Positions 1-64,000 of a stretch of 64,000 nt of DNA are shown here, piece by piece. The DNA lies in assembly GCF_007997035.1 (NCBI RefSeq), contig NZ_VOSS01000019.1, positions 1-64,000 of the forward strand, written 5' to 3'. The notes under the pieces are model-generated. The model saw nothing but the letters and a program-made list of their open reading frames with translations, searched no databases and had not been told where the DNA came from. The stretch comes from Ralstonia sp. TCR112. GTDB taxonomy: Bacteria > Pseudomonadota > Gammaproteobacteria > Burkholderiales > Burkholderiaceae. The position numbers and the translations under genes are program-made. Position 1 is the first letter of the stretch, and each line of letters begins with the position of its first letter.

Positions 1-658
1 CGACGATGTTGATCAGCAGGATGGCGATACCGGCCACCGAATCGCCGCGCACAAATTTGCTCGCACCGTCCATGGAGCCGAAGAATTCGGCTTCCTGCGC
101 GATGGCCGTGCGGCGCTTGCGGGCTTCGTCCTCACGGATCAGGCCGGCGTTCAGGTCGGCGTCGATCGCCATCTGCTTGCCGGGCATCGCATCGAGCGTG
201 AAGCGCGCGCTGACCTCGGCGATGCGGCCCGCGCCCTTGCTGATCACCATGAAGTTGATGATCACCAGGATGACGAACAGCACGATGCCGACGGTGTAGT
301 TGCCGCCCACCAGGAAGTGGCCGAAGGCCTCGATCACCTTGCCGGCGGCGTCGGGGCCGGTGTGGCCTTCCATCAGCACCACACGCGTGGACGCCACGTT
401 CAATGACAGCCGCATCAGCGTGGTAATCAGCAGGATGCTCGGGAACGACGAGAAATCCAGCGGCTTGAGCGTGTGCATGCTGATCAGCAGCACGATGATC
501 GACAGCGCGATGTTGAAGGTGAACAGTAGATCGAGGATGAACGGCGGCAATGGCAGCACCATCATCGCCAGGATCAGGATGATGAGCACCGGGCCCGCGG
601 CGGAGCGGTAGTCGCCCTTGCGCAGGATGTCGGTGACTCGGAGCAGTGCGGCGTTCAT
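1..658 (-). CDS. flhA: Flagellar export apparatus protein FlhA (partial, N-terminal part)
   Basis: FlhA is the large inner-membrane subunit of the flagellar type III export gate. About 219 residues are visible and the gene runs off the left edge. The sequence shows the conserved core [18 protein letters not shown], then [29 protein letters not shown] and [16 protein letters not shown], which are FlhA/FHIPEP family hallmarks, with several membrane segments. The reading frame is open throughout. In this family flhA usually follows flhB directly; here a plus-strand membrane gene and a terminator-like hairpin lie between them, so flhA may need its own promoter. Confidence 0.95.
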
Positions 659-729
659 TGGCGGGTCGTGCAGCGGGGGGCTTTTCGATGGGTGCCATCT
701 TGCCGTGGGGGCTGCCAAATCGAAGACGT

Positions 730-759
730 GAGAAAGCCGCCCAAAAGGCGGCTTTTCTC
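730..759. terminator. Hairpin terminator between the YitT-like gene and flhA
   Basis: A perfect GCCGCC/GGCGGC stem with a CAAAA loop is extended by A/T flanks that also pair. T-rich flanks on both sides make it potentially bidirectional. It lies about 70 bases upstream of flhA on the minus strand, where it would block read-through from flhB. The rest of 659-1148 holds no gene I can support. Confidence 0.6.
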
Positions 760-1148
760 TGAAATACCCTCCCACCGGGGGGGGGGCGCTTCTACCCCTT
801 CATGCCGCCAAGGGGGTCTGGGGGTGCGTCGTACCAGACTTTCATACAGAATCGCGTACGCAAATGGGCTGTACCCATCCCGTCCCTCAACCGCACCCCT
901 TTCGACACCCTTGCGCTGCCGCAGCGGCCTGGTCGTATGCGCCATGCCGCCAGGGATGCTGGGTATGGGACTTGCAAATCATCTTGAAACGCCGCCCACA
1001 AGACCCGGATCCAGGCACCGTCGCACGAAGGCGGTGCATTGTCCGGTGCGTGGATGCACCAACCCGATCATAGGCAACGTTCAATGAAGCACCCCACCTC
1101 TGGATTACCGGACATCCATGGTTGTTTGCCGGACCGGCCGTTCATCCG

Positions 1149-1814
1149 ATGAGCGGCGCCATGGACCATCAGCTTCATCACGCAAGCAGCTCCGTAGCAT
1201 CAAGCCCTCCCCATGCCGCCCGGCACACGATGCTCGAAGACGTCTACGGCATGGCCGTCGGCATGATGTTCATCGTGACGGGGGTGGTGCTGCTCAGCGC
1301 AGCCGGACTCGTGACCGGTGGCATTGCAGGGATCGCGTTGCTCGTGTCGTACGTGGCGCCGCTGTCGGTCGGCACCATTTTCACGTTGGTCAACGTGCCG
1401 TTTTTCGTGTTCGCCTATTTCGTCATGGGCCCGCGTTTTGCCATCAAGTCGACGCTGGCCAGTTGTGGCATCACCCTCCTGCTTGCAGTGACGCGGCAGG
1501 CGTTACACATCGATTTTGAGAGCCCGCTGTTTGCGGCGGTGGTGGGCGGAACGCTCAACGGCATGGGGGTGTTGGCGCTCGCCCGGCATGGCTCCGGCGT
1601 GGGCGGCACGGGCGTTCTGACGCTCTGGCTGCAGCGCACGCGGGGAATCAATGCGGGGATCGTGCAGGTGGCCATCGACTCGATGATTCTGCTGACATCG
1701 CTTTTGGTGATTCCGACCGGCCGTGTGGGCTGGTCGGCGCTGAGTGCAGTTGCCATGAGCGCGATGGTGATCGCGTGGCACCGCCCGGGTCGATATAACG
1801 TCGTGGTGCGATAG
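1149..1814 (+). CDS. YitT family (DUF161) multi-pass membrane protein
   Basis: The protein has five to six hydrophobic segments. It carries the YitT-type signature VTGGIAGIALLVSY near residue 55 and a second glycine-rich repeat, VVGGTLNGMGVLALAR, in the C-terminal half. YitT family members are integral membrane proteins of unknown transport role. The start is uncertain: upstream TTG and ATG codons exist in frame, and an ATG nearer the hydrophobic core (MDHQ) is also possible. The gene stands alone on the plus strand between flhB and flhA and is convergent with flhB. It looks like an insertion into a normally continuous flagellar operon. Confidence 0.7.
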   Translation: MSGAMDHQLHHASSSVASSPPHAARHTMLEDVYGMAVGMMFIVTGVVLLSAAGLVTGGIAGIALLVSYVAPLSVGTIFTLVNVPFFVFAYFVMGPRFAIKSTLASCGITLLLAVTRQALHIDFESPLFAAVVGGTLNGMGVLALARHGSGVGGTGVLTLWLQRTRGINAGIVQVAIDSMILLTSLLVIPTGRVGWSALSAVAMSAMVIAWHRPGRYNVVVR

Positions 1815-1851
1815 CGCCAGTCGGGGTCTCGGCGGCGAAAACATCACCGTT

Positions 1852-1868
1852 GGGGATCGCCGATCCCC
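1852..1868. terminator. GGGGATCG/CGATCCCC hairpin between convergent genes
   Basis: A near-perfect palindrome sits at the convergent ends of the YitT-like gene and flhB, just before the flhB stop codon. There is no clear T-run, so termination is only plausible. Confidence 0.35.
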
Positions 1869-3043
1869 TAAGCGTTGCCGGTGACGTCGTCATCGGCGCC
1901 GTCCGGGCCGGGCTGCGGCCCCGGGTCCATATCGGCGGGTACCGGCAGGTCGGTCGGGCGCACCGGCACACGGCCGCCCACCTGGTGCAGGCGGCGCAGC
2001 TGGTAGACATAGGCAAGCACTTCGGCCACGGCGGCGTACAGCGCTTCGGGAATCTGGTGGCCGATTTCGGTATGGCGGTACAGCGCACGGGCCAGCGGGG
2101 GCGCTTCCAGAATGGGAATCTTGTGCTCCGTCCCCAGCTCCCGAATCTTGGCCGCCACCATGTCGGCGCCCTTGGCCAGCACGCGCGGCGCGCCGCCTTC
2201 CTTCTCGGAATAGCGCAGCGCCACGGCGTAGTGCGTCGGGTTGGTGACGATCACATCGGCCTTGGGCACGTCGGCCATCATGCGGCGCTGCGCGGCCTGG
2301 CGCTGCAGGTTGCGGATGCGGCCCTTGACGTGCGGATCGCCTTCGGACTCGCGGTGCTCCTTGCGCACTTCTTCCTTGGTCATGCGGTGCTTGCGCGCGT
2401 ATTGCCACAACGACAGCGGCACATCCACGGCCGCCACCAGCATCATCACCGCCGCCATGCAGAGGAAGGCCACGCCGGCCACGTGCAGGGTGTCGCGCAT
2501 GGCCACGCCCAGGTCCTGCTGCGGCAGTTCGATCAGGTCGCCCCGGTAATACCGGACCAGCAGCCAACCCACGCCGGCAATCAGGAACAGCTTGATCAGC
2601 AGGCGGGGCAGCTCCATCAGCCCCTCCATCGAAAACATGCGCGTCAGCCCCTGCAGCTTGAACAGGCGCGAAATATCGGGGGCCAGCGGCTTGAACGAAA
2701 TGGCCCCGCGCGTGAGCGCCAGCGGCGACAGCGCGGCAATCACCAGCATCAGCATCAGCCCGCCCAGCGCCAGGGCCAGCGGCATGAACTGACCCGTGAC
2801 GTAGTTCCACTGGTCCTGCCCGCTCGTGTAGTTGTACCGGTGGAATTCCAGGCAGCGCGCCAGAAACGACGATGCAGCCCGCACGATCGAGTCGCCCATC
2901 ACCCACAAACCGCCCGCGGACACCGCCGTGAGGGCGAACGAAGCCAGTTCCCGTGATCTGGGAACGTCGCCTTCCTCGCGCGCCTGCTCGAGGCGCCTCG
3001 GAGAGGCTGGTTCGGTTTTTTCGAGATCGCTTTCTTCGGACAT
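1868..3043 (-). CDS. flhB: Flagellar export apparatus protein FlhB
   Basis: FlhB is the substrate-specificity switch of the flagellar type III export apparatus. The 391-residue protein has a charged N terminus, four membrane segments (roughly residues 35-205) and a cytoplasmic domain with the autocleavage motif NPTH at about 268-271, followed by YAVALRY. That matches the E. coli arrangement. The C-terminal tail beyond about residue 350 is long and proline/aspartate-rich, longer than the enteric protein. The ATG start is well placed. On the minus strand its upstream neighbour is a NosL-like gene, not cheZ, because of the nos cluster. Confidence 0.97.
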   Translation of the reverse strand: MSEESDLEKTEPASPRRLEQAREEGDVPRSRELASFALTAVSAGGLWVMGDSIVRAASSFLARCLEFHRYNYTSGQDQWNYVTGQFMPLALALGGLMLMLVIAALSPLALTRGAISFKPLAPDISRLFKLQGLTRMFSMEGLMELPRLLIKLFLIAGVGWLLVRYYRGDLIELPQQDLGVAMRDTLHVAGVAFLCMAAVMMLVAAVDVPLSLWQYARKHRMTKEEVRKEHRESEGDPHVKGRIRNLQRQAAQRRMMADVPKADVIVTNPTHYAVALRYSEKEGGAPRVLAKGADMVAAKIRELGTEHKIPILEAPPLARALYRHTEIGHQIPEALYAAVAEVLAYVYQLRRLHQVGGRVPVRPTDLPVPADMDPGPQPGPDGADDDVTGNA

Positions 3044-3235
3044 GCCGGGCGTGCGAGGGGTGGATGGAACAGGCCGGCAGGTTGGCCGACCGTCGCATTA
3101 TCCAAGGCACCCCCGCCCATTGAAGCGCCGAAAAAGCGGCCTCTGGGGCGGCTTATCGACAGAAAGCCTCGGGAACCACGCCAACATGGGCCCTCCGGTG
3201 CAATCAAGCCTGCTCGGCCCACCAGCCTGCGTGCG

Positions 3236-3838
3236 CTAGGTGTGCTGACCGGCCGGATGGGGCTGCGTGGGCTCCAACGCCCGCAGGCGTTCTGCGGTAA
3301 TGCCGGCGGAACCCATGACCGATCCGCCATGGCGCGCAATGAAAGCGCGCGCATCGGTGTGATTCTGGAAGGCCGGCAGATTGCCCCTGCGCATCGGCCC
3401 GGGCACATCGGAGCCCCATACGTAGACGGCCTGCAGCGCGGCGATCCAGCGCCCGTCGCCCACCGCGCGCACATAGGCCGCGGCAATGTCAGTGGCCTGC
3501 CGGCCGGCGGCGTAGCGCGGCAGGTTGCGCAAGTAGATGAACAGGCTCAAGGGCGAGTCGAAGAAGTACGCATCGCCATCGGCAAAGATCACCTGGGCTG
3601 CCCAGTCCGGCACGCGCGACGGAAATGCGCCGCAGACCGGGCAACGTGCGTGGGGCGGGATGGCGCGCGGCGCATCGGGCGCGACGCCGGAGCGCGGGTC
3701 ATAGGGCGTGGGCGCTGCGACAAAGCAGATCTCGGTGGGGATCTCGGGCTCGACGCGGCGGCTCGCATGCACGCCATACCACCAGAGCGAGGCCGCCAGC
3801 AGAACCATTGCCGTCAAGCCTGATCGACGCAGCCGCAT
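3236..3838 (-). CDS. Second NosL-family protein (membrane-anchored)
   Basis: This 200-residue protein begins with one N-terminal hydrophobic anchor (residues 8-24), then has ARCPVCGAFPSRVPDWAAQV around residue 64 and ends with a NosL-like ARAFIARHGGSVM segment near residue 170. NosL proteins are copper chaperones for the NosZ CuZ centre, and the CPVCG pair would suit Cu(I) binding. It starts just after the stop of the canonical nosL, so the two are probably cotranscribed. Its length exceeds a typical NosL and no lipobox is seen, so it is a divergent paralogue. A role in NosZ maturation is inferred from context. Confidence 0.7.
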   Translation of the reverse strand: MRLRRSGLTAMVLLAASLWWYGVHASRRVEPEIPTEICFVAAPTPYDPRSGVAPDAPRAIPPHARCPVCGAFPSRVPDWAAQVIFADGDAYFFDSPLSLFIYLRNLPRYAAGRQATDIAAAYVRAVGDGRWIAALQAVYVWGSDVPGPMRRGNLPAFQNHTDARAFIARHGGSVMGSAGITAERLRALEPTQPHPAGQHT

Positions 3839-3840
3839 GG

Positions 3841-4371
3841 CTACATGCGCCCGTCGTGCAACGCGCCGCCGCTGAGGTCCACCATGTCGGGCGTCACTTC
3901 GGCGTAGCGCAGCAGCTTGCCGCCGTCGCGTGCCATGAACGCGCGGGCATCGGCTTCCAGCCGGAAGCTGGCGACCGTCGGCCCCATCGAGCCGCGGCGC
4001 CGGCTGCCGAACACGTAATAGCCGGTCCTGGCATCAAACCAGTGGCCACGAGGATGGTCCCAGTCGGCCTGGCCCATGTCCTGCACAAGCGCCGCCCGGA
4101 TCGGCCGCGCCTGCTCCGGCTTGAGCAGCGTGTTGAACATTTCCACGGTATCGCAGCACCAGTGCGGCGTTGCGTCGCCCTGGTAATAGAGCTGCGCCTT
4201 GGGCCCGGGATACTCCGCCACAAGCATGCCGTCCAGGTCGCAGGTGGTGGCCGCGTCGGCTTCAGCGGGGACAAGGGTGGCTTCGGCCTGCCGGCCACAG
4301 GCAGCCAGGCCGACGAGGGTGGCCGATCCGGCCAGGGCAGCCGCCAGCAGGCGGCGACGATCCGGGTTCAT
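3841..4371 (-). CDS. nosL: Nitrous oxide reductase accessory lipoprotein NosL
   Basis: NosL is an outer-membrane or periplasmic copper-binding lipoprotein that delivers Cu(I) for CuZ assembly in NosZ. The 176-residue product has a twin-arginine-like start (NPDRRRLLAAALAG), a lipobox ending GLAAC at about residue 25, and the metal-site segment TCDLDGMLVAEYPGPKAQ. A C-terminal ARAFMARDGGKLLRY stretch is typical of the family. The start codon overlaps the nosY stop by four bases (ATGA), implying translational coupling. Confidence 0.9.
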   Translation of the reverse strand: MNPDRRRLLAAALAGSATLVGLAACGRQAEATLVPAEADAATTCDLDGMLVAEYPGPKAQLYYQGDATPHWCCDTVEMFNTLLKPEQARPIRAALVQDMGQADWDHPRGHWFDARTGYYVFGSRRRGSMGPTVASFRLEADARAFMARDGGKLLRYAEVTPDMVDLSGGALHDGRM

Positions 4372-5192
4372 GTGCGGAATCTCCAGGCGGCCAGCGCCAG
4401 CGGCGCGGCAATCCACGCCAGCATCGCCCCGCCCATTGCCCATGGGTTGCCCAGGGCAGGCGGCACGATGCTGACGAGGCCATGCAGGCCGCGCAGCTGG
4501 TCCAGCGAAAACACGTTGAGGATGCGGAAAATGTCGGTGGGGTTGAGCAACAGCAGATACGCCAGCACCTGGCCGCCAAAGCTGCCGCCGGTGGCCACCA
4601 ACAGGCCGAGCAGCAACAGGTCGAACACCAGCACGAAGCCAAACCACAGCGCGATGGCGGCGCCTGAAGCCCGCGTGCGTTCACGGCTGACGACGGAAAC
4701 GCACAGCGCCAGGCTCAGAAAGACGAGCCCAAGCAGCACTGAACTCAGCACGAAGCCGGCCGCCTGATACAGCCCCGCCCCGCCGAACTGGTGCCACAGG
4801 AGCACCGCCATCAGCGCGAACCCGCCCAGCGTGGACAGCGTGAGCGCCGCGGCGAGCCCGAGGTACTTGCCCAGCAGCAGTTCCACGCGTGTGAGCGGCA
4901 GTGCCAGCAGCAGATCGAGCGAGCCGCGCTCGCGCTCGCCGACAACCGCGTCGAACCCGAGCAACAGGGCAATCAGCGGGATCAGGTAGATCACGAGGCT
5001 GACCAGGCTGGTGATGACGAACTCGATGGAGCGCGGGCCGAGCGTGCCCTGCTCGGCGCCGCCAAAGTAGCTGATCACGAGCGAGAACACCGCAAACACG
5101 ACGGCCACCGCAAGCACCCACCGGTTGCGCAGACGATCGCGCAGCTCCTTGGCGGCGACGGCGGCCACCTGCCGATATTCGATGCCGATCAT
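4368..5192 (-). CDS. nosY: NosY, ABC-type permease for NosZ maturation
   Basis: NosY is the membrane subunit of the NosFY ABC complex, which works with NosD in CuZ site assembly. The 274-residue sequence starts IGIEYRQVAAVAAKELRDRL, has about six hydrophobic segments, and contains the conserved ERERGSLDLLLALPLTR near residue 80. Its ATG overlaps the nosF stop, and its stop overlaps the nosL start. The longer upstream reading frame is rejected because the coupled ATG is the one expected in a nosDFYL operon. Confidence 0.92.
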   Translation of the reverse strand: MIGIEYRQVAAVAAKELRDRLRNRWVLAVAVVFAVFSLVISYFGGAEQGTLGPRSIEFVITSLVSLVIYLIPLIALLLGFDAVVGERERGSLDLLLALPLTRVELLLGKYLGLAAALTLSTLGGFALMAVLLWHQFGGAGLYQAAGFVLSSVLLGLVFLSLALCVSVVSRERTRASGAAIALWFGFVLVFDLLLLGLLVATGGSFGGQVLAYLLLLNPTDIFRILNVFSLDQLRGLHGLVSIVPPALGNPWAMGGAMLAWIAAPLALAAWRFRT

Positions 5193-6145
5193 GCGGCCTC
5201 CGTTTGCCTGAGGCCGAAGAACACGTCTTCGAGCGACGGTTCGTGGATCTGCAGATCGAGCAGGCGCCCGCCCAGCGGCTGCAGTGCCTGAAGGGCGTCC
5301 ATCTTGAGCGAGCGGCTGCAGCGCAGCAGCATCTCGTGCTCGGCCTGCCCGTCGACGATCTCTGCGCCGTGTGCGCACAAGGGCGAGAGTTGCGCCCACA
5401 GTGCGCTGCGCGCGCCGGCCTCGACCCGCACGGCCAGCGTCAGGGGCAGATCGGCGCGAGCGCGCAGTGCAGCGACACTGCCAAGTGCAAGGACGCGGCC
5501 GTCAGCCAGGATGGCAAGGCGGTCGATGCGCTGCTGCAGCTCGGCCAGGATGTGCGATGTGATCAGGATCGTGACGCCCTGCTCGCGCAATCCTTGCAGC
5601 GTGGCGTAAAAGTCGTGAATGGCCGCCGGGTCCAGACCATTCGTCGGCTCATCGAGGAAAAGAACGCGTGGCGTACCCAACAGCGCCTGCGCAAATCCGA
5701 GGCGCTGCCGCATCCCCTTGGAGTAGGCACGCACCGGTTTGTCGGCCGCACCCGCAAGCCCCACGCGGGCAAGCAGCGGCGCGCAATCGGCCGCCGGTGC
5801 GCCCTTGAGCCGGGCGAAAAACCGCAAGGTCTCCAGCCCGCTCAGGTTGTCGTACAGGACGAGGTTCTCGGGCAGGTAACCGATCTGCCGCCGGGCCGCC
5901 CGGAACGCGGCGCCGCGCACCGATGCGCCGGCCACGCGGATGCTGCCGGTGGTGGCGGGAATCAGCCCCAGCATCATCTTGAAGAGCGTGCTCTTGCCGG
6001 CACCGTTGTGCCCGATCAGGCCGAACAGCTCGCCGTAGCCGACGTCCAGGTCAACGCCGTCGACCGCGCGCACGGCGCCATAGTGTTTGCTGACGCCGCG
6101 CAGTGAAATGGCGGCAGTCTCGTCAACGTGAAAGGGATCTGTCAC
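5189..6145 (-). CDS. nosF: NosF, ABC transporter ATP-binding protein for NosZ maturation
   Basis: NosF is the ATPase of the NosFY complex. Walker A is GHNGAGKS near residues 45-52. The signature region is YSKGMRQRLGFAQALLG and Walker B is VLFLDEPTNGLDP, with the switch histidine in LITSHI. I chose the GTG start (MTDPFHVDET) because the family begins there; it lies inside the 3' end of nosD, a 23-base overlap. The roughly 318-residue length fits the family. Confidence 0.93.
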   Translation of the reverse strand: MTDPFHVDETAAISLRGVSKHYGAVRAVDGVDLDVGYGELFGLIGHNGAGKSTLFKMMLGLIPATTGSIRVAGASVRGAAFRAARRQIGYLPENLVLYDNLSGLETLRFFARLKGAPAADCAPLLARVGLAGAADKPVRAYSKGMRQRLGFAQALLGTPRVLFLDEPTNGLDPAAIHDFYATLQGLREQGVTILITSHILAELQQRIDRLAILADGRVLALGSVAALRARADLPLTLAVRVEAGARSALWAQLSPLCAHGAEIVDGQAEHEMLLRCSRSLKMDALQALQPLGGRLLDLQIHEPSLEDVFFGLRQTEAA

Positions 6146-7427
6146 GCCAGGTGCTCCAATGGGGGTTCGCGGGTTGCATGCGCGGATAGGCGTCGACCAC
6201 GCTCGGCACACGCAGGATCGGAAACTGCCGGCTGACGAACCTGAGTGCCTGCACCGCCGGGCTCGCCAGCAGCAGTTGCACACCGGGGTGGCGCCAGATC
6301 AGCCGGTCTACGACGTCGTTGGCCTCGTAAGGCAAATCGCCAATGCCATCGCCGTCGCGGTCCCAGCCGAGGTAGTCGCTCCAGAAGTTGCCCTGCCTGC
6401 GCTCGGCCGCCGTACGGGCACCCCATGCCTCGTCACGCGCGCCCACGTAGCGGACTTGCTCGCGGTTGCCGATGAAGTCGTTGCCTTGGACCACGTTGCG
6501 TGTGGAACCCGCCGACAGGTGCACGCCCACCTGGTTGCCGACGATGAGGTTGCCGCGCAGTTGCGTGTATTCAACGTCGTAGATGAAGAAGCCGCGATCG
6601 TTGTCGGCCACCACGTTGTTCTCCACCACCGAATCCTGCAGCGTGCGCAGCATGATCCCGTGGTCCGCATTGCCCCAGGTGCGGTTGTTGCGCACGATCT
6701 GGTCGCGCACTTCCATCAAGGCCAGGCCGCCCCGGTTGGCATAGCTGTCGTTGTCCTCCCACAGGTTGTAGTAGGAGTTCATGTAGTGCGTGCCATAGCG
6801 GCTGTGGTGAAGCCGGTTGCCTTTGAACACGGCGTGATGCGATACGTCCACGTAAAGCGCATCGCGCACGAAGCTGATGTTGTTGCCGATGATGCGTGCG
6901 CCTTGCGTGTTGTACAGCTCCACTCCGTTGCCGCGCTGCGCAGAGTTGTAGTCGCGCTTGCCGGTGATGGTGTTGGCCTCGATGCGCACGTCGTTGGCTT
7001 TCTCGATCCACAAGCCAAACAGGTTGTAGGTCAGCTCGCACTGGCGCACCACGGCCCGATGCGCACCGGGCAGGATGTTGATGCCTGCGTTCTGGTCTTT
7101 CAGGCTGTCGCCCGAATCACGAACGATCAGGCCCTCGATGACGACGTCCGGTGCGCTGATGCGGATCGTGTCGCCGCGCTGGCCGCCACTGAGCGTCGGG
7201 CGATCGAGGCCGCGCAGCGTCAGAGGCTTGTTGATGACGAGGTTGCCGGTGTACATGCCGCGCTCGATCTCGAGCACGTCGCGCGGATGTGCTGCGTCGA
7301 TGGCCGCCTGCAGCGACTGCCCTGCCGCCACGCGCACCGTTGCCCCCGCGAATGCCTGGGCGCACCGAGCGCCCTGGGCAACCGCGAGCCAGCCGCAGAC
7401 CACGAGCAACACCGGCAGCCATCTCAT
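6123..7427 (-). CDS. nosD: NosD, periplasmic copper-processing beta-helix protein
   Basis: NosD is a periplasmic parallel beta-helix protein needed to insert CuZ into NosZ. The 434-residue product has a signal peptide (RWLPVLLVVCGWLAVAQG) and a run of right-handed beta-helix repeats with many N-x-I/V units (for example LYVDVSHHAVFKGNRL and NNVVADNDRGFFI). It ends with the NFWSDYLGWDRDGDGIGD segment typical of NosD. The start overlaps the nosR stop as ATGA; an earlier in-frame codon would leave no signal peptide. Confidence 0.95.
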   Translation of the reverse strand: MRWLPVLLVVCGWLAVAQGARCAQAFAGATVRVAAGQSLQAAIDAAHPRDVLEIERGMYTGNLVINKPLTLRGLDRPTLSGGQRGDTIRISAPDVVIEGLIVRDSGDSLKDQNAGINILPGAHRAVVRQCELTYNLFGLWIEKANDVRIEANTITGKRDYNSAQRGNGVELYNTQGARIIGNNISFVRDALYVDVSHHAVFKGNRLHHSRYGTHYMNSYYNLWEDNDSYANRGGLALMEVRDQIVRNNRTWGNADHGIMLRTLQDSVVENNVVADNDRGFFIYDVEYTQLRGNLIVGNQVGVHLSAGSTRNVVQGNDFIGNREQVRYVGARDEAWGARTAAERRQGNFWSDYLGWDRDGDGIGDLPYEANDVVDRLIWRHPGVQLLLASPAVQALRFVSRQFPILRVPSVVDAYPRMQPANPHWSTWRDRSLSR

Positions 7428-10042
7428 ACCTGCAGCCACCCCAGCGCCTTCAGGGCCAGGAACAACGCGGCGCCGATCAGCAGGTTCTTGAAGCCGACGT
7501 AGCTCAGCATGTCCATGACGGTTGCACGCCGATAGTTGGCTTGCCACCACGGGCCGTCCTTGACGTAGCGTCGACCTGCCAGGCGGATCAGCACCTCATA
7601 CACGCTCCAGCCGAACCACCATGCGATGACGGCGCCCGACGACAGCTGGCCCATCGCGGCCAGGACCCACGCCACGCTTGCCGCCAGCGCAAGCGAAGCG
7701 CCCGCGATCTGCAGGCCGCGCGCAGACGCCCAGCCCTTGCTGCTCCACGGCCACAGGTGATCGCGCACTTCCAGCATCAGCCAACGCAGGCCACGCGCGC
7801 CTTCGCGTCCGGATGGCACCATGCGATCGGTCGGCATGCGCGGGTCGGGGCCTTGTGCCACGCGCGGGCTCATCGGCACCGGCTGGATGGGAATGAAGTA
7901 GCCGTCCTTGCCGATGGGGGTGATCTCCAGCCCGTCGCGCTCGCGGCGCTTGCGCTCCTTGGCCAGCGGCGGGCATCCCTTGACGTCGGTGTACAGCACC
8001 ATGCAGTCGAGGCAGTGCAGGCATTCGCGGTGGTCGATGCGGCCATCCGCGTCGATCGCCAATGAGCCGCAACCCACGGCACACGCCTTGCAACTGTTGC
8101 AGTCCTGCTTGCGGCGCAGGCCAAACCAGCGGAAGGTGCTCGGCATGGCAAGCGCGGCGCCCAGCGGGCAGATGTACTTGCAGTACGGGCGCTCCACAAA
8201 CAACGAGATCCCGAGCAGCGTGCAGACAAACAGGCCGTAGGGCCACGCGCGGTGGCTGATGCCGACAAGGAATGTCGTCTTGAACGGTTCCACCTCGGCA
8301 AGCTTCTCGGCCAGCCCCATCGAGAACACCGACACCGTCAGCAGGCCGAAGAAGATGGCGTACTTGAGCCACTTCAGCTTGTCGTGCCAGGCACGCGGCA
8401 GATGACGCTGCCAGCGCTTGAGGCCGAGCCTTCCGCCGATCTTGTACAGCGCTTCCGACAGCGAGCCGAACGGGCACAGCCATCCGCAGAACAGCCCCCG
8501 CCCAAACAGGAACACCGTCAGGATGATGAAGATCCAGAAGCAGAAGATGAACGGATCGGTCAGGAACAACGACCACGTCCACTGGAACAGCAGCGAGTGG
8601 AACCAGGTCAGCACTTGCGTGATCGACGGCTGCGCCATCGCACCAAAGCCCACGAAGCCGATGCTCAGTGCCCACGCGGTGTACTTGAAGGCATTCACCG
8701 GCCATTTGTTCTTGTGCGTGGAGCGGCGCGTCAGGCGCTCGCGCAGCGCGTACACCACGCCCACCGAAACGAGCAGCGCGATGAACAGTGCGATCTGCGG
8801 CGCGCGTGTACGCCAGACCCGTCGCCAGGGTGCCTCCGGCTCGTCGATATGCGGGTGGCCGCCCTGCAGCAGCGCTTCGGGCATCCAGTACGGGGCATCG
8901 AACGTGACGAAGCTGCGCGTGCCGGTGGCCCGATCGACGCGGTTGCCCAGGAAGGAAAGCTTCCACGGATATGCCGCCGAGAACGCTGGCGAGCGCACCA
9001 CGAAGATGGCCGACTCGGTGTAGGCCGGCGCGCCTGGGGCTGCCAGGCCATAGAGGTTCAGGTAGTCCGAATCGCGGAAGGTGAAGGACTCCGCGCCTTG
9101 CTTGATCTGGATGCGGTCATAGATGCCGCCGCGCACGAAGCCCGATCCTTTGAACGACGCGGCGCCCGCGGTGCGGATGACGAAGATTGCATGCTCGTTC
9201 GGCTTGAGCTGCGCGTGCAGATCGTTCCACGCGGACTGGCCGAGCAGGCTCGCACCCAGATCCGGATGATTGAGATCACCAAACCACAGTTCAATGAACG
9301 GTTCCGGCGCGCGTTCCAGACCAAGCTGCTCAGGCCGGATCAGCAAGCGCCGCACGCTGCCCTGCTTGACCAGCTCCGCCCAGGCAGCGCGCTGCCCGGT
9401 CTGCGCATAGCGCGCGGGCTCGTGGCGCGTGGGCGCAAGAATGCCGACTTGCCGCGCCACCGAAGACGTGGCTGTCGCCAGCACCTGGTTCTGCGCAATC
9501 ACGGTCACGGTGGCGCCCGAGATCGCATCGACGCCCAGCACACCTTCGTCAGGCCGCGACTGGCCGACTTCGATCTTGTCCTTGACCGACTTGCCGATGT
9601 ACTGCTTGTTGAAGTTCAGCAGCGCAGACTCGGGAATCCCGAGCAGCAGGATCGGCTCGGAGTGTTTCAGGACCTTGATGCCGACATAGCGGCCTTGCCG
9701 GTCCATGCCGATCAGCGTCACCACGGGCTTGCCTGAATAGGCCGGAATGTCCGTGATGTCGGTGGACAGCATCACGTAGCCCAGCAGGGGCGCCTTGCCG
9801 CCTTGCGCTGCGCCGTACGCTTCTACATACGGTGGTTGCCCCATCCGTTCGGAGAAACGCACCGCGCCGGGAAACACGTCGGCGCACGGTACAAGCGAGC
9901 ACAGGTCCTTGGCCTCGGCCAGGTTGGCAGGCAACTCGGCTTCATAGGCGCCGCGGCCCGCTTGCGCCGGCTGCACGCCCATGAACAGCATCAGGAGGAA
10001 CGCAGCGACCCACGCCGCGAACCCTTGTTTTGGGGATGGCAT
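7424..10042 (-). CDS. nosR: NosR, membrane flavo/iron-sulfur protein supporting N2O reduction
   Basis: NosR is a polytopic electron-transfer protein that sustains NosZ activity. The 872-residue protein has a signal peptide ending VQPAQA, then a periplasmic FMN-binding domain with the flavinylation motif DAISGATVT near residue 160. Several membrane segments follow, then CGWLCPFGSLSE and CKYICPLGAALA (NapH-like CxxxCP motifs). Two cytoplasmic ferredoxin-type clusters follow, CNSCKACAVGC and CLHCLDC. The nearby ApbE-type gene on the opposite strand is the expected flavin transferase for the SGAT threonine. It lies between nosZ and nosD. Confidence 0.96.
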   Translation of the reverse strand: MPSPKQGFAAWVAAFLLMLFMGVQPAQAGRGAYEAELPANLAEAKDLCSLVPCADVFPGAVRFSERMGQPPYVEAYGAAQGGKAPLLGYVMLSTDITDIPAYSGKPVVTLIGMDRQGRYVGIKVLKHSEPILLLGIPESALLNFNKQYIGKSVKDKIEVGQSRPDEGVLGVDAISGATVTVIAQNQVLATATSSVARQVGILAPTRHEPARYAQTGQRAAWAELVKQGSVRRLLIRPEQLGLERAPEPFIELWFGDLNHPDLGASLLGQSAWNDLHAQLKPNEHAIFVIRTAGAASFKGSGFVRGGIYDRIQIKQGAESFTFRDSDYLNLYGLAAPGAPAYTESAIFVVRSPAFSAAYPWKLSFLGNRVDRATGTRSFVTFDAPYWMPEALLQGGHPHIDEPEAPWRRVWRTRAPQIALFIALLVSVGVVYALRERLTRRSTHKNKWPVNAFKYTAWALSIGFVGFGAMAQPSITQVLTWFHSLLFQWTWSLFLTDPFIFCFWIFIILTVFLFGRGLFCGWLCPFGSLSEALYKIGGRLGLKRWQRHLPRAWHDKLKWLKYAIFFGLLTVSVFSMGLAEKLAEVEPFKTTFLVGISHRAWPYGLFVCTLLGISLFVERPYCKYICPLGAALAMPSTFRWFGLRRKQDCNSCKACAVGCGSLAIDADGRIDHRECLHCLDCMVLYTDVKGCPPLAKERKRRERDGLEITPIGKDGYFIPIQPVPMSPRVAQGPDPRMPTDRMVPSGREGARGLRWLMLEVRDHLWPWSSKGWASARGLQIAGASLALAASVAWVLAAMGQLSSGAVIAWWFGWSVYEVLIRLAGRRYVKDGPWWQANYRRATVMDMLSYVGFKNLLIGAALFLALKALGWLQV

Positions 10043-10099
10043 CTTGGAGTTCGTGGGGCGCGCGGGCCCGCACCCGGGCACGCGCGCCTGCCCTCGGGA

Positions 10100-12048
10100 T
10101 CAGGCCTCAACAATCATGCGGCTGCGCATTTCAAGATGCAGTGCATGGCAGAAATGCGTGCAGTAGCACCAGAACACGCCGGGCTTATCGGCAATGAACG
10201 TGACCGATGCGGTTTCCTGCGGGTTGACGATGAAGTTGATGTTGTATTTCGGAATGGCGAAGCCGTGCGTCAAGTCCTCGACCTTGTCGAGGTTGGTGAG
10301 GATCAGCGTGACCTCGTCGCCCTTCTTCAGCTTGAACTCGCGCAGGCTGTACGCCGGTGCCTGCGACGTCAGGCGCACCGTCACCTTCTTGCCATTGCGC
10401 ACCACGCCGGATTGCTTCGGATCCTTGGTGGCGAGCGGGAAATCGTCCAGCGAGTAGACCTGCTTCGGGTGCAGCAGCTCGCGCTTGAAGATGATGAAGT
10501 CGTGCGGCTCGCTGCGGATCGGGTGGTCCTGCAGCAGCACCATCTTCTCGCCCGAGATGTCGATGAACTGTTCGTTTTCCGGGTGCAGTGGGCCAACGGG
10601 CAGGAAGCGGTCCTTGGAGAACTTACAGCCCACGGCAAGGAATTTGCCATCGGCGGCCACCGTTTCGGATTGCGATGCGTTCAGGTGGCCCGGCTGGTAG
10701 TGCACGTCGAGGCGGTCGACCACGTACTTCGCGTTCTTGTCACCGTTGTGGAACTTGATCGCGGCATCGATGTTCCACTTCACGATCTGGCTGTCGAGGA
10801 ACAGCGTCGTGTATGCATTGCCGCGCCCGTCGAACGCGGTATGCAACGGCCCGAGCCCAAGTTCCACCTCCGCCACGATGGCGTCGTCGATCTTGGCGAG
10901 CTTGCCGTCGAACCAGTCCAGCACGCGGGACAGCTCGATCACGGTACCGGTGGGCGAGAGCTTGCCGGCACAGACGAAGTACTTCTGGTCTGGGCTGGCA
11001 TTGACGCCGTGCGGATTCTTCGGCACCGACACATAGGCGGTCAGCGCCGTCTTCGGATCCTGGTTGGCCGCGTGCGTGCCGTCCACCACCGGCACCTTGG
11101 AGTCGCCGATGGTCTTGAACTTGCCGGCCTTGACCGCCGCTTCAATGCGCGCAATGTTGAAGAACAGGCAGGCGTCGCGCTCGGCAGACATCATGTCTTC
11201 GTAGTGCACGCCCATCTCGGTGTTGTACTGGTTGGTTGCGGCCAGCTTGCCGTCGTACGACGTTGCGACGAGATCGCAATTGCCGTCGATCAGCACCTGC
11301 CAGCGCACCTCCATGCTTTCGGCATCTACGCAGGTGAACAGCGAGCGGTACTTGGACGGGTCGTCGATGCCTGCGGTGTTCGGTAGCGGGATCGCAAATT
11401 CGCCGCCGCAGAACACGCGCGTCGTGTAGTTGATCTTCGGGTCGAGCGGGTCGCGCTTGTCCGGGAAGATGCCGTGGAAGCCCTGCACGTTGGGCAGTTC
11501 GGTGATCTTGTCGCAGATGAAATAGTCGAGCCGCACACGCCCCAGGCGCGAGTTGATCTTGTCGTTGATCCACGCATAGCGGCCGTCGTAATTGCCATCC
11601 TTGTACGAGGCATGCACGTGGTGGGTATCGCCCACCGTGTACTTCAGACTGCGTCGGGCTTGGTGCCCATCACCTTCTTCGATTCGTTCGTGATGCCCCA
11701 GCCGACCAGCGCATCCGGCACGAACATCGGAATGCGGTGGATTTCGCGGCCCGAGGGCATGCCCATGACGCGCATGTCGCCGGTATGTCCGCCGCTCCAC
11801 AGGCCGTAATAGGTGTCGAGTTCACCCGGCTTCGGATGCAAGCCCGCAATGACGTGTTCCCCGGCGGCCGCGGCGGCGGGCGCACTGGCAGATGCGGCGG
11901 GTGCTGCAGCGGGCGTGCCCTTGTCTGTGCATGCCACCACCGTTGCCAACCCGGCGAGCGCTGCGCTGTTCATGAAGCGACGCCGCCCCGGTACGCTCAG
12001 CGCTTCTTCCTGCTGCGTGGATGGCGATTGTTGGTGCTTGGTCATCAT
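10100..12048 (-). CDS. nosZ: Nitrous oxide reductase NosZ, reading frame broken by a 1-base deletion
   Basis: NosZ reduces N2O to N2 in the periplasm. The N-terminal part (from 12048) has a Tat signal (GRRRFMNSAALAGLATVVA), marking it as the Tat-exported clade. It reads NESKKVMGTKPDAV and then stops near 11644. The rest continues in another frame as LKYTVGDTHHVHASYKDGNY, through the CuZ histidines, to the CuA motif CTHFCHALHLEM at the C terminus. Adding one G near 11652 gives KPDGSLKYTVGD, the expected family sequence. The whole protein would be about 649 residues. I treat the break as a likely sequence error. Two tandem ATG codons lie at the start. Confidence 0.92.
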
Positions 12049-12168
12049 CGATCCCTGTATCGATTCCTCTATCGGTTTTCACAAAGCCGGGCGGAAAGAT
12101 GCCGGCTCACATCTGCGCTCTGACCTTCTCGGCAAGTGGCATCTTCAGGGTGCAGGCAGCCGAAGCAA

Positions 12169-12182
12169 TTGACTTTCGTCAC
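12169..12182. promoter_or_regulatory. Candidate FNR/DNR-type box in the nosZ-cytochrome c divergent promoter
   Basis: TTGACTTTCGTCAC resembles the FNR-family consensus TTGAT-N4-ATCAA (7 of 10 positions) and has the correct four-base spacer. It lies about 120 bases upstream of nosZ and 104 bases upstream of the cytochrome c gene. Such boxes commonly mediate oxygen or NO control of nos genes. Assignment is by pattern only. Confidence 0.45.
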
Positions 12183-12192
12183 AGATTCTTGA

Positions 12193-12215
12193 AAAACGCA
12201 TTTTTTATACATCTT
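12193..12215. promoter_or_regulatory. Candidate NsrR (nitric oxide sensor repressor) operator
   Basis: The two 11-base arms AAAACGCATTT and TTATACATCTT, separated by one base, fit the NsrR pattern AAGATGCATTT-N-AAATGCATCTT at about 17 of 22 positions with exact spacing. It lies between divergent nosZ and the cytochrome c/nosX unit. A similar site occurs upstream of the DUF2249-norB unit. Confidence 0.45.
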
Positions 12216-12285
12216 TATGGGAAGGGAGCGTACAGAATGCGATTCGTGTTCATTTCGGAACCCGCGCCGACTCAAGGAGATTTCC

Positions 12286-12708
12286 ATGCGCACGAAAACC
12301 ACCCTAGGCCTGATGCTGATTTGCGCTGCCGTTCTTGCAGCGTGCGGTCAGAAGGAACCCGCCGCGCCGTCGGCTTCCGCCCCTGCGGCACCCGCACCGG
12401 CGCAAACCAGTGCACCCCCTGCTGCAGCGACGGTTGCTGCAGCGGCGGAGCCCGAGAATGTGCTGGGCAAGCGCACGTTCGGCAACGTCTGTTCGATGTG
12501 CCACGCCGCAGGGGTGGCCGGGGCGCCAAAGCCCGGTGACAAGGCCGACTGGGGCCCGCGCATCGCACAAGGCAAGGACACCCTTTACAAGCACGCGCTG
12601 GAGGGGTTCAACGGCAGCAAAGGGTCCATGCCCGCCCGCGGCGGATCGACCTTGCCGGACGATGCCATCAAGGCTGCGGTTGACTACATGGTGGCGAAGT
12701 CGCAGTAA
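12286..12708 (+). CDS. Small class I cytochrome c lipoprotein linked to nos genes
   Basis: The product is a 140-residue c-type cytochrome with one haem site, CSMCH, around residue 69, and a methionine ligand probably in KGSMPARGG. The N terminus is a lipoprotein signal (LMLICAAVLAAC), followed by a 35-residue Ala/Pro linker, so it should be tethered to a membrane facing the periplasm. The start is supported by AAGGAGATTT just upstream; the longer frame is rejected. It is divergent from nosZ and immediately upstream of nosX, so electron donation to NosZ is plausible but inferred. Confidence 0.85.
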   Translation: MRTKTTLGLMLICAAVLAACGQKEPAAPSASAPAAPAPAQTSAPPAAATVAAAAEPENVLGKRTFGNVCSMCHAAGVAGAPKPGDKADWGPRIAQGKDTLYKHALEGFNGSKGSMPARGGSTLPDDAIKAAVDYMVAKSQ

Positions 12709-12712
12709 TGCC

Positions 12713-13753
12713 ATGCATCCCCTGCCTCCTTCCAACCTAGCCCGGCGGCGCTGCCTAGCCGGGGTGCCGCTGCTGGCGGTCGGCATGTTCGTACGGCCCG
12801 CGCTGGCAGACCCTTTGGTCGAGCGTGCATCCACGCGCTTGCTCGGCACGCAAGTCGATATCGTTGCGCAAGGCGCGACACCGGGCGCCGCCGCTGCCGC
12901 CATCCCCGCTGCCTTTGCGGAGATGGCGCGGCTCGAATGCTTGATGAGCCGCTACCGGCCCGACAGCCAGGTCAGCGCACTGGCACGCGCCGCGGGGCGG
13001 AACCCCGTGCCGGTGGCGCGGGAAGTCATGACGGTGCTCAAGCGCGCCAGACAGGTCTCGGAGCAAAGTGGCGGGGCCTTCGATATCACCGTCGGCGCGT
13101 ACTCGGGCTGGAACTTTGAGCCCGAGCACGGCCGCATCCCGAGCCCCACGGAGTTGGCGCGTGAGCGGCGCTTCGTCAACTATCGGGACGTTGTTGTGGA
13201 CGAGCACAACGGCAGCGCTTACTTGCGGCGCCAAGGCATGAAGCTGGATCTGGGTGGCATTGCCAAGCTGCCCATCCTCCAGGCAGGCATGCGCGTACTA
13301 CGGGAACACGGCATACGCGACGCCATGATCAACGGTGGCGGTGATGTGGTGGCCAGCGGAAAGCTGCAAGGACATGCATGGCGCATCGGCCTGCGCGATC
13401 CACTTGCGCCGCAGCGGCTGCTGGGCGTCGTCGGCCTCAGCGACGGGGTTGTGGCGTCATCCGGAGACTACGAGCGTTACTTCATGCGCAACGGTCGGCG
13501 GTTCCATCACGTGCTCGATCCGCAAACGGGTCTGCCTGCGCATGGGCCGCATGGCGTGACCCTGATCGCTCGCGACGTAGACGACGTCAACGGCCTTGGC
13601 GCGGCGATCATGGCCGCAGGCCACGCCGCCGGGCAACGGATGCTTGCACCGGTGCTCTCGCGGGTGGATGCGCTGATCGTGGGCGCTGGAGGTCGGCCTT
13701 GGATGTCGGCCGGAATGGCAACGCGCTTGCGGCAGTTCTCTGCAAGCAGTTGA
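12713..13753 (+). CDS. nosX: ApbE-family FAD:protein FMN transferase (NosX-type)
   Basis: ApbE enzymes attach FMN to threonine in the D-x-S-G-A-T motif of partner proteins, here most likely NosR. The 346-residue product has a signal peptide (RRCLAGVPLLAVGMFVRPALA), and the family motifs MSRYRPDSQVSALARAAG, LDLGGIAKLP, MINGGGDVVASG and HHVLDPQTGLPAHG. The start follows the cytochrome c stop by four bases, so the two form an operon. Placement beside nos genes supports the NosX name. Confidence 0.88.
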   Translation: MHPLPPSNLARRRCLAGVPLLAVGMFVRPALADPLVERASTRLLGTQVDIVAQGATPGAAAAAIPAAFAEMARLECLMSRYRPDSQVSALARAAGRNPVPVAREVMTVLKRARQVSEQSGGAFDITVGAYSGWNFEPEHGRIPSPTELARERRFVNYRDVVVDEHNGSAYLRRQGMKLDLGGIAKLPILQAGMRVLREHGIRDAMINGGGDVVASGKLQGHAWRIGLRDPLAPQRLLGVVGLSDGVVASSGDYERYFMRNGRRFHHVLDPQTGLPAHGPHGVTLIARDVDDVNGLGAAIMAAGHAAGQRMLAPVLSRVDALIVGAGGRPWMSAGMATRLRQFSASS

Positions 13754-13793
13754 CGTTGATGCCGCCCGCTCGGGGTTCGGCAGAAGACGTGCC

Positions 13794-13815
13794 GGCCCTC
13801 GCGGCTGCGAGGGCC
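13794..13815. terminator. Hairpin between convergent nosX and cheZ
   Basis: A perfect nine-base stem GGCCCTCGC/GCGAGGGCC with a four-base loop lies between the two convergent stops. There is no T-run, so it is a terminator-like structure at the boundary of the nos insert. Confidence 0.4.
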
Positions 13816-13828
13816 AGGCAATGCGGGT

Positions 13829-14497
13829 TCAGAACCCGAGGCTTTCCAGCAGGTCGTCGACCTGTTCCTGGTTGGCGACCACGTCCGGATGGTCCGGATT
13901 GATCTGCGGGCCGTTGAGCAGCGTCGTCGCAACCTGCGCGGCTTCCACACGCAGGTGTTCCGGCGCGTTGTCGAGCAGGATCCCGACGAGCTGGCTTTCG
14001 ATGAGCTGGACAACGTCCAGCACCTTCTTGATCACCTGGCCGGTCAGGTCCTGGAAGTCCTGGGCCATCAGGATTTCCATGAGCTGCTGGTTCGTGTCGC
14101 GCGTCTTTTCCGGGACGCTGCGCAGGAAGCCGTTGGTCTGGCCGACGAGCGCGCGAATCTCTTCGTCGCCCAGTTGGCGGTCCATCCACGACTGCCAGCG
14201 GTTGACCAGCGCCTCGGCGTCGGACTCCAGCGCGTCTTGCACGGGCCGCGCGGCGTCGATGGCGTTGAGCACGCGGGTGGCCGCCTGCTCGGTCATGTTG
14301 GCGATGTAGTTCAGGCGGTCGCGTGCGTCGGGAATGGCCGAGGCGGCCTTCTCAACGCCCTTGTCCAGGCCCAGCTCGCGCATGCTTTCACGCAGCATGC
14401 GCGTGAGATGGCCGATGCGCTGGAGCATTTCGGGCATGTCGCCGTGGTCTGCACCTTCGGCCGCCGGCGCCGGGGCGCCATCGTGCATCTCGCTCAT
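13829..14497 (-). CDS. cheZ: Chemotaxis protein phosphatase CheZ
   Basis: CheZ dephosphorylates CheY-P. The 222-residue protein contains the catalytic-helix region LMEILMAQDFQDLTGQVIKK around residue 140, where the active-site Asp and Gln of the DFQDLTGQ motif sit. It ends with the CheY-binding helix VDDLLESLGF. The ATG overlaps the cheY stop by one base (TGATG). Confidence 0.95.
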   Translation of the reverse strand: MSEMHDGAPAPAAEGADHGDMPEMLQRIGHLTRMLRESMRELGLDKGVEKAASAIPDARDRLNYIANMTEQAATRVLNAIDAARPVQDALESDAEALVNRWQSWMDRQLGDEEIRALVGQTNGFLRSVPEKTRDTNQQLMEILMAQDFQDLTGQVIKKVLDVVQLIESQLVGILLDNAPEHLRVEAAQVATTLLNGPQINPDHPDVVANQEQVDDLLESLGF

Positions 14498-14898
14498 CAC
14501 GCCCCCTTTTCGAGCTTCTCGAAAATCTTGCCCAGCTTTTCGTCCAGCGTGGCAGCCGTGAAGGGCTTGACCACGTAGCCGTTGGCTCCGGCCTGGGCGG
14601 CGGCGATGATGTTTTCCTTCTTGGCCTCGGCCGTCACCATCAGCACCGGCAGCTTGCTGATGGCGGTGTTGGCGTCGGCACGGATGCTCTGCAGCATCTG
14701 CAGGCCATCCATGTTGGGCATGTTCCAGTCCGAGATCACGAAATCGAACCGGCCTTCCTTGACCTTGGCCAGGCCGGCGGCGCCGTCTTCGGCCTCGTCG
14801 ACGTTGGCAAAACCGAGTTCCTTGAGCAGGTTACGCACGATCCGGCGCATCGTCGGGAAATCGTCGACGACGAGGAATCGGTACTGGCTCTTGTCCAT
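14497..14898 (-). CDS. cheY: Chemotaxis response regulator CheY
   Basis: CheY is the diffusible single-domain response regulator that binds the flagellar switch. It shows FLVVDD (acidic pair), the phosphoacceptor in [11 protein letters not shown] near residue 56, the threonine in [12 protein letters not shown] and the lysine in [11 protein letters not shown]. The 133-residue length is standard. I prefer the ATG, not the GTG two codons upstream, because GGAG is nine bases ahead of it. Confidence 0.96.
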
Positions 14899-15048
14899 GG
14901 ACACAATCTCCGCAAACTTACTGAATTGGGGGGTTTTCGGGCTTCCTTGGCAATCTTATCGGCGCCTGTGGCCGATTCTTGAGCGCTGGAACGGTGCGGG
15001 GCGCCCGACTGCTGCGCCCCGCAACCAATGTACCCGCAAAGTGACGTG

Positions 15049-16176
15049 TTATACGCGCGTCACACGACCATGCGCCGACAGCTTGGCCAGCACGTGCGGG
15101 CCGATCTGCGACAACGGCAGGACTTCGTGCACGCCGCCATGGGCCACGGCCTCCTTGGGCATGCCGTAGACCACGCAGGAAGCCTCGTCCTGGGCCACGT
15201 TGTAGGCGCCGGCGTTGCGCATTTCCAGCATGCCCACCGCACCATCCTTGCCCATGCCGGTGAGGATGACGCCCAGGGCGTTGGCCCCGGCGTTGCGCGC
15301 GGCGGAGCGGAACAGCACGTCCACCGCCGGGCGATGGCGGTTGACCGGCGGTCCCTGGTCCAGCTCGGTGACGTAGTTGGCGCCGCTGCGGCCGAGCGAC
15401 AGGTGCATGTCGCCCGGGGCAATGTAGGCGTGGCCGGGCAGCACACGCTCGCCGTGCACGGCTTCTTTCACACGGATGCGGCACAGGCCGTCCAGCCGCT
15501 TGGCGAACGACGTGGTGAAACCCGCCGGCATGTGCTGCACGATCAGGATGCCGGGGCAGTCGGGCGGCATTTCCAGCAAGAAATCCTTGATGGCCTCGGT
15601 GCCGCCGGTGGAAGCGCCCACGATGATGAGCTTTTCCGTCGACGAGAAATGGGTACGCGCAGGTGCCGGGGATACCGCTGCGTGGTCCGCGCGAACGTGT
15701 GCGCCGGGCGCCGCTGCCGTTGCCGAGGCGGTCGCCGCAACCGGTGTTGCAGTGCGCGGACGCAGCCGTGCCCGGGCCGCTGCCCGGATCTTGTCGGCAA
15801 TCTGGTCGGCGTATTCGTTCATGCCGTCGCGCATGCCCAGCTTGGGCTTGGCGACAAAATCGACTGCACCCAGCTCCAGCGCGCGCAGCGTGGCCTCAGA
15901 GCCGCGCTCGGTCAGCGAAGAGATCATGACCACCGGCGTCGGGCGCAGGCGCATGAGTTTTTCCAGGAAGTCGAGGCCGTCCATCTTCGGCATTTCGACG
16001 TCCAGCGTGAGCACGTCCGGATTGGTCTGCTTGATGAGGTCGCGCGCGATGATCGGATCGGGCGCCACACCCACCACTTCCATGTCCGGCTGGCTGTTGA
16101 TGATCTCCTTCAGGATGCTGCGGATCAGTGCGGAATCGTCGATGCACAGCACCTGAATCTTGCGTTTGTCGTTCAT
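15049..16176 (-). CDS. cheB: Chemotaxis methylesterase/glutaminase CheB
   Basis: CheB removes methyl groups from chemoreceptors. The 375-residue protein has an N-terminal receiver domain ([14 protein letters not shown]; phosphoacceptor in [12 protein letters not shown]). An Ala/Pro linker of about 40 residues follows, then a methylesterase domain with the catalytic serine in [10 protein letters not shown], histidine in [16 protein letters not shown] and aspartate in [12 protein letters not shown]. The upstream 140 bases before cheD hold no gene. Confidence 0.96.
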
Positions 16177-16316
16177 GTTCGGGAGCAAGTCTTCTGGAAT
16201 GTTGAGACCGTTGCAAAACGAAGCGAAGCGGTTCTGATGGATCAGTGCCGACGCAGACGGTACAAGTCGCACGGCAAGGCGGCGCTGGGCCGTCAGAATC
16301 GTTTTTCAGCGGTCTC

Positions 16317-17026
16317 CTAGGTAAAGAGTTGGAGGCGCGAGGCAGGCTTGGTCGTGATGGACTTCGACAGCTTGCTGGCGTATTGCGCCTCGCTGTCCAG
16401 GTCGGCCGCCGAGTTCTGCGAGCGCAGCTTGCGCACCATGATCTGACCGGTGGACGGGACGAAATACACCTTGCGCGGGTGCACGTCAAAGAGGTCCTTG
16501 GCGGCGACCGTCAGGCCTTCGTTGCGCAGGAATTCGAGTACGAACTTGCCGTTGCGCTCGCCCACGTCGAGCGTGCTCATGCCGGCCAGCACGGCGGCGC
16601 CGCCAAACACCTTGATCTCGAGGCGCTCGCGCTTGGCGCCGGCCTTGTAGAGCTGGTTGAGCAGCACCTCCATGGCGTGCGTGCCATAGCGCATGGACGG
16701 CGACAGGATCGATTCCCCTTCATTGCGCGAGGCAGCATGAAATGGTTCATGCCGCCAATGCCGAGGGTCTTGTCGCGCACGCAGGCGGAGACGCACGAGC
16801 CGAGCACCGTGACGAGCATCAGGTCTTCGGTGGTGACGGAATACTCGCCGGGCAGCACTTTCATGGCGCGCCGGCCGAAGGTGGTGTCGTAGTACGCGTG
16901 CGTGCTGGCGGACGATTGCGCAAGCGTGGCCATGGCGCCCGCGCTCATGCCGCTGCTCATGCCGCTATCGCTGCGCACGGGCTCGGCCGCCGATTGCGGG
17001 GTCGCGCGTTTGCCGAATTCGATCAT
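16317..17026 (-). CDS. cheD: Chemoreceptor glutamine deamidase CheD, frameshifted
   Basis: CheD deamidates receptor glutamines. The N-terminal segment holds the active-site cysteine region [18 protein letters not shown] and GGMNHFMLP, then the frame is lost near 16731. The C-terminal part continues in another frame as [20 protein letters not shown], with the catalytic histidine in [11 protein letters not shown] and [10 protein letters not shown]. Adding one C gives MLPSRNEGES, so a single-base deletion is the simplest explanation. It overlaps cheR by four bases. Confidence 0.88.
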
Positions 17027-17902
17027 CGTGCCCCCATCTTGGCGCGCAGCTCGGGCGCGACCTCATACACGGTCTTGCCGCGCAGCGTCCACGCCTTGGT
17101 GACCTGCAGGAAGCTCTCCGAATGGCCGGCAAACAGCAGGCCGTCGGGTTTCATCACGTCGATGAAATGCTCAAGAATCTTGGCCTGCGTGGGCTTGTCG
17201 AAATAGATCATCACGTTGCGGCAGAAGATCACGTCGAACTTCTGCTGCAGCGGCCAATCGCGGTCGAGCAGGTTGATCTGCCGGAAGTCGATCATGGCCT
17301 GCAGCTCGGGCCGCACGCGGGCATAGCCCTCCTGCTTGCCGGTGCCGCGCAGGAAATATTTCTTCAGGCGCTCGGGCGACAGGGCCGCGACACGCTCCAT
17401 CGGGTAGATGCCGGCGCGGGCGCGCGCCAGCGCGTTGGTATCCACATCGGAGGCGATCACGCTCACCTGGCTGGGCGACATCGAGCCAAAGGCCTCGGCC
17501 AGCGTGATGGCGATCGAGTACGGCTCTTCGCCGTCGAAGACGCCGAGCACCACACGCTAAACGGCGTGCGCTTGGCCTTGGCGTGCTCGTGCAGGATCGG
17601 GAAGTGGTGCTGCTCGCGAAAGAACGCGGTCAGGTTGGTGGTCAGCGCGTTGGTGAAGGCCTCCCACTCGTCGGGCAGGTGGCCTTTTTCCAGCGCGTCC
17701 AGGTAGTCGCGGAACGAGCCGAGGTTCACGACACGCAGGCGTCGCGCCAGGCGGCTGTAGACCATTTCGCTCTTGCGGTCGGACAGTGAAATGCGACGCG
17801 GCGGTAGATCAGGTCGCGGATGCGGCCGAAATCTTCGGCGGTGAAGGAAAACTCACGCGACGCGAGCGTCGGCGAAACTGGCGCCAAATTTTGTGCTGCC
17901 AT
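17023..17902 (-). CDS. cheR: Chemoreceptor methyltransferase CheR, two frameshifts
   Basis: CheR methylates chemoreceptor glutamates using SAM. Three segments in different frames make one Che[20 protein letters not shown]; then [20 protein letters not shown] through [19 protein letters not shown]; then [30 protein letters not shown] and [10 protein letters not shown]. The breaks are near 17793 and 17531; one added G at each restores [14 protein letters not shown] and [11 protein letters not shown]. The restored length is about 293 residues. Confidence 0.88.
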
Positions 17903-18005
17903 GGATAACTAACCCCGTGTTTGGCGAGTCTTGATGCCCGCTCTCAGTCGTTGGCGGGTACCGTTTCCGCGGGCCGCGCCAAGTTTGCTGTTGGCGGGGC
18001 TGGCG

Positions 18006-19906
18006 TCAGAAGGTGCTCCAGTCATCTTCATCGGCAGAACCGGCGCTCAGCTTGAGGGCCGGGGCCACGGCGGCCTCGGAAACGGCAGCCGCGGCGACCG
18101 CGGCAACCACCGGTGCAACCGTTAAATGTGCTTCGTGATGCGCTTTTTTAGCTTGCGCGGCGGCGGGCGCCTGCTCCGGGGCCGTCTCCGGGGACACGGC
18201 GGCTTGGCCGCCTTTCGCGAAGCCAGGGCGCGCGCCACGGCGGGCACCATTTCGGTCTTTGCAGGGCGGACCTCGCTGCGTGCGGCCGGCGCCGAAACCA
18301 CGGCCGGCGCCCCGACGGCCAACTCGGCCGAAGCATCGGTGCGGAACGTCGCCACCGCATTGCGCAGCAGTTGGGCCTGCTCTTCCAGCGACAGGGCCGC
18401 GGCGGCGGCTTGCTCGACCAGCGCGGCGTTCTGCTGCGTGACCTCGTCCATCTGATTCACCGCCTGATTGACCTGCTCGATGCCGGCGCTTTGCTCGTCC
18501 GACGCAGCGGAAATCTCGCCCATGATGTCGGTCACGCGGCGCACGGCCACCACGACCTCCTCAATGACCGTACCGGCTTCGGCCACCAGGGCCGACCCGT
18601 TGCGCACACGGCCGACGGAATCGCCGATCAGCTCCTTGATCTCCTTGGCCGCCGTCGCCGAGCGCTGCGCCAGGCTGCGGACCTCGCCCGCCACCACCGC
18701 AAACCCGCGGCCCTGCTCGCCCGCCCGCGCGGCTTCCACGGCGGCATTCAGGGCGAGGATGTTGGTCTGGAAGGCAATGCCTTCGATCACGCCGATGATG
18801 TCGGCGATCTTCTTGCTGCTGTCGTTGATGCCGGCCATGGTTTCGACCACGCGGCCCACCACTTCACCGCCCTTGACGGCGATGTCCGACGCGCTGCCGG
18901 CCAGCTGGCTGGCCTGGCGCGCGTTGTCGGCGTTCTGCTTCACGATGCTGGTGAGTTCTTCCATGCTGGAAGCGGTTTCCTCCAGCGAGGATGCCTGCTC
19001 TTCCGTGCGCTGCGAGAGGTCGGCATTGCCGGCGGCAATCTGCTTGGTGGCGCTGGCAATGGAATCGGCGGAACGCTTGATGTTGGTGATCGTGCCGGTC
19101 AGTTGCTGCTGCATCTGCGCCATGGCGAAGAGCATGCTGTCGTGGTCGCCGGGGCGGGTCTGCACGTGCACGGCCAGATCGCCGGCGGCAATGCGGCGGG
19201 CAATCTCGGCCGCGTACGACGGTTCGCCACCCAGCTGGCGAGACAGCCGGCGCGCAATGACCAGGCCGAGCACGATGCCGAGCAACGCGCCCGCACAGGC
19301 CATCACCATCATCACCAGGCGCGAGCGGTGTGCGTCGTCGTGAGCCTTGACGGTGGACGCGGCGGAGACCTCCTCCACACGCTTGACCATCTTGTCGAGC
19401 GTCTTTTCAAACGCGGCAGTGTCATCGAGCAAGCCGACGTTCTCTGCGGTGACGCGGCTGTCGAACTGGGTCGGGTCCAGGCCCTGCTTGTCCATCAGTG
19501 CCACGAAGTCGGTCATGCGCTTGCCCCAGACGGGGTAGATGGCATCGACCTCGCGGATCATCTTCTTGCCTTCGTCCGAGGTAAACAGCGGGCGCACGTT
19601 CTCCACACCGTCTTTCAGGTGCTGCATGCTGTCGGCAATCTGCCCGCTGAGCGTCTTGCGCTCGCTGAGCGTGGTGGCAATCAGCAGCGCCGTCTGCGCA
19701 CGGCTGGCATGCGCCAGGCTGTTGGCCGCAGTGCCCATCTGCGTGATAGCGCGCATCTGCTTTTGTGCCAGTTCTTCACTGGCTTTGGTCAGCTGCGTGA
19801 TCGTGTAGATGCCCAACCCGCCGATGGCTGCGCCCATGGCCGCCACAATCAGGAATCCGCCTGTCAGCATCGTGGACACCGGCAAGCGCTTGATCCAACC
19901 CGTCAT
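18006..19906 (-). CDS. Methyl-accepting chemotaxis protein (receptor 1), frameshift near the C terminus
   Basis: A Tsr/Tar-class receptor. It has TM1 (about residues 12-34), a four-helix ligand domain, TM2 (about 195-217), a HAMP segment and the signalling hairpin with [21 protein letters not shown]. An Ala-rich tail ends DDWSTF, which fits the xWxxF pentapeptide that tethers CheR. The continuous frame instead ends at 18122 in a Pro/Arg-rich run; adding one C near 18197 joins it to [15 protein letters not shown] and the WSTF end. It lies upstream of cheR in the operon. Confidence 0.9.
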
Positions 19907-20038
19907 CTGTCTACCCCTCGTTTCTTATATGCCCCTCTAACCGCTATCGGTTCCGAGAGGACGGCTCTTTAGAACCGCCATGGGGTCATGCCACTTCAGT
20001 GGGGGGTCACCCCGGCTTCAGCGGGCACTAGCCCAGGC

Positions 20039-20065
20039 AAAAAAAAACCTGCCCCAGAGGGCAGG
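20039..20065 (-). terminator. Rho-independent terminator after receptor 2
   Basis: On the minus strand, CCTGCCC-TCTG-GGGCAGG is followed by a run of nine T residues. This would terminate or attenuate transcription between the two receptor genes. Confidence 0.85.
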
Positions 20066-20128
20066 CTGCACACCACAAACACACACGAGAGAGCTTTCGC
20101 GAGCAGCGAAGATCCCGTGCATACATGG

Positions 20129-21972
20129 TCAAAAGGTCTCCCAGTCGCTATCGTCGCCGCCCGCGGCAACGAGCTTGGGTACGGGCAACTTGGGCGCTGA
20201 CGCAGCCGCTTTGGTGACGGCAGCGGCGGCGGTGCGCTCGCGTTGTTGTTCTTTGGCGCCGGCCGGTGCTGCGGATGCAGCGGCGGTCTGCGCGACGGGT
20301 TCAGCGGTATTGCGTGCCGGGGCCTTCGGCTTGGCGGCACGGCGCGGTGCGGCCTTGGCCTTCGGCGCCGGCTTGGCAGCCGCGCGAGCAGCCACGGGCA
20401 CGGCCGGGACCGCCTTTGCCTGCGTGCCGGCTTGCACACGGAACGCCGCCACAGCCTGGCGCAGGCCGCTTGCCTGCTCCTGCAGCGACATCGCAGCGGC
20501 GGCGGCTTGCTCCACCAGCGCGGCGTTCTGCTGCGTGCCTTCGTCCATCTGCGTGACGGCCTGGTTGATCTGCTCGATGCCGGCGCTTTGTTCGTCCGAT
20601 GCAGAGCTGATCTCGCCCATGATGTCGGTCACGCGCTTGACGGCAACGACCACCTCGTCGATGACGCTGCCCGCCTCTGCCACCAGCGTGGTGCCGTTTT
20701 CAACGCGGCCGACCGAATCGCTGATCAGCTCCTTGATTTCCTTGGCTGCCGTGGCCGAGCGCTGCGCCAGGCTGCGCACCTCGCCCGCCACCACGGCAAA
20801 GCCCCGGCCCTGCTCGCCCGCGCGGCCGCTTCCACCGCAGCGTTCAGCGCCAGGATGTTCGTCTGGAAGGCAATGCCTTCGATCACGCCGATGATGTCGG
20901 CGATCTTCTTGCTGCTGTCGTTGATGCCGGCCATGGTGTCCACCACCCGGCCGACGACTTCACCGCCCTTGACGGCGATGTCCGATGCGTTGCCGGCCAG
21001 CGTGCTGGCCTGGCGCGCGTTGTCTGCGTTCTGACGCACGATGCTCGTCAGTTCTTCCATGCTCGACGCGGTTTCTTCCAGCGCCGAAGCCTGCTGCTCC
21101 GTGCGCTGCGAGAGATCTGCGTTGCCGGCCGCGATCTGCTGCGTGGCACTGGCAATGGAGTCGGAGCCCGAGCGCACCTGCCCCACCATCTTCTGCAGGC
21201 TGTCCTGCATGCGTTGCAGCGCATGCAGCAGGCGGCCGGTTTCGTCGGCGCGGTCTACCTGGATGGTGTGTGTAAGGTCGCCCTGCGTAATGTGTTCGGC
21301 CTGTTCGATGGCGCGCAGCAGCGGTACCGTGATCGACCGGCGCAGCGCCCACGTCAGCAGCCCGCCCACCAGAATGCCGCCCAGCAGCAGGCCCGTGGTG
21401 AGGGCGCTGAGATTGTGATGCTCGGTCTGGCTGGCTTCGTAGCTGGCTTTGGCCGTGTCCATCTGCAGGCGGTTAAGCGCCGTGACCTTGTCGCCAAGGG
21501 GGCGGTACAGCGCCGGCATGACGTCCATGACCGTCTTGTTGATGCGCGCCTCGTCGTGTGCCTGCACGGCTTGCATCAACACCTGTGCGCCGTCACGCAC
21601 GAAGGCATCGCGCAGGCCCTGGGCCTCGTCGGCCAGCTTGCGCTCGTCTGCCGTGGTGGGCAGCGCGCGGTAGCGCTTCCAGGCGGCGTCGGACTTGTCG
21701 AGGAACATCTTGGCGCGCTCGATCGTCTTTTCCATGCCGGGCGCGTTGGGCGCCATGGCTGCACGATCGAGCACGATGCGGAAGCTCAGGAGGTTGGAAT
21801 CGGATTCGGCCAATGCCACGGTGCCCGCCAGCTGCACGGCATAGCCGTCCTGCACGCGGATGTTGGCGTGTCGCATGCCGATCAGGCCCGTCACGCCTAC
21901 GATGACGGCGAGCACACCAATGCCCGCCATCATCAGCCCCAAGCGGAGCCGGATGGTCATTTTGCTGAACAT
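20129..21972 (-). CDS. Methyl-accepting chemotaxis protein (receptor 2), frameshifted
   Basis: A second chemoreceptor with TM1 near the N terminus, a periplasmic four-helix domain, TM2, HAMP ([20 protein letters not shown]) and the signalling tip [18 protein letters not shown]. The frame breaks at about 20824, where one added C gives the expected [20 protein letters not shown]. The C terminus is an Ala/Pro/Lys linker ending DSDWETF, identical at WETF to the CheR-binding pentapeptide NWETF of E. coli Tar and Tsr. The ATG is preceded by GGGAGGGAAGC. Confidence 0.9.
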
Positions 21973-22095
21973 GCTTCCCTCCCCTAACGGCGCCGCACCT
22001 GTTGTTTCGGTGTCTTGTCGCCCACCGGGCCCCTTCGGCCCGGCCTCAATCGCTGTGGGCACGTGCGCCGCGCCCCAGCTGGATTCATGTCGCGA

Positions 22096-22587
22096 TCAGG
22101 CAGCTTCCGCTTCGTCGCACAGTGCCATGTCGGCCGACATCAGCAGACGCTCGATGTCCACCAGGATCAGCATGCGCTCGTCGATCGAACCCAGGCCGCG
22201 GATGTACTCCGTGTCCAGCGCGCCCGAGAACTCCGGCGCCGGCTTGATCTGCTGGCTTTGCAGCGTCAGCACGTCCGACACGCCATCCACGACGATGCCG
22301 ACCACGCGGTCCATCAGGTTCAGGATGATCACGACGGTGTACTGGTTGTACTCGACGCGATCGAGCTGGAACTTGATGCGCAGATCAACGATCGGCACGA
22401 TGATGCCGCGCAGGTTGATCACACCCTTGATGAAATCGGGCGCATTGGCAATGCGCGTGACGGTCTCGTAGCCGCGGATCTCCTGCACCTTCAGGATGTC
22501 GATGCCGTATTCCTCGCGGCCCAGCGTGAAGGCCAGGTATTCCTCCCCGCCGGTGTCTTCGCCGATCGCGTGTTCCTTGACTTCCAT
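22096..22587 (-). CDS. cheW: Chemotaxis coupling protein CheW
   Basis: CheW links receptors to CheA. The 163-residue protein shows [35 protein letters not shown] and [10 protein letters not shown] in the usual order. It lies directly downstream of cheA. Confidence 0.96.
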
Positions 22588-22664
22588 TGCGGCTCCCCTC
22601 GGCCCATCGGGCCACTAGATTGAATTCGTTGCGGTGGCGGATTCCACCTTGCAGGCGTGAACGC

Positions 22665-24848
22665 TTATGCCGCGGCCATCGCCTCGGTCGAGAAACGACC
22701 GCCCTGTGCTTCGCCCATCTCGTGCTTTTCGGCAGTAACGGCACGCATCGCGTTTTCTGAATGTCCGGCGCGGGTCTCGCGCATCAGTGCCGATACGTCG
22801 ACGATCAGTGCAACGCTGCCGTCGCCCAGGATGGTCGCGCCCGAGATGCCGGGCACGCGGCGGTAGTTGGTCTCGAGGTTCTTGACCACCACCTGCTGCT
22901 GGCCGACCAGTTCGTCCACCTGCAGCGCGATCTTCTTGCCTTCCGAATCCAGAATCACAACGATGCCTTCCGACGGATCGGGCAGCGACGGCGTGATGCG
23001 GAAACGTTCGTACATCGGCACCAGCGTCAGGTATTCGTTGCGCACCTTCAGCAGGCGGCCGCCGCCCGGCACGGCCTTGATGTCTTCCGGACGCGGCTGC
23101 AGCGATTCGGCCACGCACGACAGCGGGAGGATGAACACTTCGTCGCCGGTCTTGACGGACATGCCGTCCAGGATCGCCAGCGTAAGCGGCAGCACGATGC
23201 GGATCGTCGTGCCCTTGCCCTTCTGCGACTGGATTTCGACGTAGCCGCCCATCGACTGGATGTTCTGCTTGACCACGTCCATGCCGACGCCGCGGCCGGA
23301 CACGTCCGTCACCTGGTCGGCCGTGGAGAAGCCCGGCGCGAAGATGAGCTGGTTGATCTCGTCGTCGGTCATGTTGTCCGACACGGGCAGACCGCGCTCG
23401 CGGGCCTTCTTGAGGATCTTGTCGCGATTCAGGCCCTGGCCGTCGTCGCTGACTTCGATAACGATGTTGCCGCCCTGGTGGGCCGCAGACAGCAGCAGCT
23501 GGCCGGTGGCGTCCTTGCCGGCGGCCACGCGGGCTTCGGGCAGTTCGATGCCGTGGTCCAGGCTGTTGCGCACCAGGTGCGTAAGCGGATCGATGATGCG
23601 TTCGATCAGGCCCTTGTCCAGTTCGGTCGACTTGCCAAACGTCGACAGCTCGACCTGCTTGCCCAGCTTGTGCGCCAGGTCGCGCACCAGGCGCGGGAAG
23701 CGGTTGAACACGTAGTCCATCGGCATCATGCGGATGGACATGGCGGCTTCCTGCAGGTCGCGCGCGTTGCGCGTGAGCTGCGACAGACCGGCAAAGAGGC
23801 GTTCGTTGAGCACCGGGTCGAAGGCCTGCGCGGTTTGCGCCAGCATGGCCTGCGTGATGACGAGTTCGCCCACCAGGTTGATGAGCTGATCGACCTTTTC
23901 CACGCCCACGCGGATCGACGTTTCGGCGGCCACGGCCGGCTTGTGGTCGGCAGCAGCCGGGCGGGTCGGCATCGGGGCGGCAACGGCCGCAACCGCTGCG
24001 ACCGGCTGTGCCGGCGCAGCTTCGTTGGCGGCCGGGGCGTGTACTTCCGTCTGTGCGGCAGCGGGAGTCGGTGCCGCCACCACCGGCGCAGCGGCTTCAG
24101 CAGCCGGCGCCGCGCCACCGACGTGCGGCGTGATGACGATCTGGTCGGCATCGATGATGAAGCAGCTCACCGCGATGATGTCGTCGGCGGTGCAGGTGCT
24201 CTGCAGCACGATGTCGCTGTTGCGGCCGGTGCGCACGTGGCGCAGCACGGTGCCCAGGTGCTTGAGTTCGGTGACGATCAGCTCGCAGTCTTCGTTCGAG
24301 ACGTTGATGAGCTTGATGTCCAGCCCGCCTTCGATGTCGCCCACGGCGTCGGCCGCAGGCGCTTCGACGACCACCGGCTCGGGTTCAGGCGCAGCCACCG
24401 GTTCGGGTGTCGCCACCACGGGCGCCGCAGCCGCCGGTGCGGCGGCAACAGGGGCGCCTTCCTCGGCGGTCAGGCTGTTGAGCTTGGCCACCATGTATTC
24501 GAGCGTGGCCGTATCGATGGGGTGCTCTTGCCGGTAGGCATCAAGTTGGCTTTTCAACACGTCTTTCGTTTCCAGGAAGGCATCCACCATGTTTTCGCGC
24601 AGCTGCAAGGTACCGGTGCGAGCGCGGTCCAGAATCGATTCGGCCACATGCGTGAGTTCCGTCATGTGTGTGAAACCGAACGTCGCAGCACCACCCTTGA
24701 TGGAGTGCGCGCAGCGGAAGATGGCGTTCAGATCATCAGAAGAAGGATTGGCGACATCGAGGTTGAGCAGCAGCCGCTCCATGTCGACGAGCAGCTCTTC
24801 CGCCTCTTCGAAGAAGGCGCCGAAAAACTGGCTAAGGTCGAGGTTCAT
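22665..24848 (-). CDS. cheA: Chemotaxis histidine kinase CheA
   Basis: The 727-residue kinase has an HPt domain with the phosphorylated histidine at about residue 48 (CAHSIKGGAATFG). An Ala/Pro/Val linker and P2 region follow, then dimerisation (LINLVGELVITQAM) and the ATP-binding domain with N box LVRNSLDHGIE, G1 VSDDGQGLNRDKI and G2 GRGVGMDVVKQNI. A CheW-like P5 domain ends the protein. The first 110 codons read MNLDLSQFFGAFFEEAEELL, standard for the family. Confidence 0.97.
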   Translation of the reverse strand: MNLDLSQFFGAFFEEAEELLVDMERLLLNLDVANPSSDDLNAIFRCAHSIKGGAATFGFTHMTELTHVAESILDRARTGTLQLRENMVDAFLETKDVLKSQLDAYRQEHPIDTATLEYMVAKLNSLTAEEGAPVAAAPAAAAPVVATPEPVAAPEPEPVVVEAPAADAVGDIEGGLDIKLINVSNEDCELIVTELKHLGTVLRHVRTGRNSDIVLQSTCTADDIIAVSCFIIDADQIVITPHVGGAAPAAEAAAPVVAAPTPAAAQTEVHAPAANEAAPAQPVAAVAAVAAPMPTRPAAADHKPAVAAETSIRVGVEKVDQLINLVGELVITQAMLAQTAQAFDPVLNERLFAGLSQLTRNARDLQEAAMSIRMMPMDYVFNRFPRLVRDLAHKLGKQVELSTFGKSTELDKGLIERIIDPLTHLVRNSLDHGIELPEARVAAGKDATGQLLLSAAHQGGNIVIEVSDDGQGLNRDKILKKARERGLPVSDNMTDDEINQLIFAPGFSTADQVTDVSGRGVGMDVVKQNIQSMGGYVEIQSQKGKGTTIRIVLPLTLAILDGMSVKTGDEVFILPLSCVAESLQPRPEDIKAVPGGGRLLKVRNEYLTLVPMYERFRITPSLPDPSEGIVVILDSEGKKIALQVDELVGQQQVVVKNLETNYRRVPGISGATILGDGSVALIVDVSALMRETRAGHSENAMRAVTAEKHEMGEAQGGRFSTEAMAAA

Positions 24849-24866
24849 ATCTGTCGTCTCGGTCGT

Positions 24867-25280
24867 TTAATGCGTCGATGCAGACCCGTGGGTCTGCGCA
24901 TGCCATTCGAGCAACTGCATCACCGAATCCGTCAGCCCATCCGGGTCGAACGGCTTGGGCAGGAAGCCCGTCGCGCCGGCCGCGCGTGCCTGGTCGCGGA
25001 TGGTGCTGTCTGCCTCGGTGGTCAGCATGAGGATCGGGGTGTCGGCGTAGGCCGGCAGCGTGCGCAGCGCACGGATGAGGGTCAGGCCGTCCATCGACGG
25101 CATCACCTGATCGGTGATCACAAGGTGGTGGCTGCCCTGGGCCGCGGTGCGCGCGGCTTCCAGCGCGGCGGTGCCGTCACCGGCTTCCGTCACGGCAAAG
25201 CCGCACTCGCGCAGGCACGCGGCAATCATGCGGCGGATCGATGTGGAATCGTCCACCACCAGGATGTGTTTCTCGCTCAT
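24867..25280 (-). CDS. CheY-like single-domain response regulator
   Basis: The 137-residue receiver has the acidic pair in ILVVDDSTSIRRM, phosphoacceptor region LVITDQVMPSMDG, the threonine in MLTTEADSTI and lysine in GFLPKPFDPDGL. No output domain is present. It sits between motB and cheA, so it is probably a second CheY in the same pathway, as a phosphate sink or motor regulator; which is unknown. Confidence 0.9.
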   Translation of the reverse strand: MSEKHILVVDDSTSIRRMIAACLRECGFAVTEAGDGTAALEAARTAAQGSHHLVITDQVMPSMDGLTLIRALRTLPAYADTPILMLTTEADSTIRDQARAAGATGFLPKPFDPDGLTDSVMQLLEWHAQTHGSASTH

Positions 25281-25305
25281 TGACTGTTTCTCCCCTCGGC
25301 GCTCT

Positions 25306-26253
25306 TTATGGCTTGGCCGCAGTCACCGCGTCGGCCACGCCCGTGGCACGTGCGGCGGCGTCGGTCAGCGTGTCTTTGCCGTCATTGCGCAGGTCGGCCA
25401 CCGGCTCGACCCCGCCCGAGCGCACGGCTTCTGCGGCGCGTGCGTTGAGCACGACGATGCTGATGCGGCGGTTGATCGGGTTGTAGATGTTGGCCTTGTC
25501 CAGCGGCACCGATGCCTCCAGGCCCACCACGCGGCTGACCTTCTCGGGCTTCATGCCGCCGGCCACCAGCTCGCGCCGCGATGCGTTGGCACGGTCGGCC
25601 GACAGTTCCCAGTTGCTGTAGCCGTGCTGCGTGGCGTACTGCGTGGCGTCGGTGTGGCCCGACAGGCTGATTGGGTTGGGCACGTCGTTCAGCGCCGAGC
25701 CCAGCTCGCGCAGGATCGTGCGCATGTAGGGCTGCACTTCGGCACTGGCGTTGGCAAACATCGGGCGGTTCTGCTGGTCGACGATCTGGATGCGCAGGCC
25801 TTCGGTGGTCATGTCGATCAGCAACTGGTGCTTGAACTGGCTCATCACCGGGTTCGTCTCGACCATCTCGGCAATCTTCTGCTTGAGCTTGTTGAGCGCC
25901 GCATCGTCCGATTCGTCGCGGATGTTGCGCTGGCGCTGCACGGTCGGGCTGGGGCTTGGGTTCGGCTGCGGCATGTTCTGCTTGAGCGCGGGGCTGCCCT
26001 GCAGGATGCTCGATTGGTCGCCCGAACCGGCGCCACCGAACAGCGCCACCTTCAGCGGCGTGCGGAAATACGTTTCGACCGACGACAGCTCGGCCTTGGT
26101 CACCGAGCTGAGCAGCCACATCAGCAGGAAGAACGCCATCATGGCGGTCACGAAGTCGGCGTAGGCGATCTTCCACGCGCCACCGTGGTGGCCGTGTCCG
26201 CCTTTCTTGTTGCGCCGAATGACAATGAAGGTCGGCGTGCTGGACTTGCTCAT
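25306..26253 (-). CDS. motB: Flagellar stator protein MotB
   Basis: MotB anchors the proton-driven stator to peptidoglycan. The 315-residue protein has a basic N terminus (RRNKKGGHGHHGGAWKIAYA), one membrane helix with the proton-carrying aspartate in YADFVTAMMAFFLLMWLLS, and an OmpA-like domain with LSGHTDATQY and NWELSADRANASRRELVAGG. It is directly downstream of motA. Confidence 0.96.
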   Translation of the reverse strand: MSKSSTPTFIVIRRNKKGGHGHHGGAWKIAYADFVTAMMAFFLLMWLLSSVTKAELSSVETYFRTPLKVALFGGAGSGDQSSILQGSPALKQNMPQPNPSPSPTVQRQRNIRDESDDAALNKLKQKIAEMVETNPVMSQFKHQLLIDMTTEGLRIQIVDQQNRPMFANASAEVQPYMRTILRELGSALNDVPNPISLSGHTDATQYATQHGYSNWELSADRANASRRELVAGGMKPEKVSRVVGLEASVPLDKANIYNPINRRISIVVLNARAAEAVRSGGVEPVADLRNDGKDTLTDAAARATGVADAVTAAKP

Positions 26254-26332
26254 GGTCCGTTCCCGTCGGTGTGTGCTGCGTCGTTAATGGCTTGGCTCGT
26301 TGGCCACGCTCTGTGTCATATGGGGTTCAGCG

Positions 26333-27193
26333 CTACGCTGTCTTGGCGCCACGGACGTGGTCTTCCAGCTCGGCAAAGGACGGACGCTCGGTCGAGAACA
26401 GCACCTTGCGGCCGAACTCCACGGCAATGGCCGGGGCGTAGCCGTTCATGCTGGCCAGCAGCGTCACCTTGATGCACTGGAACAACTTGGTCGATTCTTC
26501 GGCGCGCTGCTCCAGCAGCGAACCCAGCGGCCCGATGAAGCCGTACGCCAGCAAGATCCCGAGGAACGTACCGACCAGCGCGGACGCGATCAGCTTGCCC
26601 AGCTCTGCCGGCGGCAGGCCGACCGAGCCCATGGTGTGCACCACGCCCATCACGGCGGCCACGATGCCGAAGGCCGGCATGGCGTCGCCCACTTTGGTGA
26701 TGATGCGGGCCGGTTGCTCGGCTTCGTGGTGGTGGGTGTCGATTTCCTGATCCATCAGCGCTTCGATCTGGAACGGATTCAGGTTGCCGCCGACCATCAG
26801 GCGGAGGTAATCGCAGATGAAATCCAGCGCGTGGTGATCAGCCTGGATGGCGGGGTAATTGGCGAACAGCGCGCTTTCGTGCGGCGCTTCGATGTCGGCT
26901 TCGATCGACATCATCCCTTCGCGGCGGATCTTGGACAGCACCACGTACAGCAGCGCCATCACTTCCATATAGAGGGCCTTGGTGTACTTCGAGCCTTTGA
27001 ACAGGCCCGGCAGCGCCTTGACGGTGGCGTTGATGGCCTTTTTGTCGTTGCCGACCACGAAGGCGCCAATGCCGGCGCCGAAGATGATCAGCAGTTCGGT
27101 CGGCTGGAACAAGGGCCCGAGGTGTCCTCCGGCCAGCATGTAGCCGCCGAACACCGACGCGAGAATCACGATGTAACCGATGGCAACTAACAC
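26333..27193 (-). CDS. motA: Flagellar stator protein MotA
   Basis: MotA is the four-helix stator subunit. The 286-residue protein begins at a GTG (MLVAIGYIVILASVFGGYML) preceded by AGGAG eight bases away, which decides the start. It shows the cytoplasmic loop with RREGMMSIEADIE and the conserved VGDAMPAFGIVAAVMGVVHT and ASALVGTFLGILLAYG helices. Confidence 0.95.
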   Translation of the reverse strand: MLVAIGYIVILASVFGGYMLAGGHLGPLFQPTELLIIFGAGIGAFVVGNDKKAINATVKALPGLFKGSKYTKALYMEVMALLYVVLSKIRREGMMSIEADIEAPHESALFANYPAIQADHHALDFICDYLRLMVGGNLNPFQIEALMDQEIDTHHHEAEQPARIITKVGDAMPAFGIVAAVMGVVHTMGSVGLPPAELGKLIASALVGTFLGILLAYGFIGPLGSLLEQRAEESTKLFQCIKVTLLASMNGYAPAIAVEFGRKVLFSTERPSFAELEDHVRGAKTA

Positions 27194-27411
27194 GGGGCGA
27201 ACTCCTGAATGGGCGATCCTTCGATCAATACAAAGGGGAATATCGGCATTCCCCCGGTTAACTGAAGGCCGGAGCCCCTGGTTTTGCTGCTGCGCGAACC
27301 TTGCGAAACCCCGCCGCCGCGCCCTTCTTCCCCAAGAACGGCAACAAAACGGGCGGCTTGAGCACCACCTGGCTGAAAGAAGACGTTCCCCTGGGGGAAT
27401 CCAAAGAAAAA

Positions 27412-27444
27412 GGGACGGAAATCGCTTTCCGTCCCGACTTTTTC
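27412..27444. terminator. Bidirectional hairpin terminator upstream of motA
   Basis: A ten-base stem GGGACGGAAA/TTTCCGTCCC with loop TCGC has A/T runs on both sides, so it could terminate in either direction. It separates flhDC from motA. Confidence 0.7.
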
Positions 27445-27467
27445 GTCCGTTTTCTGCGCCCAGCGGC

Positions 27468-27502
27468 AAAAAAATGCCGGTCCGCAGTTTCCTGCGACCG
27501 GC
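27468..27502 (-). terminator. Rho-independent terminator downstream of flhC
   Basis: On the minus strand, GCCGGTCGCAGG pairs with CTGCGGACCGGC (one bulge) across an AAA loop and is followed by seven T residues. It would end a transcript running about 230 bases past the flhC stop. Confidence 0.8.
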
Positions 27503-27729
27503 CTACCCCCTTCCCCTTTTGTCCTGCCTGAGCCCCTGTGCTTTCCTGCTCTGTGTTCCTGCTCTTTGTTCTTTGTATTGTTATGTGCCGATCTGGCCGG
27601 CTATTCCCGTATTTCCCGTACTGCTACCCGTATTTCCCGTCCGCCCTTTTTTTGTCCATCCCCCGGCGGTCCTGCAACTTCCGTGCTCCCGTCTTTTCCT
27701 GTATTCCCGTCTTCTTGCAAATGCCGTGA
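27503..27729 (-). ncRNA. GGA-rich 3' region of flhC, candidate CsrA-binding RNA
   Basis: The minus strand of this 227-base gap is strongly purine-rich and carries about fourteen GGA motifs. These include ATACAGGAA and two copies of ACGGGAAATACGGG. It is immediately followed by a strong terminator. GGA-rich RNAs of this kind bind CsrA/RsmA. No independent promoter is evident, so it may be a 3' UTR and not a separate RNA. No coding gene is supported here. Confidence 0.3.
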
Positions 27730-28290
27730 TCAGGCGTCGACCGTCTTTTCTGCGATCGCATCAACCGGAGCAGCGACGCGCTTTTTCTTGCCTGCGCGTG
27801 ACGGCGGCTGGCACACACCGCACACGAAATCGTGGTGCAGGTCGTCTGCGTGGGCCACGAAATGGCCGGTGCAGCGCTTGCACTTCACGGTGTGCAGCAT
27901 CTTCCCCTCGAAGAATTTCAGCATCATCCACGCGCGGGTGATCGAAAGCACCTCTTCCTGTTCGTGGACGTGAATATGTTCCTGGTACAGCTTGTAGGCC
28001 GAGATCAAGCGGCGCACACCCGTGCTGCGGCTGTTCTCGCCCAGAAAACGGTAGATGTTCAGGAAGATCGACGAATGGATGTTCGGCGACCACGTCAGGA
28101 ACCAGTCTGCCGAGAAAGGCAGCATGCCCTTGGGCGGCGATTCCCCACGGATTTCCTTGTACAGCTTGACCAGACGCTCACGGCTGAGCGTGGTTTCCTG
28201 TTCCAGCAATTGCAGGCGCGCACCGAGCGAAATCAATTCCGCTGCGAGGTGGATCTGCTGAACTTCGTTCATGACGCTGGTGTGACGCAT
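27730..28290 (-). CDS. flhC: Flagellar master regulator FlhC
   Basis: FlhC joins FlhD in the activator complex for early flagellar genes. The 186-residue protein has IHLAAELISLGARLQLLEQE, the family core VRRLISAYKLY and the zinc-binding cysteines CKRC and CGVC near residues 137-160, followed by a basic tail. The start is supported by GGGAGC; a second ATG (MNEV) six codons in is possible. Confidence 0.95.
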   Translation of the reverse strand: MRHTSVMNEVQQIHLAAELISLGARLQLLEQETTLSRERLVKLYKEIRGESPPKGMLPFSADWFLTWSPNIHSSIFLNIYRFLGENSRSTGVRRLISAYKLYQEHIHVHEQEEVLSITRAWMMLKFFEGKMLHTVKCKRCTGHFVAHADDLHHDFVCGVCQPPSRAGKKKRVAAPVDAIAEKTVDA

Positions 28291-28368
28291 GGCACTGCTC
28301 CCGCTTTCGCTTACTACCCATCCAAAGTGCAATCTCTGAACCCGGCGGAAAAACCCGCCGCAAATGGC

Positions 28369-28686
28369 TCAGCTGATCTGCTCAACCGCCTGACGTGCCA
28401 GCAGAATCGACATTTGCGATTGCTGCAGGCCCTTGTCACGGTGCGGCTGGGTCACCAGACCCAGGATGGCGTGATCGTCGAAGCGGAAGCGGCACAGCAT
28501 CATGTTCGTGCTGGCCAGCTTGACGATCTGCGCGGGCGACATCGTCAACAGGATGTCTGCCAATTCTTCAGAGATGCCCAGGCGAAAGAGCGCGGCATCG
28601 CGATCCTTGGCCAGCATCTGCTGGGCAAGCATCAAGTAGGTGAGATTCAGTTCGCTGATCTCGGAAACAATGTCTTGCGTGTCCAT
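28369..28686 (-). CDS. flhD: Flagellar master regulator FlhD
   Basis: FlhD is the partner of FlhC. The 105-residue protein contains ISELNLTYLMLAQQM, GISEELADILLTMSPAQ and LCRFRFDD, all family-typical. The region upstream holds no gene for 860 bases and should contain the promoter. Confidence 0.95.
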   Translation of the reverse strand: MDTQDIVSEISELNLTYLMLAQQMLAKDRDAALFRLGISEELADILLTMSPAQIVKLASTNMMLCRFRFDDHAILGLVTQPHRDKGLQQSQMSILLARQAVEQIS

Positions 28687-28971
28687 GTATGTCCCGTCGT
28701 GTGCAGTAAAAGTACAACTTGCATCCGATCTCGCATGGTGACGTCCGGTGGCGCTCTCTTTTTGCGCCTACCCTCGCCGGGCTGTTCACCAATCCCCACA
28801 GATCGGATGTTCCTGCAGTCGGCGCCGTTGTCGGCACTTCCTGCTCCTTCTTACTCACGTCGCTAAAGACATGGCGAAGTTGTTTTCTGTTGAACACATT
28901 GTGGGTTTACGTCCGGGCTAAGTAAAGAAGGGGGGACCCCTACGTCGGAGGGGTGAGGTAGTCCGATCTCT

Positions 28972-29513
28972 TGTAGGCGATTTTCCTACAAATCTGTTAA
29001 TAAACGTTGCAAATGAAGCCTTTGCCGACGCAACAGCCCTGGGTGGACGATGCGCTAAAGCGGGTGTTTGACACGTATTTACCCCAATGAACGGCCAAAG
29101 ATAGCAATTAAATTGCCTAAAGTTGCCGAAAATCAACAAAGAAGGCGTCGCACTTCTGCGACTGTGAGCATCGGATGCCGGGTTAACCGCTTGTAGGACA
29201 CTTCTGACCCACTCCTACACGCCGTGTAGGACAGTTCCGACCCGTTTTTGGCCAATTTTGTAGGAGCGGTCCTACAGTCAAATGGCGATTTTGTAGGACG
29301 ACTCCTACCTTTCTGTCTATCTAAACCAGACACGTCTACTTAAACGATACAAAAAACCGCCGAGCGATGAGCTTGCCGAGGCGCGAAAGGACGGTACCGT
29401 CACTTCCCGTGCTGCAGCACAGCAAAAAGTGCGGCTTGACCGCCTTCATGAGGACAAATTGGGGAAATTTTGACGATCTGACGGCCGCCCTTCTTGTAGG
29501 ACAGCTGTAGGAC
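28972..29513. repeat. Cluster of GTAGGA inverted repeats upstream of flhDC
   Basis: The roughly 860-base gap upstream of flhD has four GTAGG/CCTAC inverted repeats. They lie at 28972-28990 (TGTAGG..CCTACA), 29213-29231 (TCCTACACG..GTGTAGGA), 29259-29276 (TGTAGGAGCGGTCCTACA) and 29293-29308 (GTAGGACGACTCCTAC). TGTAGGAC also occurs as single copies near 29192 and twice at 29495-29513. A further ACCCCT/AGGGGT hairpin lies at 28936-28954. They may be protein-binding sites or REP-like palindromes. No coding gene is seen here. Confidence 0.75.
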
Positions 29514-29546
29514 AACGTGAGCCGCAGCAACCGCTCACGTGTGCCG

Positions 29547-30443
29547 TCAATCTTGGAGCGGCGAGATCCAGCGGGCGCGCAATACGGTGCCCGTGGCGGA
29601 TTCGGTGATGACGAGCGATTGCCCGTCGGGCGTGAGTGCAACGTTGGTGGTGGTGCGCCCCCGGCATGACGCGATGCGCGCCAGCGGTTCGCCATGCGGC
29701 GAGACGACGAACACCGCGCCCAGCGATGCATGCGCGACGAAGAGGTGGCCGGCTGCGTCCATCGCCATGCCGTCCGGGCCGCTGGTGCCGTAGAACTGTG
29801 CGAAGCGGCCGACCTTGCTCGTGCTGCCGTCGGCGAGCAGCGGCAAACGCCAGACGGCGTTGTCGCGCGTCATGGCAACGAACAGCGCGGATTCGTCGGG
29901 CGTCAGCACCAGACCGTTGGGGCTCGGGCCATTGGCGAGCAGACAGTCGAGCCGGCCATCCGCGCGCAGGCGATACACACGGCCGGTCGGGTCATGCAGG
30001 CCGGTCTGGCCTTGATCGGTGAAATACACATCGCCGTTGCGGGCGACGATCAGATCGTTGGGGCCTTTGAAGCGCTCGCTGTTGCGACGGGTGAGGAACG
30101 GCGTGACCGCGCCCGTCTTGGGGTCGAGCGACAGCAACCCATTCTTGTAGTCGGCAATCAGAAGCGTGCCGTCATGGCGCAGCGCCAGGCCATTCGGTTC
30201 GCCGTCGTACTCCGCCACCACATCCCAATCGCCCTGCGCAGAGACGCGCAGGATGCGGCCATGCGGAATGTCGACCAGCCAGAGATTGCCGTGTGCATCC
30301 CAGCACGGGCCTTCCAGAAAGCAATCGACCGGCGCGCCGCCTTTGTTGGCGCGCGACCATTCGGTCGGCATCGGGCGACGCAAGGCGCCCGGCATCTCCG
30401 CAAAGACGGTCGTTTCGACGATGGGCCAGTTGAAATACGTCAT
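29547..30443 (-). CDS. SMP-30/gluconolactonase-like beta-propeller hydrolase
   Basis: The 298-residue protein fits the SMP-30/gluconolactonase/LRE family. It has FLEGPCWDAHGNLWLVDI near the N terminus (metal-binding Glu), GPNDLIVARNGDVYFTD in the middle (Asn and Asp ligands) and a later blade SGPDGMAMDAAGHLFVAH. These enzymes hydrolyse lactones or esters. No signal peptide is seen, so it is cytoplasmic. Its start overlaps the stop of the citrate-synthase-like gene by four bases, tying it to that pathway. The substrate is unknown. Confidence 0.85.
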   Translation of the reverse strand: MTYFNWPIVETTVFAEMPGALRRPMPTEWSRANKGGAPVDCFLEGPCWDAHGNLWLVDIPHGRILRVSAQGDWDVVAEYDGEPNGLALRHDGTLLIADYKNGLLSLDPKTGAVTPFLTRRNSERFKGPNDLIVARNGDVYFTDQGQTGLHDPTGRVYRLRADGRLDCLLANGPSPNGLVLTPDESALFVAMTRDNAVWRLPLLADGSTSKVGRFAQFYGTSGPDGMAMDAAGHLFVAHASLGAVFVVSPHGEPLARIASCRGRTTTNVALTPDGQSLVITESATGTVLRARWISPLQD

Positions 30444-31294
30444 GGCGCGGTGGCGGGTTCAGGGTGAGCCAGATGCCGCGTGGCATGCCCGGTATAGCGG
30501 TACGGCAACTGGCGCGGCATCGGGCCCTTGTTGCGCTCGCCGCGGCCGCTTTGCTCCCAGGCGTGCGCCAGGATGCCAACGGCACGCGACAGGCAGAACA
30601 CGCCGCGCGCCAACGGCGCAGCAAAACCCAGTTCCGCATAGATGACGGCCGTGGCGCCATCGATGTTCATCGGAATCGGCTTGCCCTTGCGGCTGGAGAG
30701 CAGTGCTTCGATGGCGCGGCCGATAGCGGCATAGCGCCCGCCGACCACGCCGTCCTGCGCCGCCTCGTCCACGAGCGCGAGCAGGCGCCCCGCGCGCGGG
30801 TCGACGGGGTGAAAACGATGCCCGAAGCCCGGCAGGTATTTGCCATGCGCAGCGATGAACGCGTCGACACCCGCCGCCGTGGCCGCCTCCAGCGAGGCGC
30901 CGTCGAAGATGCGCGCCTCGATATCGTGGAACAGCTCGACCGCCTGCTGCCCCGCTCCGCCGTGCACGTCGTCCAGCGCATTCAACGCAGACGCCATCGC
31001 GCCGTTGAGCGGCAAGCCGCAGCTCGTCGCCATCTTCGCGATCGCAATGGATGGCGCATGCGGGCCGTGATCGACCGATGCCACCAGCGCCGCTTCCAGC
31101 AAAGCCGCCTGCCGCTTGGCCGGCAATTCGCCACGCAGCATCAGCCAAATCATTTCGGCAAAGCCGATCTGGCCGATCAGCTCCTGGATCGGGTAGCCGC
31201 GTACGTGGATGCGGCCCGGTTCGATGTCAATGATGTCGGTGCGCCAGTAATCGGCAGCGAGGCCGGCGGCGTCCTGTGTCGGTGCGGTCGTCAT
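30440..31294 (-). CDS. Citrate synthase-fold enzyme, probable citryl-CoA-type lyase
   Basis: The 284-residue protein has the citrate-synthase catalytic triad: the histidine in LDDVHGGAGQQ, the histidine in GFGHRFHPVDPRAGRL, and the aspartate in PMNIDGATAVIYAELG. It is much shorter than citrate synthase (about 430 residues). It fits the short citryl-CoA lyase-like or CitE-independent clade, usually found beside CoA transferases. Here a class III CoA transferase lies two bases upstream. A CoA-activation then C-C cleavage (or condensation) pathway is inferred; the acid is not known. The upstream extension in frame lacks family similarity. Confidence 0.8.
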   Translation of the reverse strand: MTTAPTQDAAGLAADYWRTDIIDIEPGRIHVRGYPIQELIGQIGFAEMIWLMLRGELPAKRQAALLEAALVASVDHGPHAPSIAIAKMATSCGLPLNGAMASALNALDDVHGGAGQQAVELFHDIEARIFDGASLEAATAAGVDAFIAAHGKYLPGFGHRFHPVDPRAGRLLALVDEAAQDGVVGGRYAAIGRAIEALLSSRKGKPIPMNIDGATAVIYAELGFAAPLARGVFCLSRAVGILAHAWEQSGRGERNKGPMPRQLPYRYTGHATRHLAHPEPATAP

Positions 31295-31296
31295 GA

Positions 31297-32484
31297 TCAG
31301 ATGGCGCCTTCGGCGCGCAAGGCTTCGATTTGGTCGTGGCGGTAACCGAGCCTGGCGAGCCAGTCGTCGGTATGGGCGGAGAGCGACGGCGCTGGTGTCT
31401 GCGGGCACGGGTCTTCGCCCGAGAGGCGGAAACCCGCGCGCGTCACGTGCTGCCCGGCTTCCGGGAACGAGGTGACGAAGCCGCGGCCCGTCACCTGTTC
31501 GTGCGCCAGCACGCCAGGCACGTCGAGCACCAGCCCGGCCGGCACGCCGGCTTCGATCAGCAGCGGCTCCCATTCAGCAGCGGGACGCGCGGCCAACGCC
31601 GCTTCCAGCGCATCGTTGAGCTGCTGGCGATGTTCCTTGCGTGCATGGCGCTCGGCAAAGCGCACGTCGGTGGCCAGTTCCGGATGCCCCACCACGCGGC
31701 ACAGCGCGGCAAATTGCTTGTCTTCGTTGGCGGCGATGTTGATCAGTCCATCGCCCGTGGTGAATGTGCCCGACGGCGCGGCGGTGAAGTTCTGGTTGCC
31801 CATCGGCTGCGGCGTCACACCGGCGTTCAGGTAATTGGAGACGACCCAGCCCATGGTGGCAAGCGTCGATTCCAGCATCGACACGTCCACCATGCAGCCC
31901 TGCCCCGTACGCTGCGCGCCGAGCAGGCATGCGGTGACGGCCAGCGCCGCCGTGATCCCGCCCACCGTGTCGCTGATCGGGTAACCGACACGCAGCGGCG
32001 CCGATGCATCGTCGCCGGTGACGCTCATCACGCCGGAAATGCCCTGGATGATCTGGTCGTATGCGGGTCTGCCGCTGAGCGGGCCGTCCTTGCCGAAGCC
32101 CGAGATGGCGCAGTAGACGAGACGCGGATTGACCTCGCGCAGCACGTCGTAGCCGAGTTCCAGGCGGTCCATCACGCCGGGGCGGTAGTTCTCGATCAGC
32201 GCGTCGGCCTGCGCCGCCAGCTTGAGCAGGATCGCGCGCCCTTCCGGGTGCTTCAGGTTGACGGTGACGGACTGCTTGCCCGCATTGACGGCGACGAACG
32301 AGGCGCCCATCTTGCGGCGCGCCTGCTCCGGATCGGCGCCCAGACGGCGGGCGAGATCGCCATTGCCGGGCACCTCGATCTTGATGACTTCAGCGCCGAG
32401 CAAACCCAGCTGATAGCCGCAGAACGGCCCGGCCAGCACGTTCGACAAGTCGAGCACGCGCAAACCCACGAGAGGCAAAGCCAT
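31297..32484 (-). CDS. Class III (CaiB/formyl-CoA-type) CoA transferase
   Basis: This 395-residue enzyme moves CoA between carboxylic acids. It has the family start LPLVGLRVLDLSNVLAGPFC, GNGDLARRLG, SVTVNLKHPEGRAIL and IENYRPGVMDRLELGYD. The catalytic aspartate region is VDVSMLESTLATM around residue 185. It stands at the head of the lyase/SMP-30 genes, so the donor and acceptor acids probably belong to that pathway. Which pair it uses cannot be told. Confidence 0.9.
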   Translation of the reverse strand: MALPLVGLRVLDLSNVLAGPFCGYQLGLLGAEVIKIEVPGNGDLARRLGADPEQARRKMGASFVAVNAGKQSVTVNLKHPEGRAILLKLAAQADALIENYRPGVMDRLELGYDVLREVNPRLVYCAISGFGKDGPLSGRPAYDQIIQGISGVMSVTGDDASAPLRVGYPISDTVGGITAALAVTACLLGAQRTGQGCMVDVSMLESTLATMGWVVSNYLNAGVTPQPMGNQNFTAAPSGTFTTGDGLINIAANEDKQFAALCRVVGHPELATDVRFAERHARKEHRQQLNDALEAALAARPAAEWEPLLIEAGVPAGLVLDVPGVLAHEQVTGRGFVTSFPEAGQHVTRAGFRLSGEDPCPQTPAPSLSAHTDDWLARLGYRHDQIEALRAEGAI

Positions 32485-32553
32485 GAAAACAACTCCTGCT
32501 ACACAGTCGGCTCGCCCCTCGCCCGTTCAGGAAGTTGGGCGTCTTGGCGGAGC

Positions 32554-33348
32554 CTAGGTTTTAGAGATCAGTTGGGCAGCGAGACGCAGCGGCGCGGGGT
32601 CGCCACCCAGCGTGGACGTGATTTGCGCGGCGTGCTCCAGCACCGGCACGCGCCACGATTGGAGCAGCGCCCCGTCGATGCGCGACGCCGGACCGGCAAG
32701 GCACAGCGCACCCCGCAGCGCCTGCTGCACGCCAAACACCGGCACCGACAGGCCCACCGTTTCCCGATCGCGCTCGCCGATCGAGACGTAATAGTGATCG
32801 CGCCGGATCGCGTCGTACGTGGCACCCTGCATGCCCGAGAACGCGCACAGCACGCGCCCGCCCGAACCGCGCTCCAGCGGCAGCACGTCGCCCTCGCGCA
32901 CGTGATCGCGAATCGAATGGTTCGAATCGACGCGGTGCAGGCAGACACGCACATCGCGCTCACGGATGTAGAGCGACACCGCCTCGCCCGTGGCCTCAGC
33001 CAGCGCGCGCATGTGCGGCAGCACCACGTCGCCCAGGCGCATGCTGCGCTGGTAGAGCGCGCCGAGCATCAACGGGGCGGCGCCGATCTGGTAGCGGCCG
33101 TCTTCCAGGCGGAACAGCATGCGGTGCTGGATGAGCGAGCCGGCAAGCCGCAGGATCGTGCTCTTGTAGAGCCCGGTGCGCGCGGCCAGCTCGGCCAGCG
33201 TCAGCGCGTAATCGCCGGGGCGGAACGCAAACAGGATCGAGAACGCGCGGTCCAGCGCAGCCACGCCCGACTGCCCCGGCGTGGCGGCATCGCCCTCGTT
33301 GGCGGCGGGCGTGATCTCGTTCTGGGTGGTTTGGCGCTCTGCGGTCAT
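32554..33348 (-). CDS. IclR-family transcriptional regulator
   Basis: The protein of about 264 residues has an N-terminal winged helix (LDRAFSILFAFRPGD; LTLAELAARTGLYKSTILRL) and a C-terminal IclR ligand domain (SGGRVLCAFSG; VGLSVPVFGVQQALRGALCL). It lies between the importer and the CoA transferase, so it probably controls both. I prefer the start at MTAERQ over an in-frame codon eight residues upstream. Confidence 0.88.
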   Translation of the reverse strand: MTAERQTTQNEITPAANEGDAATPGQSGVAALDRAFSILFAFRPGDYALTLAELAARTGLYKSTILRLAGSLIQHRMLFRLEDGRYQIGAAPLMLGALYQRSMRLGDVVLPHMRALAEATGEAVSLYIRERDVRVCLHRVDSNHSIRDHVREGDVLPLERGSGGRVLCAFSGMQGATYDAIRRDHYYVSIGERDRETVGLSVPVFGVQQALRGALCLAGPASRIDGALLQSWRVPVLEHAAQITSTLGGDPAPLRLAAQLISKT

Positions 33349-33368
33349 GGCGGGTTGGGCGAGACGGT

Positions 33369-34373
33369 TCACTTGACCGTCTTCAGGGCTTGGTCGACGA
33401 AGCGGTTAGTGTACGTTTTCGCCAGGTCGATCTTGGCGTTGCGGATCTTTTCGTCGTAGCTCGAGAGCACCGTCAGCGCCACCTTGGCATCGGCATCGGT
33501 CATCAGGCCGTCCTTGGAGAAAATCGGCTTGGAGTGGCGCAGCGCATCGACAAACACGTCGCGCCCGCCCACCTGCTGCTCCTTGGGCATCTTGTCGGCA
33601 ATGGCCTCGGGCGTGCTGGCGTCGATCCATTTGAGCGTGCGGATGAAGGCGTTCACCAGGCGCTGCACCGTCTCCGGATTCTTCGTCATGAAGTCGCGCG
33701 TCACGTACAGCGTGGCGGTCGGGTAGCGGCCGCCGAACACGGCGTTGGAGCCGGCATCGGTGCGCGTATCGACGAGGAACTTGGCGGCGCGGCGCTTCTC
33801 CAGCAGGCTCGCCACGGGGTCGAAATTGACGAGTGCATCGATCTCCTTGCGATCCAGCGCCACCATGCCCGGCGCGCCGGAACCCACGGCGATGTACGAC
33901 ACGTCGTTCACCTGCAGCCCGCTTTTGATGGCGTAATAGCGCGCAAACAGATCGGTGGACGAGCCTGGCGCGGTGATGCCGATCTTCTTGCCCTTCAAGT
34001 CCTTGCCGCTCTTGATATCGAGGTCGGGCCGCACGGCCAGCACGATGCCGGGCGTGGTGTTGAGCAGCGCGACCGACACAATGTCCTTGCCCTGCGCCTG
34101 AATGTGGATGGTGTGGTCATAGAAACCGACCACCGCATCGGTCGATCCGGCAATCAGCGCCTGCAGCGCCTTGCTGCCGCCGGCCTGGAAGTTCTCCACC
34201 TTCACGTTGAGCCCTTCCTTCTGGAAGTTGCCCAGCGATTGCGTGAGCGGCACCGGCATGTAGTTCAGGATCATCGAGCCGACCGACAGGCTCACGTCCT
34301 TCTTCTCCGGCTCGGCGGCGTTGGCTGCCGTGCAGACGGCCGCACACAGCAGGGCCGAAATCCATCGCTTCAT
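33369..34373 (-). CDS. Periplasmic substrate-binding protein of an NMT1/SsuA-type ABC importer
   Basis: The 334-residue protein has a signal peptide (KRWISALLCAAVCTAANA). The NMT1/TauA-type core includes FQAGGSKALQALIAGSTDAVVG, LKGKKIGITAPGSSTDLFARYYA and YIAVGSGAPGMVALDRKEIDA. This family binds sulfonates, pyrimidine precursors or aromatic/organic acids. With the neighbouring permease and ATPase it forms a complete importer. The gene is in the same operon as the catabolic genes, so the ligand is probably the acid they degrade. Confidence 0.87.
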   Translation of the reverse strand: MKRWISALLCAAVCTAANAAEPEKKDVSLSVGSMILNYMPVPLTQSLGNFQKEGLNVKVENFQAGGSKALQALIAGSTDAVVGFYDHTIHIQAQGKDIVSVALLNTTPGIVLAVRPDLDIKSGKDLKGKKIGITAPGSSTDLFARYYAIKSGLQVNDVSYIAVGSGAPGMVALDRKEIDALVNFDPVASLLEKRRAAKFLVDTRTDAGSNAVFGGRYPTATLYVTRDFMTKNPETVQRLVNAFIRTLKWIDASTPEAIADKMPKEQQVGGRDVFVDALRHSKPIFSKDGLMTDADAKVALTVLSSYDEKIRNAKIDLAKTYTNRFVDQALKTVK

Positions 34374-34400
34374 GGTTGTCTCCATCATTGTGATTGGGGC

Positions 34401-35210
34401 TCAGGCGCCCGTTTCGGGGTCGACCTTCGGGCGCCACACCAGCAACTTGCCTTCGAGCGCATCGACGCTGCGGTCCAGCGCAATCACGAAGGCCGACAGC
34501 ACGACGATCCCCGAAAACACGCCGGTGGCATCGAACACGCCTTCGGCCTGCGCAATCAGGTGGCCCAGGCCGGCAGACGAGCCGAGGTATTCCGCCACGA
34601 TCGCGCCCATGACGGCCATGCCGACGGAAGCGCGCAGGCTCGAGAGAATCCAGCTGGTGGCCGACGGCACATACACGTGGCGCAGCAGGCTGATGCGGCT
34701 GGCCTTGAGCAGCCGCGCGTTGGCCAGGATGACGGGGTTCACCTCGCGCACGCCCTGGTACGTATTGAAGAACGTGATGAACAGCACCATCGTCGCGCCC
34801 AGCGCCACCTTGGAGGTCAGCCCCAGCCCGAACCACATCACGAAGATGGGCGCGAGCAGGATGCGCGGGATCGCATTGAAGACCTTGATGAACGGGTCCA
34901 GCACCTCGGCCGCGAGCTTGGACAAGCCGAGCCACAGCCCCAGGCTGATGCCGAGCAGCGTGCCGATGCCAAACGAGAGAATCGTCTCGGCCAGCGTGAT
35001 GGCCAGGTGCGTATAGATGTCGCCGCCGGAGAACCACTCCCAGATACGCGCGACAATCGACGACGGCATCGAGAAATAGAACGGATCGACCACGCCCACG
35101 CGGCCGAGGCCCTCCCACGAGCCGAACATCAACACCACCACGGCCAACTGGAACAGGCGGATCTTCGTCTTGTGCGCCAGACCGGCGCGCTGCGTGCCCA
35201 CGGCAGACAT
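34401..35210 (-). CDS. ABC transporter permease (SsuC/TauC type)
   Basis: The 269-residue permease has about six membrane segments and the BPD-type cytoplasmic loop EVNPVILANARLLKASRISL with RHVYVPSATSWILSSLRASV. The upstream in-frame extension is rejected because the ATG (MSAVGTQ) lies right at the end of the ATPase gene. Confidence 0.87.
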   Translation of the reverse strand: MSAVGTQRAGLAHKTKIRLFQLAVVVLMFGSWEGLGRVGVVDPFYFSMPSSIVARIWEWFSGGDIYTHLAITLAETILSFGIGTLLGISLGLWLGLSKLAAEVLDPFIKVFNAIPRILLAPIFVMWFGLGLTSKVALGATMVLFITFFNTYQGVREVNPVILANARLLKASRISLLRHVYVPSATSWILSSLRASVGMAVMGAIVAEYLGSSAGLGHLIAQAEGVFDATGVFSGIVVLSAFVIALDRSVDALEGKLLVWRPKVDPETGA

Positions 35211-35214
35211 CGTG

Positions 35215-36036
35215 TTAGTGCTGGACGGCATGGCTCTTCTCCACTTCGGTGCCGAGGATCGACCAGATCTCGCGATACAGGCGGATGAACGCGTCGGACA
35301 TGTTGATTTCAGACACGTTGCGCGGGCGCGGCAGCGTGATTTCGACATCGCCGACCGGGCGGCTGGCGGGCCCGGCGGACATGACGACCACGCGGTCGGC
35401 CAGGGCAATGGCCTCTTCCAGGTCGTGCGTGATGAACAGCAGCGATTTGCGGTCTTCCTGCCAGAGGCGCAGCAACTCGCTCTGCATGAGGTGGCGCGTG
35501 TGCACGTCGAGCGCCGAGAACGGCTCGTCCATCAGCACGATCTTGGGCGAGAGGATCAGCGTCTGCGCCATGCTGATGCGCTTCTTCTGCCCGCCCGAGA
35601 GCTGATGCGGATAGCGCGCCTCGAAGCCGGCCAGGCCGACCTTCTTCATCCACGGACGGGCGCGCTCGCGGGCTTCATCCACCGGCATGCCCTGGAACAC
35701 CAGGCCCAGCGCGACGTTGTCGAGCGCCGTCTTCCAGGGCAGCAGCGAGTCCTGCTGCATCATGAAACCGGCATTGCCGTTCAGCCCCGTCAGCGGCTCA
35801 CCAAACACCGTGACGCTGCCGCCAGCGGGCTTCAGCAGCCCGGTCACGGCGTTCAGCAGCGTGCTCTTGCCGCAGCCCGTCGGCCCGACCACGGCGACGA
35901 ATTCGCCTTCACCAATCGACAGGTCAACGCCCTGCACGGCCGTGAAGCTGCCGAACCGCACCGAAACCTGATTGAGCTGGACCGCCGGCAACCCGGCGTG
36001 GAGTCGGCCGCTCGGGGCCGGAGGGGAAGGAAGCAT
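35215..36036 (-). CDS. ABC transporter ATP-binding protein (SsuB/TauB type)
   Basis: The 273-residue ATPase has Walker A GPTGCGKST, Q-loop MMQQDSLLPWKTALDNV, signature LSGGQKKRISMAQTL, Walker B IVLMDEPFSALD and the H-loop in LFITHDLEEA. It is the first gene of the import and degradation operon. Confidence 0.93.
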   Translation of the reverse strand: MLPSPPAPSGRLHAGLPAVQLNQVSVRFGSFTAVQGVDLSIGEGEFVAVVGPTGCGKSTLLNAVTGLLKPAGGSVTVFGEPLTGLNGNAGFMMQQDSLLPWKTALDNVALGLVFQGMPVDEARERARPWMKKVGLAGFEARYPHQLSGGQKKRISMAQTLILSPKIVLMDEPFSALDVHTRHLMQSELLRLWQEDRKSLLFITHDLEEAIALADRVVVMSAGPASRPVGDVEITLPRPRNVSEINMSDAFIRLYREIWSILGTEVEKSHAVQH

Positions 36037-36090
36037 GGGCGTCTCCGTGAACGCGCCTTTCTCGATGCGTTCTGTTCTATGGAATTTTGT

Positions 36091-36103
36091 TCTATTTTAT
36101 AGA
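36091..36103. promoter_or_regulatory. TCTATTTTATAGA palindrome upstream of the ABC importer operon
   Basis: A near-perfect AT-rich palindrome, with a GTTCTAT direct repeat at 36073 and 36089, lies about 55 bases upstream of the ATPase start. It could be a site for the operon's IclR regulator or part of the promoter. Confidence 0.35.
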
Positions 36104-36191
36104 CCATAAACGACCGGGTTAACGGGCGTAAACCCGTAAACGTCCCCGATCATGGAGATAATTGACGTCCACCGACCAAAAAATCGCCGAA

Positions 36192-36232
36192 TTTGTTCTT
36201 TACAACAAACCTTCGTTCTTTTCAACAGAACG
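36192..36232. promoter_or_regulatory. Two adjacent inverted repeats in the divergent promoter region
   Basis: TTTGTT-CTTTAC-AACAAA (36192-36209) and CGTTCT-TTTCAAC-AGAACG (36214-36232) stand side by side between the importer operon and the FlxA-like gene. They share a GTTCTTT core, suggesting two binding sites for one dimeric regulator. Confidence 0.4.
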
Positions 36233-36271
36233 TCAGCGATAAAGACTCATGAGATTTGTTGGGCCGAACCC

Positions 36272-36298
36272 TAAAGTTTTCCGCCCGCCATCCGTTGA
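36272..36298 (+). promoter_or_regulatory. Candidate FliA (sigma-28) promoter
   Basis: TAAA, exactly 15 bases, then TCCGTTGA resembles the sigma-28 consensus TAAA-N15-GCCGATAA (four of four, then five of eight). It lies about 20-30 bases upstream of the FlxA-like start. Confidence 0.45.
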
Positions 36299-36318
36299 CA
36301 GGCGTACTGATCAGCGAG

Positions 36319-36807
36319 ATGGCCATGCAACTTTCCTCCCCTTCCGTTTCTACTGCGACCGCCGGCGCATCGGGCAGCGGAAGCAGCTCGGGCGCCGACA
36401 TCGAGCGCCTGCAGCGCCAGCTCAAGAACCTGCAGAAGTCGATGCAGGATCTTCCCGCGCAGAATCTGCCGCCCGATCAAGCACGCGAGCAGGCCCAGTT
36501 GCTGAGCCAGCAGATCCAGATCGTGCAGGCGCAGATCGCGCGCCTTCAGGCGCAGAACGGCCTCGAGCAAGCCGAGACCCGGCTGGAGAACCGCCACAAC
36601 GCATCCAAGAACGCTTCGGGCACAAGCAATACCGATGCGGCCGCCAAGGCCCGCACGACCGACAAGGTCACCGGTTCGTCCACCGTAAGCGACACCCGGC
36701 AGCACACTCGCGAGGCAGCGCAGGCGCAGGCGGCACAGGCTGCCCACCCCGCCAGCGCGGAGGCCATCACGCCGGCCAAGCCACCGCTGGTTTCCGTCAG
36801 GGCCTGA
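36319..36807 (+). CDS. FlxA-like protein
   Basis: The 162-residue soluble protein starts MAMQLSSPSVSTATAG with a Ser/Gly/Ala-rich head. A coiled-coil segment follows (IERLQRQLKNLQKSM, then QAQLLSQQIQIVQAQIARLQ) with the spacing found in FlxA-like proteins. The tail is Ala/Thr-rich. Function is unknown; flxA genes are FliA-controlled in enteric bacteria, and a FliA-like promoter is visible here. Start could be the second methionine. Confidence 0.65.
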   Translation: MAMQLSSPSVSTATAGASGSGSSSGADIERLQRQLKNLQKSMQDLPAQNLPPDQAREQAQLLSQQIQIVQAQIARLQAQNGLEQAETRLENRHNASKNASGTSNTDAAAKARTTDKVTGSSTVSDTRQHTREAAQAQAAQAAHPASAEAITPAKPPLVSVRA

Positions 36808-36962
36808 CGGGCGCAGCGCGGCGGCGGCTCTTTGTGGATGACGCCGTTGCCCACGCCTGACCGCCCTGCTCATCACCCCCTCCCATCGGGGGGACGCCAG
36901 CTTGCGGCGCCGACAGCGACAATCGCCGCGCCGCCATCCGATGTGCGGCATCGAGAACACGC

Positions 36963-38579
36963 ATGACCTCCGCTGCCAGCGACGCCGCCCTGCCCCCGAC
37001 CGCTCCTTCCGATCCGCATCGGGAGCGCACGCCCTCGCGCAATTTCTTTGCACGCCACTGGCGCGGCGATTACAGCCTCGCCCGGTCGTACTGGCTGCAT
37101 ACGGCGCTGATGCAGTTTGGTGTGGTGGCGCTCAGCGCCGGTGTCACGCACGCGCTCGCGCATAACGCCCCGGCGCGCGCGGCATCTGCCGCGCTGCTCG
37201 TGATTTACGTGATGGGATTGGCGCTGTGGATCTGGGCGGTGGTCGGCACCTGGCGCTCCGCGGATCGCGAACAGGCGCGCAACCGGCTTGCCGGCATGTC
37301 GAATCTGTGGCCGCTGATCGCCAAGGTGATGATCGTGGTTGGCGCCGTGGGCACCACCTCGCGCCTCATCAACGATGGGCCGCGCCTGGGCGCGCATCTG
37401 CGTACCGCGCTCGGTGAGCAGGCGGCCTCGCCATTTACCGTGATGCCGCAACGCGATGGACGCGCCATCCTGTTCAGCGGCGGCATCAACGACGGCGCCG
37501 CCGATGCACTGGAAGCCGCGCTGCGCAAGGCGCCGAACGCCACGGCCGTCGTGCTCCGCTCCGAGGGCGGCTGGCTGCGCGAAGGCACGCTGGTGGCAGA
37601 CGTCATCCGCCGCCGCCATCTGCGCACGTATGTTGAGCGCAGCTGCGCTTCCGCTTGCACGATCGCCTTCCTCGCAGGGGCGGACCGCGCCGCAGCACCA
37701 GGCGCGCGCATCGGCTTCCACCGCCCACGTGCGGTCGGCGCCGAGCACGACCAAACCCCGGGCGCGATCGACAGCGAACTCTGGCGAGCATATTCGGATG
37801 CCGGTCTACCCGACGCCTTCGTGCGCCGCGTGCAGGACACGCCGTTCGACCAGATGTGGTTTCCCACCGCGCAGGAATTGCTCGCCGACCACGTCGTCAC
37901 GCGCACATCGCCCGGTGGCGAATACGCGACGATGGCCACGCAGCTGAATACGCGCGAAGCGCTGGCGGCGGAATTGCGCAGCGCCCCGCTGTACGCCGCA
38001 CTGGAACGCAAGTACCCCGCGCACTTCAGCCGGCTGATCGACACGCTGTGGCCGGAGCTGCAGCGCAACGTTACCGATGCGCAGATCGTGGCGCTGCTGC
38101 GCGAGCAAACGGGCAAGCTGTACCGTGCGCTGATTCCGACTGCGCCCGACGCGCTGCTCTTCGCCAACGCGCAACTCACGCTGGAACAGGCCCAGGCCTT
38201 GCAGCGCGTGAGCCCTGAAGCCTGCGTGGCCTATCTGGACGGCACGTCCGGCGCGAGCGCCGCTGCCGCGCGATTGCCGCGCGCCCTCGTGACGCGCGAG
38301 CAGGCTCTGTTTTCAGACCTGATGCAGGCCGCCGACCCAGACCACGCGCCGGTTGTCACGCGCGCTCAGACCCTGCCGGTGCTGCAACTCGCCGTGGCCG
38401 CGCTTCCCATGGCCGAGCAGCGCGTACTGACCGTCCCGGCGCTGCGCCACACCGCCCCGCCCGCCGAGCGCTGCCAGGCGCTGATCGGTTTCTCCCGCTC
38501 CATCCTGGCCCTGCCGGAAGCCGAACGCGCGCTGGCGCTGCGGGGCATGTACGCCGATATCTCTGCCCCCGATGCGTGA
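36963..38579 (+). CDS. Membrane protein with ClpP/crotonase-like periplasmic serine domain
   Basis: The 538-residue protein has a Pro-rich head, about three membrane segments between residues 45 and 135, then a ClpP-like fold with ILFSGGINDGAADALEAAL, VVLRSEGGWLREGTLVADV and SCASACTIAFLAGADRAAA, where the serine of CASAC is the likely nucleophile. A soluble helical C-terminal half follows. It resembles COG3904-type predicted periplasmic proteins. Substrate and partner are unknown. No close operon partner is seen. Confidence 0.65.
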   Translation: MTSAASDAALPPTAPSDPHRERTPSRNFFARHWRGDYSLARSYWLHTALMQFGVVALSAGVTHALAHNAPARAASAALLVIYVMGLALWIWAVVGTWRSADREQARNRLAGMSNLWPLIAKVMIVVGAVGTTSRLINDGPRLGAHLRTALGEQAASPFTVMPQRDGRAILFSGGINDGAADALEAALRKAPNATAVVLRSEGGWLREGTLVADVIRRRHLRTYVERSCASACTIAFLAGADRAAAPGARIGFHRPRAVGAEHDQTPGAIDSELWRAYSDAGLPDAFVRRVQDTPFDQMWFPTAQELLADHVVTRTSPGGEYATMATQLNTREALAAELRSAPLYAALERKYPAHFSRLIDTLWPELQRNVTDAQIVALLREQTGKLYRALIPTAPDALLFANAQLTLEQAQALQRVSPEACVAYLDGTSGASAAAARLPRALVTREQALFSDLMQAADPDHAPVVTRAQTLPVLQLAVAALPMAEQRVLTVPALRHTAPPAERCQALIGFSRSILALPEAERALALRGMYADISAPDA

Positions 38580-38588
38580 AGCGGTACG

Positions 38589-39296
38589 TCAGCTCGAACG
38601 CAGCGTAGCCAGCGACGCGCGCTGACGACCCGCCTCATCAAAGTTGTCGGGCGACAGCCATTGCTCGAATGCGGCCCGCACCTGCGGCCAATCGGCATCG
38701 ATGATGGAGAACCACGCGGTATCGCGGCTGCGCCCCTTGTAGACAACGGCCTGGCGGAAGATGCCCTCGAACTGGAAGCCCAGCCGCTGCGCGGTCTGCC
38801 GCGACGGTGCGTTCAGGCTGTCGCACTTCCATTCGTAGCGCCGGTAGCCGAGGTTTTCAAAGACGTGCTTCATCAGCAGGAACTGCGCTTCCGTCGATGC
38901 CGGCGTTCGCTGCAGCAACGGTGAAAACGTCACCGCCCCCACCTCCACCACGCCGTGGTCTGGCGTGATGCGCATCAGCGCCAGCGTGCCCACTGGGCGT
39001 TCAGTGCGCATGTCGACGACTGCGTACTGCAGCGGATCGCGCTTCGCCGCAATGCGCTCGATATAGGCGCGGTGTGCCGCTGCATCGGCAAAGGGCCCTT
39101 CCACCATGTAGGTCCAGACGCGGTCGTCCGGTGCCTGGCTGAACGCCTGGAACAACGCGTCGGCATGGCGTGCCGCATCAAGCGGCTCGAGCCGGCAGTA
39201 GCGGCCGGCGAGCGGCGTGTGCGGCGGCAGCGGACGGGCCGTCCAGTCGGGCAGCGGCGCGCCAATGGGTTGCTGATAAGCGTTGAGGGTGGCCAT
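38589..39296 (-). CDS. GNAT-family N-acetyltransferase (RimJ/RimL type)
   Basis: The 235-residue protein has a RimL-type GNAT layout: LEPLDAARHADALFQAFS, then PVGTLALMRITPDHGVVEVG, then ENLGYRRYEWKCDSLNAPSR followed by RLGFQFEGIFRQAVVYKGRS. The final segment is the family's acceptor-loop region. Such enzymes modify N termini of proteins or small amines; the target is not known. The ATG (MATLNAY) is nine codons inside a longer frame. Confidence 0.85.
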   Translation of the reverse strand: MATLNAYQQPIGAPLPDWTARPLPPHTPLAGRYCRLEPLDAARHADALFQAFSQAPDDRVWTYMVEGPFADAAAHRAYIERIAAKRDPLQYAVVDMRTERPVGTLALMRITPDHGVVEVGAVTFSPLLQRTPASTEAQFLLMKHVFENLGYRRYEWKCDSLNAPSRQTAQRLGFQFEGIFRQAVVYKGRSRDTAWFSIIDADWPQVRAAFEQWLSPDNFDEAGRQRASLATLRSS

Positions 39297-39533
39297 GCGT
39301 GGAGCCTGAATCGAGAGCGACAAGGAGCCTTCACCCTACCGGACACTCTGGCTCCACGGAAAGAGCCATGGAGGCCCACAACGATAGAGCCACATCCAGC
39401 ACCCCACGCGCGGATTAATCCGTTCGATGCCCCGCCACACACCGATAGCGCACGTGCATGCAAATCGATATGTTGGCGGCGGGGGAGACGGCGCCACGAA
39501 TAGGCGCGGGCATAGGCATTGCTGTGCAGGGGT

Positions 39534-40268
39534 ATGCACGCGCCCTCGGAATCGTCCGCCATCTTTTCTGCCAGGAGCCCGCGAGTGGCGCCGTTCATTA
39601 CAGAGTGGTATCGCCGCGGGGGCCGCCACGTCCGTTACGCCTGCGCGGCCGCATGGATGGCCCTCGCCGGCATGGCACCCGGCAGCCCAGCGTGGGGGGC
39701 GCCGAAATTCGCCTACCCCGTCACGCAGCGCATCGACGCCGGTGCGAGCATCGCCGTGCCGCGCACGTGGGGCCCATTGCGGCTGAACGGCGACACACCC
39801 ATCCCGTCGGTTGCGGCGACCATCAACTCGCCTTTCGGTCCATCACGTCTGGTGTTTGCGCAGCAAACGGTCGCGCCGGAGAGCTTCGCGCTGGTCACGG
39901 TGCGTAAATCGGATTTCGACAAAGGCACGCCTGATTACCTGGAGACGTTGCGCCCGCGGGATCTGGCGATCCTGCTCACGCACATGGAGTCGCGCGTGCA
40001 TGGCGATCGCCCGGCCTGGGCCTCCCGCCTCGTGCGTGGCCGGGCTCCGACGCAGCAGGTCGTCGGCGGGCGCCGGGTCATTTACTGGGAAGGCGAATGG
40101 AACACGTCGGCGGCCCGGACAGTCGTCGTTCGGGGGTATGCATTCTTTGGCAATGGCGCCGTCTATCTGCTGCGCATATTCGGCACCGCGGGGCACAGCG
40201 AACCAGCCGAATTTGCCGAAGAAGCGCGCTTTGCCGACATGGTTGCCGCCACCTTCCGCACGAAATAG
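39534..40268 (+). CDS. Hypothetical probably exported protein
   Basis: I do not recognise this family. A hydrophobic Ala-rich segment (YACAAAWMALAGMAPGSPAWGA) near residue 45 looks like a signal peptide with a long N region, or the true start is further in. The mature part has VAATINSPFGPSRLVFAQ, YLETLRPRDLAILLTHMES and RVIYWEGEWNTSA. Its last 40 residues resemble the closing part of small periplasmic stress-like proteins but show no catalytic motif. Confidence 0.45.
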   Translation: MHAPSESSAIFSARSPRVAPFITEWYRRGGRHVRYACAAAWMALAGMAPGSPAWGAPKFAYPVTQRIDAGASIAVPRTWGPLRLNGDTPIPSVAATINSPFGPSRLVFAQQTVAPESFALVTVRKSDFDKGTPDYLETLRPRDLAILLTHMESRVHGDRPAWASRLVRGRAPTQQVVGGRRVIYWEGEWNTSAARTVVVRGYAFFGNGAVYLLRIFGTAGHSEPAEFAEEARFADMVAATFRTK

Positions 40269-40448
40269 CCACCGCGCCTTCGCCCTGATTGTTGCAACGC
40301 AACAACAAGCGTCCCACGCCTAACAGCCCCGGTTCCCAAGCGCAGGCCCGTCCACGCAAGGGCTGAAATCTGTTGTTACTCTTGGAACAGTCTGTTCACC
40401 CGGCGCCGTATTGTTCTTCCGCATTGCAACACCTACACTTCGTGACAG

Positions 40449-40475
40449 TTGTTCAGACATCGATTGCCTGAACAA
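40449..40475. promoter_or_regulatory. TTGTTCAG/CTGAACAA inverted repeat
   Basis: Perfect eight-base arms are separated by 11 bases, about 26 bases upstream of a small ORF. The surrounding sequence also contains GCATTGCAACAC and CAATGCAAGTGTTG, a second outer inverted repeat. The arrangement looks like a dimeric operator or an RNA stem. Confidence 0.5.
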
Positions 40476-40501
40476 GCAATGCAAGTGTTGTAAGGAGAAC
40501 A

Positions 40502-40600
40502 ATGATGAAATGGTTGGATATTGGCGCCGTCATGGCCGCCTGGATTGCGAGCTGCGTGGCAGCCGGCTGGCTCATCAGCGCCGCCGCTTTCCTGGCTTAA
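40502..40600 (+). CDS. Small 32-residue membrane peptide
   Basis: MMKWLDIGAVMAAWIASCVA followed by AGWLISAAAFLA is a short single-helix hydrophobic peptide. The start codon has an excellent ribosome site, TAAGGAGAACA, five bases ahead. An inverted-repeat operator lies upstream and a strong GC hairpin follows at 40623. The gene is too short to assign; similarity to other small inner-membrane peptides is only general. Confidence 0.5.
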   Translation: MMKWLDIGAVMAAWIASCVAAGWLISAAAFLA

Positions 40601-40622
40601 CGCCCCTGCCCTAAAGGCAAAA

Positions 40623-40654
40623 CGGCCGAGCGGGAACCCCTTCCCCGCCCGGCC
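40623..40654. terminator. GC-rich hairpin after the small membrane peptide
   Basis: CGGCCGAGCGGGAA pairs with TTCCCCGCCCGGCC with small mismatches, between the convergent small ORF and the flavin reductase gene. There is no T-run. Confidence 0.4.
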
Positions 40655-40679
40655 CTGAACACCCCGGTTGATCGATTCG

Positions 40680-41234
40680 TCAGGCTGGCTTCTGACCCGC
40701 CCACTCGACGAATCGGTCGACAAACCCCTGCAAGAACTGGCGCGTCCGCGCATCCGTCACCCCGCCCTGGGCATCAAAGGGCTCCCCCGCAAAGTGGAAG
40801 AACACCTCCGGCAAGGGCAAGACCTTCACGCCGACCGCCGCGAGCACATTACGCAATTGCGCCTGCGACAACGCCGTGCCGATTGCGCCCGGCGAAGCCC
40901 CCGCAATGCCGGCCGGTTTACCGCCCCACACGCTCTGGCCGTACGGCCGAGACCCCCAGTCAATCGCATTCTTCAGTACGCCCGGTATGCCGCGGTTGTA
41001 TTCCGGCGTCACGAATAACAGCGCATCCACGCCCGCCACCGCCGCCTTGAAGCGCTGTACCGGCTCGGGCAGGCTCGCGTCGAGGTCCTGGTTGTAGAGC
41101 GGCAGCTCGCCAATTTCGATGAACTGCGCGGTCGCCCCCGACGGCAGCAAGCCTGCCAGCGCTTGCGCCAGCTGGCGGTTGAACGACGCCTTGCGCAGGC
41201 TGCCGACGATCACTCCGATAGTCAGATTGCTCAT
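40680..41234 (-). CDS. NAD(P)H-dependent FMN reductase (flavodoxin-like)
   Basis: The 184-residue protein has the family signature GVIVGSLRKASFNRQLAQAL (phosphate loop), IGELPLYNQDLD, and FVTPEYNRGIPGVLKNAIDW, with GGKPAGIAGASPGAIG later. These enzymes reduce quinones, chromate or azo dyes with NAD(P)H and bound FMN. The substrate is not known. Confidence 0.88.
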   Translation of the reverse strand: MSNLTIGVIVGSLRKASFNRQLAQALAGLLPSGATAQFIEIGELPLYNQDLDASLPEPVQRFKAAVAGVDALLFVTPEYNRGIPGVLKNAIDWGSRPYGQSVWGGKPAGIAGASPGAIGTALSQAQLRNVLAAVGVKVLPLPEVFFHFAGEPFDAQGGVTDARTRQFLQGFVDRFVEWAGQKPA

Positions 41235-41277
41235 GAATGCTCCTTGCGTGCAAAACAGTTCGGGATGGCGCTGACGC

Positions 41278-42495
41278 TCAATCCGCCGTCGCCGGTTCGG
41301 GGGCCACCTCCCGCTTGAGGCGGTTGATCAGGGCAAACATCAGCGGGTTCAGCAGAATCGACAGAATCGCTGCCGACAACAGCAGCCCCCGCGCACGGTC
41401 GGGCAGGATTTGCAGACTGATCCCGAGCCCAATCAGGATGAACGAAAACTCGCCGATCTGCGCGAGGCTGGCGGAAATCGTGAGCGCCGTGCGGTTGCCG
41501 TGGCCAAACGCGCGCACCACCGCAAACGCCGCCAGCGACTTGCCCACCACCACGATCAGCACCGTGCCCAGCACCGCCCAGGGGTCTTCGATCAACACCC
41601 TCGGATCGAACAGCATGCCCACCGACACGAAAAACAGCACCGCAAATGCGTCGCGCAGCGGCAGCGATTCTTCCGCCGCGCGCTGGCTGAATTCGGACTC
41701 GGCCAGCACCATGCCCGCAAAGAACGCGCCGAGCGCGAACGACACGCCAAACAGCACCGTGGCGCCATAGGCGACACCCAGCGCCGTGGCGAGCACGCCC
41801 AGGCGGAACAGCTCGCGGCTGCCCGTCATGACGATGCGCTCGAGCATCCACGGGATCACGCGGCGGCCCACCACCAGCATCAGCGCGGCAAACGCCACCA
41901 CCTTGGAGAGCGTGACCGCAAGCACCTTGACGATGTCCCACGCGCTGACCGCCGTGCTGCCGGCGCCGCCCAGCGCACCCGCCAAGGCAGGCAGCAGCAC
42001 GAGCGTCACCACCATCACCAAGTCTTCCACGATCAACCAGCCGACGGCGATGTGGCCTTCGTGCGAGTTGTCGATACCGCGATCTTCCAGCGCCTTGAGC
42101 AGCACCACCGTGCTCGCCACCGAGAGCGCCAGGCCGAATACCAGCCCCGGCCCCCAATCCCACCCGAGCAGCCACGCCAGCCCCATGCCCATGAGCGTGG
42201 CAAGCGCAATCTGGCCGATGGCGCCCGGAATGGCGATGGCCTTCACCGCCAGCAGCTCCTTCATCGAGAAGTGCAGCCCCACGCCGAACATCAGGAGGAT
42301 CACGCCCAGCTCGGCCAGCTGCGGCGCGAGGCTTTGGTCGGCCACGAAACCGGGCGTGAACGGTCCGGCCACCACACCCGCCATCAGGTAGCCCACCAAT
42401 GGCGGCAGCCGCAGGCGCTGCGCGATGGTGCCGAAGATGAAGGCCAGCACGATGCCACCGATGATGGTGGAGATGAGCGGGGTGTCTACGTGCAT
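41278..42495 (-). CDS. CPA2-family cation:proton antiporter (YbaL/Kef type without RCK domain)
   Basis: The 405-residue protein has about twelve membrane segments, with MFGVGLHFSMKELLAVK, SVASTVVLLKALEDRG and GWLIVEDLVMVVTLVLLPAL in YbaL-like order. It ends after the membrane domain without the C-terminal TrkA-N/RCK nucleotide-binding domain present in E. coli YbaL and KefB, so regulation must differ. Cation specificity is not known. It lies downstream of, and divergent from, a CoA transferase operon. Confidence 0.85.
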   Translation of the reverse strand: MHVDTPLISTIIGGIVLAFIFGTIAQRLRLPPLVGYLMAGVVAGPFTPGFVADQSLAPQLAELGVILLMFGVGLHFSMKELLAVKAIAIPGAIGQIALATLMGMGLAWLLGWDWGPGLVFGLALSVASTVVLLKALEDRGIDNSHEGHIAVGWLIVEDLVMVVTLVLLPALAGALGGAGSTAVSAWDIVKVLAVTLSKVVAFAALMLVVGRRVIPWMLERIVMTGSRELFRLGVLATALGVAYGATVLFGVSFALGAFFAGMVLAESEFSQRAAEESLPLRDAFAVLFFVSVGMLFDPRVLIEDPWAVLGTVLIVVVGKSLAAFAVVRAFGHGNRTALTISASLAQIGEFSFILIGLGISLQILPDRARGLLLSAAILSILLNPLMFALINRLKREVAPEPATAD

Positions 42496-42747
42496 GCGGT
42501 CCTGGAATGGAAATGGGGCGGGTTCAGAGACAGGAGGAGCGGAAATGCTGGGAAAGGGCCGATCGGCCCTGGTGCGACAACTGCGGCGCGGATTTGTTCT
42601 TGGTGCGTCACAACTATAAGGATTGCCCTTTGCGAAACCTTACGAAGCAAATGTCATGCAGAAGACATCGCGGCAAAAACACCGCTCCTACACTGCGCCG
42701 CAGACCGCTCGCCCAGGACGGCGAGGGCGACCCTCAGGAGACAACCC

Positions 42748-43509
42748 ATGCGCTACGCCAACAAAGTCCTTCCCGTGGACGAGGCCATCGCCCACGTCCG
42801 CAGCGGCAGCCGCCTGATGCTGGGCGAATTCGTGGGCGCCGGCGAGCCGGCCTGCTGCATCGAGGCGCTGCTTGCCAGCGGCATCGGGCAACTCACGCTG
42901 ATCACCAACACGCCGGGGCTGCGCGGCGGCTTTCTCAAAGCCCGGCTGTTCAGCTCGGGCCAACTGGCCGAGTTCATCGGGACGCACGTCGGCACGACGG
43001 ACGAATCGACGCAGGCTTACCTGACCGACTCCGTGCGCGTAGCTGAGTTCTTTCCGATGGGCACCTGGGCGGAAAAAGTGCGCGCGGGTGCGCTGGGCCT
43101 GGGCGGCGCCCTCGTGCCGGTGGGCGTGGGCATCCTCGACCAGCCCGGAATGTTTCCCAAGCGCGGCGCCCCCAAGCAGACGCTCACCGTCGACGGCACG
43201 ACGTGCTTCGTCGAGCCGCCCCTGCGCGCCGACGTGTCGATCATCAAGGGCTGGCGCGCCGATACCTTCGGCAACGTGGAGTTTCGCGGCACGGCGCTGC
43301 AGAACCAGCGCGACATCGCCATGGCCGGCGACTACACCATCGTCGAGGTGAACGAGATCGTCGAAGTGGGCACGATTCCGCCCGAGCGCGTCGGCTGCCC
43401 GGGCGTGTTCGTCAATGCGGTGGTGCAAGGGCTGTCGCTGCAAGACCAGCATGCGCTCTACAAGCACCACTGGACGAAGCTCGGCCGCCTGCCCGCTGCC
43501 GAAGCGTGA
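42748..43509 (+). CDS. 3-oxoacid CoA transferase subunit A-like
   Basis: The 253-residue protein has the family I CoA-transferase alpha-subunit core: VRSGSRLMLGEFVGAGEP, LTLITNTPGLRGGFLKA, VGVGILDQPGMFPKRGAP and NVEFRGTALQNQRDIAMAGD. A good ribosome site (CAGGAGACAACC) precedes ATG. It pairs with the next gene, whose start is 29 bases further on. Acid specificity is not known. Confidence 0.9.
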   Translation: MRYANKVLPVDEAIAHVRSGSRLMLGEFVGAGEPACCIEALLASGIGQLTLITNTPGLRGGFLKARLFSSGQLAEFIGTHVGTTDESTQAYLTDSVRVAEFFPMGTWAEKVRAGALGLGGALVPVGVGILDQPGMFPKRGAPKQTLTVDGTTCFVEPPLRADVSIIKGWRADTFGNVEFRGTALQNQRDIAMAGDYTIVEVNEIVEVGTIPPERVGCPGVFVNAVVQGLSLQDQHALYKHHWTKLGRLPAAEA

Positions 43510-43537
43510 TCGTCAGACCCACAACAAGGAGACCGCC

Positions 43538-44212
43538 ATGCAAGCCCTGCCCGAAACGCCCAAGCAACGCATTGCCGCCCGCTGCGCGCTGGAACTGCGC
43601 GCCGGCGAAGTCGTCAACCTTGGCTTGGGAATCCCCACGCTCACGGCCAACTACCTGGACGCCAATGCCGGCGTCATCTTCCATACCGAAAACGGCGCCT
43701 TCGGCTTTGGCGGACGCCCGCCGCTGGACGCCATCGACAGCGACTTCACCAACGCCGGCTGCGAGCCCATCACGCTGATGCCAGGCGCGGCGCTCATGGA
43801 CCTCGCCACCTCGCTCGGTGCAATGCGCAACGGCTACATCGACGTGACGATCCTCGGCGCGTTGCAAGTGGACGCGCTGGGCAACCTCGCCAACTGGGCG
43901 TGCGATCGCAACGGCAAATGGTGGCCGGGCATTGGCGGGGCAATGGACCTCTGCTACGGCACGCGCAAGGTGATTGCCGCGCTGGCGCACACCGACAAGC
44001 ACGGCAATTCCAAGATCCTGCCGCGCTGCACGCTGCCGCTCACGGGCCGGGGATGCGTGAAGGTCATCGTCACCGAGCACGCCGTGTTCGACGTGACCGA
44101 CGCGGGGCTGGTGCTGCGGGAAATCCTCTCGCATGCGACACTCGACGACATTCGCGCCATGACGGCAGCGCCCTTCACGCTGGCGCCGCTGCTGCAGATG
44201 CGCGCCGCCTGA
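43538..44212 (+). CDS. 3-oxoacid CoA transferase subunit B-like
   Basis: The 224-residue protein has VVNLGLGIPTLTANYL and the catalytic glutamate in FHTENGAFGFGG, then GYIDVTILGALQVDALGNLAN. These are family I CoA-transferase beta-subunit motifs. The ribosome site AAGGAGACCGCC precedes ATG. It follows subunit A in the same operon as an isomerase and a Crp-type regulator. Confidence 0.92.
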   Translation: MQALPETPKQRIAARCALELRAGEVVNLGLGIPTLTANYLDANAGVIFHTENGAFGFGGRPPLDAIDSDFTNAGCEPITLMPGAALMDLATSLGAMRNGYIDVTILGALQVDALGNLANWACDRNGKWWPGIGGAMDLCYGTRKVIAALAHTDKHGNSKILPRCTLPLTGRGCVKVIVTEHAVFDVTDAGLVLREILSHATLDDIRAMTAAPFTLAPLLQMRAA

Positions 44213-44221
44213 GGAGACGCC

Positions 44222-44856
44222 ATGCCCACCACCGTCGATTGGTTCTTCGATGTCATCTCGCCGTTTGCCTATCTGCAGCTCGAACAGTTCGATGCGCTGC
44301 AGCAGGCGAACGACATCGTCATCCGCCCGCGCCCACTGGTGCTGGGTGCGATCCTCCATCACTGGGGGCAGAAGGGCCCGGCGGAGATCACCTCCAAACG
44401 CGTGTTCACGTATCGGCATGCGCTGTTTCGCGCGCAGCAGCTCGGCATTCCGTTTCGCATGCGCCCGCGCACCCGTTCAACCCGATCAAGGCATTGCGGC
44501 TGACGATTGCGATGGGCGGCTCGCTCGACGCCGTCCGGGCGGTGTTCCGGCATATCTGGCGCGACGGCAACGATGTGGCGTCGCCGGAGGGCTTTGCCGC
44601 GCTGTGCGAGGCGGTCGGCTTTGCAGAAGGCGCCACCGCTGTCGAACAACCGGCCGTGAAAGACGCGCTGCGTGCGCACACCGATGCGGCCATCGCGCTC
44701 GGCGTGTTCGGGGTGCCCACGCTGGTGCACGACGGCGAGCTGTTCTGGGGAGAAGACGCGACCGACATGTTCCTGCAGAGCCTGCGCGCTGGCTGGCTCT
44801 CCACGCCCGAAGCGCAGCGCGTGAGCACGCTGCCGGTGGGCATTCAACGTGGCTGA
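44222..44856 (+). CDS. 2-hydroxychromene-2-carboxylate isomerase-like (DsbA fold), frameshifted
   Basis: The N-terminal part reads VDWFFDVISPFAYLQLEQF, the glutathione S-transferase kappa/HCCA isomerase start with the active-site serine. The frame is lost near 44464, and the remainder appears as LDAVRAVFRHIWRDGNDVAS to FGVPTLVHDGELFWGEDATD. Adding one C restores RMRPAHPFNPIKALRLTIAM, so a single-base deletion is likely. Length would be about 211 residues. HCCA-type enzymes act in aromatic catabolism; the substrate is not known. Confidence 0.82.
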
Positions 44857-45553
44857 GCACGACACCAGCTCGCGCCCCGGCATCAGCCGCGCACGGCTGG
44901 CGCATATCGCGGCGTGGTCCATCGATCTGCCCGCGGAAGAAGCCGACCGCGCCTGTGCCGGCATCGTTGAGAAAACCTACGCGCGGGGCGCCTGCATTTG
45001 CCCGAAAAACACGTTGCTGGAGAGCTGGACGGGCGTGGTGACGGGCCTCATCAAGATCGGCACGGTGTCGCCCGAAGGGCGCAGCGTCACGTTTACGGGC
45101 GTGCCGGCCGGCGGCTGGTTTGGCGAAGGCACGGTGCTCAAGAACGAGCCGCGCCGCTACGACATCGTTGCGCTGCGCGACACGCGCATGGCCTTCATGG
45201 ACCGCACCACCTTCATGTGGCTCGTTGAAAACAGCGTCGCGTTCAACCGCTTCCTGGTGAAGCAGCTCAACGAGCGGCTCGGGCACTTCATGGCGCTGCT
45301 GGAATACGACCGGCTGCTCGATGTCACGCCGCGCCTGGCGCGTTGCATTGCATCGCTGTTCAACCCGGTGCTCTACCCGGGCGCGGGCGACCACCTGGAG
45401 ATCACGCAGGAAGAACTCGGCCTGCTTTCCGGCATGACGCGGCAGGTGGCCAACCAGTCGCTCAAGGCCCTGGAGAAGGACGGCGTGGTGCGGCTCGAAT
45501 ACGGCGGCGTGACGGTCGTCGACCTCGATCGGCTGCGCAGCTACGGCGCCTGA
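44849..45553 (+). CDS. Crp/Fnr-family transcriptional regulator
   Basis: The 234-residue protein has an N-terminal cyclic-nucleotide-fold domain (LIKIGTVSPEGRSVTFTGVP and GGWFGEGTVL) and a C-terminal helix-turn-helix with ITQEELGLLSGMTRQVANQSL. Fnr-type iron-sulfur cysteines are absent (only CAGI and CICP), so it is not an oxygen sensor. The start is GTG, overlapping the isomerase gene, so it is cotranscribed and likely regulates the CoA transferase operon. Confidence 0.85.
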   Translation: MAEHDTSSRPGISRARLAHIAAWSIDLPAEEADRACAGIVEKTYARGACICPKNTLLESWTGVVTGLIKIGTVSPEGRSVTFTGVPAGGWFGEGTVLKNEPRRYDIVALRDTRMAFMDRTTFMWLVENSVAFNRFLVKQLNERLGHFMALLEYDRLLDVTPRLARCIASLFNPVLYPGAGDHLEITQEELGLLSGMTRQVANQSLKALEKDGVVRLEYGGVTVVDLDRLRSYGA

Positions 45554-45713
45554 AGACGCCGCTTTTATTAACGAATCTTCATCCGGCAGAGCAAGCCGCA
45601 CCCGCTAGAATCGCGGCACAACAAGACAAGATCATTACGCTGCGGCATGCGCCCCGCGCCGCCCGCAGCCGGAAGAGGGAACAGGGCATCGCACCATGTG
45701 CGTGCCTGCATCT

Positions 45714-46700
45714 ATGCTGCCGATTCATCTGCTTTCCACCGGCAAGGCGCTGCCGGAGCAACAAGTCACGTCCGCTGAACTGGATGCCCGCCTCGGCCAT
45801 CGGGCTGGGTACGTGCGCAAGAAGTCCGGCATCGACGTCCGCCACCATGCCACGCTGACCGAGCATCAGTCGGAACTCGCCGGCGCCGCCGTGCGCGATG
45901 CACTGCGCCGCGCCGATGTTCCGGCCGCGTCCATCGACCTGTTGATCTCCGCCTCGGGCGTGCAGGAACAGGCGCTGCCCAACACGGCCGCGCGCGTCCT
46001 GGAGCCCGCCGGGCTGCCAGCCGGCACGCCCGCGTTTGACGTCAACGCCAGTTGCCTGAGCTTTCTCACGGCGCTGCATGTGGCAAGCAGCCTCCTGACC
46101 ACGGGAGCGTACAAGCGCATCGCCGTGGTGGCGTCCGACCTCGCCTCGCGCGGCATCGATTGGGACGACGCCGAGACCGCATTGATCTTTGGCGACGGGG
46201 CAGCGGCGGTCATCGTTGAAGCGGCACCGTCGATATCCGGCGCGGGCATCCACGCCTACCGCATGGAGACCTACCCCGCCGGCAAAACCTATTGCGAAAT
46301 CCGCGCGGGCGGCACGCGCCGCAACCCGCGCACCGGCGCGCAACCGACCGATTACCTGTTCCACATGGACGGCAAGCGCGTATTCAAGCTCGCCTCGCAA
46401 CTGATGGACGGTTTCCTCGATCGGCTGTTCACCGGCAGCCAATACACGCTGAGCGACATGCATGTCGTCGTGCCGCACCAGGCGAGCCACCTGGGGATGC
46501 AGCATCTGCGCAAGCGGTTGGGCGTGCCGGAAGCCAGCGTGGTCGATATCTACGCGCAGCACGGCAACCAGGTAGCCGCGTCGATTCCCACCGCGCTGCA
46601 TGAAGCCGTGACGACCCAACGCATCGAGCCCGGCAAACCGGTTCTGCTGGTCGGCACGGCGGCCGGCCTGACGCTCGGCGGCATGGTGCTGACGCTATGA
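45714..46700 (+). CDS. 3-oxoacyl-ACP synthase III (KAS III/OleA-like thiolase fold)
   Basis: The 328-residue protein contains the triad: cysteine near residue 114 in FDVNASCLSFL, histidine in VVPHQASHLGM and asparagine in YAQHGNQVAAS. This is a FabH-type condensing enzyme. It could condense acyl-CoA/acyl-ACP with malonyl-ACP or with another acyl-CoA as OleA does; it cannot be told from sequence. It is the first gene of a seven-gene operon with overlapping starts, so it probably makes the backbone of an unknown lipid product. The start at MLPIHL matches the fold better than a codon six residues upstream. Confidence 0.85.
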   Translation: MLPIHLLSTGKALPEQQVTSAELDARLGHRAGYVRKKSGIDVRHHATLTEHQSELAGAAVRDALRRADVPAASIDLLISASGVQEQALPNTAARVLEPAGLPAGTPAFDVNASCLSFLTALHVASSLLTTGAYKRIAVVASDLASRGIDWDDAETALIFGDGAAAVIVEAAPSISGAGIHAYRMETYPAGKTYCEIRAGGTRRNPRTGAQPTDYLFHMDGKRVFKLASQLMDGFLDRLFTGSQYTLSDMHVVVPHQASHLGMQHLRKRLGVPEASVVDIYAQHGNQVAASIPTALHEAVTTQRIEPGKPVLLVGTAAGLTLGGMVLTL

Positions 46701-47710
46701 CGACGCTGGTGACGGGCGCCACCGGTGGGCTCGGCCGCAACGCGGTCGACGCACTGCTCGCGCAAGGCGCCCGCGTGCGCGCGACGGGGCGCGATGCCAC
46801 GCAACGCGACGCCTTTGCCGCCCGTGGCGCAGACTATGTGCCGGCCGACCTGGCACAGCCGACAGCGGCCACGCTGGATGCGCTGCTCGACGGTGTCGAC
46901 ACGGTCTGGCATTGCGCGGCGCTGTCATCGCCCTGGGGCGCGTATGCGGACTTCTACGCGGCCAATGTGCGCGCCACGGCGGCGCTTGCCGAAGGTGCCG
47001 TCAAGCATGGCGTCCGCCGCTTCGTGCATATCTCCACGCCGTCGATCTATTTCGACTACCAGCATCACGCCGATCTGCCCGAGAACTATCGTCCTGCGCG
47101 CTTCGCCAATCATTACGCGGCGACGAAGATGCTGGCAGAGGCGGCCATCCAGCAGCAGGTCGCCACGCAGCACCGCACGCACTTTGTCATCCTGCGGCCG
47201 CGCGGGCTGTTCGGCCCGCATGATCGCGTGGTACTGCCGCGCATCCTGCACTTGCTGGAGCTGCGCGGCGGCGTGCTGCCCCTGCCCCGTGGCGGCGCGG
47301 CGCGCATGGACCTGACGTATCTGGAAAACGTGGTGCACGCCATGCAGTGCGCCACCAGGGCGAGCGTGCCTTCCGGCGCCGCTTACAACATCACCAACCA
47401 TGCGCCGGCCACGCTGCGCGATCTGCTCGATCAACTGCTGGCGCAGCAGCTCGGCCTGCGTTATCGCGTTCGCGCAGTGCCGTATCCCGCGATGGCATTG
47501 GCCGCACGCGCCATGGAAGCCGGCAGCGCCGTCACGCGTCGCGAGCCGCTGCTCACGCGCTACAGTGCCGCCGCGCTGCACTACGACATGACGCTCGCCA
47601 ACGACCGCGCGCGCATCGAACTCGGCTACGTGCCGCCCATCGACATGGCCGAAGGCATCCGCCGCACGGCTCACTGGTTACGTGAACATGGCAACGTTGT
47701 CCGTTTTTGA
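46697..47710 (+). CDS. NAD(P)-dependent epimerase/dehydrogenase (extended SDR, OleD/3-beta-HSD-like)
   Basis: The 337-residue protein has the dinucleotide motif TLVTGATGGLGRNAVDALL and the catalytic Tyr/Lys in ANHYAATKMLAE (YxxxK), plus FVILRPRGLFGPHD. These features are shared with 3-beta-hydroxysteroid dehydrogenase-like and OleD-type beta-ketoacid reductases. It would reduce the keto product of the KAS III enzyme. The start overlaps the previous stop by four bases. Confidence 0.87.
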   Translation: MTTLVTGATGGLGRNAVDALLAQGARVRATGRDATQRDAFAARGADYVPADLAQPTAATLDALLDGVDTVWHCAALSSPWGAYADFYAANVRATAALAEGAVKHGVRRFVHISTPSIYFDYQHHADLPENYRPARFANHYAATKMLAEAAIQQQVATQHRTHFVILRPRGLFGPHDRVVLPRILHLLELRGGVLPLPRGGAARMDLTYLENVVHAMQCATRASVPSGAAYNITNHAPATLRDLLDQLLAQQLGLRYRVRAVPYPAMALAARAMEAGSAVTRREPLLTRYSAAALHYDMTLANDRARIELGYVPPIDMAEGIRRTAHWLREHGNVVRF

Positions 47711-48493
47711 AGCCGGGTACTGCACGCATACCGCGTGTGTGGCGCTGCGCGGCGCGGGCCTGCGCACCTGCGCGTTTCCCGCACGCGCCTGGCTGATCGA
47801 AGCCGCCGGGCGGCGCTGGCTGTGGGACACGGGCTATGCCTCGCATTTTCATGACCACACGCGCAGCGGCTTGTTTGCGATCTACCGCAAGGTCACTCCG
47901 GTGTATTTTGATGCGTCGGAATCCATGGCGGCGCAGCTCGCGCAACAGGGCGTGCGCCCAGCTGATCTGGACGGATTGATCGTCTCGCATTTCCACGGGG
48001 ACCACGTTGCCGGCCTGCGCGACTTTCCGGGCGTGCCGTCATCTGCTCCGGCGAAGGATGGATGCACCTGCGCGCGCTGCGCGGTGTTTCCGCGTTGCGG
48101 CGCGCTTTCGTGCCCGGGCTGATTCCCGAAGATTTTGAAACGCGCACGCGCTTTGTCGAACAGTTCGAGCAAGTCGCGCTGCCGCCGGAGTTGGCGCCAT
48201 TCACATCCGCCTGGGCCGTGCCCGACAGCAACGGCGACGTGCTGCTCGTGCCGCTGCCCGGCCACGCCGCCGGACACCTCGGCGCGTTCGTGCGCACGCA
48301 GGAAGGCTGGGTGCTGCTGGCCGCCGACGCCGCCTGGTCGCCGCTGAGCTATCGCGAACTGCGCGGGCCATCGGTATTGGCGTATTCGATCATGGAAGAC
48401 CGCCATGCCTACTTCGACACGCTGCGCAAGCTGCACGCGCTCGATGCGGGCGGCCACGTGCGCATCCTGCTCACACACGAGGGGGCGTTGTGA
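47688..48493 (+). CDS. Metallo-beta-lactamase-fold hydrolase, frameshifted
   Basis: The zinc motif is HFHGDH (in LIVSHFHGDHVAGLRDF) and the later metal residues are in LLVPLPGHAAGHLG and AADAAW. The frame breaks near 48037; one added base restores VPVICSGEGWMHLRALRG. Length would be about 269 residues. It lies in the lipid operon and could hydrolyse a thioester or lactone intermediate. It overlaps the reductase gene by 23 bases. Confidence 0.82.
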
Positions 48494-49800
48494 CGGCGTT
48501 GCACCGCCTGCTGTGGTCGTACTGGCAAACGCGCCGGCTGCGGCTGCCTGATCGCGCCGCGCTGGAAGCGCACCAGCAGCGGCAGATCTCGCGCTTCACG
48601 CAACGCGTGCTGACTCGCAGCCCGTATTTCCGCCCGTTCGCATCGAAGCCGATGCACGAATGGCCGTTGATGGACAAGGCCACGATGATGGCCAATTTCG
48701 ACGCCATGAACACCGCCGGCCTGCGCCTGCACGACGTGCTGGCCTGCGCGCAACAGGCCGAGCAGTCACGCGATTTCCGGCCGACGGTCGGGGCGTATTC
48801 GGTGGGCTTGTCATCTGGCACCTCCGGCGGACGCGGCGTATTCGTTGTAAGCCCGACCGAGCGCGCGCAGTGGGCCGGCATCCTGCTCGCCAAGCTGCTG
48901 CCGCGCGGGCTGTTGCACGGCGAGCGCGTCGCCCTGTTCCTGCGCGCCAACAGCAATCTGTACACGGCCGTGCGCAACCCGTGGCTGACGTTTTCATTCT
49001 TTGATCTGTTTGCGCCGTTCGAATCGCACCGCGCGCCGCTGGAAGCATTGCAGCCGACCATCATCGTGGGGCCGGCGCAGGTGCTGCGTGCGCTTGCCAT
49101 GGAGAAGCTTGCCGGCCGGCTCGGCATCGCGCCCGTGCAGGTGTTGTCCGGCGCCGAAGTGCTGGAGCCGATGGACCGCGCACTGCTTGCACAGGCTTTT
49201 GGCAACGTCGGCGAGGTCTACCAGGCCACCGAAGGCTTTCTGGGCGCGACCTGCGCGCACGGCACGCTGCACTTGAACGAGGCGCACGTGCACATCGAGC
49301 CGCAATGGCTGGACGCGCACCGCTTCGTCCCCGTCATTACCGATTTCACGCGCAGTACGCAGCCCATCGTGCGCTACCGGCTGGATGACATCCTCATCCG
49401 CCGCGACCCGGCGCTGGGCGCTTGCCCCTGCGGCAACCCGGCGATGGCCATCGAGCGCATCGAAGGCCGCTGCGACGATACGCTCGTCCTGCCCGCGCTG
49501 GGCGGCGGCACTGTCACGCTGTTTGCCGACGTGTGTTCGCGGGCGCTGGCACAGGCGCTGCCGCTGCATGCGGATTACCGCCTGGTGCAGACCGATGCGA
49601 ACACGCTGGCGTTGTCCATTCACCCGGCCGACGCCGACATTGCGCGCGCGTGCCGGGCGCACCTGGCCGATGTCTTCGCCTGCCAGGGCGTCGATGCATC
49701 GCGCGTGACGTGGCACGCCACACCCGAGCGCATCGCCACCGATTTCACCACCAAGCGCCGCCGCATCGTCCGGCTCGCGGCGCCGGGAGCGGCACGATGA
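48490..49800 (+). CDS. Adenylate-forming enzyme related to F390 synthetase/PaaK
   Basis: The 436-residue protein shows the ATP-binding loop SSGTSGGRGVF, a PaaK-like core RPTVGAYSVGL, and a C-terminal lid region with CPCGNPAMAIERIEGRCDD, as in PaaK and F390 synthetase-like proteins. It would activate a carboxylate with ATP. The start is GTG, overlapping the previous stop. Its place in the operon suggests activation of the acid made upstream. The substrate is not known. Confidence 0.8.
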   Translation: MTALHRLLWSYWQTRRLRLPDRAALEAHQQRQISRFTQRVLTRSPYFRPFASKPMHEWPLMDKATMMANFDAMNTAGLRLHDVLACAQQAEQSRDFRPTVGAYSVGLSSGTSGGRGVFVVSPTERAQWAGILLAKLLPRGLLHGERVALFLRANSNLYTAVRNPWLTFSFFDLFAPFESHRAPLEALQPTIIVGPAQVLRALAMEKLAGRLGIAPVQVLSGAEVLEPMDRALLAQAFGNVGEVYQATEGFLGATCAHGTLHLNEAHVHIEPQWLDAHRFVPVITDFTRSTQPIVRYRLDDILIRRDPALGACPCGNPAMAIERIEGRCDDTLVLPALGGGTVTLFADVCSRALAQALPLHADYRLVQTDANTLALSIHPADADIARACRAHLADVFACQGVDASRVTWHATPERIATDFTTKRRRIVRLAAPGAAR

Positions 49801-50420
49801 GCCCGCTTGCCACGCGCCTGCGCCATATGGCCTTGGGCTGGTGTTCGGTGGGCCTCGTCTATGGTCTCTGCGGAGCGCTGCAAGGCGTTGGCACGATCGT
49901 GCCCGAGACTGCACTGGACCGCGCCATTCCGTTCAGCACGTCGGGCATCTGGCTGTACCTGTCGTTCTTCGTGCTGATTCCGCTGGCGTATCTGCGGGCC
50001 GACATGTCGCGCCTGCCTTGGCTGGAACGCGCCATGCAGATGAGCGCGCTCGTGAGCGGTGCGGTGTTCATGCTGTGGCCGACCACGCTGCACTACCCGC
50101 CGTTGGCGGATGCATCGTTGCCCGGCAGCGTGCAACGCATGCTGATCGCCATGGATTCGAGCCAGAACTGCCTGCCCTCGCTGCATGGGGCGCTTACGCT
50201 GCTCTCGGTATGGGCGCTGGCGGATTCGCGCAGGCCGATGCGCACAGCGCTCGCCGCAGCCTGGGGGCTCGGCATCCTGTACGCCACGATCCAGACGCGC
50301 CGGCACGTCGCACTTGACCTGTCGGCAGGCGTGGCCGTGGGCGTGCTGTGCGGCGCGGCTGTCCGTCTATGGTTGGCGCGGCGCGCGTCAACGCTCTCCA
50401 TCGAACCGGTGTCCACATGA
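49797..50420 (+). CDS. PAP2-superfamily membrane phosphatase/transferase
   Basis: The 207-residue protein has about five membrane segments. The PAP2 motifs C2 (NCLPSLHGA) and C3 (TRRHVALDLSAG) are present, but the C1 K-x6-RP motif is not evident. This pattern is seen in PAP2-like lipid phosphotransferases. It would remove phosphate from, or transfer a head group to, a lipid. ATG overlaps the preceding stop by four bases. Confidence 0.78.
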   Translation: MSPLATRLRHMALGWCSVGLVYGLCGALQGVGTIVPETALDRAIPFSTSGIWLYLSFFVLIPLAYLRADMSRLPWLERAMQMSALVSGAVFMLWPTTLHYPPLADASLPGSVQRMLIAMDSSQNCLPSLHGALTLLSVWALADSRRPMRTALAAAWGLGILYATIQTRRHVALDLSAGVAVGVLCGAAVRLWLARRASTLSIEPVST

Positions 50421-51547
50421 ATGCCTTCGCCTTGCCGCTTGCATTGATGCTCGGCTGCGTGCTGCTGGAACTGGCTGCGCTCAAGTGGTGGCGCGGCCAA
50501 CCGCTGCCGTGGCGCGACGTCATCCTCAACCTCAACTCCGGCCACGTGCTGATGTGGCTGTGCCGCGGCGTGGAAGTCGCGGGCTTCACGTGGCTATATG
50601 CCCATGCCAGCTTGCATTGGGTAGATGGCTGGCACCCGGTTGCGGGCTGGGCCTTCGCGTTTGTCGCGTGGGATCTCGGTTTCTACTGGCTGCACCGCAT
50701 GCACCACAAGCTGGGCTTTCTGTGGGCGATCCATGCCGTGCATCACGAAGGCGAGCATTTCAACCTGTCGCTGGGCGTGCGCAACGCTTGGCTGTCGTCG
50801 CTCACATCGCTGCCGTTCTTCGTGCCGCTGGCGCTGTTGGGGGTCACGCCGGAAATGTTCGTGGCGGTGTCAGGCCTGCATTACTCGGTGCAGTTCTACA
50901 ACCACTGCGGACTGGTCGGCCGCTCGGGCGTGCTCGACCGCTTCATGGTCACGCCCGCCAACCACCGCGTGCATCATGGCTGCAACCCGGAATACATCGA
51001 TCGCAACTTCGGCGGCACGCTGCTGCTGTGGGACAAGCTGTTCGGCACCTATCAGCGCGCGCTGGCCGACGTGCCGATCCGCTACGGCGTGCACAAGCCC
51101 ACCCACAGCGACAACCCGTTCTGGGCCAACGTGGTGCCGGCATTGCAGTGGCTGGGGCTGCGCACGCCGCATTTGCAACGCGATACGCGCACCACGCCCG
51201 CCGGCTGGATCGCCACCGGCGGTGTGCTGCTGTTTGGCGTGGTGATCGACTATGTGCGCACCGACGGCCTGTGGCCCGGGCACTGGCAAGCGGCCTGGTT
51301 CGCGCTCATCCTGCTGCTCACGCTGGCGCTGGGCGGTTTGTCGGATGGGCGCGGCTGGGGACGCTGGCTTTGGCCGTTGCTGGCGCTTGCGCTGCCCGTG
51401 CTGATGATCGGCATATGCGGCGCGGGCGATGCAATGTCCGACACGTTGGCCGTTGCGCTCGGGTTGCATGGTCTTGCTTGCGGACTGTGGCACGCGCTGC
51501 GGACCGAATCGCCGCTCTCTTCGTCGCCGCATGCCGAATCTCGCTAA
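50417..51547 (+). CDS. Sterol desaturase/fatty acid hydroxylase superfamily membrane protein
   Basis: The 376-residue protein has several membrane segments and the di-iron histidine motifs HRMHH, HAVHHEGEHFN and HRVHHG, in the order of the fatty acid hydroxylase superfamily. Such enzymes hydroxylate or desaturate lipid chains or alkylglycerols using oxygen. It overlaps the PAP2 gene by four bases. The C-terminal 130 residues are extra membrane segments. Confidence 0.88.
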   Translation: MNAFALPLALMLGCVLLELAALKWWRGQPLPWRDVILNLNSGHVLMWLCRGVEVAGFTWLYAHASLHWVDGWHPVAGWAFAFVAWDLGFYWLHRMHHKLGFLWAIHAVHHEGEHFNLSLGVRNAWLSSLTSLPFFVPLALLGVTPEMFVAVSGLHYSVQFYNHCGLVGRSGVLDRFMVTPANHRVHHGCNPEYIDRNFGGTLLLWDKLFGTYQRALADVPIRYGVHKPTHSDNPFWANVVPALQWLGLRTPHLQRDTRTTPAGWIATGGVLLFGVVIDYVRTDGLWPGHWQAAWFALILLLTLALGGLSDGRGWGRWLWPLLALALPVLMIGICGAGDAMSDTLAVALGLHGLACGLWHALRTESPLSSSPHAESR

Positions 51548-52622
51548 GCTCCGCTACGCTTCACCGCGCTCCTCGTCGCTGGCCGAGGATTTGCGCCGTA
51601 CCGCGCACGACCACCTGCAGGCGCACGGCGACCATCGCTTTGCCGATGTGCAGTTCATTGCCAAGGGCACCCTGCTCGTTGTGGTATCCGCGCTGCTGTA
51701 TGGCGTCATGATGACGGCCACGGGTGCGACGACATTCGTGCTCGCCTACATGGCCTTTCCGTTCATCGCGATGCTGCTGGCCATGAACGTGCTGCACGAC
51801 GGCGCGCATCGGGCGCTCTCCCCCTGGGCATGGCTGGACCGCCTCATGACGCGTGTGACCGCCATCCCGCTCGGCGTCGAACCGGCCTACTGGACGGTGC
51901 GCCACGTGCACTATCACCATGCGCATGCCAACGTGGAGCACTACGACCTCGACACCGCTGCAAACCGCTTCCTGCGGCAGACGCCCTTTCAGCCGTGGTA
52001 TCCGCAGTTTCGCTATCAGCACCGCTACTGGCCACTGATTGCCGCACTGTCGCTGCCGTACATCAACTGGATCTACGACTGGTCGGATCGCCTTGGCCTC
52101 ACGCCGCTGGCGGCGGATCGCGTGTTGCCCGGCCTGCGCGGCTGGGCGACGTTCCTGCTGGCGAAGGCGTTGCACTTGCTCATTGCGGTAGCGGTGCCCG
52201 CGTGGGTGGCACATCGGCTCGGCCTCGGCTGGGGCTGGGTGGTGTTCAGCTACTTCGCAGGGCAGATGCTGGCGTCATGCGTGCTGGTCGCGTTGATCCT
52301 GGGCACACATTGGGCAGACGTGACGTTCTATCTGCCACCCGAATCGGGCCAGCTGCCGCACACGTGGCACGAGCATGCATTCCACACCGCGTGCGACTGG
52401 CAACCGCAACCGGCGTGGATCGGCTACTGGCTTGGCGGCTTGAACTGGCACCTGACGCATCACCTTTTCCCGACGTATAGCCACCGGCACTATCCGGCGC
52501 TGGCAGCGCGTGTGGCCGAGGTGGCGCGCGCCCATGCGCTCGACTACCGCGCACTCACCTACCGCGAGTTGCTGACCGCGCAGCAGACCTTCCTGCGCGC
52601 CATGGGCCAACGCCCGAACTAA
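51531..52622 (+). CDS. Membrane fatty acid desaturase
   Basis: The 363-residue protein has the three desaturase histidine boxes HDGAH, HVHYHHAH and HLTHH, with four predicted membrane segments. It is the last gene of the lipid operon and overlaps the preceding gene by 17 bases. It would introduce a double bond or hydroxyl group in a lipid. A short gap follows, then a convergent hydrolase. Confidence 0.88.
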   Translation: MPNLAKLRYASPRSSSLAEDLRRTAHDHLQAHGDHRFADVQFIAKGTLLVVVSALLYGVMMTATGATTFVLAYMAFPFIAMLLAMNVLHDGAHRALSPWAWLDRLMTRVTAIPLGVEPAYWTVRHVHYHHAHANVEHYDLDTAANRFLRQTPFQPWYPQFRYQHRYWPLIAALSLPYINWIYDWSDRLGLTPLAADRVLPGLRGWATFLLAKALHLLIAVAVPAWVAHRLGLGWGWVVFSYFAGQMLASCVLVALILGTHWADVTFYLPPESGQLPHTWHEHAFHTACDWQPQPAWIGYWLGGLNWHLTHHLFPTYSHRHYPALAARVAEVARAHALDYRALTYRELLTAQQTFLRAMGQRPN

Positions 52623-52644
52623 CGCGCGGGCAACATGCGCAGCC

Positions 52645-53427
52645 TCAGTTGCGCGCCTCGACCGCGTGCACCGCGTCGAGAATCACCTTTGCCACATCCT
52701 GCGGCCGCGACTGCTGCGGCACGTGGCTCGTCGGCAGTGTCGTCACCTTGGCGCCAATCTTCCTGGCCATGGCGCGTTCCAGATCCGGCTGGATCATGCG
52801 GTCGTGCGCGCTGACGATGAACCACGACGGCTTGCTGTGCCATGCCGCCACCGTGGTGCGCTCCCCAAATGCCGTGGCCTTGATGGGACCTTGCGTCGCG
52901 GCCATCACGCGTGCCTGCGCGGCGGGCACATCCTGCGCAAAGTCGCTCGCCAGCGCCGCAGCGGGCAGTGACAGATAGCCGTTGGCGTCAGCGACGAGCT
53001 TGCCGATGCCCGGCGCGGGCGCGTAGTCCTTGCCCACCTCTTCCGTCGACTGGCCAGCGTCCGGCGCAAACGCCGCCACATACACGAGGCCGGCAACCTT
53101 GCTGTCCGCGCCGGCTTCGGTGATGACCGTGCCGCCCCACGAGTGCCCCACCAGCATGACCTTGCCCGGCTGGTTGCCGATGGCGCGGCGCGTGGCGGCC
53201 ACGTCGTCGGCCAGCGAGTTCAGACCGTTCTGCACCGCCTGCACCTTCACGCCCTTGGCCTGCAGCAGCGGGATCACCTTGGCCCAGTCGGATCCATCGG
53301 CAAAGGCGCCGTGCACGATCACGACGGAAGGTTGATCGGCGTCGGCTGCCGTGGCGGCCAACAGGGGCGCACTGGCGGCCATGCCAAGTGCCAGCACTGC
53401 GATGGAGACGGCTTTGCGGTTGAACAT
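52645..53427 (-). CDS. Secreted alpha/beta-hydrolase
   Basis: The 260-residue protein has a signal peptide (FNRKAVSIAVLALGMAASAPL) and the nucleophile elbow VGHSWGGTVI, an oxyanion segment VIVHGAFADGSDW, and a C-terminal SAHDRMIQPD and TSHVPQQSRP with Asp and His. This resembles the small-molecule esterase or dienelactone-like group. The substrate is not known. It converges with the desaturase operon. Confidence 0.85.
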   Translation of the reverse strand: MFNRKAVSIAVLALGMAASAPLLAATAADADQPSVVIVHGAFADGSDWAKVIPLLQAKGVKVQAVQNGLNSLADDVAATRRAIGNQPGKVMLVGHSWGGTVITEAGADSKVAGLVYVAAFAPDAGQSTEEVGKDYAPAPGIGKLVADANGYLSLPAAALASDFAQDVPAAQARVMAATQGPIKATAFGERTTVAAWHSKPSWFIVSAHDRMIQPDLERAMARKIGAKVTTLPTSHVPQQSRPQDVAKVILDAVHAVEARN

Positions 53428-53486
53428 GTCGGGTCCTTGTTGTCTGTTCGGTTCTCAGTGGGATGGGGATGCGTGGTGCCGCCGCG

Positions 53487-53738
53487 TCAGGCGTGCGCGC
53501 CGTCGTAGTACGGGTTCGCGCTGCGGGCACCGTCGGTGTAGATGTCGGTGGAGCGCGCACCGTCCGTATAGACGTCGGACGAACGCGCGCCCTCGGTGTA
53601 GGCATCCACCGCGCTCTGCACGGCGCGGGCGCCTTCGGTGTACGGGTCGCGTGCGCCGACGGATGAAGCGGCTTGCGCGCCGGCAGCGGCCACAGCGAGA
53701 GCAACAACAGCAAGGGTCTTGGCGAGATTGCGGGTCAT
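53487..53738 (-). CDS. Small exported protein with Y-T-D/E-G-A-R repeats
   Basis: The 83-residue protein has a signal peptide ending AGAQA, and then five imperfect repeats: DPYTEGAR, DAYTEGAR, DVYTDGAR, DIYTDGAR and NPYYDGAH. Proteins with this repeat are common in betaproteobacteria but have no known function. The acidic/tyrosine-rich pattern might bind metal or form an oligomer; this is only speculation. The DNA repeats in parallel. Confidence 0.7.
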   Translation of the reverse strand: MTRNLAKTLAVVALAVAAAGAQAASSVGARDPYTEGARAVQSAVDAYTEGARSSDVYTDGARSTDIYTDGARSANPYYDGAHA

Positions 53739-53900
53739 GATCGTTTTCCTTTTGAACGGTTGGGTTAGGAGTGCGGCCTGCCGGTGCTTTGCGTTAGTCC
53801 GGCGTCGTGGCCACGGAATGCATTTAAGTCGCCCGACGTATCCGCCACGTAGCGATGTGCTGCCCGTTTTGTCTGGACGTGTACCGGAGCCGGCACCGGA

Positions 53901-53956
53901 TACAAACGCATACAAAACCCCGTCTATCGATGCCCGTTGCTACAAAGCAATACAAA
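53901..53956. promoter_or_regulatory. Four helically phased TACAAA repeats upstream of the cupin gene
   Basis: TACAAA occurs at 53901, 53911, 53941 and 53951, with spacings of 10, 30 and 10 bases, so all lie on one face of the helix. They lie 106-160 bases upstream of the cupin start and about 160 bases from the divergent repeat-protein gene. Tandem repeats in phase are typical of OmpR-family regulator sites. Confidence 0.55.
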
Positions 53957-54061
53957 TCGGCGGCATCGTGAAACCGACCGGATACATCGCGGGCGCCCAA
54001 TGCTGGAAACGAGGGGAGCAAGACCCCGCCTCGTCATCCATCCTTGATCACTGGAGCCCTC

Positions 54062-54460
54062 ATGCAACCGAAACGATTGACCGCAACCTTGCTCGTCCTC
54101 GCAAGCGCGCTGGGTGCGCACAGCGCATTTGCGCAAGCTGCAGGCGTGCATCGGACCGACCTCGTCCATCACGACCTGAGCGTGCCCGGCCGCGAAACCC
54201 TGCAAGTGCGCGTGGATTTTGATGAGCGTGCGTTTGCCCCCGCGCATGTCCACCCTGGCGAGGAAATCGCCCACGTCCTGCAGGGCACGATCGAATACCG
54301 GCTGGATGGCCAGCCGTCCGTGACGCTGCACGCCGGCGATTCGCTGTTCATTCCGGCTGGCGTTGCGCACTCCGCGCGAAACGTCGGCAGCGGCAATGCC
54401 TCGGAACTGGCCACGTATGTCGTGAAGTCCGGTGAGCCGCTGGTCACGCTCGTTCACTAA
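54062..54460 (+). CDS. Exported cupin-domain protein
   Basis: The 132-residue protein has a signal peptide (LTATLLVLASALGAHSAFA) and cupin motif 1 PAHVHPGEEIAHVLQGTIEY with two His and one Glu, then motif 2 GDSLFIPAGVAHSARNVG. A metal-binding single cupin is expected. It lies 36 bases upstream of an epoxide hydrolase-like gene. Confidence 0.85.
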   Translation: MQPKRLTATLLVLASALGAHSAFAQAAGVHRTDLVHHDLSVPGRETLQVRVDFDERAFAPAHVHPGEEIAHVLQGTIEYRLDGQPSVTLHAGDSLFIPAGVAHSARNVGSGNASELATYVVKSGEPLVTLVH

Positions 54461-54496
54461 ACCTGTCGCCCTTCCCCCCTCAAAGAGAGAACATCC

Positions 54497-55543
54497 ATGT
54501 CGAACCCCGTCAACCTCCGCCGTCGCCGCCTTCTGGGCACCACCATCGCCAGCATTGGTGTGCTGGATCTCGGGCTGGCCGAACTTGTGCATGCGCAACC
54601 GGCACCGTCCTCCAGCGCAAGCACGCTGCTGAGCGGGCAGGCCAACCCGTTCGGCGCGCTGCAACAGATCGATGCCGGCGTGCTCAACATCGGCTATGCA
54701 GATCTGGGCCCCAAGAACGGCCCCGTGATGATCCTGCTGCATGGCTGGCCGTATGACATCTACAGCTATGCAGAGGTGGCACCGGCGCTGGCGGCGGCGG
54801 GCTATCGCGTGCTGGTGCCGTACCTGCGCGGCTATGGCACGACGCGCATCCGCTCAGCAGACACCCCGCGCAACGGGCAGCAGGCTGCGCTGGCCGCCGA
54901 CATCATCGCGTTCATGGACGCGCTGAAGATCAAGCAGGCGCACTTTGGCGGATACGACTGGGGCGCGCGCACGGCGGACATCATCGCGGCGCTGTGGCCG
55001 GAACGCTGCAAGACGCTGGTGTCTGTGAGCGGCTACCTGATCGGCAGCCAGGAGGCGAACCGCAAACCGCTGCCGCCGGCCGCGGAATTCGCGTGGTGGT
55101 ACCAGTTCTATTTCACGACGGAGCGCGGCGCGCAGGGCTACGCCGCCAACTGCAAGGAATTCAACCGCCTGATCTGGAAGCTCGCCTCGCCCACGTGGAA
55201 GTTTGACGACGCCACGTACGACCGCAGCGCCACCGCCTTCGACAACCCCGACCACGTCGACATCGTCATCCACAACTACCGCTGGCGCCTGGGATTGGCA
55301 CAGGGCGAATCGAAGTACGACGCGCTGGAACAACGCCTGGCCGCGGGCCCGGCCATCACCGTGCCGACCATCACCATGGAAGGCGACGCCAACGGCGCAC
55401 CGCACCCCGAGCCGTCGGCTTACGCGAAAAAGTTCACGGGCCAGTACCAGCACCGCAACATCGGTGGCGGCATCGGGCACAACCTGCCCCAGGAAGCACC
55501 GAAGGCGTTTGTGCAAGCCATGCTGGATGTGGTGAAGCTGTAG
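54497..55543 (+). CDS. Secreted epoxide hydrolase-type alpha/beta-hydrolase
   Basis: The 348-residue protein has a twin-arginine-like leader (RRRRLLGTTIASIG), HGWPYDIYSYAEVAP (HGxP oxyanion motif), and nucleophile aspartate in GGYDWGARTADI. The catalytic His is in GGIGHNLPQEAP. This is the epoxide hydrolase/haloalkane dehalogenase fold. It forms a two-gene unit with the cupin. The substrate is not known. Confidence 0.85.
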   Translation: MSNPVNLRRRRLLGTTIASIGVLDLGLAELVHAQPAPSSSASTLLSGQANPFGALQQIDAGVLNIGYADLGPKNGPVMILLHGWPYDIYSYAEVAPALAAAGYRVLVPYLRGYGTTRIRSADTPRNGQQAALAADIIAFMDALKIKQAHFGGYDWGARTADIIAALWPERCKTLVSVSGYLIGSQEANRKPLPPAAEFAWWYQFYFTTERGAQGYAANCKEFNRLIWKLASPTWKFDDATYDRSATAFDNPDHVDIVIHNYRWRLGLAQGESKYDALEQRLAAGPAITVPTITMEGDANGAPHPEPSAYAKKFTGQYQHRNIGGGIGHNLPQEAPKAFVQAMLDVVKL

Positions 55544-55570
55544 CGCATCGAGGCGACCGGCGCATGCGGC

Positions 55571-56522
55571 TCACAGCGCCGAGAGCAACCCTTGGGGCAA
55601 TCCGCGTGTGAGCGCCAGCAGCATCATCACGCCGGCATGGCCGCCGCGGCCATCACCGTCTGCGCGGCGGTGATGCCGGCCATGAGCGGCGCGTCACCGC
55701 CCAGCTGGCGCGCCATGATGTACGACGAAGACGCCGTGGGCAGCGCCTGGAACAGCAGCGCCACGATCAATGCGGCATCGGTCAAGCCCAGCGCGTGGCC
55801 AAGAGCCAGCGTCAGCACGGGCATGGCCAGGAACTTGATGATCGACGACACGAGCACCGGCTGCGCCCAAGACCTCACACCGCTGAAGTTCAGCGCGGCC
55901 CCCACACACAACAGCCCCAGCGGCATCGAAGCCAGGCCGAGCGCGCGCACCGCCGGCTCGATGGCCGCAGGCATCTGCAGCCCCAGCAGCTGCATGGCAA
56001 TCCCGAGCGAGCAGGCGACCACCGGCGGGTTCGTCACGATCTGACGCACCAGCGCGCGGCCGGTGAGCCGCACCGACCCGTAGCGCGCAAAACGAGCACG
56101 CACAGCAGGTTGACGGTCGGCACGATCGCCGCGTTGCATACCGCGGCCAGCGCAATCCCCTTGGCGCCGAAGAGGCCCGTGGCGAGCGACACGCCGACGT
56201 AGTTGTTGAACCGCACGGCCCCTTGGAACACCGAGGTGAAGGCCGCCCCGTCCACCTGCATCCAGGGCCGCGCCAGCATCAGCGCGACGGCCACCAGCAA
56301 TGTCGCGCCGATCAACGTCAGCACCAGCGGCAGCACGGGCAAGGCCTGCATGTGCGCCGTGGCCAGCCCATGCATGAATAGCGACGGCAGCAGGACGTAG
56401 TAGCAGAGCCGCTCAGCCTGCGGCCAGAAGGTTTCAGCGATGAACGCGGAGCGCTTGAGCCAATGGCCGAGCGCCACCAGAAGGGCAACGGGCGCGAGCG
56501 CGAGCAGGATGGCAGCGGTCAT
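55571..56522 (-). CDS. AEC-family transporter (auxin efflux carrier type), two frameshifts
   Basis: Membrane transporter of the AEC family. The first part reads TAAILLALAPVALLVALGHW and goes to AVRFNNYVGVSLATGLFGAK; the frame is lost near 56090, in an AAAA run on the plus strand. It continues as FARYGSVRLTGRALVRQIVT, and then AMPLGLL-type and LALGHALGL segments. A second break near 55633 hides a tail that would read VMMLLALTRGLPQGLLSAL before a stop at 55571. AEC proteins export organic acids. It lies downstream of a LysR gene. Confidence 0.78.
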
Positions 56523-56668
56523 GGCCGTGCTCCTGCGCAGCAACGCGCCTGCAATGGGGATGACGGGCGAAGACACTTCCGGAACAGCATGCGGGTGCTC
56601 TGCAAAAACGGGAACACCACCAAGCTATCACGCGGTCGCAGCAGCAATAATTGTTATTTATCTGACAA

Positions 56669-57553
56669 TCAATGAGAAATTCTCATTGCAGAAGCGACGA
56701 CGGCGTCGGCCAACGCCTGCGTAAAGCGCTGCGCCGCCCGCGATTGGTGTTCAAGCAGGACCACCGCGCGATGCAATTGCGGTTGCCCGAATGCCAGTCG
56801 CGCGATGGGCGGCAATTGCGTCAACTCGGAGTCGGAAAGCGCCACCACGGCGGCCCCCAATCCGCTGGCCACCATCCGCACGATCGTGTCCTTGTTGTCC
56901 AGCACCATTTCTTCACGCACCCGCACGCCCAGGCGACGCAGTTCGGAAGCGATCATGCGGCCTGCCCAGGCCTGCGCATCGAAGCGGATAAACGGCAGTT
57001 CGGTCAGCAGCGCGCGCGCATCGTGATCGGCATATTGGGCCGGCGCGAGCAGCCAGAAGCGGTCTTCATACAGCGTCGTCCAGACCAGTTCCGCCGGATG
57101 CGGCCGCACAGGGTGCGACGTGATCGCGGCATCCAGCTCACCATCGGCCACGCGTTGCGCAAGCTCGGCCGACATGCCGGCGGCCACGTGCACGCGCAGG
57201 CCTGGATGCGCCGTCCGCAGGGCCAGCAGCGCATTGGGCAGCGGCCCCGACAGCGCGGTCTGGATGGCGCCGATGCGCAACCGCCCGACCAGCGCCTTCT
57301 CATCGCTCAGTGCATCGGGAATGCGGTCATACAGGGCGAGGATCTGTTCGGCCTGGGCGAGCACGATACGGCCGGCCTCTGTCAGCGCGGGCTCGCGGCG
57401 CGAGCGGTCGAACAGGCGGACGTTGAACTCCTCCTCCAGCGATTTCACCTGCAGGCTGACAGCCGACTGCGTGAGCCCGATGGCCTCCCCGGCACGCGCA
57501 AACGTACGGTGGCGGGCGATGGCGACGAGCGTTCTCAAGGCGCGGAGGGACAT
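56669..57553 (-). CDS. LysR-family transcriptional regulator
   Basis: The 294-residue protein has the N-terminal helix-turn-helix (LRTLVAIARHRTFARAGEAI, then GLTQSAVSLQVKSLEEEFNV) and a LysR substrate-binding domain. On the same strand as the AEC transporter, it is probably its regulator. The effector is unknown. Confidence 0.92.
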   Translation of the reverse strand: MSLRALRTLVAIARHRTFARAGEAIGLTQSAVSLQVKSLEEEFNVRLFDRSRREPALTEAGRIVLAQAEQILALYDRIPDALSDEKALVGRLRIGAIQTALSGPLPNALLALRTAHPGLRVHVAAGMSAELAQRVADGELDAAITSHPVRPHPAELVWTTLYEDRFWLLAPAQYADHDARALLTELPFIRFDAQAWAGRMIASELRRLGVRVREEMVLDNKDTIVRMVASGLGAAVVALSDSELTQLPPIARLAFGQPQLHRAVVLLEHQSRAAQRFTQALADAVVASAMRISH

Positions 57554-57660
57554 GGCGGGTGCGAAGGTGAACCGGAGGGACGGGATGGTGCATCGTACCT
57601 CTCCACCTGCCGCTTCCCCAACGGGGAGCCGCTGCGCCAGCCGCCTAGCCGCCTAGCCGC

Positions 57661-60761
<3,101 letters not shown>

Positions 60762-60767
60762 CTAATA

Positions 60768-60790
60768 TAGTTGCATCCTTAATGCATCTT
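60768..60790. promoter_or_regulatory. Candidate NsrR operator upstream of DUF2249-norB
   Basis: Arms TAGTTGCATCC and TAATGCATCTT separated by one base fit the NsrR 11-1-11 pattern at about 17 of 22 positions. It lies 30 bases upstream of the DUF2249 start. A further GATGC follows at 60793. The same pattern is seen upstream of nosZ. Confidence 0.5.
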
Positions 60791-60820
60791 TTTGATGCGA
60801 CACCCACAGAGGGCATCCCC

Positions 60821-61111
60821 ATGACACAGTCCGCCTCCACCATCCAGCTCGACCTCCGCGTGCTGGCGCCGCGCGAGCGCCATCCGCTAATCTTCTCCGC
60901 CTTCGGGGAACTCGGCATCGGCCAGAGCCTGGAGCTGATCAACGATCACGATCCGCGCCCGCTGCAGTCGCAGTTTCAAGTGCAGCGCCCGGGCCAGTTT
61001 TCCTGGGACTACCTTGAGCGCGGCCCCGCCACGTGGCGCGTTGCCATCACCAAGGTGGCGTCTGCCGCCAGCGCCGGCCACTGCTGCGGCGGTTGCGGTG
61101 GTGGCGCCTGA
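60821..61111 (+). CDS. DUF2249 domain protein, partner of NO reductase
   Basis: The 96-residue protein has the DUF2249 core LDLRVLAPRERHPLIFSAF, GQSLELINDHDPRPLQSQF and FSWDYLERGPATWRVAITK, and ends in a Cys/Gly cluster HCCGGCGGGA. DUF2249 proteins often accompany NO-responsive or denitrification genes; the function is unknown. The tail could bind metal. It lies 32 bases upstream of norB. The chosen ATG follows GAGGGCATCCCC. Confidence 0.82.
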   Translation: MTQSASTIQLDLRVLAPRERHPLIFSAFGELGIGQSLELINDHDPRPLQSQFQVQRPGQFSWDYLERGPATWRVAITKVASAASAGHCCGGCGGGA

Positions 61112-61143
61112 ATTTCCGATTGCATCCTGCAAGGAACCTTGTC

Positions 61144-63418
61144 ATGAAAAACAACCAAAGGCTGTGGCGGTGGCTCGGCCTGATCTTCATCCTGTCGTTC
61201 GGGGCATTGGGCTATCTGGGCCGGCAGATCTATCTGGCAGCGCCGCCGATTCCGCATGCCGTCGTCACCTCTGTGGGCGAGGTGCTCTTTACCGGCGAAC
61301 AAATCCAGCGCGGGCAAGAGGCTTGGCTGGCAGCCGGGGGCCAGCAGCTCGGCACCGTCTGGGGCCACGGCAGCTACGTTGCGCCTGATTGGTCTGCCGA
61401 TTGGCTGCACCGGGAAGCCACGGCGCTGCAAGCCATCCGCGCGCGTCAGCAGTTCGATACCGACGCGCCGCTGACGACCGTGCAGCAAGCCGCCGTCGAC
61501 GCCAGCGTGAAGGAGGAAATGCGCCGCAACACGTACGACGCCAATCACGACATCCTGACCGTATCGCGTGAGCGCGCAGAGGCCATCCGTGGTGTGGCGC
61601 AGCACTTCGAGGCGCTGTTCGGCACCGATCCGTCGCTGGCAACGCTGCGCGACCAATACGCCATGGCCACCGGGGTGCTGCCGGAAGCGGCCGACCGCGA
61701 AGCCCTGGCGGCATTCTTCTTCTGGACATCGTGGGCCGCCGCAGCGGACGCCCGGGCGAGACCGACATCTCGTACACGAGCAACTGGCCGCATGAACCGC
61801 TCGTGGGCAACACCATGACCGGCGGCGCCGCCATGTGGTCGATGGTCAGCATCGTGCTGCTGCTGGGCGGTATTGCCGCCATGCTGTGGCTGCACGGCAG
61901 CAGCAAGCACGAAGAAGAGGCTGCGCCGCTGCCGGCCGATCCGTTCCTCAACGTGGTTGCCACACCGTCGATGAAGGCCACGCGCAAGTACTTCTTTGCC
62001 GTGATCGGCCTGATGCTGGTACAGATCGGCATGGGCGCCATCACCGCGCACTATGCGGTGGAGGGTGAATCGTTCTTCGGGATTCCGCTGGCACAGGTGC
62101 TGCCGTACGTGATCAGCCGGACCGTGCATACGCAACTCGGCGTGCTGTGGATTGCCACGGCGTGGCTCGCTACGGGCCTGTACATTGCGCCGCTGCTGTC
62201 GGGGCGTGAACCGAAGTTCCAGAAGCTTGGCGTTGACCTGCTGTTCTGGGCGCTGATCTTTATCGTGGTGGGCTCCATCGCCACCGGCTGGCTCGGCACG
62301 CTGCAACATCGCGGTGCGGACTTCGGCTTCTGGGTCGGCAACCAGGGGCTGGAATACACCAGCATGGGCCGCGTGTGGCAAATCTTGCTGTTCGTCGGCC
62401 TGCTGTTCTGGGTCGTGCTGCTGGGCCGGGCGCTGTGGCCGGCACTGAAGACACCGTCGGAATCGCGCGGGCTGATCGCCATGGTGTTCCTGTCGGCCAC
62501 GTGCATCGGCGGGTTCTATTCGACGTCGCTGGTGTGGGGCCAACACACGCACTATTCGATGATCGAGTACTGGCGCTGGTGGCTCGTCCACCTGTGGGTC
62601 GAAGGCTTCTTTGAAGTGTTCGCCACCGCCGTCATCGCGCTCATCTTCACGCGCCTGGGCCTGATTCGCGCCAGCAGCGCCAACCGCGCCATCGTGGCCG
62701 AGACGATCGTGTTCCTGTTTGGCGGCATCCTGGGCACGCTCCACCACCTGTACTTCACGGGGACACCGACCTCGATCATCTCGGTGGGTGCCGTGTTCTC
62801 TGCGCTGGAAGTGGTGCCGCTCACGCTGATCGGGCTCGAAGCGCTGCAGAACTATCGCCGCACGCAAGGCACGCCATGGCTCAATGCCTACAAGTGGCCC
62901 GTGCTGTGCTTCGTGGCCGTGGGCTTCTGGAACACCGTCGGCGCCGGCCTGCTCGGCTTCGCCATCAACCCGCCGGCTTCGCTGTACTACGTGCAAGGTC
63001 TGAACATGACGCCGCCCACGGGCACGCCGCACTGTTCGGGGTGTACGGCATGCTCGGTATCGGCCTGATGCTGTTCTGCCTGCGCGGCCTGTATGCGCGC
63101 AGCCTGCATGCCGACCGCCTGCTCAAGCCCGCGTTCTGGGGCCTGAACATCGGCCTGGCCATGATGGTGTTCATGTCGCTGCTGCCGGCCGGTATCTACC
63201 AGGCCTGGGCCAGCGTCACCAAGGGCATGTGGTACGCCCGCTCGCCGGAAGTCGTGCACTCGAAGGTGATGGAAACGCTGGTCTGGCTGCGCGTGCCCGG
63301 TGACATCGTGTTCGCCATCGGTGCGCTTGTGCTGGCCTGGTATGCGCTGCGGTTGCTGCGCCGTCCGAAGGCACAACAGACTGAGCCGCTGCCGGCTTCT
63401 GTTCGGGCCACGCGTTAA
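61144..63418 (+). CDS. norB: Quinol-dependent nitric oxide reductase (qNor), two frameshifts
   Basis: qNor reduces NO to N2O in the inner membrane, taking electrons from quinol. Segments join into one protein: an N-terminal extension (LWRWLGLIFILSFGALGYLG; EVLFTGEQIQRGQEAWLAAG), and a haem-copper core with HTQLGVLWIATAWLATG, WGQHTHYSMIEYWRWWLVHL, VEGFFEVFATA and ILGTLHHLYFTGTP. Breaks near 61746 and 63021 are repaired by adding one G each (giving AAGRPGETDISYTSNW and PPTGHAALFGVYGMLG). Total about 758 residues, normal for qNor. There is no norC, as expected. Confidence 0.9.
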
Positions 63419-63445
63419 TCCTTGACCCAAGCAGTTCCACCAAAA

Positions 63446-63487
63446 CCCGCAGGGCCCGTGTCGAGCAGACCGGGCCCTGCGGGTTTT
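63446..63487. terminator. Terminator after norB
   Basis: A perfect 12-base stem CCCGCAGGGCCC/GGGCCCTGCGGG with a 14-base loop is followed by TTTTCC. An A-run upstream of the stem could make it bidirectional. Confidence 0.85.
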
Positions 63488-63528
63488 CCTGTAATGCCCA
63501 CCGCCCTCAATCTCCCTACAATGACAAA

Positions 63529-63540
63529 TCATATAGATGA
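63529..63540. promoter_or_regulatory. Candidate GntR operator TCATATAGATGA
   Basis: The TCAT/ATGA inverted repeat lies 25 bases upstream of the GntR gene start, a usual place for autoregulation in HutC-type regulators. Pattern evidence only. Confidence 0.35.
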
Positions 63541-63564
63541 ATAGTTGACCACTTTCGATACCCC

Positions 63565-64000
63565 ATGCCCGCCGATCTCCGCCTGCCCCGCTACCAGCAA
63601 TTGCGCGACGATCTGGCCGCGCAGATCGCCCAGCAGCACTGGCGCCCGGGCGACGCCATCCCGACTGAAGCCGAGCTTGCCAAGACGTACAACGTGGCGG
63701 TCGGCACGGTCCGCAAAGCCGTCGACGTGTTGGTGACCGAAGGGCTGCTCGAACGCTTCCAGGGCCGCGGCACCTTCGTGCGGCGCGCCAGCTTTGCCAG
63801 CTCCTTGTTCCGGTTCTTCCGCTTCCAGAGCGAAAGCGGCGAACGGCGCATTCCTGAGAGCCGCATCCTCAAACGCGATGTGCTCGATGCGCCGTCTGCA
63901 CCGGCTGCGGGCCTGCAGATCGAAACGGGCTCACCGGTCATTCGCCTGACCCGGCTTCGCTTGCTGGATGGCGCGCCGATGCTGGCCGAAGAGATCTGGT
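63565..64000 (+). CDS. GntR-family (HutC-type) regulator, partial
   Basis: The 145 visible residues have a winged helix (YQQLRDDLAAQIAQQHWRPG, TEAELAKTYNVAVGTVRKAV, GLLERFQGRGTFV) and the start of a UTRA effector domain (PVIRLTRLRLLDGAPMLAEE). The gene continues past the right edge. Its target is unknown; it may control genes outside the window. Confidence 0.88.
   Translation, partial: MPADLRLPRYQQLRDDLAAQIAQQHWRPGDAIPTEAELAKTYNVAVGTVRKAVDVLVTEGLLERFQGRGTFVRRASFASSLFRFFRFQSESGERRIPESRILKRDVLDAPSAPAAGLQIETGSPVIRLTRLRLLDGAPMLAEEIW

Follow-up and report, generated by a model that had tools for sequence, protein, structure and literature searches.

The window analysed here is a stretch of 64,000 nucleotides from Ralstonia sp. 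TCR112 which carries, at 45714-52622, an operon of seven genes in which neighbouring genes overlap at all junctions. Listed with their flanks, the features are:

44849..45553, + strand: left flank, CRP/FNR-type regulator, present in 16/16 genus genomes examined whether the operon is present or absent
45544..45561, + strand: terminator-like stem and T-run at the end of this upstream CRP/FNR-type gene (weak evidence)
45714..46700, + strand: KAS III-like condensing enzyme (KAS) with a Cys-His-Asn triad, C114, H255 and N285 (numbered from 45714); closest solved relatives MxnB and CorB
46697..47710, + strand: extended SDR of the NAD-dependent epimerase/3beta-HSD type; closest named family OleD 2-alkyl-3-oxoalkanoate reductase, below cut-off
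47688..48493, + strand: MBL-fold hydrolase of AHL-lactonase/4-pyridoxolactonase type, frame-shifted in the assembly near 48040; fold from an intact relative
48490..49800, + strand: F390 synthetase-related adenylate-forming enzyme (F390), TIGR02304 at 496 bits, above cut-off; PaaK fold
49797..50420, + strand: small PAP2_3/PAP2 membrane phosphatase or phosphotransferase, slightly below the Pfam cut-offs; H130, H170 and D174 invariant
50417..51547, + strand: membrane enzyme of the fatty acid hydroxylase/sterol desaturase superfamily (FAH), conserved His boxes; closest named family OlsE, below cut-off
51531..52622, + strand: membrane fatty acid desaturase (FAD), PF00487, conserved His boxes
52645..53427, - strand: right flank, alpha/beta hydrolase, which adjoins the CRP gene in three operon-free genomes as well

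The overlaps are:

46697-46700: KAS-SDR, 4 bases
47688-47710: SDR-MBL, 23 bases
48490-48493: MBL-F390, 4 bases
49797-49800: F390-PAP2, 4 bases
50417-50420: PAP2-FAH, 4 bases
51531-51547: FAH-FAD, 17 bases

The coordinates and gene calls of the initial annotation hold on re-examination, the frame of the MBL gene excepted, and the overlaps of 4 to 23 bases it gave for every junction are read from the sequence as 4, 23, 4, 4, 4 and 17, a series identical in the closest relative (L063). The KAS gene has an alternative start at an in-frame ATG upstream, at 45696. Among the measurable pairs of 110 loci, a set that holds duplicates (some genomes were fetched twice) and whose start codons were chosen by script, an overlap of at least one base is present for KAS-SDR in 91/99, SDR-MBL in 100/106, MBL-F390 in 106/107, F390-PAP2 in 70/80, PAP2-FAH in 62/78 and FAH-FAD in 35/37. 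Since they recur across adjacent pairs of these loci the overlaps are not due to chance, and the tight coupling proposed earlier is supported. Purifying selection acts on each of the seven, with a median dN/dS of 0.04-0.11 (21 pairs per gene, from seven copies within the genus, the window copy excluded).

The family does have seven genes; in the window assembly, however, the MBL gene is broken. A frame-shifting indel near 48040, evident on comparison with a 95.6% identical relative, splits it into two open frames (47682-48122 and 48062-48493); the MBL copies from other loci are open in 107 of 107 cases and encode 260-291 amino acids. Over 15 kb the window and that relative differ by 13 indels, 12 of them with a length not divisible by three, and therefore assembly error is as likely as real mutation to have produced the frameshift. 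One of the 13 falls in a DsbA-like gene, at 44222.

Within Ralstonia presence of the operon is sporadic: it is there or not between constant flanks. The CRP/FNR-type gene, found with and without the operon in 16/16 genomes, is thus not dedicated to it, and as its dedicated regulator is ruled out. The terminator-like site, which is weak evidence, would separate that gene from the operon; such sites, 3 in number, do not exceed the 5.3 expected. A CoA-transferase pair lies upstream of the operon in the window, and the other annotated core-bearing records viewed have neighbours that differ from this pair.

The initial annotation proposed a search for conserved neighbourhoods, with scatter of the genes in relatives as the outcome that would count against it. 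In the best 80 of 475 confirmed matches, named loci which for this reason lean to close relatives, the four genes of the core KAS-SDR-MBL-F390 lie side by side in 76, and in 56 the full set of seven follows the window order, so the genes are mostly unscattered and the conserved order supports the claim of a conserved lipid-type operon. By close DNA match the operon is detected in 672 of the 5426 complete E. coli genomes, among them Nissle 1917 with an intact copy (NZ_CM189242.1, 2198673-2205554), whereas the remaining 4754 gave no such match. Its hosts include Serratia, Pectobacterium, Providencia, Pseudomonas, Cupriavidus and Burkholderia, as well as the bee-gut Snodgrassella and Gilliamella. 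In a tree of the F390 protein bacterial classes are intermingled, from which transfer of the operon between classes is drawn, bee-gut partners apparently included. The tree carries long-branch warnings, mostly outside its beta/gammaproteobacterial part, and some of its placements are metagenome bins or draft contigs (Azoarcus bin L095, Snodgrassella L108) with possible mis-binning or contamination. From this apparent passage between classes a selectable benefit is argued. A phage origin was rejected, the F390 protein having no match at E 1e-5 in 50,697 phage records.

Around the conserved core relatives exchange tailoring modules. These were labelled by tblastn with a purpose-made panel, the labels covering panel genes only, in 102 loci from which L060-L067 had been omitted as near-duplicates and in which some genomes still occur twice (L086/L171, L145/L172). 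The number of desaturases varies, being one or two. GT21, the family of ceramide glucosyltransferase, adjoins the core in 4/102 loci, two of the four also carrying PAP2-hydroxylase-desaturase. The core has no panel tailoring gene alongside in 8/102 (one of these, L148, stops at a contig edge), and several incomplete modules likewise stop at contig edges (e.g. L083, L089, L095). It is itself incomplete in 5/102: in L077 and L079 a desaturase occupies the KAS position, in L081 KAS is missing from its place, L110 is cut by the contig and L157 has F390 alone without the other three core genes. The genomes of L077, L079 and L081 have a KAS homologue of 44-54% elsewhere. It is highly probable that this is a dedicated operon of lipid type whose tailoring modules are exchangeable.

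The triad of the condensing enzyme is present in 103/103 KAS rows, a set that contains duplicates, and the enzyme's best PDB matches are MxnB (4v2p, 4e-57) and CorB (4yuc, 2e-50), with a FabH-type chain (4ryb, 5e-45) behind. It reaches neither the FabH model TIGR00747 (214.7 bits, cut-off 292.1) nor PRK07204 / NF005541 beta-ketoacyl-ACP synthase III (356, cut-off 402); of the core KAS of five relatives, those of Pontibacillus (445) and Paenibacillus (425) pass the latter and three fail. The position of the catalytic glutamate of PpyS and OleA was mapped through the equivalence of MxnB V94 with PpyS E105 in the excerpted text of PMC4578411, V94 being verified by its distance from C121. All 103 rows combine the triad with a hydrophobic residue there, a trait of MxnB and CorB: Leu in 94, Ile in 9 and Glu in none. 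MxnB and CorB have Val and the FabH chain compared has Phe, and because FabH thus has both features they are not decisive for an MxnB/CorB type. In the portion of PMC4578411 drawn on, moreover, MxnB and CorB are placed within the FabH clade. From what is excerpted of PMC5724707, MxnB makes a pyrone by joining two carrier-bound ketoacyl chains; similarity to MxnB and CorB does not prove that the operon KAS would have such two-chain chemistry.

For the SDR the best curated model is OleD (159 bits, cut-off 580), as it is for the SDRs of three relatives (146-241 bits). Seven positions of the MBL hydrolase that we take to be metal ligands are invariant in 46/46 rows, and of the top 26 fold matches of an intact relative 24 bear the title of an AHL/quorum-quenching lactonase or 4-pyridoxolactonase, while two have titles in which no enzyme is named. 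The adenylate-forming enzyme clearly passes TIGR02304 (496.3 bits, cut-off 251.9), which with DVU_1553 is its only NCBIfam match at E 0.001, and its fold is PaaK/NatL2-like, PaaK-type ligases topping the list at TM 0.63. PaaK-fold relatives of known substrate mostly adenylate small aryl acids rather than long-chain ones.

Among the membrane enzymes, PAP2 falls just short of the Pfam gathering thresholds (PAP2_3 26.6 versus 27.0; PAP2 23.1 versus 27.2), its H130, H170 and D174 are invariant in 28/28 rows, and its profile matches AUR1 weakly (E 0.05). The hydroxylase (FA_hydroxylase PF04116, 100.5 bits) and the desaturase (FA_desaturase PF00487, 85.1 bits) are above cut-off with His columns conserved at >=97%; the hydroxylase matches OlsE weakly (78 bits, cut-off 475), and for neither enzyme did a PDB sequence search give a match at E 0.1. 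Among the operon proteins no PLP-enzyme domain, and so no serine palmitoyltransferase, was found, and a gene for an acyl carrier protein is absent from the operon.

From these parts a pathway, encoded by an apparently mobile operon, can be sketched in which the soluble core would make and activate an acyl backbone, to be tailored in the membrane by PAP2, hydroxylase and desaturase. The MxnB/CorB-like KAS may condense an acyl thioester with one of beta-ketoacyl or malonyl type, and the outcome would most likely be a branched beta-keto product in which two chains are fused; the OleD-like SDR would then reduce beta-keto to beta-hydroxy, and the lactonase-type hydrolase might cut a thioester or lactone to give a free acid. 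Fold and conserved motif residues suggest that the PaaK-fold enzyme adenylates this acid and hands it over to an acceptor. The di-iron enzymes, by family, would act on the chain within the membrane, desaturating and hydroxylating it, and PAP2, with its catalytic-type residues, may remove or transfer a phosphate-linked head. The H-H-D residues of PAP2, together with GT21 beside the core in relatives, suggest a head-group logic. This specific reading, of a two-chain, beta-hydroxy, head-group-bearing lipid, is put forward tentatively; against it stand a KAS similarity to MxnB and CorB that does not set the enzyme apart from FabH, the absence of acyl carrier protein and serine palmitoyltransferase genes from the operon, the small-aryl-acid habit of PaaK-fold relatives, the weak AUR1 and OlsE matches, the incomplete or untailored cores and the broken MBL gene of the window.

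A somewhat doubtful alternative has a specialised FabH-type KAS elongating a single acyl or aryl starter, with the other enzymes reducing, releasing, re-activating and decorating a hydroxylated, desaturated fatty acid or alcohol, lipid-head-bound or secreted. The triad and the 215 bits on the FabH model are in keeping with it, as are hydroxylase and desaturase families that work on fatty chains, a desaturase number that varies, and the usual preference of PaaK-type enzymes for small acids. However, the closest solved KAS relatives are two-chain ketosynthases rather than FabH, the SDR is best matched by an OleD-type reductase, and the presence of GT21 and PAP2 modules points to a head-bearing lipid anchor.

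Quite unlikely is a diffusible signal or antibiotic, for which KAS would join a pair of ketoacyl chains into an alpha-pyrone, butenolide or related lactone, the MBL enzyme edit or open the ring, and the membrane enzymes modify its alkyl arms. MxnB, a pyrone-former from two carrier-bound ketoacyl chains (PMC5724707, in part), and CorB are the closest solved KAS, and lactonases the closest folds of the hydrolase, but pyrone closure has no obvious need of a reductase or an adenylate-forming enzyme, polyketide synthase, LuxR-type receptor and exporter are all missing from the operon, and PAP2 and GT21 fit poorly with a small diffusible lactone.

The analogy to OleACD drawn in the initial annotation is sustained only in part: the SDR is OleD-like, with OleD as its best model though far under the cut-off, and KAS does not fit. 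In the excerpts of PMC7064751 the OleA hallmark is Glu117 of X. campestris followed by Pro, and just two of the OleA proteins aligned there are without the glutamate; its absence from 103/103 rows rules out the operon KAS as an OleA. A full Ole-type beta-lactone/olefin route (KAS as OleA, SDR as OleD, F390 as OleC, MBL replacing OleB) is for all its four matching reaction types in one operon very improbable, for besides the KAS discrepancy F390 is a PaaK-fold TIGR02304 protein with no OleC-type match at E 0.001 (the library may hold no OleC model), and an olefin would offer no substrate to PAP2 or GT21. Very improbable as well, finally, is an operon for taking up and re-processing host or membrane lipids with no new lipid made: hydrolase, phosphatase and acid-activating enzyme could act in breakdown and the CoA-transferase pair lies upstream, but condensation and oxygen-dependent modification by two membrane enzymes are typical of biosynthesis, and that pair is not the neighbour in the other records viewed.

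Returning to the two-chain, head-bearing lipid, an unlikely extension is that the products are ceramide-like membrane lipids made without serine palmitoyltransferase, the core supplying a branched beta-hydroxy acyl anchor, while different heads and chains would come from modules that can be exchanged: PAP2-hydroxylase-desaturase, GT21 glycosyltransferase, ATP-grasp/GNAT/Rieske and maybe sulfotransferase. If so, a lipid family has been overlooked in common gut, insect, plant and soil bacteria and in about 1 in 8 complete E. coli. If the two-chain reading itself is true, a conserved operon, present by close DNA match in those 672 genomes and in the other hosts named, encodes an as yet undescribed lipid or lipid-derived product. 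With an intact copy in Nissle 1917 and the operon not found in the 4754 other E. coli, the question of the product is experimentally approachable. The initial annotation knew of no named pathway with this gene set, and no product or pathway assignment was found in open PubMed Central full text; the term F390 is absent from the accessible sections of an enterobacterial secondary-metabolite survey (PMC9125672). Ladderane/anammox lipid genes were set aside, the excerpted PMC2649909 describing a different set, FabF paralogues and radical SAM enzymes.

How does the operon compare with known systems? With the myxopyronin and corallopyronin ketosynthases MxnB and CorB its KAS shares closest solved kinship, the triad, the hydrophobic residue and a NASCLSF-like active-site stretch, whereas the operon is without a polyketide synthase and has reductase, hydrolase and adenylate-forming partners instead. 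Like OleABCD/OleACD it unites a condensing enzyme, an OleD-like reductase, an adenylate-forming enzyme and a hydrolase; unlike them it has Glu-Pro in 0/103 KAS rows, a PaaK-fold TIGR02304 enzyme and three additional membrane tailoring enzymes, and its hydrolase is of MBL fold, not an alpha/beta-hydrolase such as OleB (the adjacent alpha/beta hydrolase lies on the opposite strand and also occurs in operon-free genomes). AHL lactonases (AiiA, GcL, AhlX) and 4-pyridoxolactonase have the MBL fold and the seven metal-ligand positions in common with its hydrolase, which is, however, only 18-23% identical to the top 26 fold matches and far below every curated cut-off. The adenylate-forming enzyme is a full member of the F390 synthetase-related family TIGR02304. 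Only the family's name points to coenzyme F390 chemistry, and open PubMed Central full text yielded no tested function for its members. The bacterial sphingolipid (ceramide) pathway has the serine palmitoyltransferase and acyl carrier protein that the operon does not, and in the part of PMC11324152 consulted the Caulobacter ceramide genes differ in kind from the operon's save for dehydrogenase and N-acyltransferase. Because no serine palmitoyltransferase-like enzyme is encoded, the likeness to ceramide synthesis is one of tailoring families, namely SDR, lipid hydroxylase, desaturase and a PAP2_3-type enzyme in the operon, with GT21 and GNAT in its relatives.

The seven consecutive plus-strand genes at 45714-52622 very probably form a lipid-type biosynthetic unit that combines a building core with membrane tailoring. 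Successive genes overlap by 4, 23, 4, 4, 4 and 17 bases, and in order they are:

Gene 1, plus strand, KAS III-like enzyme (KAS)
Gene 2, plus strand, extended SDR
Gene 3, plus strand, MBL-fold hydrolase, split in this assembly
Gene 4, plus strand, F390 synthetase-related adenylate-forming enzyme (F390; scores 496 bits on TIGR02304, whose cut-off is 252)
Gene 5, plus strand, small PAP2_3/PAP2 protein, slightly below Pfam cut-offs
Gene 6, plus strand, hydroxylase (PF04116)
Gene 7, plus strand, desaturase (PF00487)

The order, gene types and overlaps described in the initial annotation stand, save for the MBL hydrolase gene, which is interrupted by a frame-shifting indel near 48040. Copies extracted from other loci have an open reading frame in 107 of 107 cases. 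Since the DsbA-like gene at 44222-44856, presumably of the 2-hydroxychromene-2-carboxylate isomerase type, is likewise frame-shifted (near 44462), an assembly error is plausible, a real mutation being also possible. Upstream of the operon lies a gene pair for a two-subunit CoA-transferase (42886-44212). The window's F390 protein has 99% identity to its counterpart in Ralstonia sp. UNC404CL21Col, which points to a Ralstonia. When seven copies of the operon within the genus are compared, each of the seven genes has a median dN/dS between 0.04 and 0.11, and the junction overlaps recur across relatives of the operon as a trait of the family.

Searching one genome per species with an F390 alignment gave at least 475 confirmed loci, the best 80 of which were retained. 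Among these 80 the core, KAS-SDR-MBL-F390, is contiguous in 76 (the exceptions being L077, L079, L081 and the contig-cut L110), all seven genes stand in the window's order in 56, and the hosts are Ralstonia, Cupriavidus, Burkholderia, Paraburkholderia, Comamonas, Pectobacterium, Serratia, Providencia, Xenorhabdus, Erwinia, Rahnella, Pseudomonas, Snodgrassella, Gilliamella and others. Despite this conserved order the distribution is sporadic: TIGR02304 is matched above cut-off in 2/274 genomes of a class sample, and matches at E 1e-40 or better occur in 10/398 genomes of a phylum sample, the window's genome counted in both. In E. coli, megablast matches the operon in 672 of 5426 complete genomes, Nissle 1917 among them, and in 671 the match covers at least 80% of the operon.

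The operon is a mobile, present-or-absent unit. Within the window's genus the left-flank CRP/FNR-type gene is present in 16/16 genomes and a TIGR02304 match above cut-off in 8/16, a ninth being partial at a contig edge. In G011, G012 and G007, all operon-free, the match to the left flanking gene and that to the right one are separated by 125, 5 and 42 bases; the remaining operon-free genomes show a right flank that is matched in part or not found, and their sites are not clean. Bacterial classes are intermixed in the F390 tree, with Pseudomonas and an Azoarcus bin inside the Serratia group, Serratia liquefaciens paired with Snodgrassella alvi (100/99) and Gilliamella with Snodgrassella communis (100/100). 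Bee-gut S. communis, of the Neisseriaceae, and Gilliamella, of the Orbaceae, are on one F390 branch, as are S. alvi and S. liquefaciens (L133, L139, L142; L108, L098); if the draft contigs are clean, transfer between co-resident symbionts would be likely.

Might there be read-through from an anaerobic nitrate reductase operon into oxygen-using lipid enzymes? There might, since narGHJI is found a short way upstream of the operon, in the same orientation, in E. coli (L149:1-13066) and in all but one of the 12 Serratia loci (L098, L105, L106, L107, L112, L124, L128, L129, L131, L136, L140), the gap from narI being about 0.1 kb in the former and 0.3-1.1 kb in the latter. At L120, the twelfth Serratia locus, a narGHJI match was not found within 3.9 kb upstream. 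The E. coli record at L149 (NZ_CP141085.1) is labelled a plasmid and bears narGHJI, purU, galU and hns, all normally chromosomal, and is probably a chromosomal segment or mislabelled. Between operon and purU in E. coli are two tRNA-Tyr genes (L149:13066-13623; L225:9882-10439), with RtT also in Nissle; tRNA genes are a usual kind of insertion site.

What accompanies the core varies. Of 102 loci, 62 combine the core with PAP2, a hydroxylase and either one desaturase or two, whatever their order, and 10 with part of that module, several at contig edges. A further 10 have ATP-grasp, GNAT or Rieske genes next to the core, and include Paenibacillus, Pontibacillus, Rhizobium, Paraburkholderia and a Pseudomonas plasmid whose core genes are dispersed; at three of these loci, from two phyla, both the ATP-grasp and the GNAT proteins are homologues of one another (34-42% identity). 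GT21 alone adjoins the core in 2 (Buttiauxella, Fusobacterium), GT21 with PAP2-hydroxylase-desaturase in 2, and a divergent sulfotransferase in 3 (Ketogulonicigenium, Paracoccus); 8 have none of these tailoring genes and 5 an incomplete core. From these counts the core is the constant unit, and the remaining genes look like exchangeable tailoring.

The glycosyltransferase module (L123:11306-15204; L158:3258-5858; L111; L137) comprises an SDR, GT21 (PF13506) and a 194-215 aa protein common to Buttiauxella and Fusobacterium at 25% identity, with an additional GT1-like protein in enterobacteria. On three Rhodobacterales plasmids (L151, L155, L159) a divergent TetR regulator and the sulfotransferase adjoin the core. 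Five Xenorhabdus loci (L097, L100, L101, L102, L103) have a PAP2-like gene upstream of the core, and the tblastn panel found no hydroxylase or desaturase match nearby; at three more, L084, L099 and L127, the core is by itself. Clusters L077, L079 and L081 (Budvicia) are without KAS, a desaturase occupying its place in the first two, and a KAS homologue is found elsewhere in the genome (44% identity for L077 and L079, 54% for L081).

Two chains are joined by MxnB and CorB in pyrone antibiotics (PMC5724707), and these are the solved structures closest to the KAS, whose Cys-His-Asn triad is present in 103/103 rows of aligned protein sequences. The initial annotation had likened the set to OleACD logic. 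OleA and PpyS have a catalytic glutamate; at the corresponding KAS position, mapped through PMC4578411, Leu or Ile stands in all 103 rows and never Glu, so the KAS is not an OleA, and an Ole-type olefin or beta-lactone route is less likely. Leu/Ile there does not alone distinguish the KAS from FabH, and PMC4578411 places MxnB and CorB inside the FabH clade. The SDR has OleD as its top curated model, with a score well below cut-off. For the MBL hydrolase, the structure predicted for L069, an unbroken copy from Ralstonia (pLDDT 90), is nearest in fold to AHL lactonases and 4-pyridoxolactonase, and each of the seven metal-ligand positions is invariant in 46/46 rows. The F390 model (pLDDT 90) is nearest to PaaK, NatL2 and related ligases (TM 0.6); conservation extends to the adenylation-motif residues, to a C-terminal lysine, and to C255, H261, C312 and C314, a putative zinc site resembling that of the PaaK-type ligase family. 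PAP2 keeps H130, H170 and D174 in 28/28 rows, its profile matching AUR1 and LpxE weakly (E 0.05), and histidine boxes are retained in hydroxylase and desaturase.

We infer all the catalytic steps of the pathway proposed here. The core would join two chains to form a beta-hydroxy acyl anchor, which the membrane enzymes would desaturate and hydroxylate and to which they would add a phosphate-linked head, or from which they would remove one. This is suggested because the KAS is nearest MxnB and CorB, the reductase is OleD-like, the acid-activating enzyme comes after the hydrolase, and there are enzymes of the PAP2_3 and GT21 types, families that act on ceramide-type lipids in other systems. As a whole the two-chain anchor is put forward tentatively, being possible rather than probable; it competes chiefly with a modified fatty acid of one chain and with a lactone or pyrone signal, and a degradative role is less likely. 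Among the papers listed from searches of open PubMed Central full text, none was attributable to the operon; an earlier description elsewhere is possible. The enzyme families of the operon are familiar ones, but taken together they do not pass as any of the nearest named pathways.
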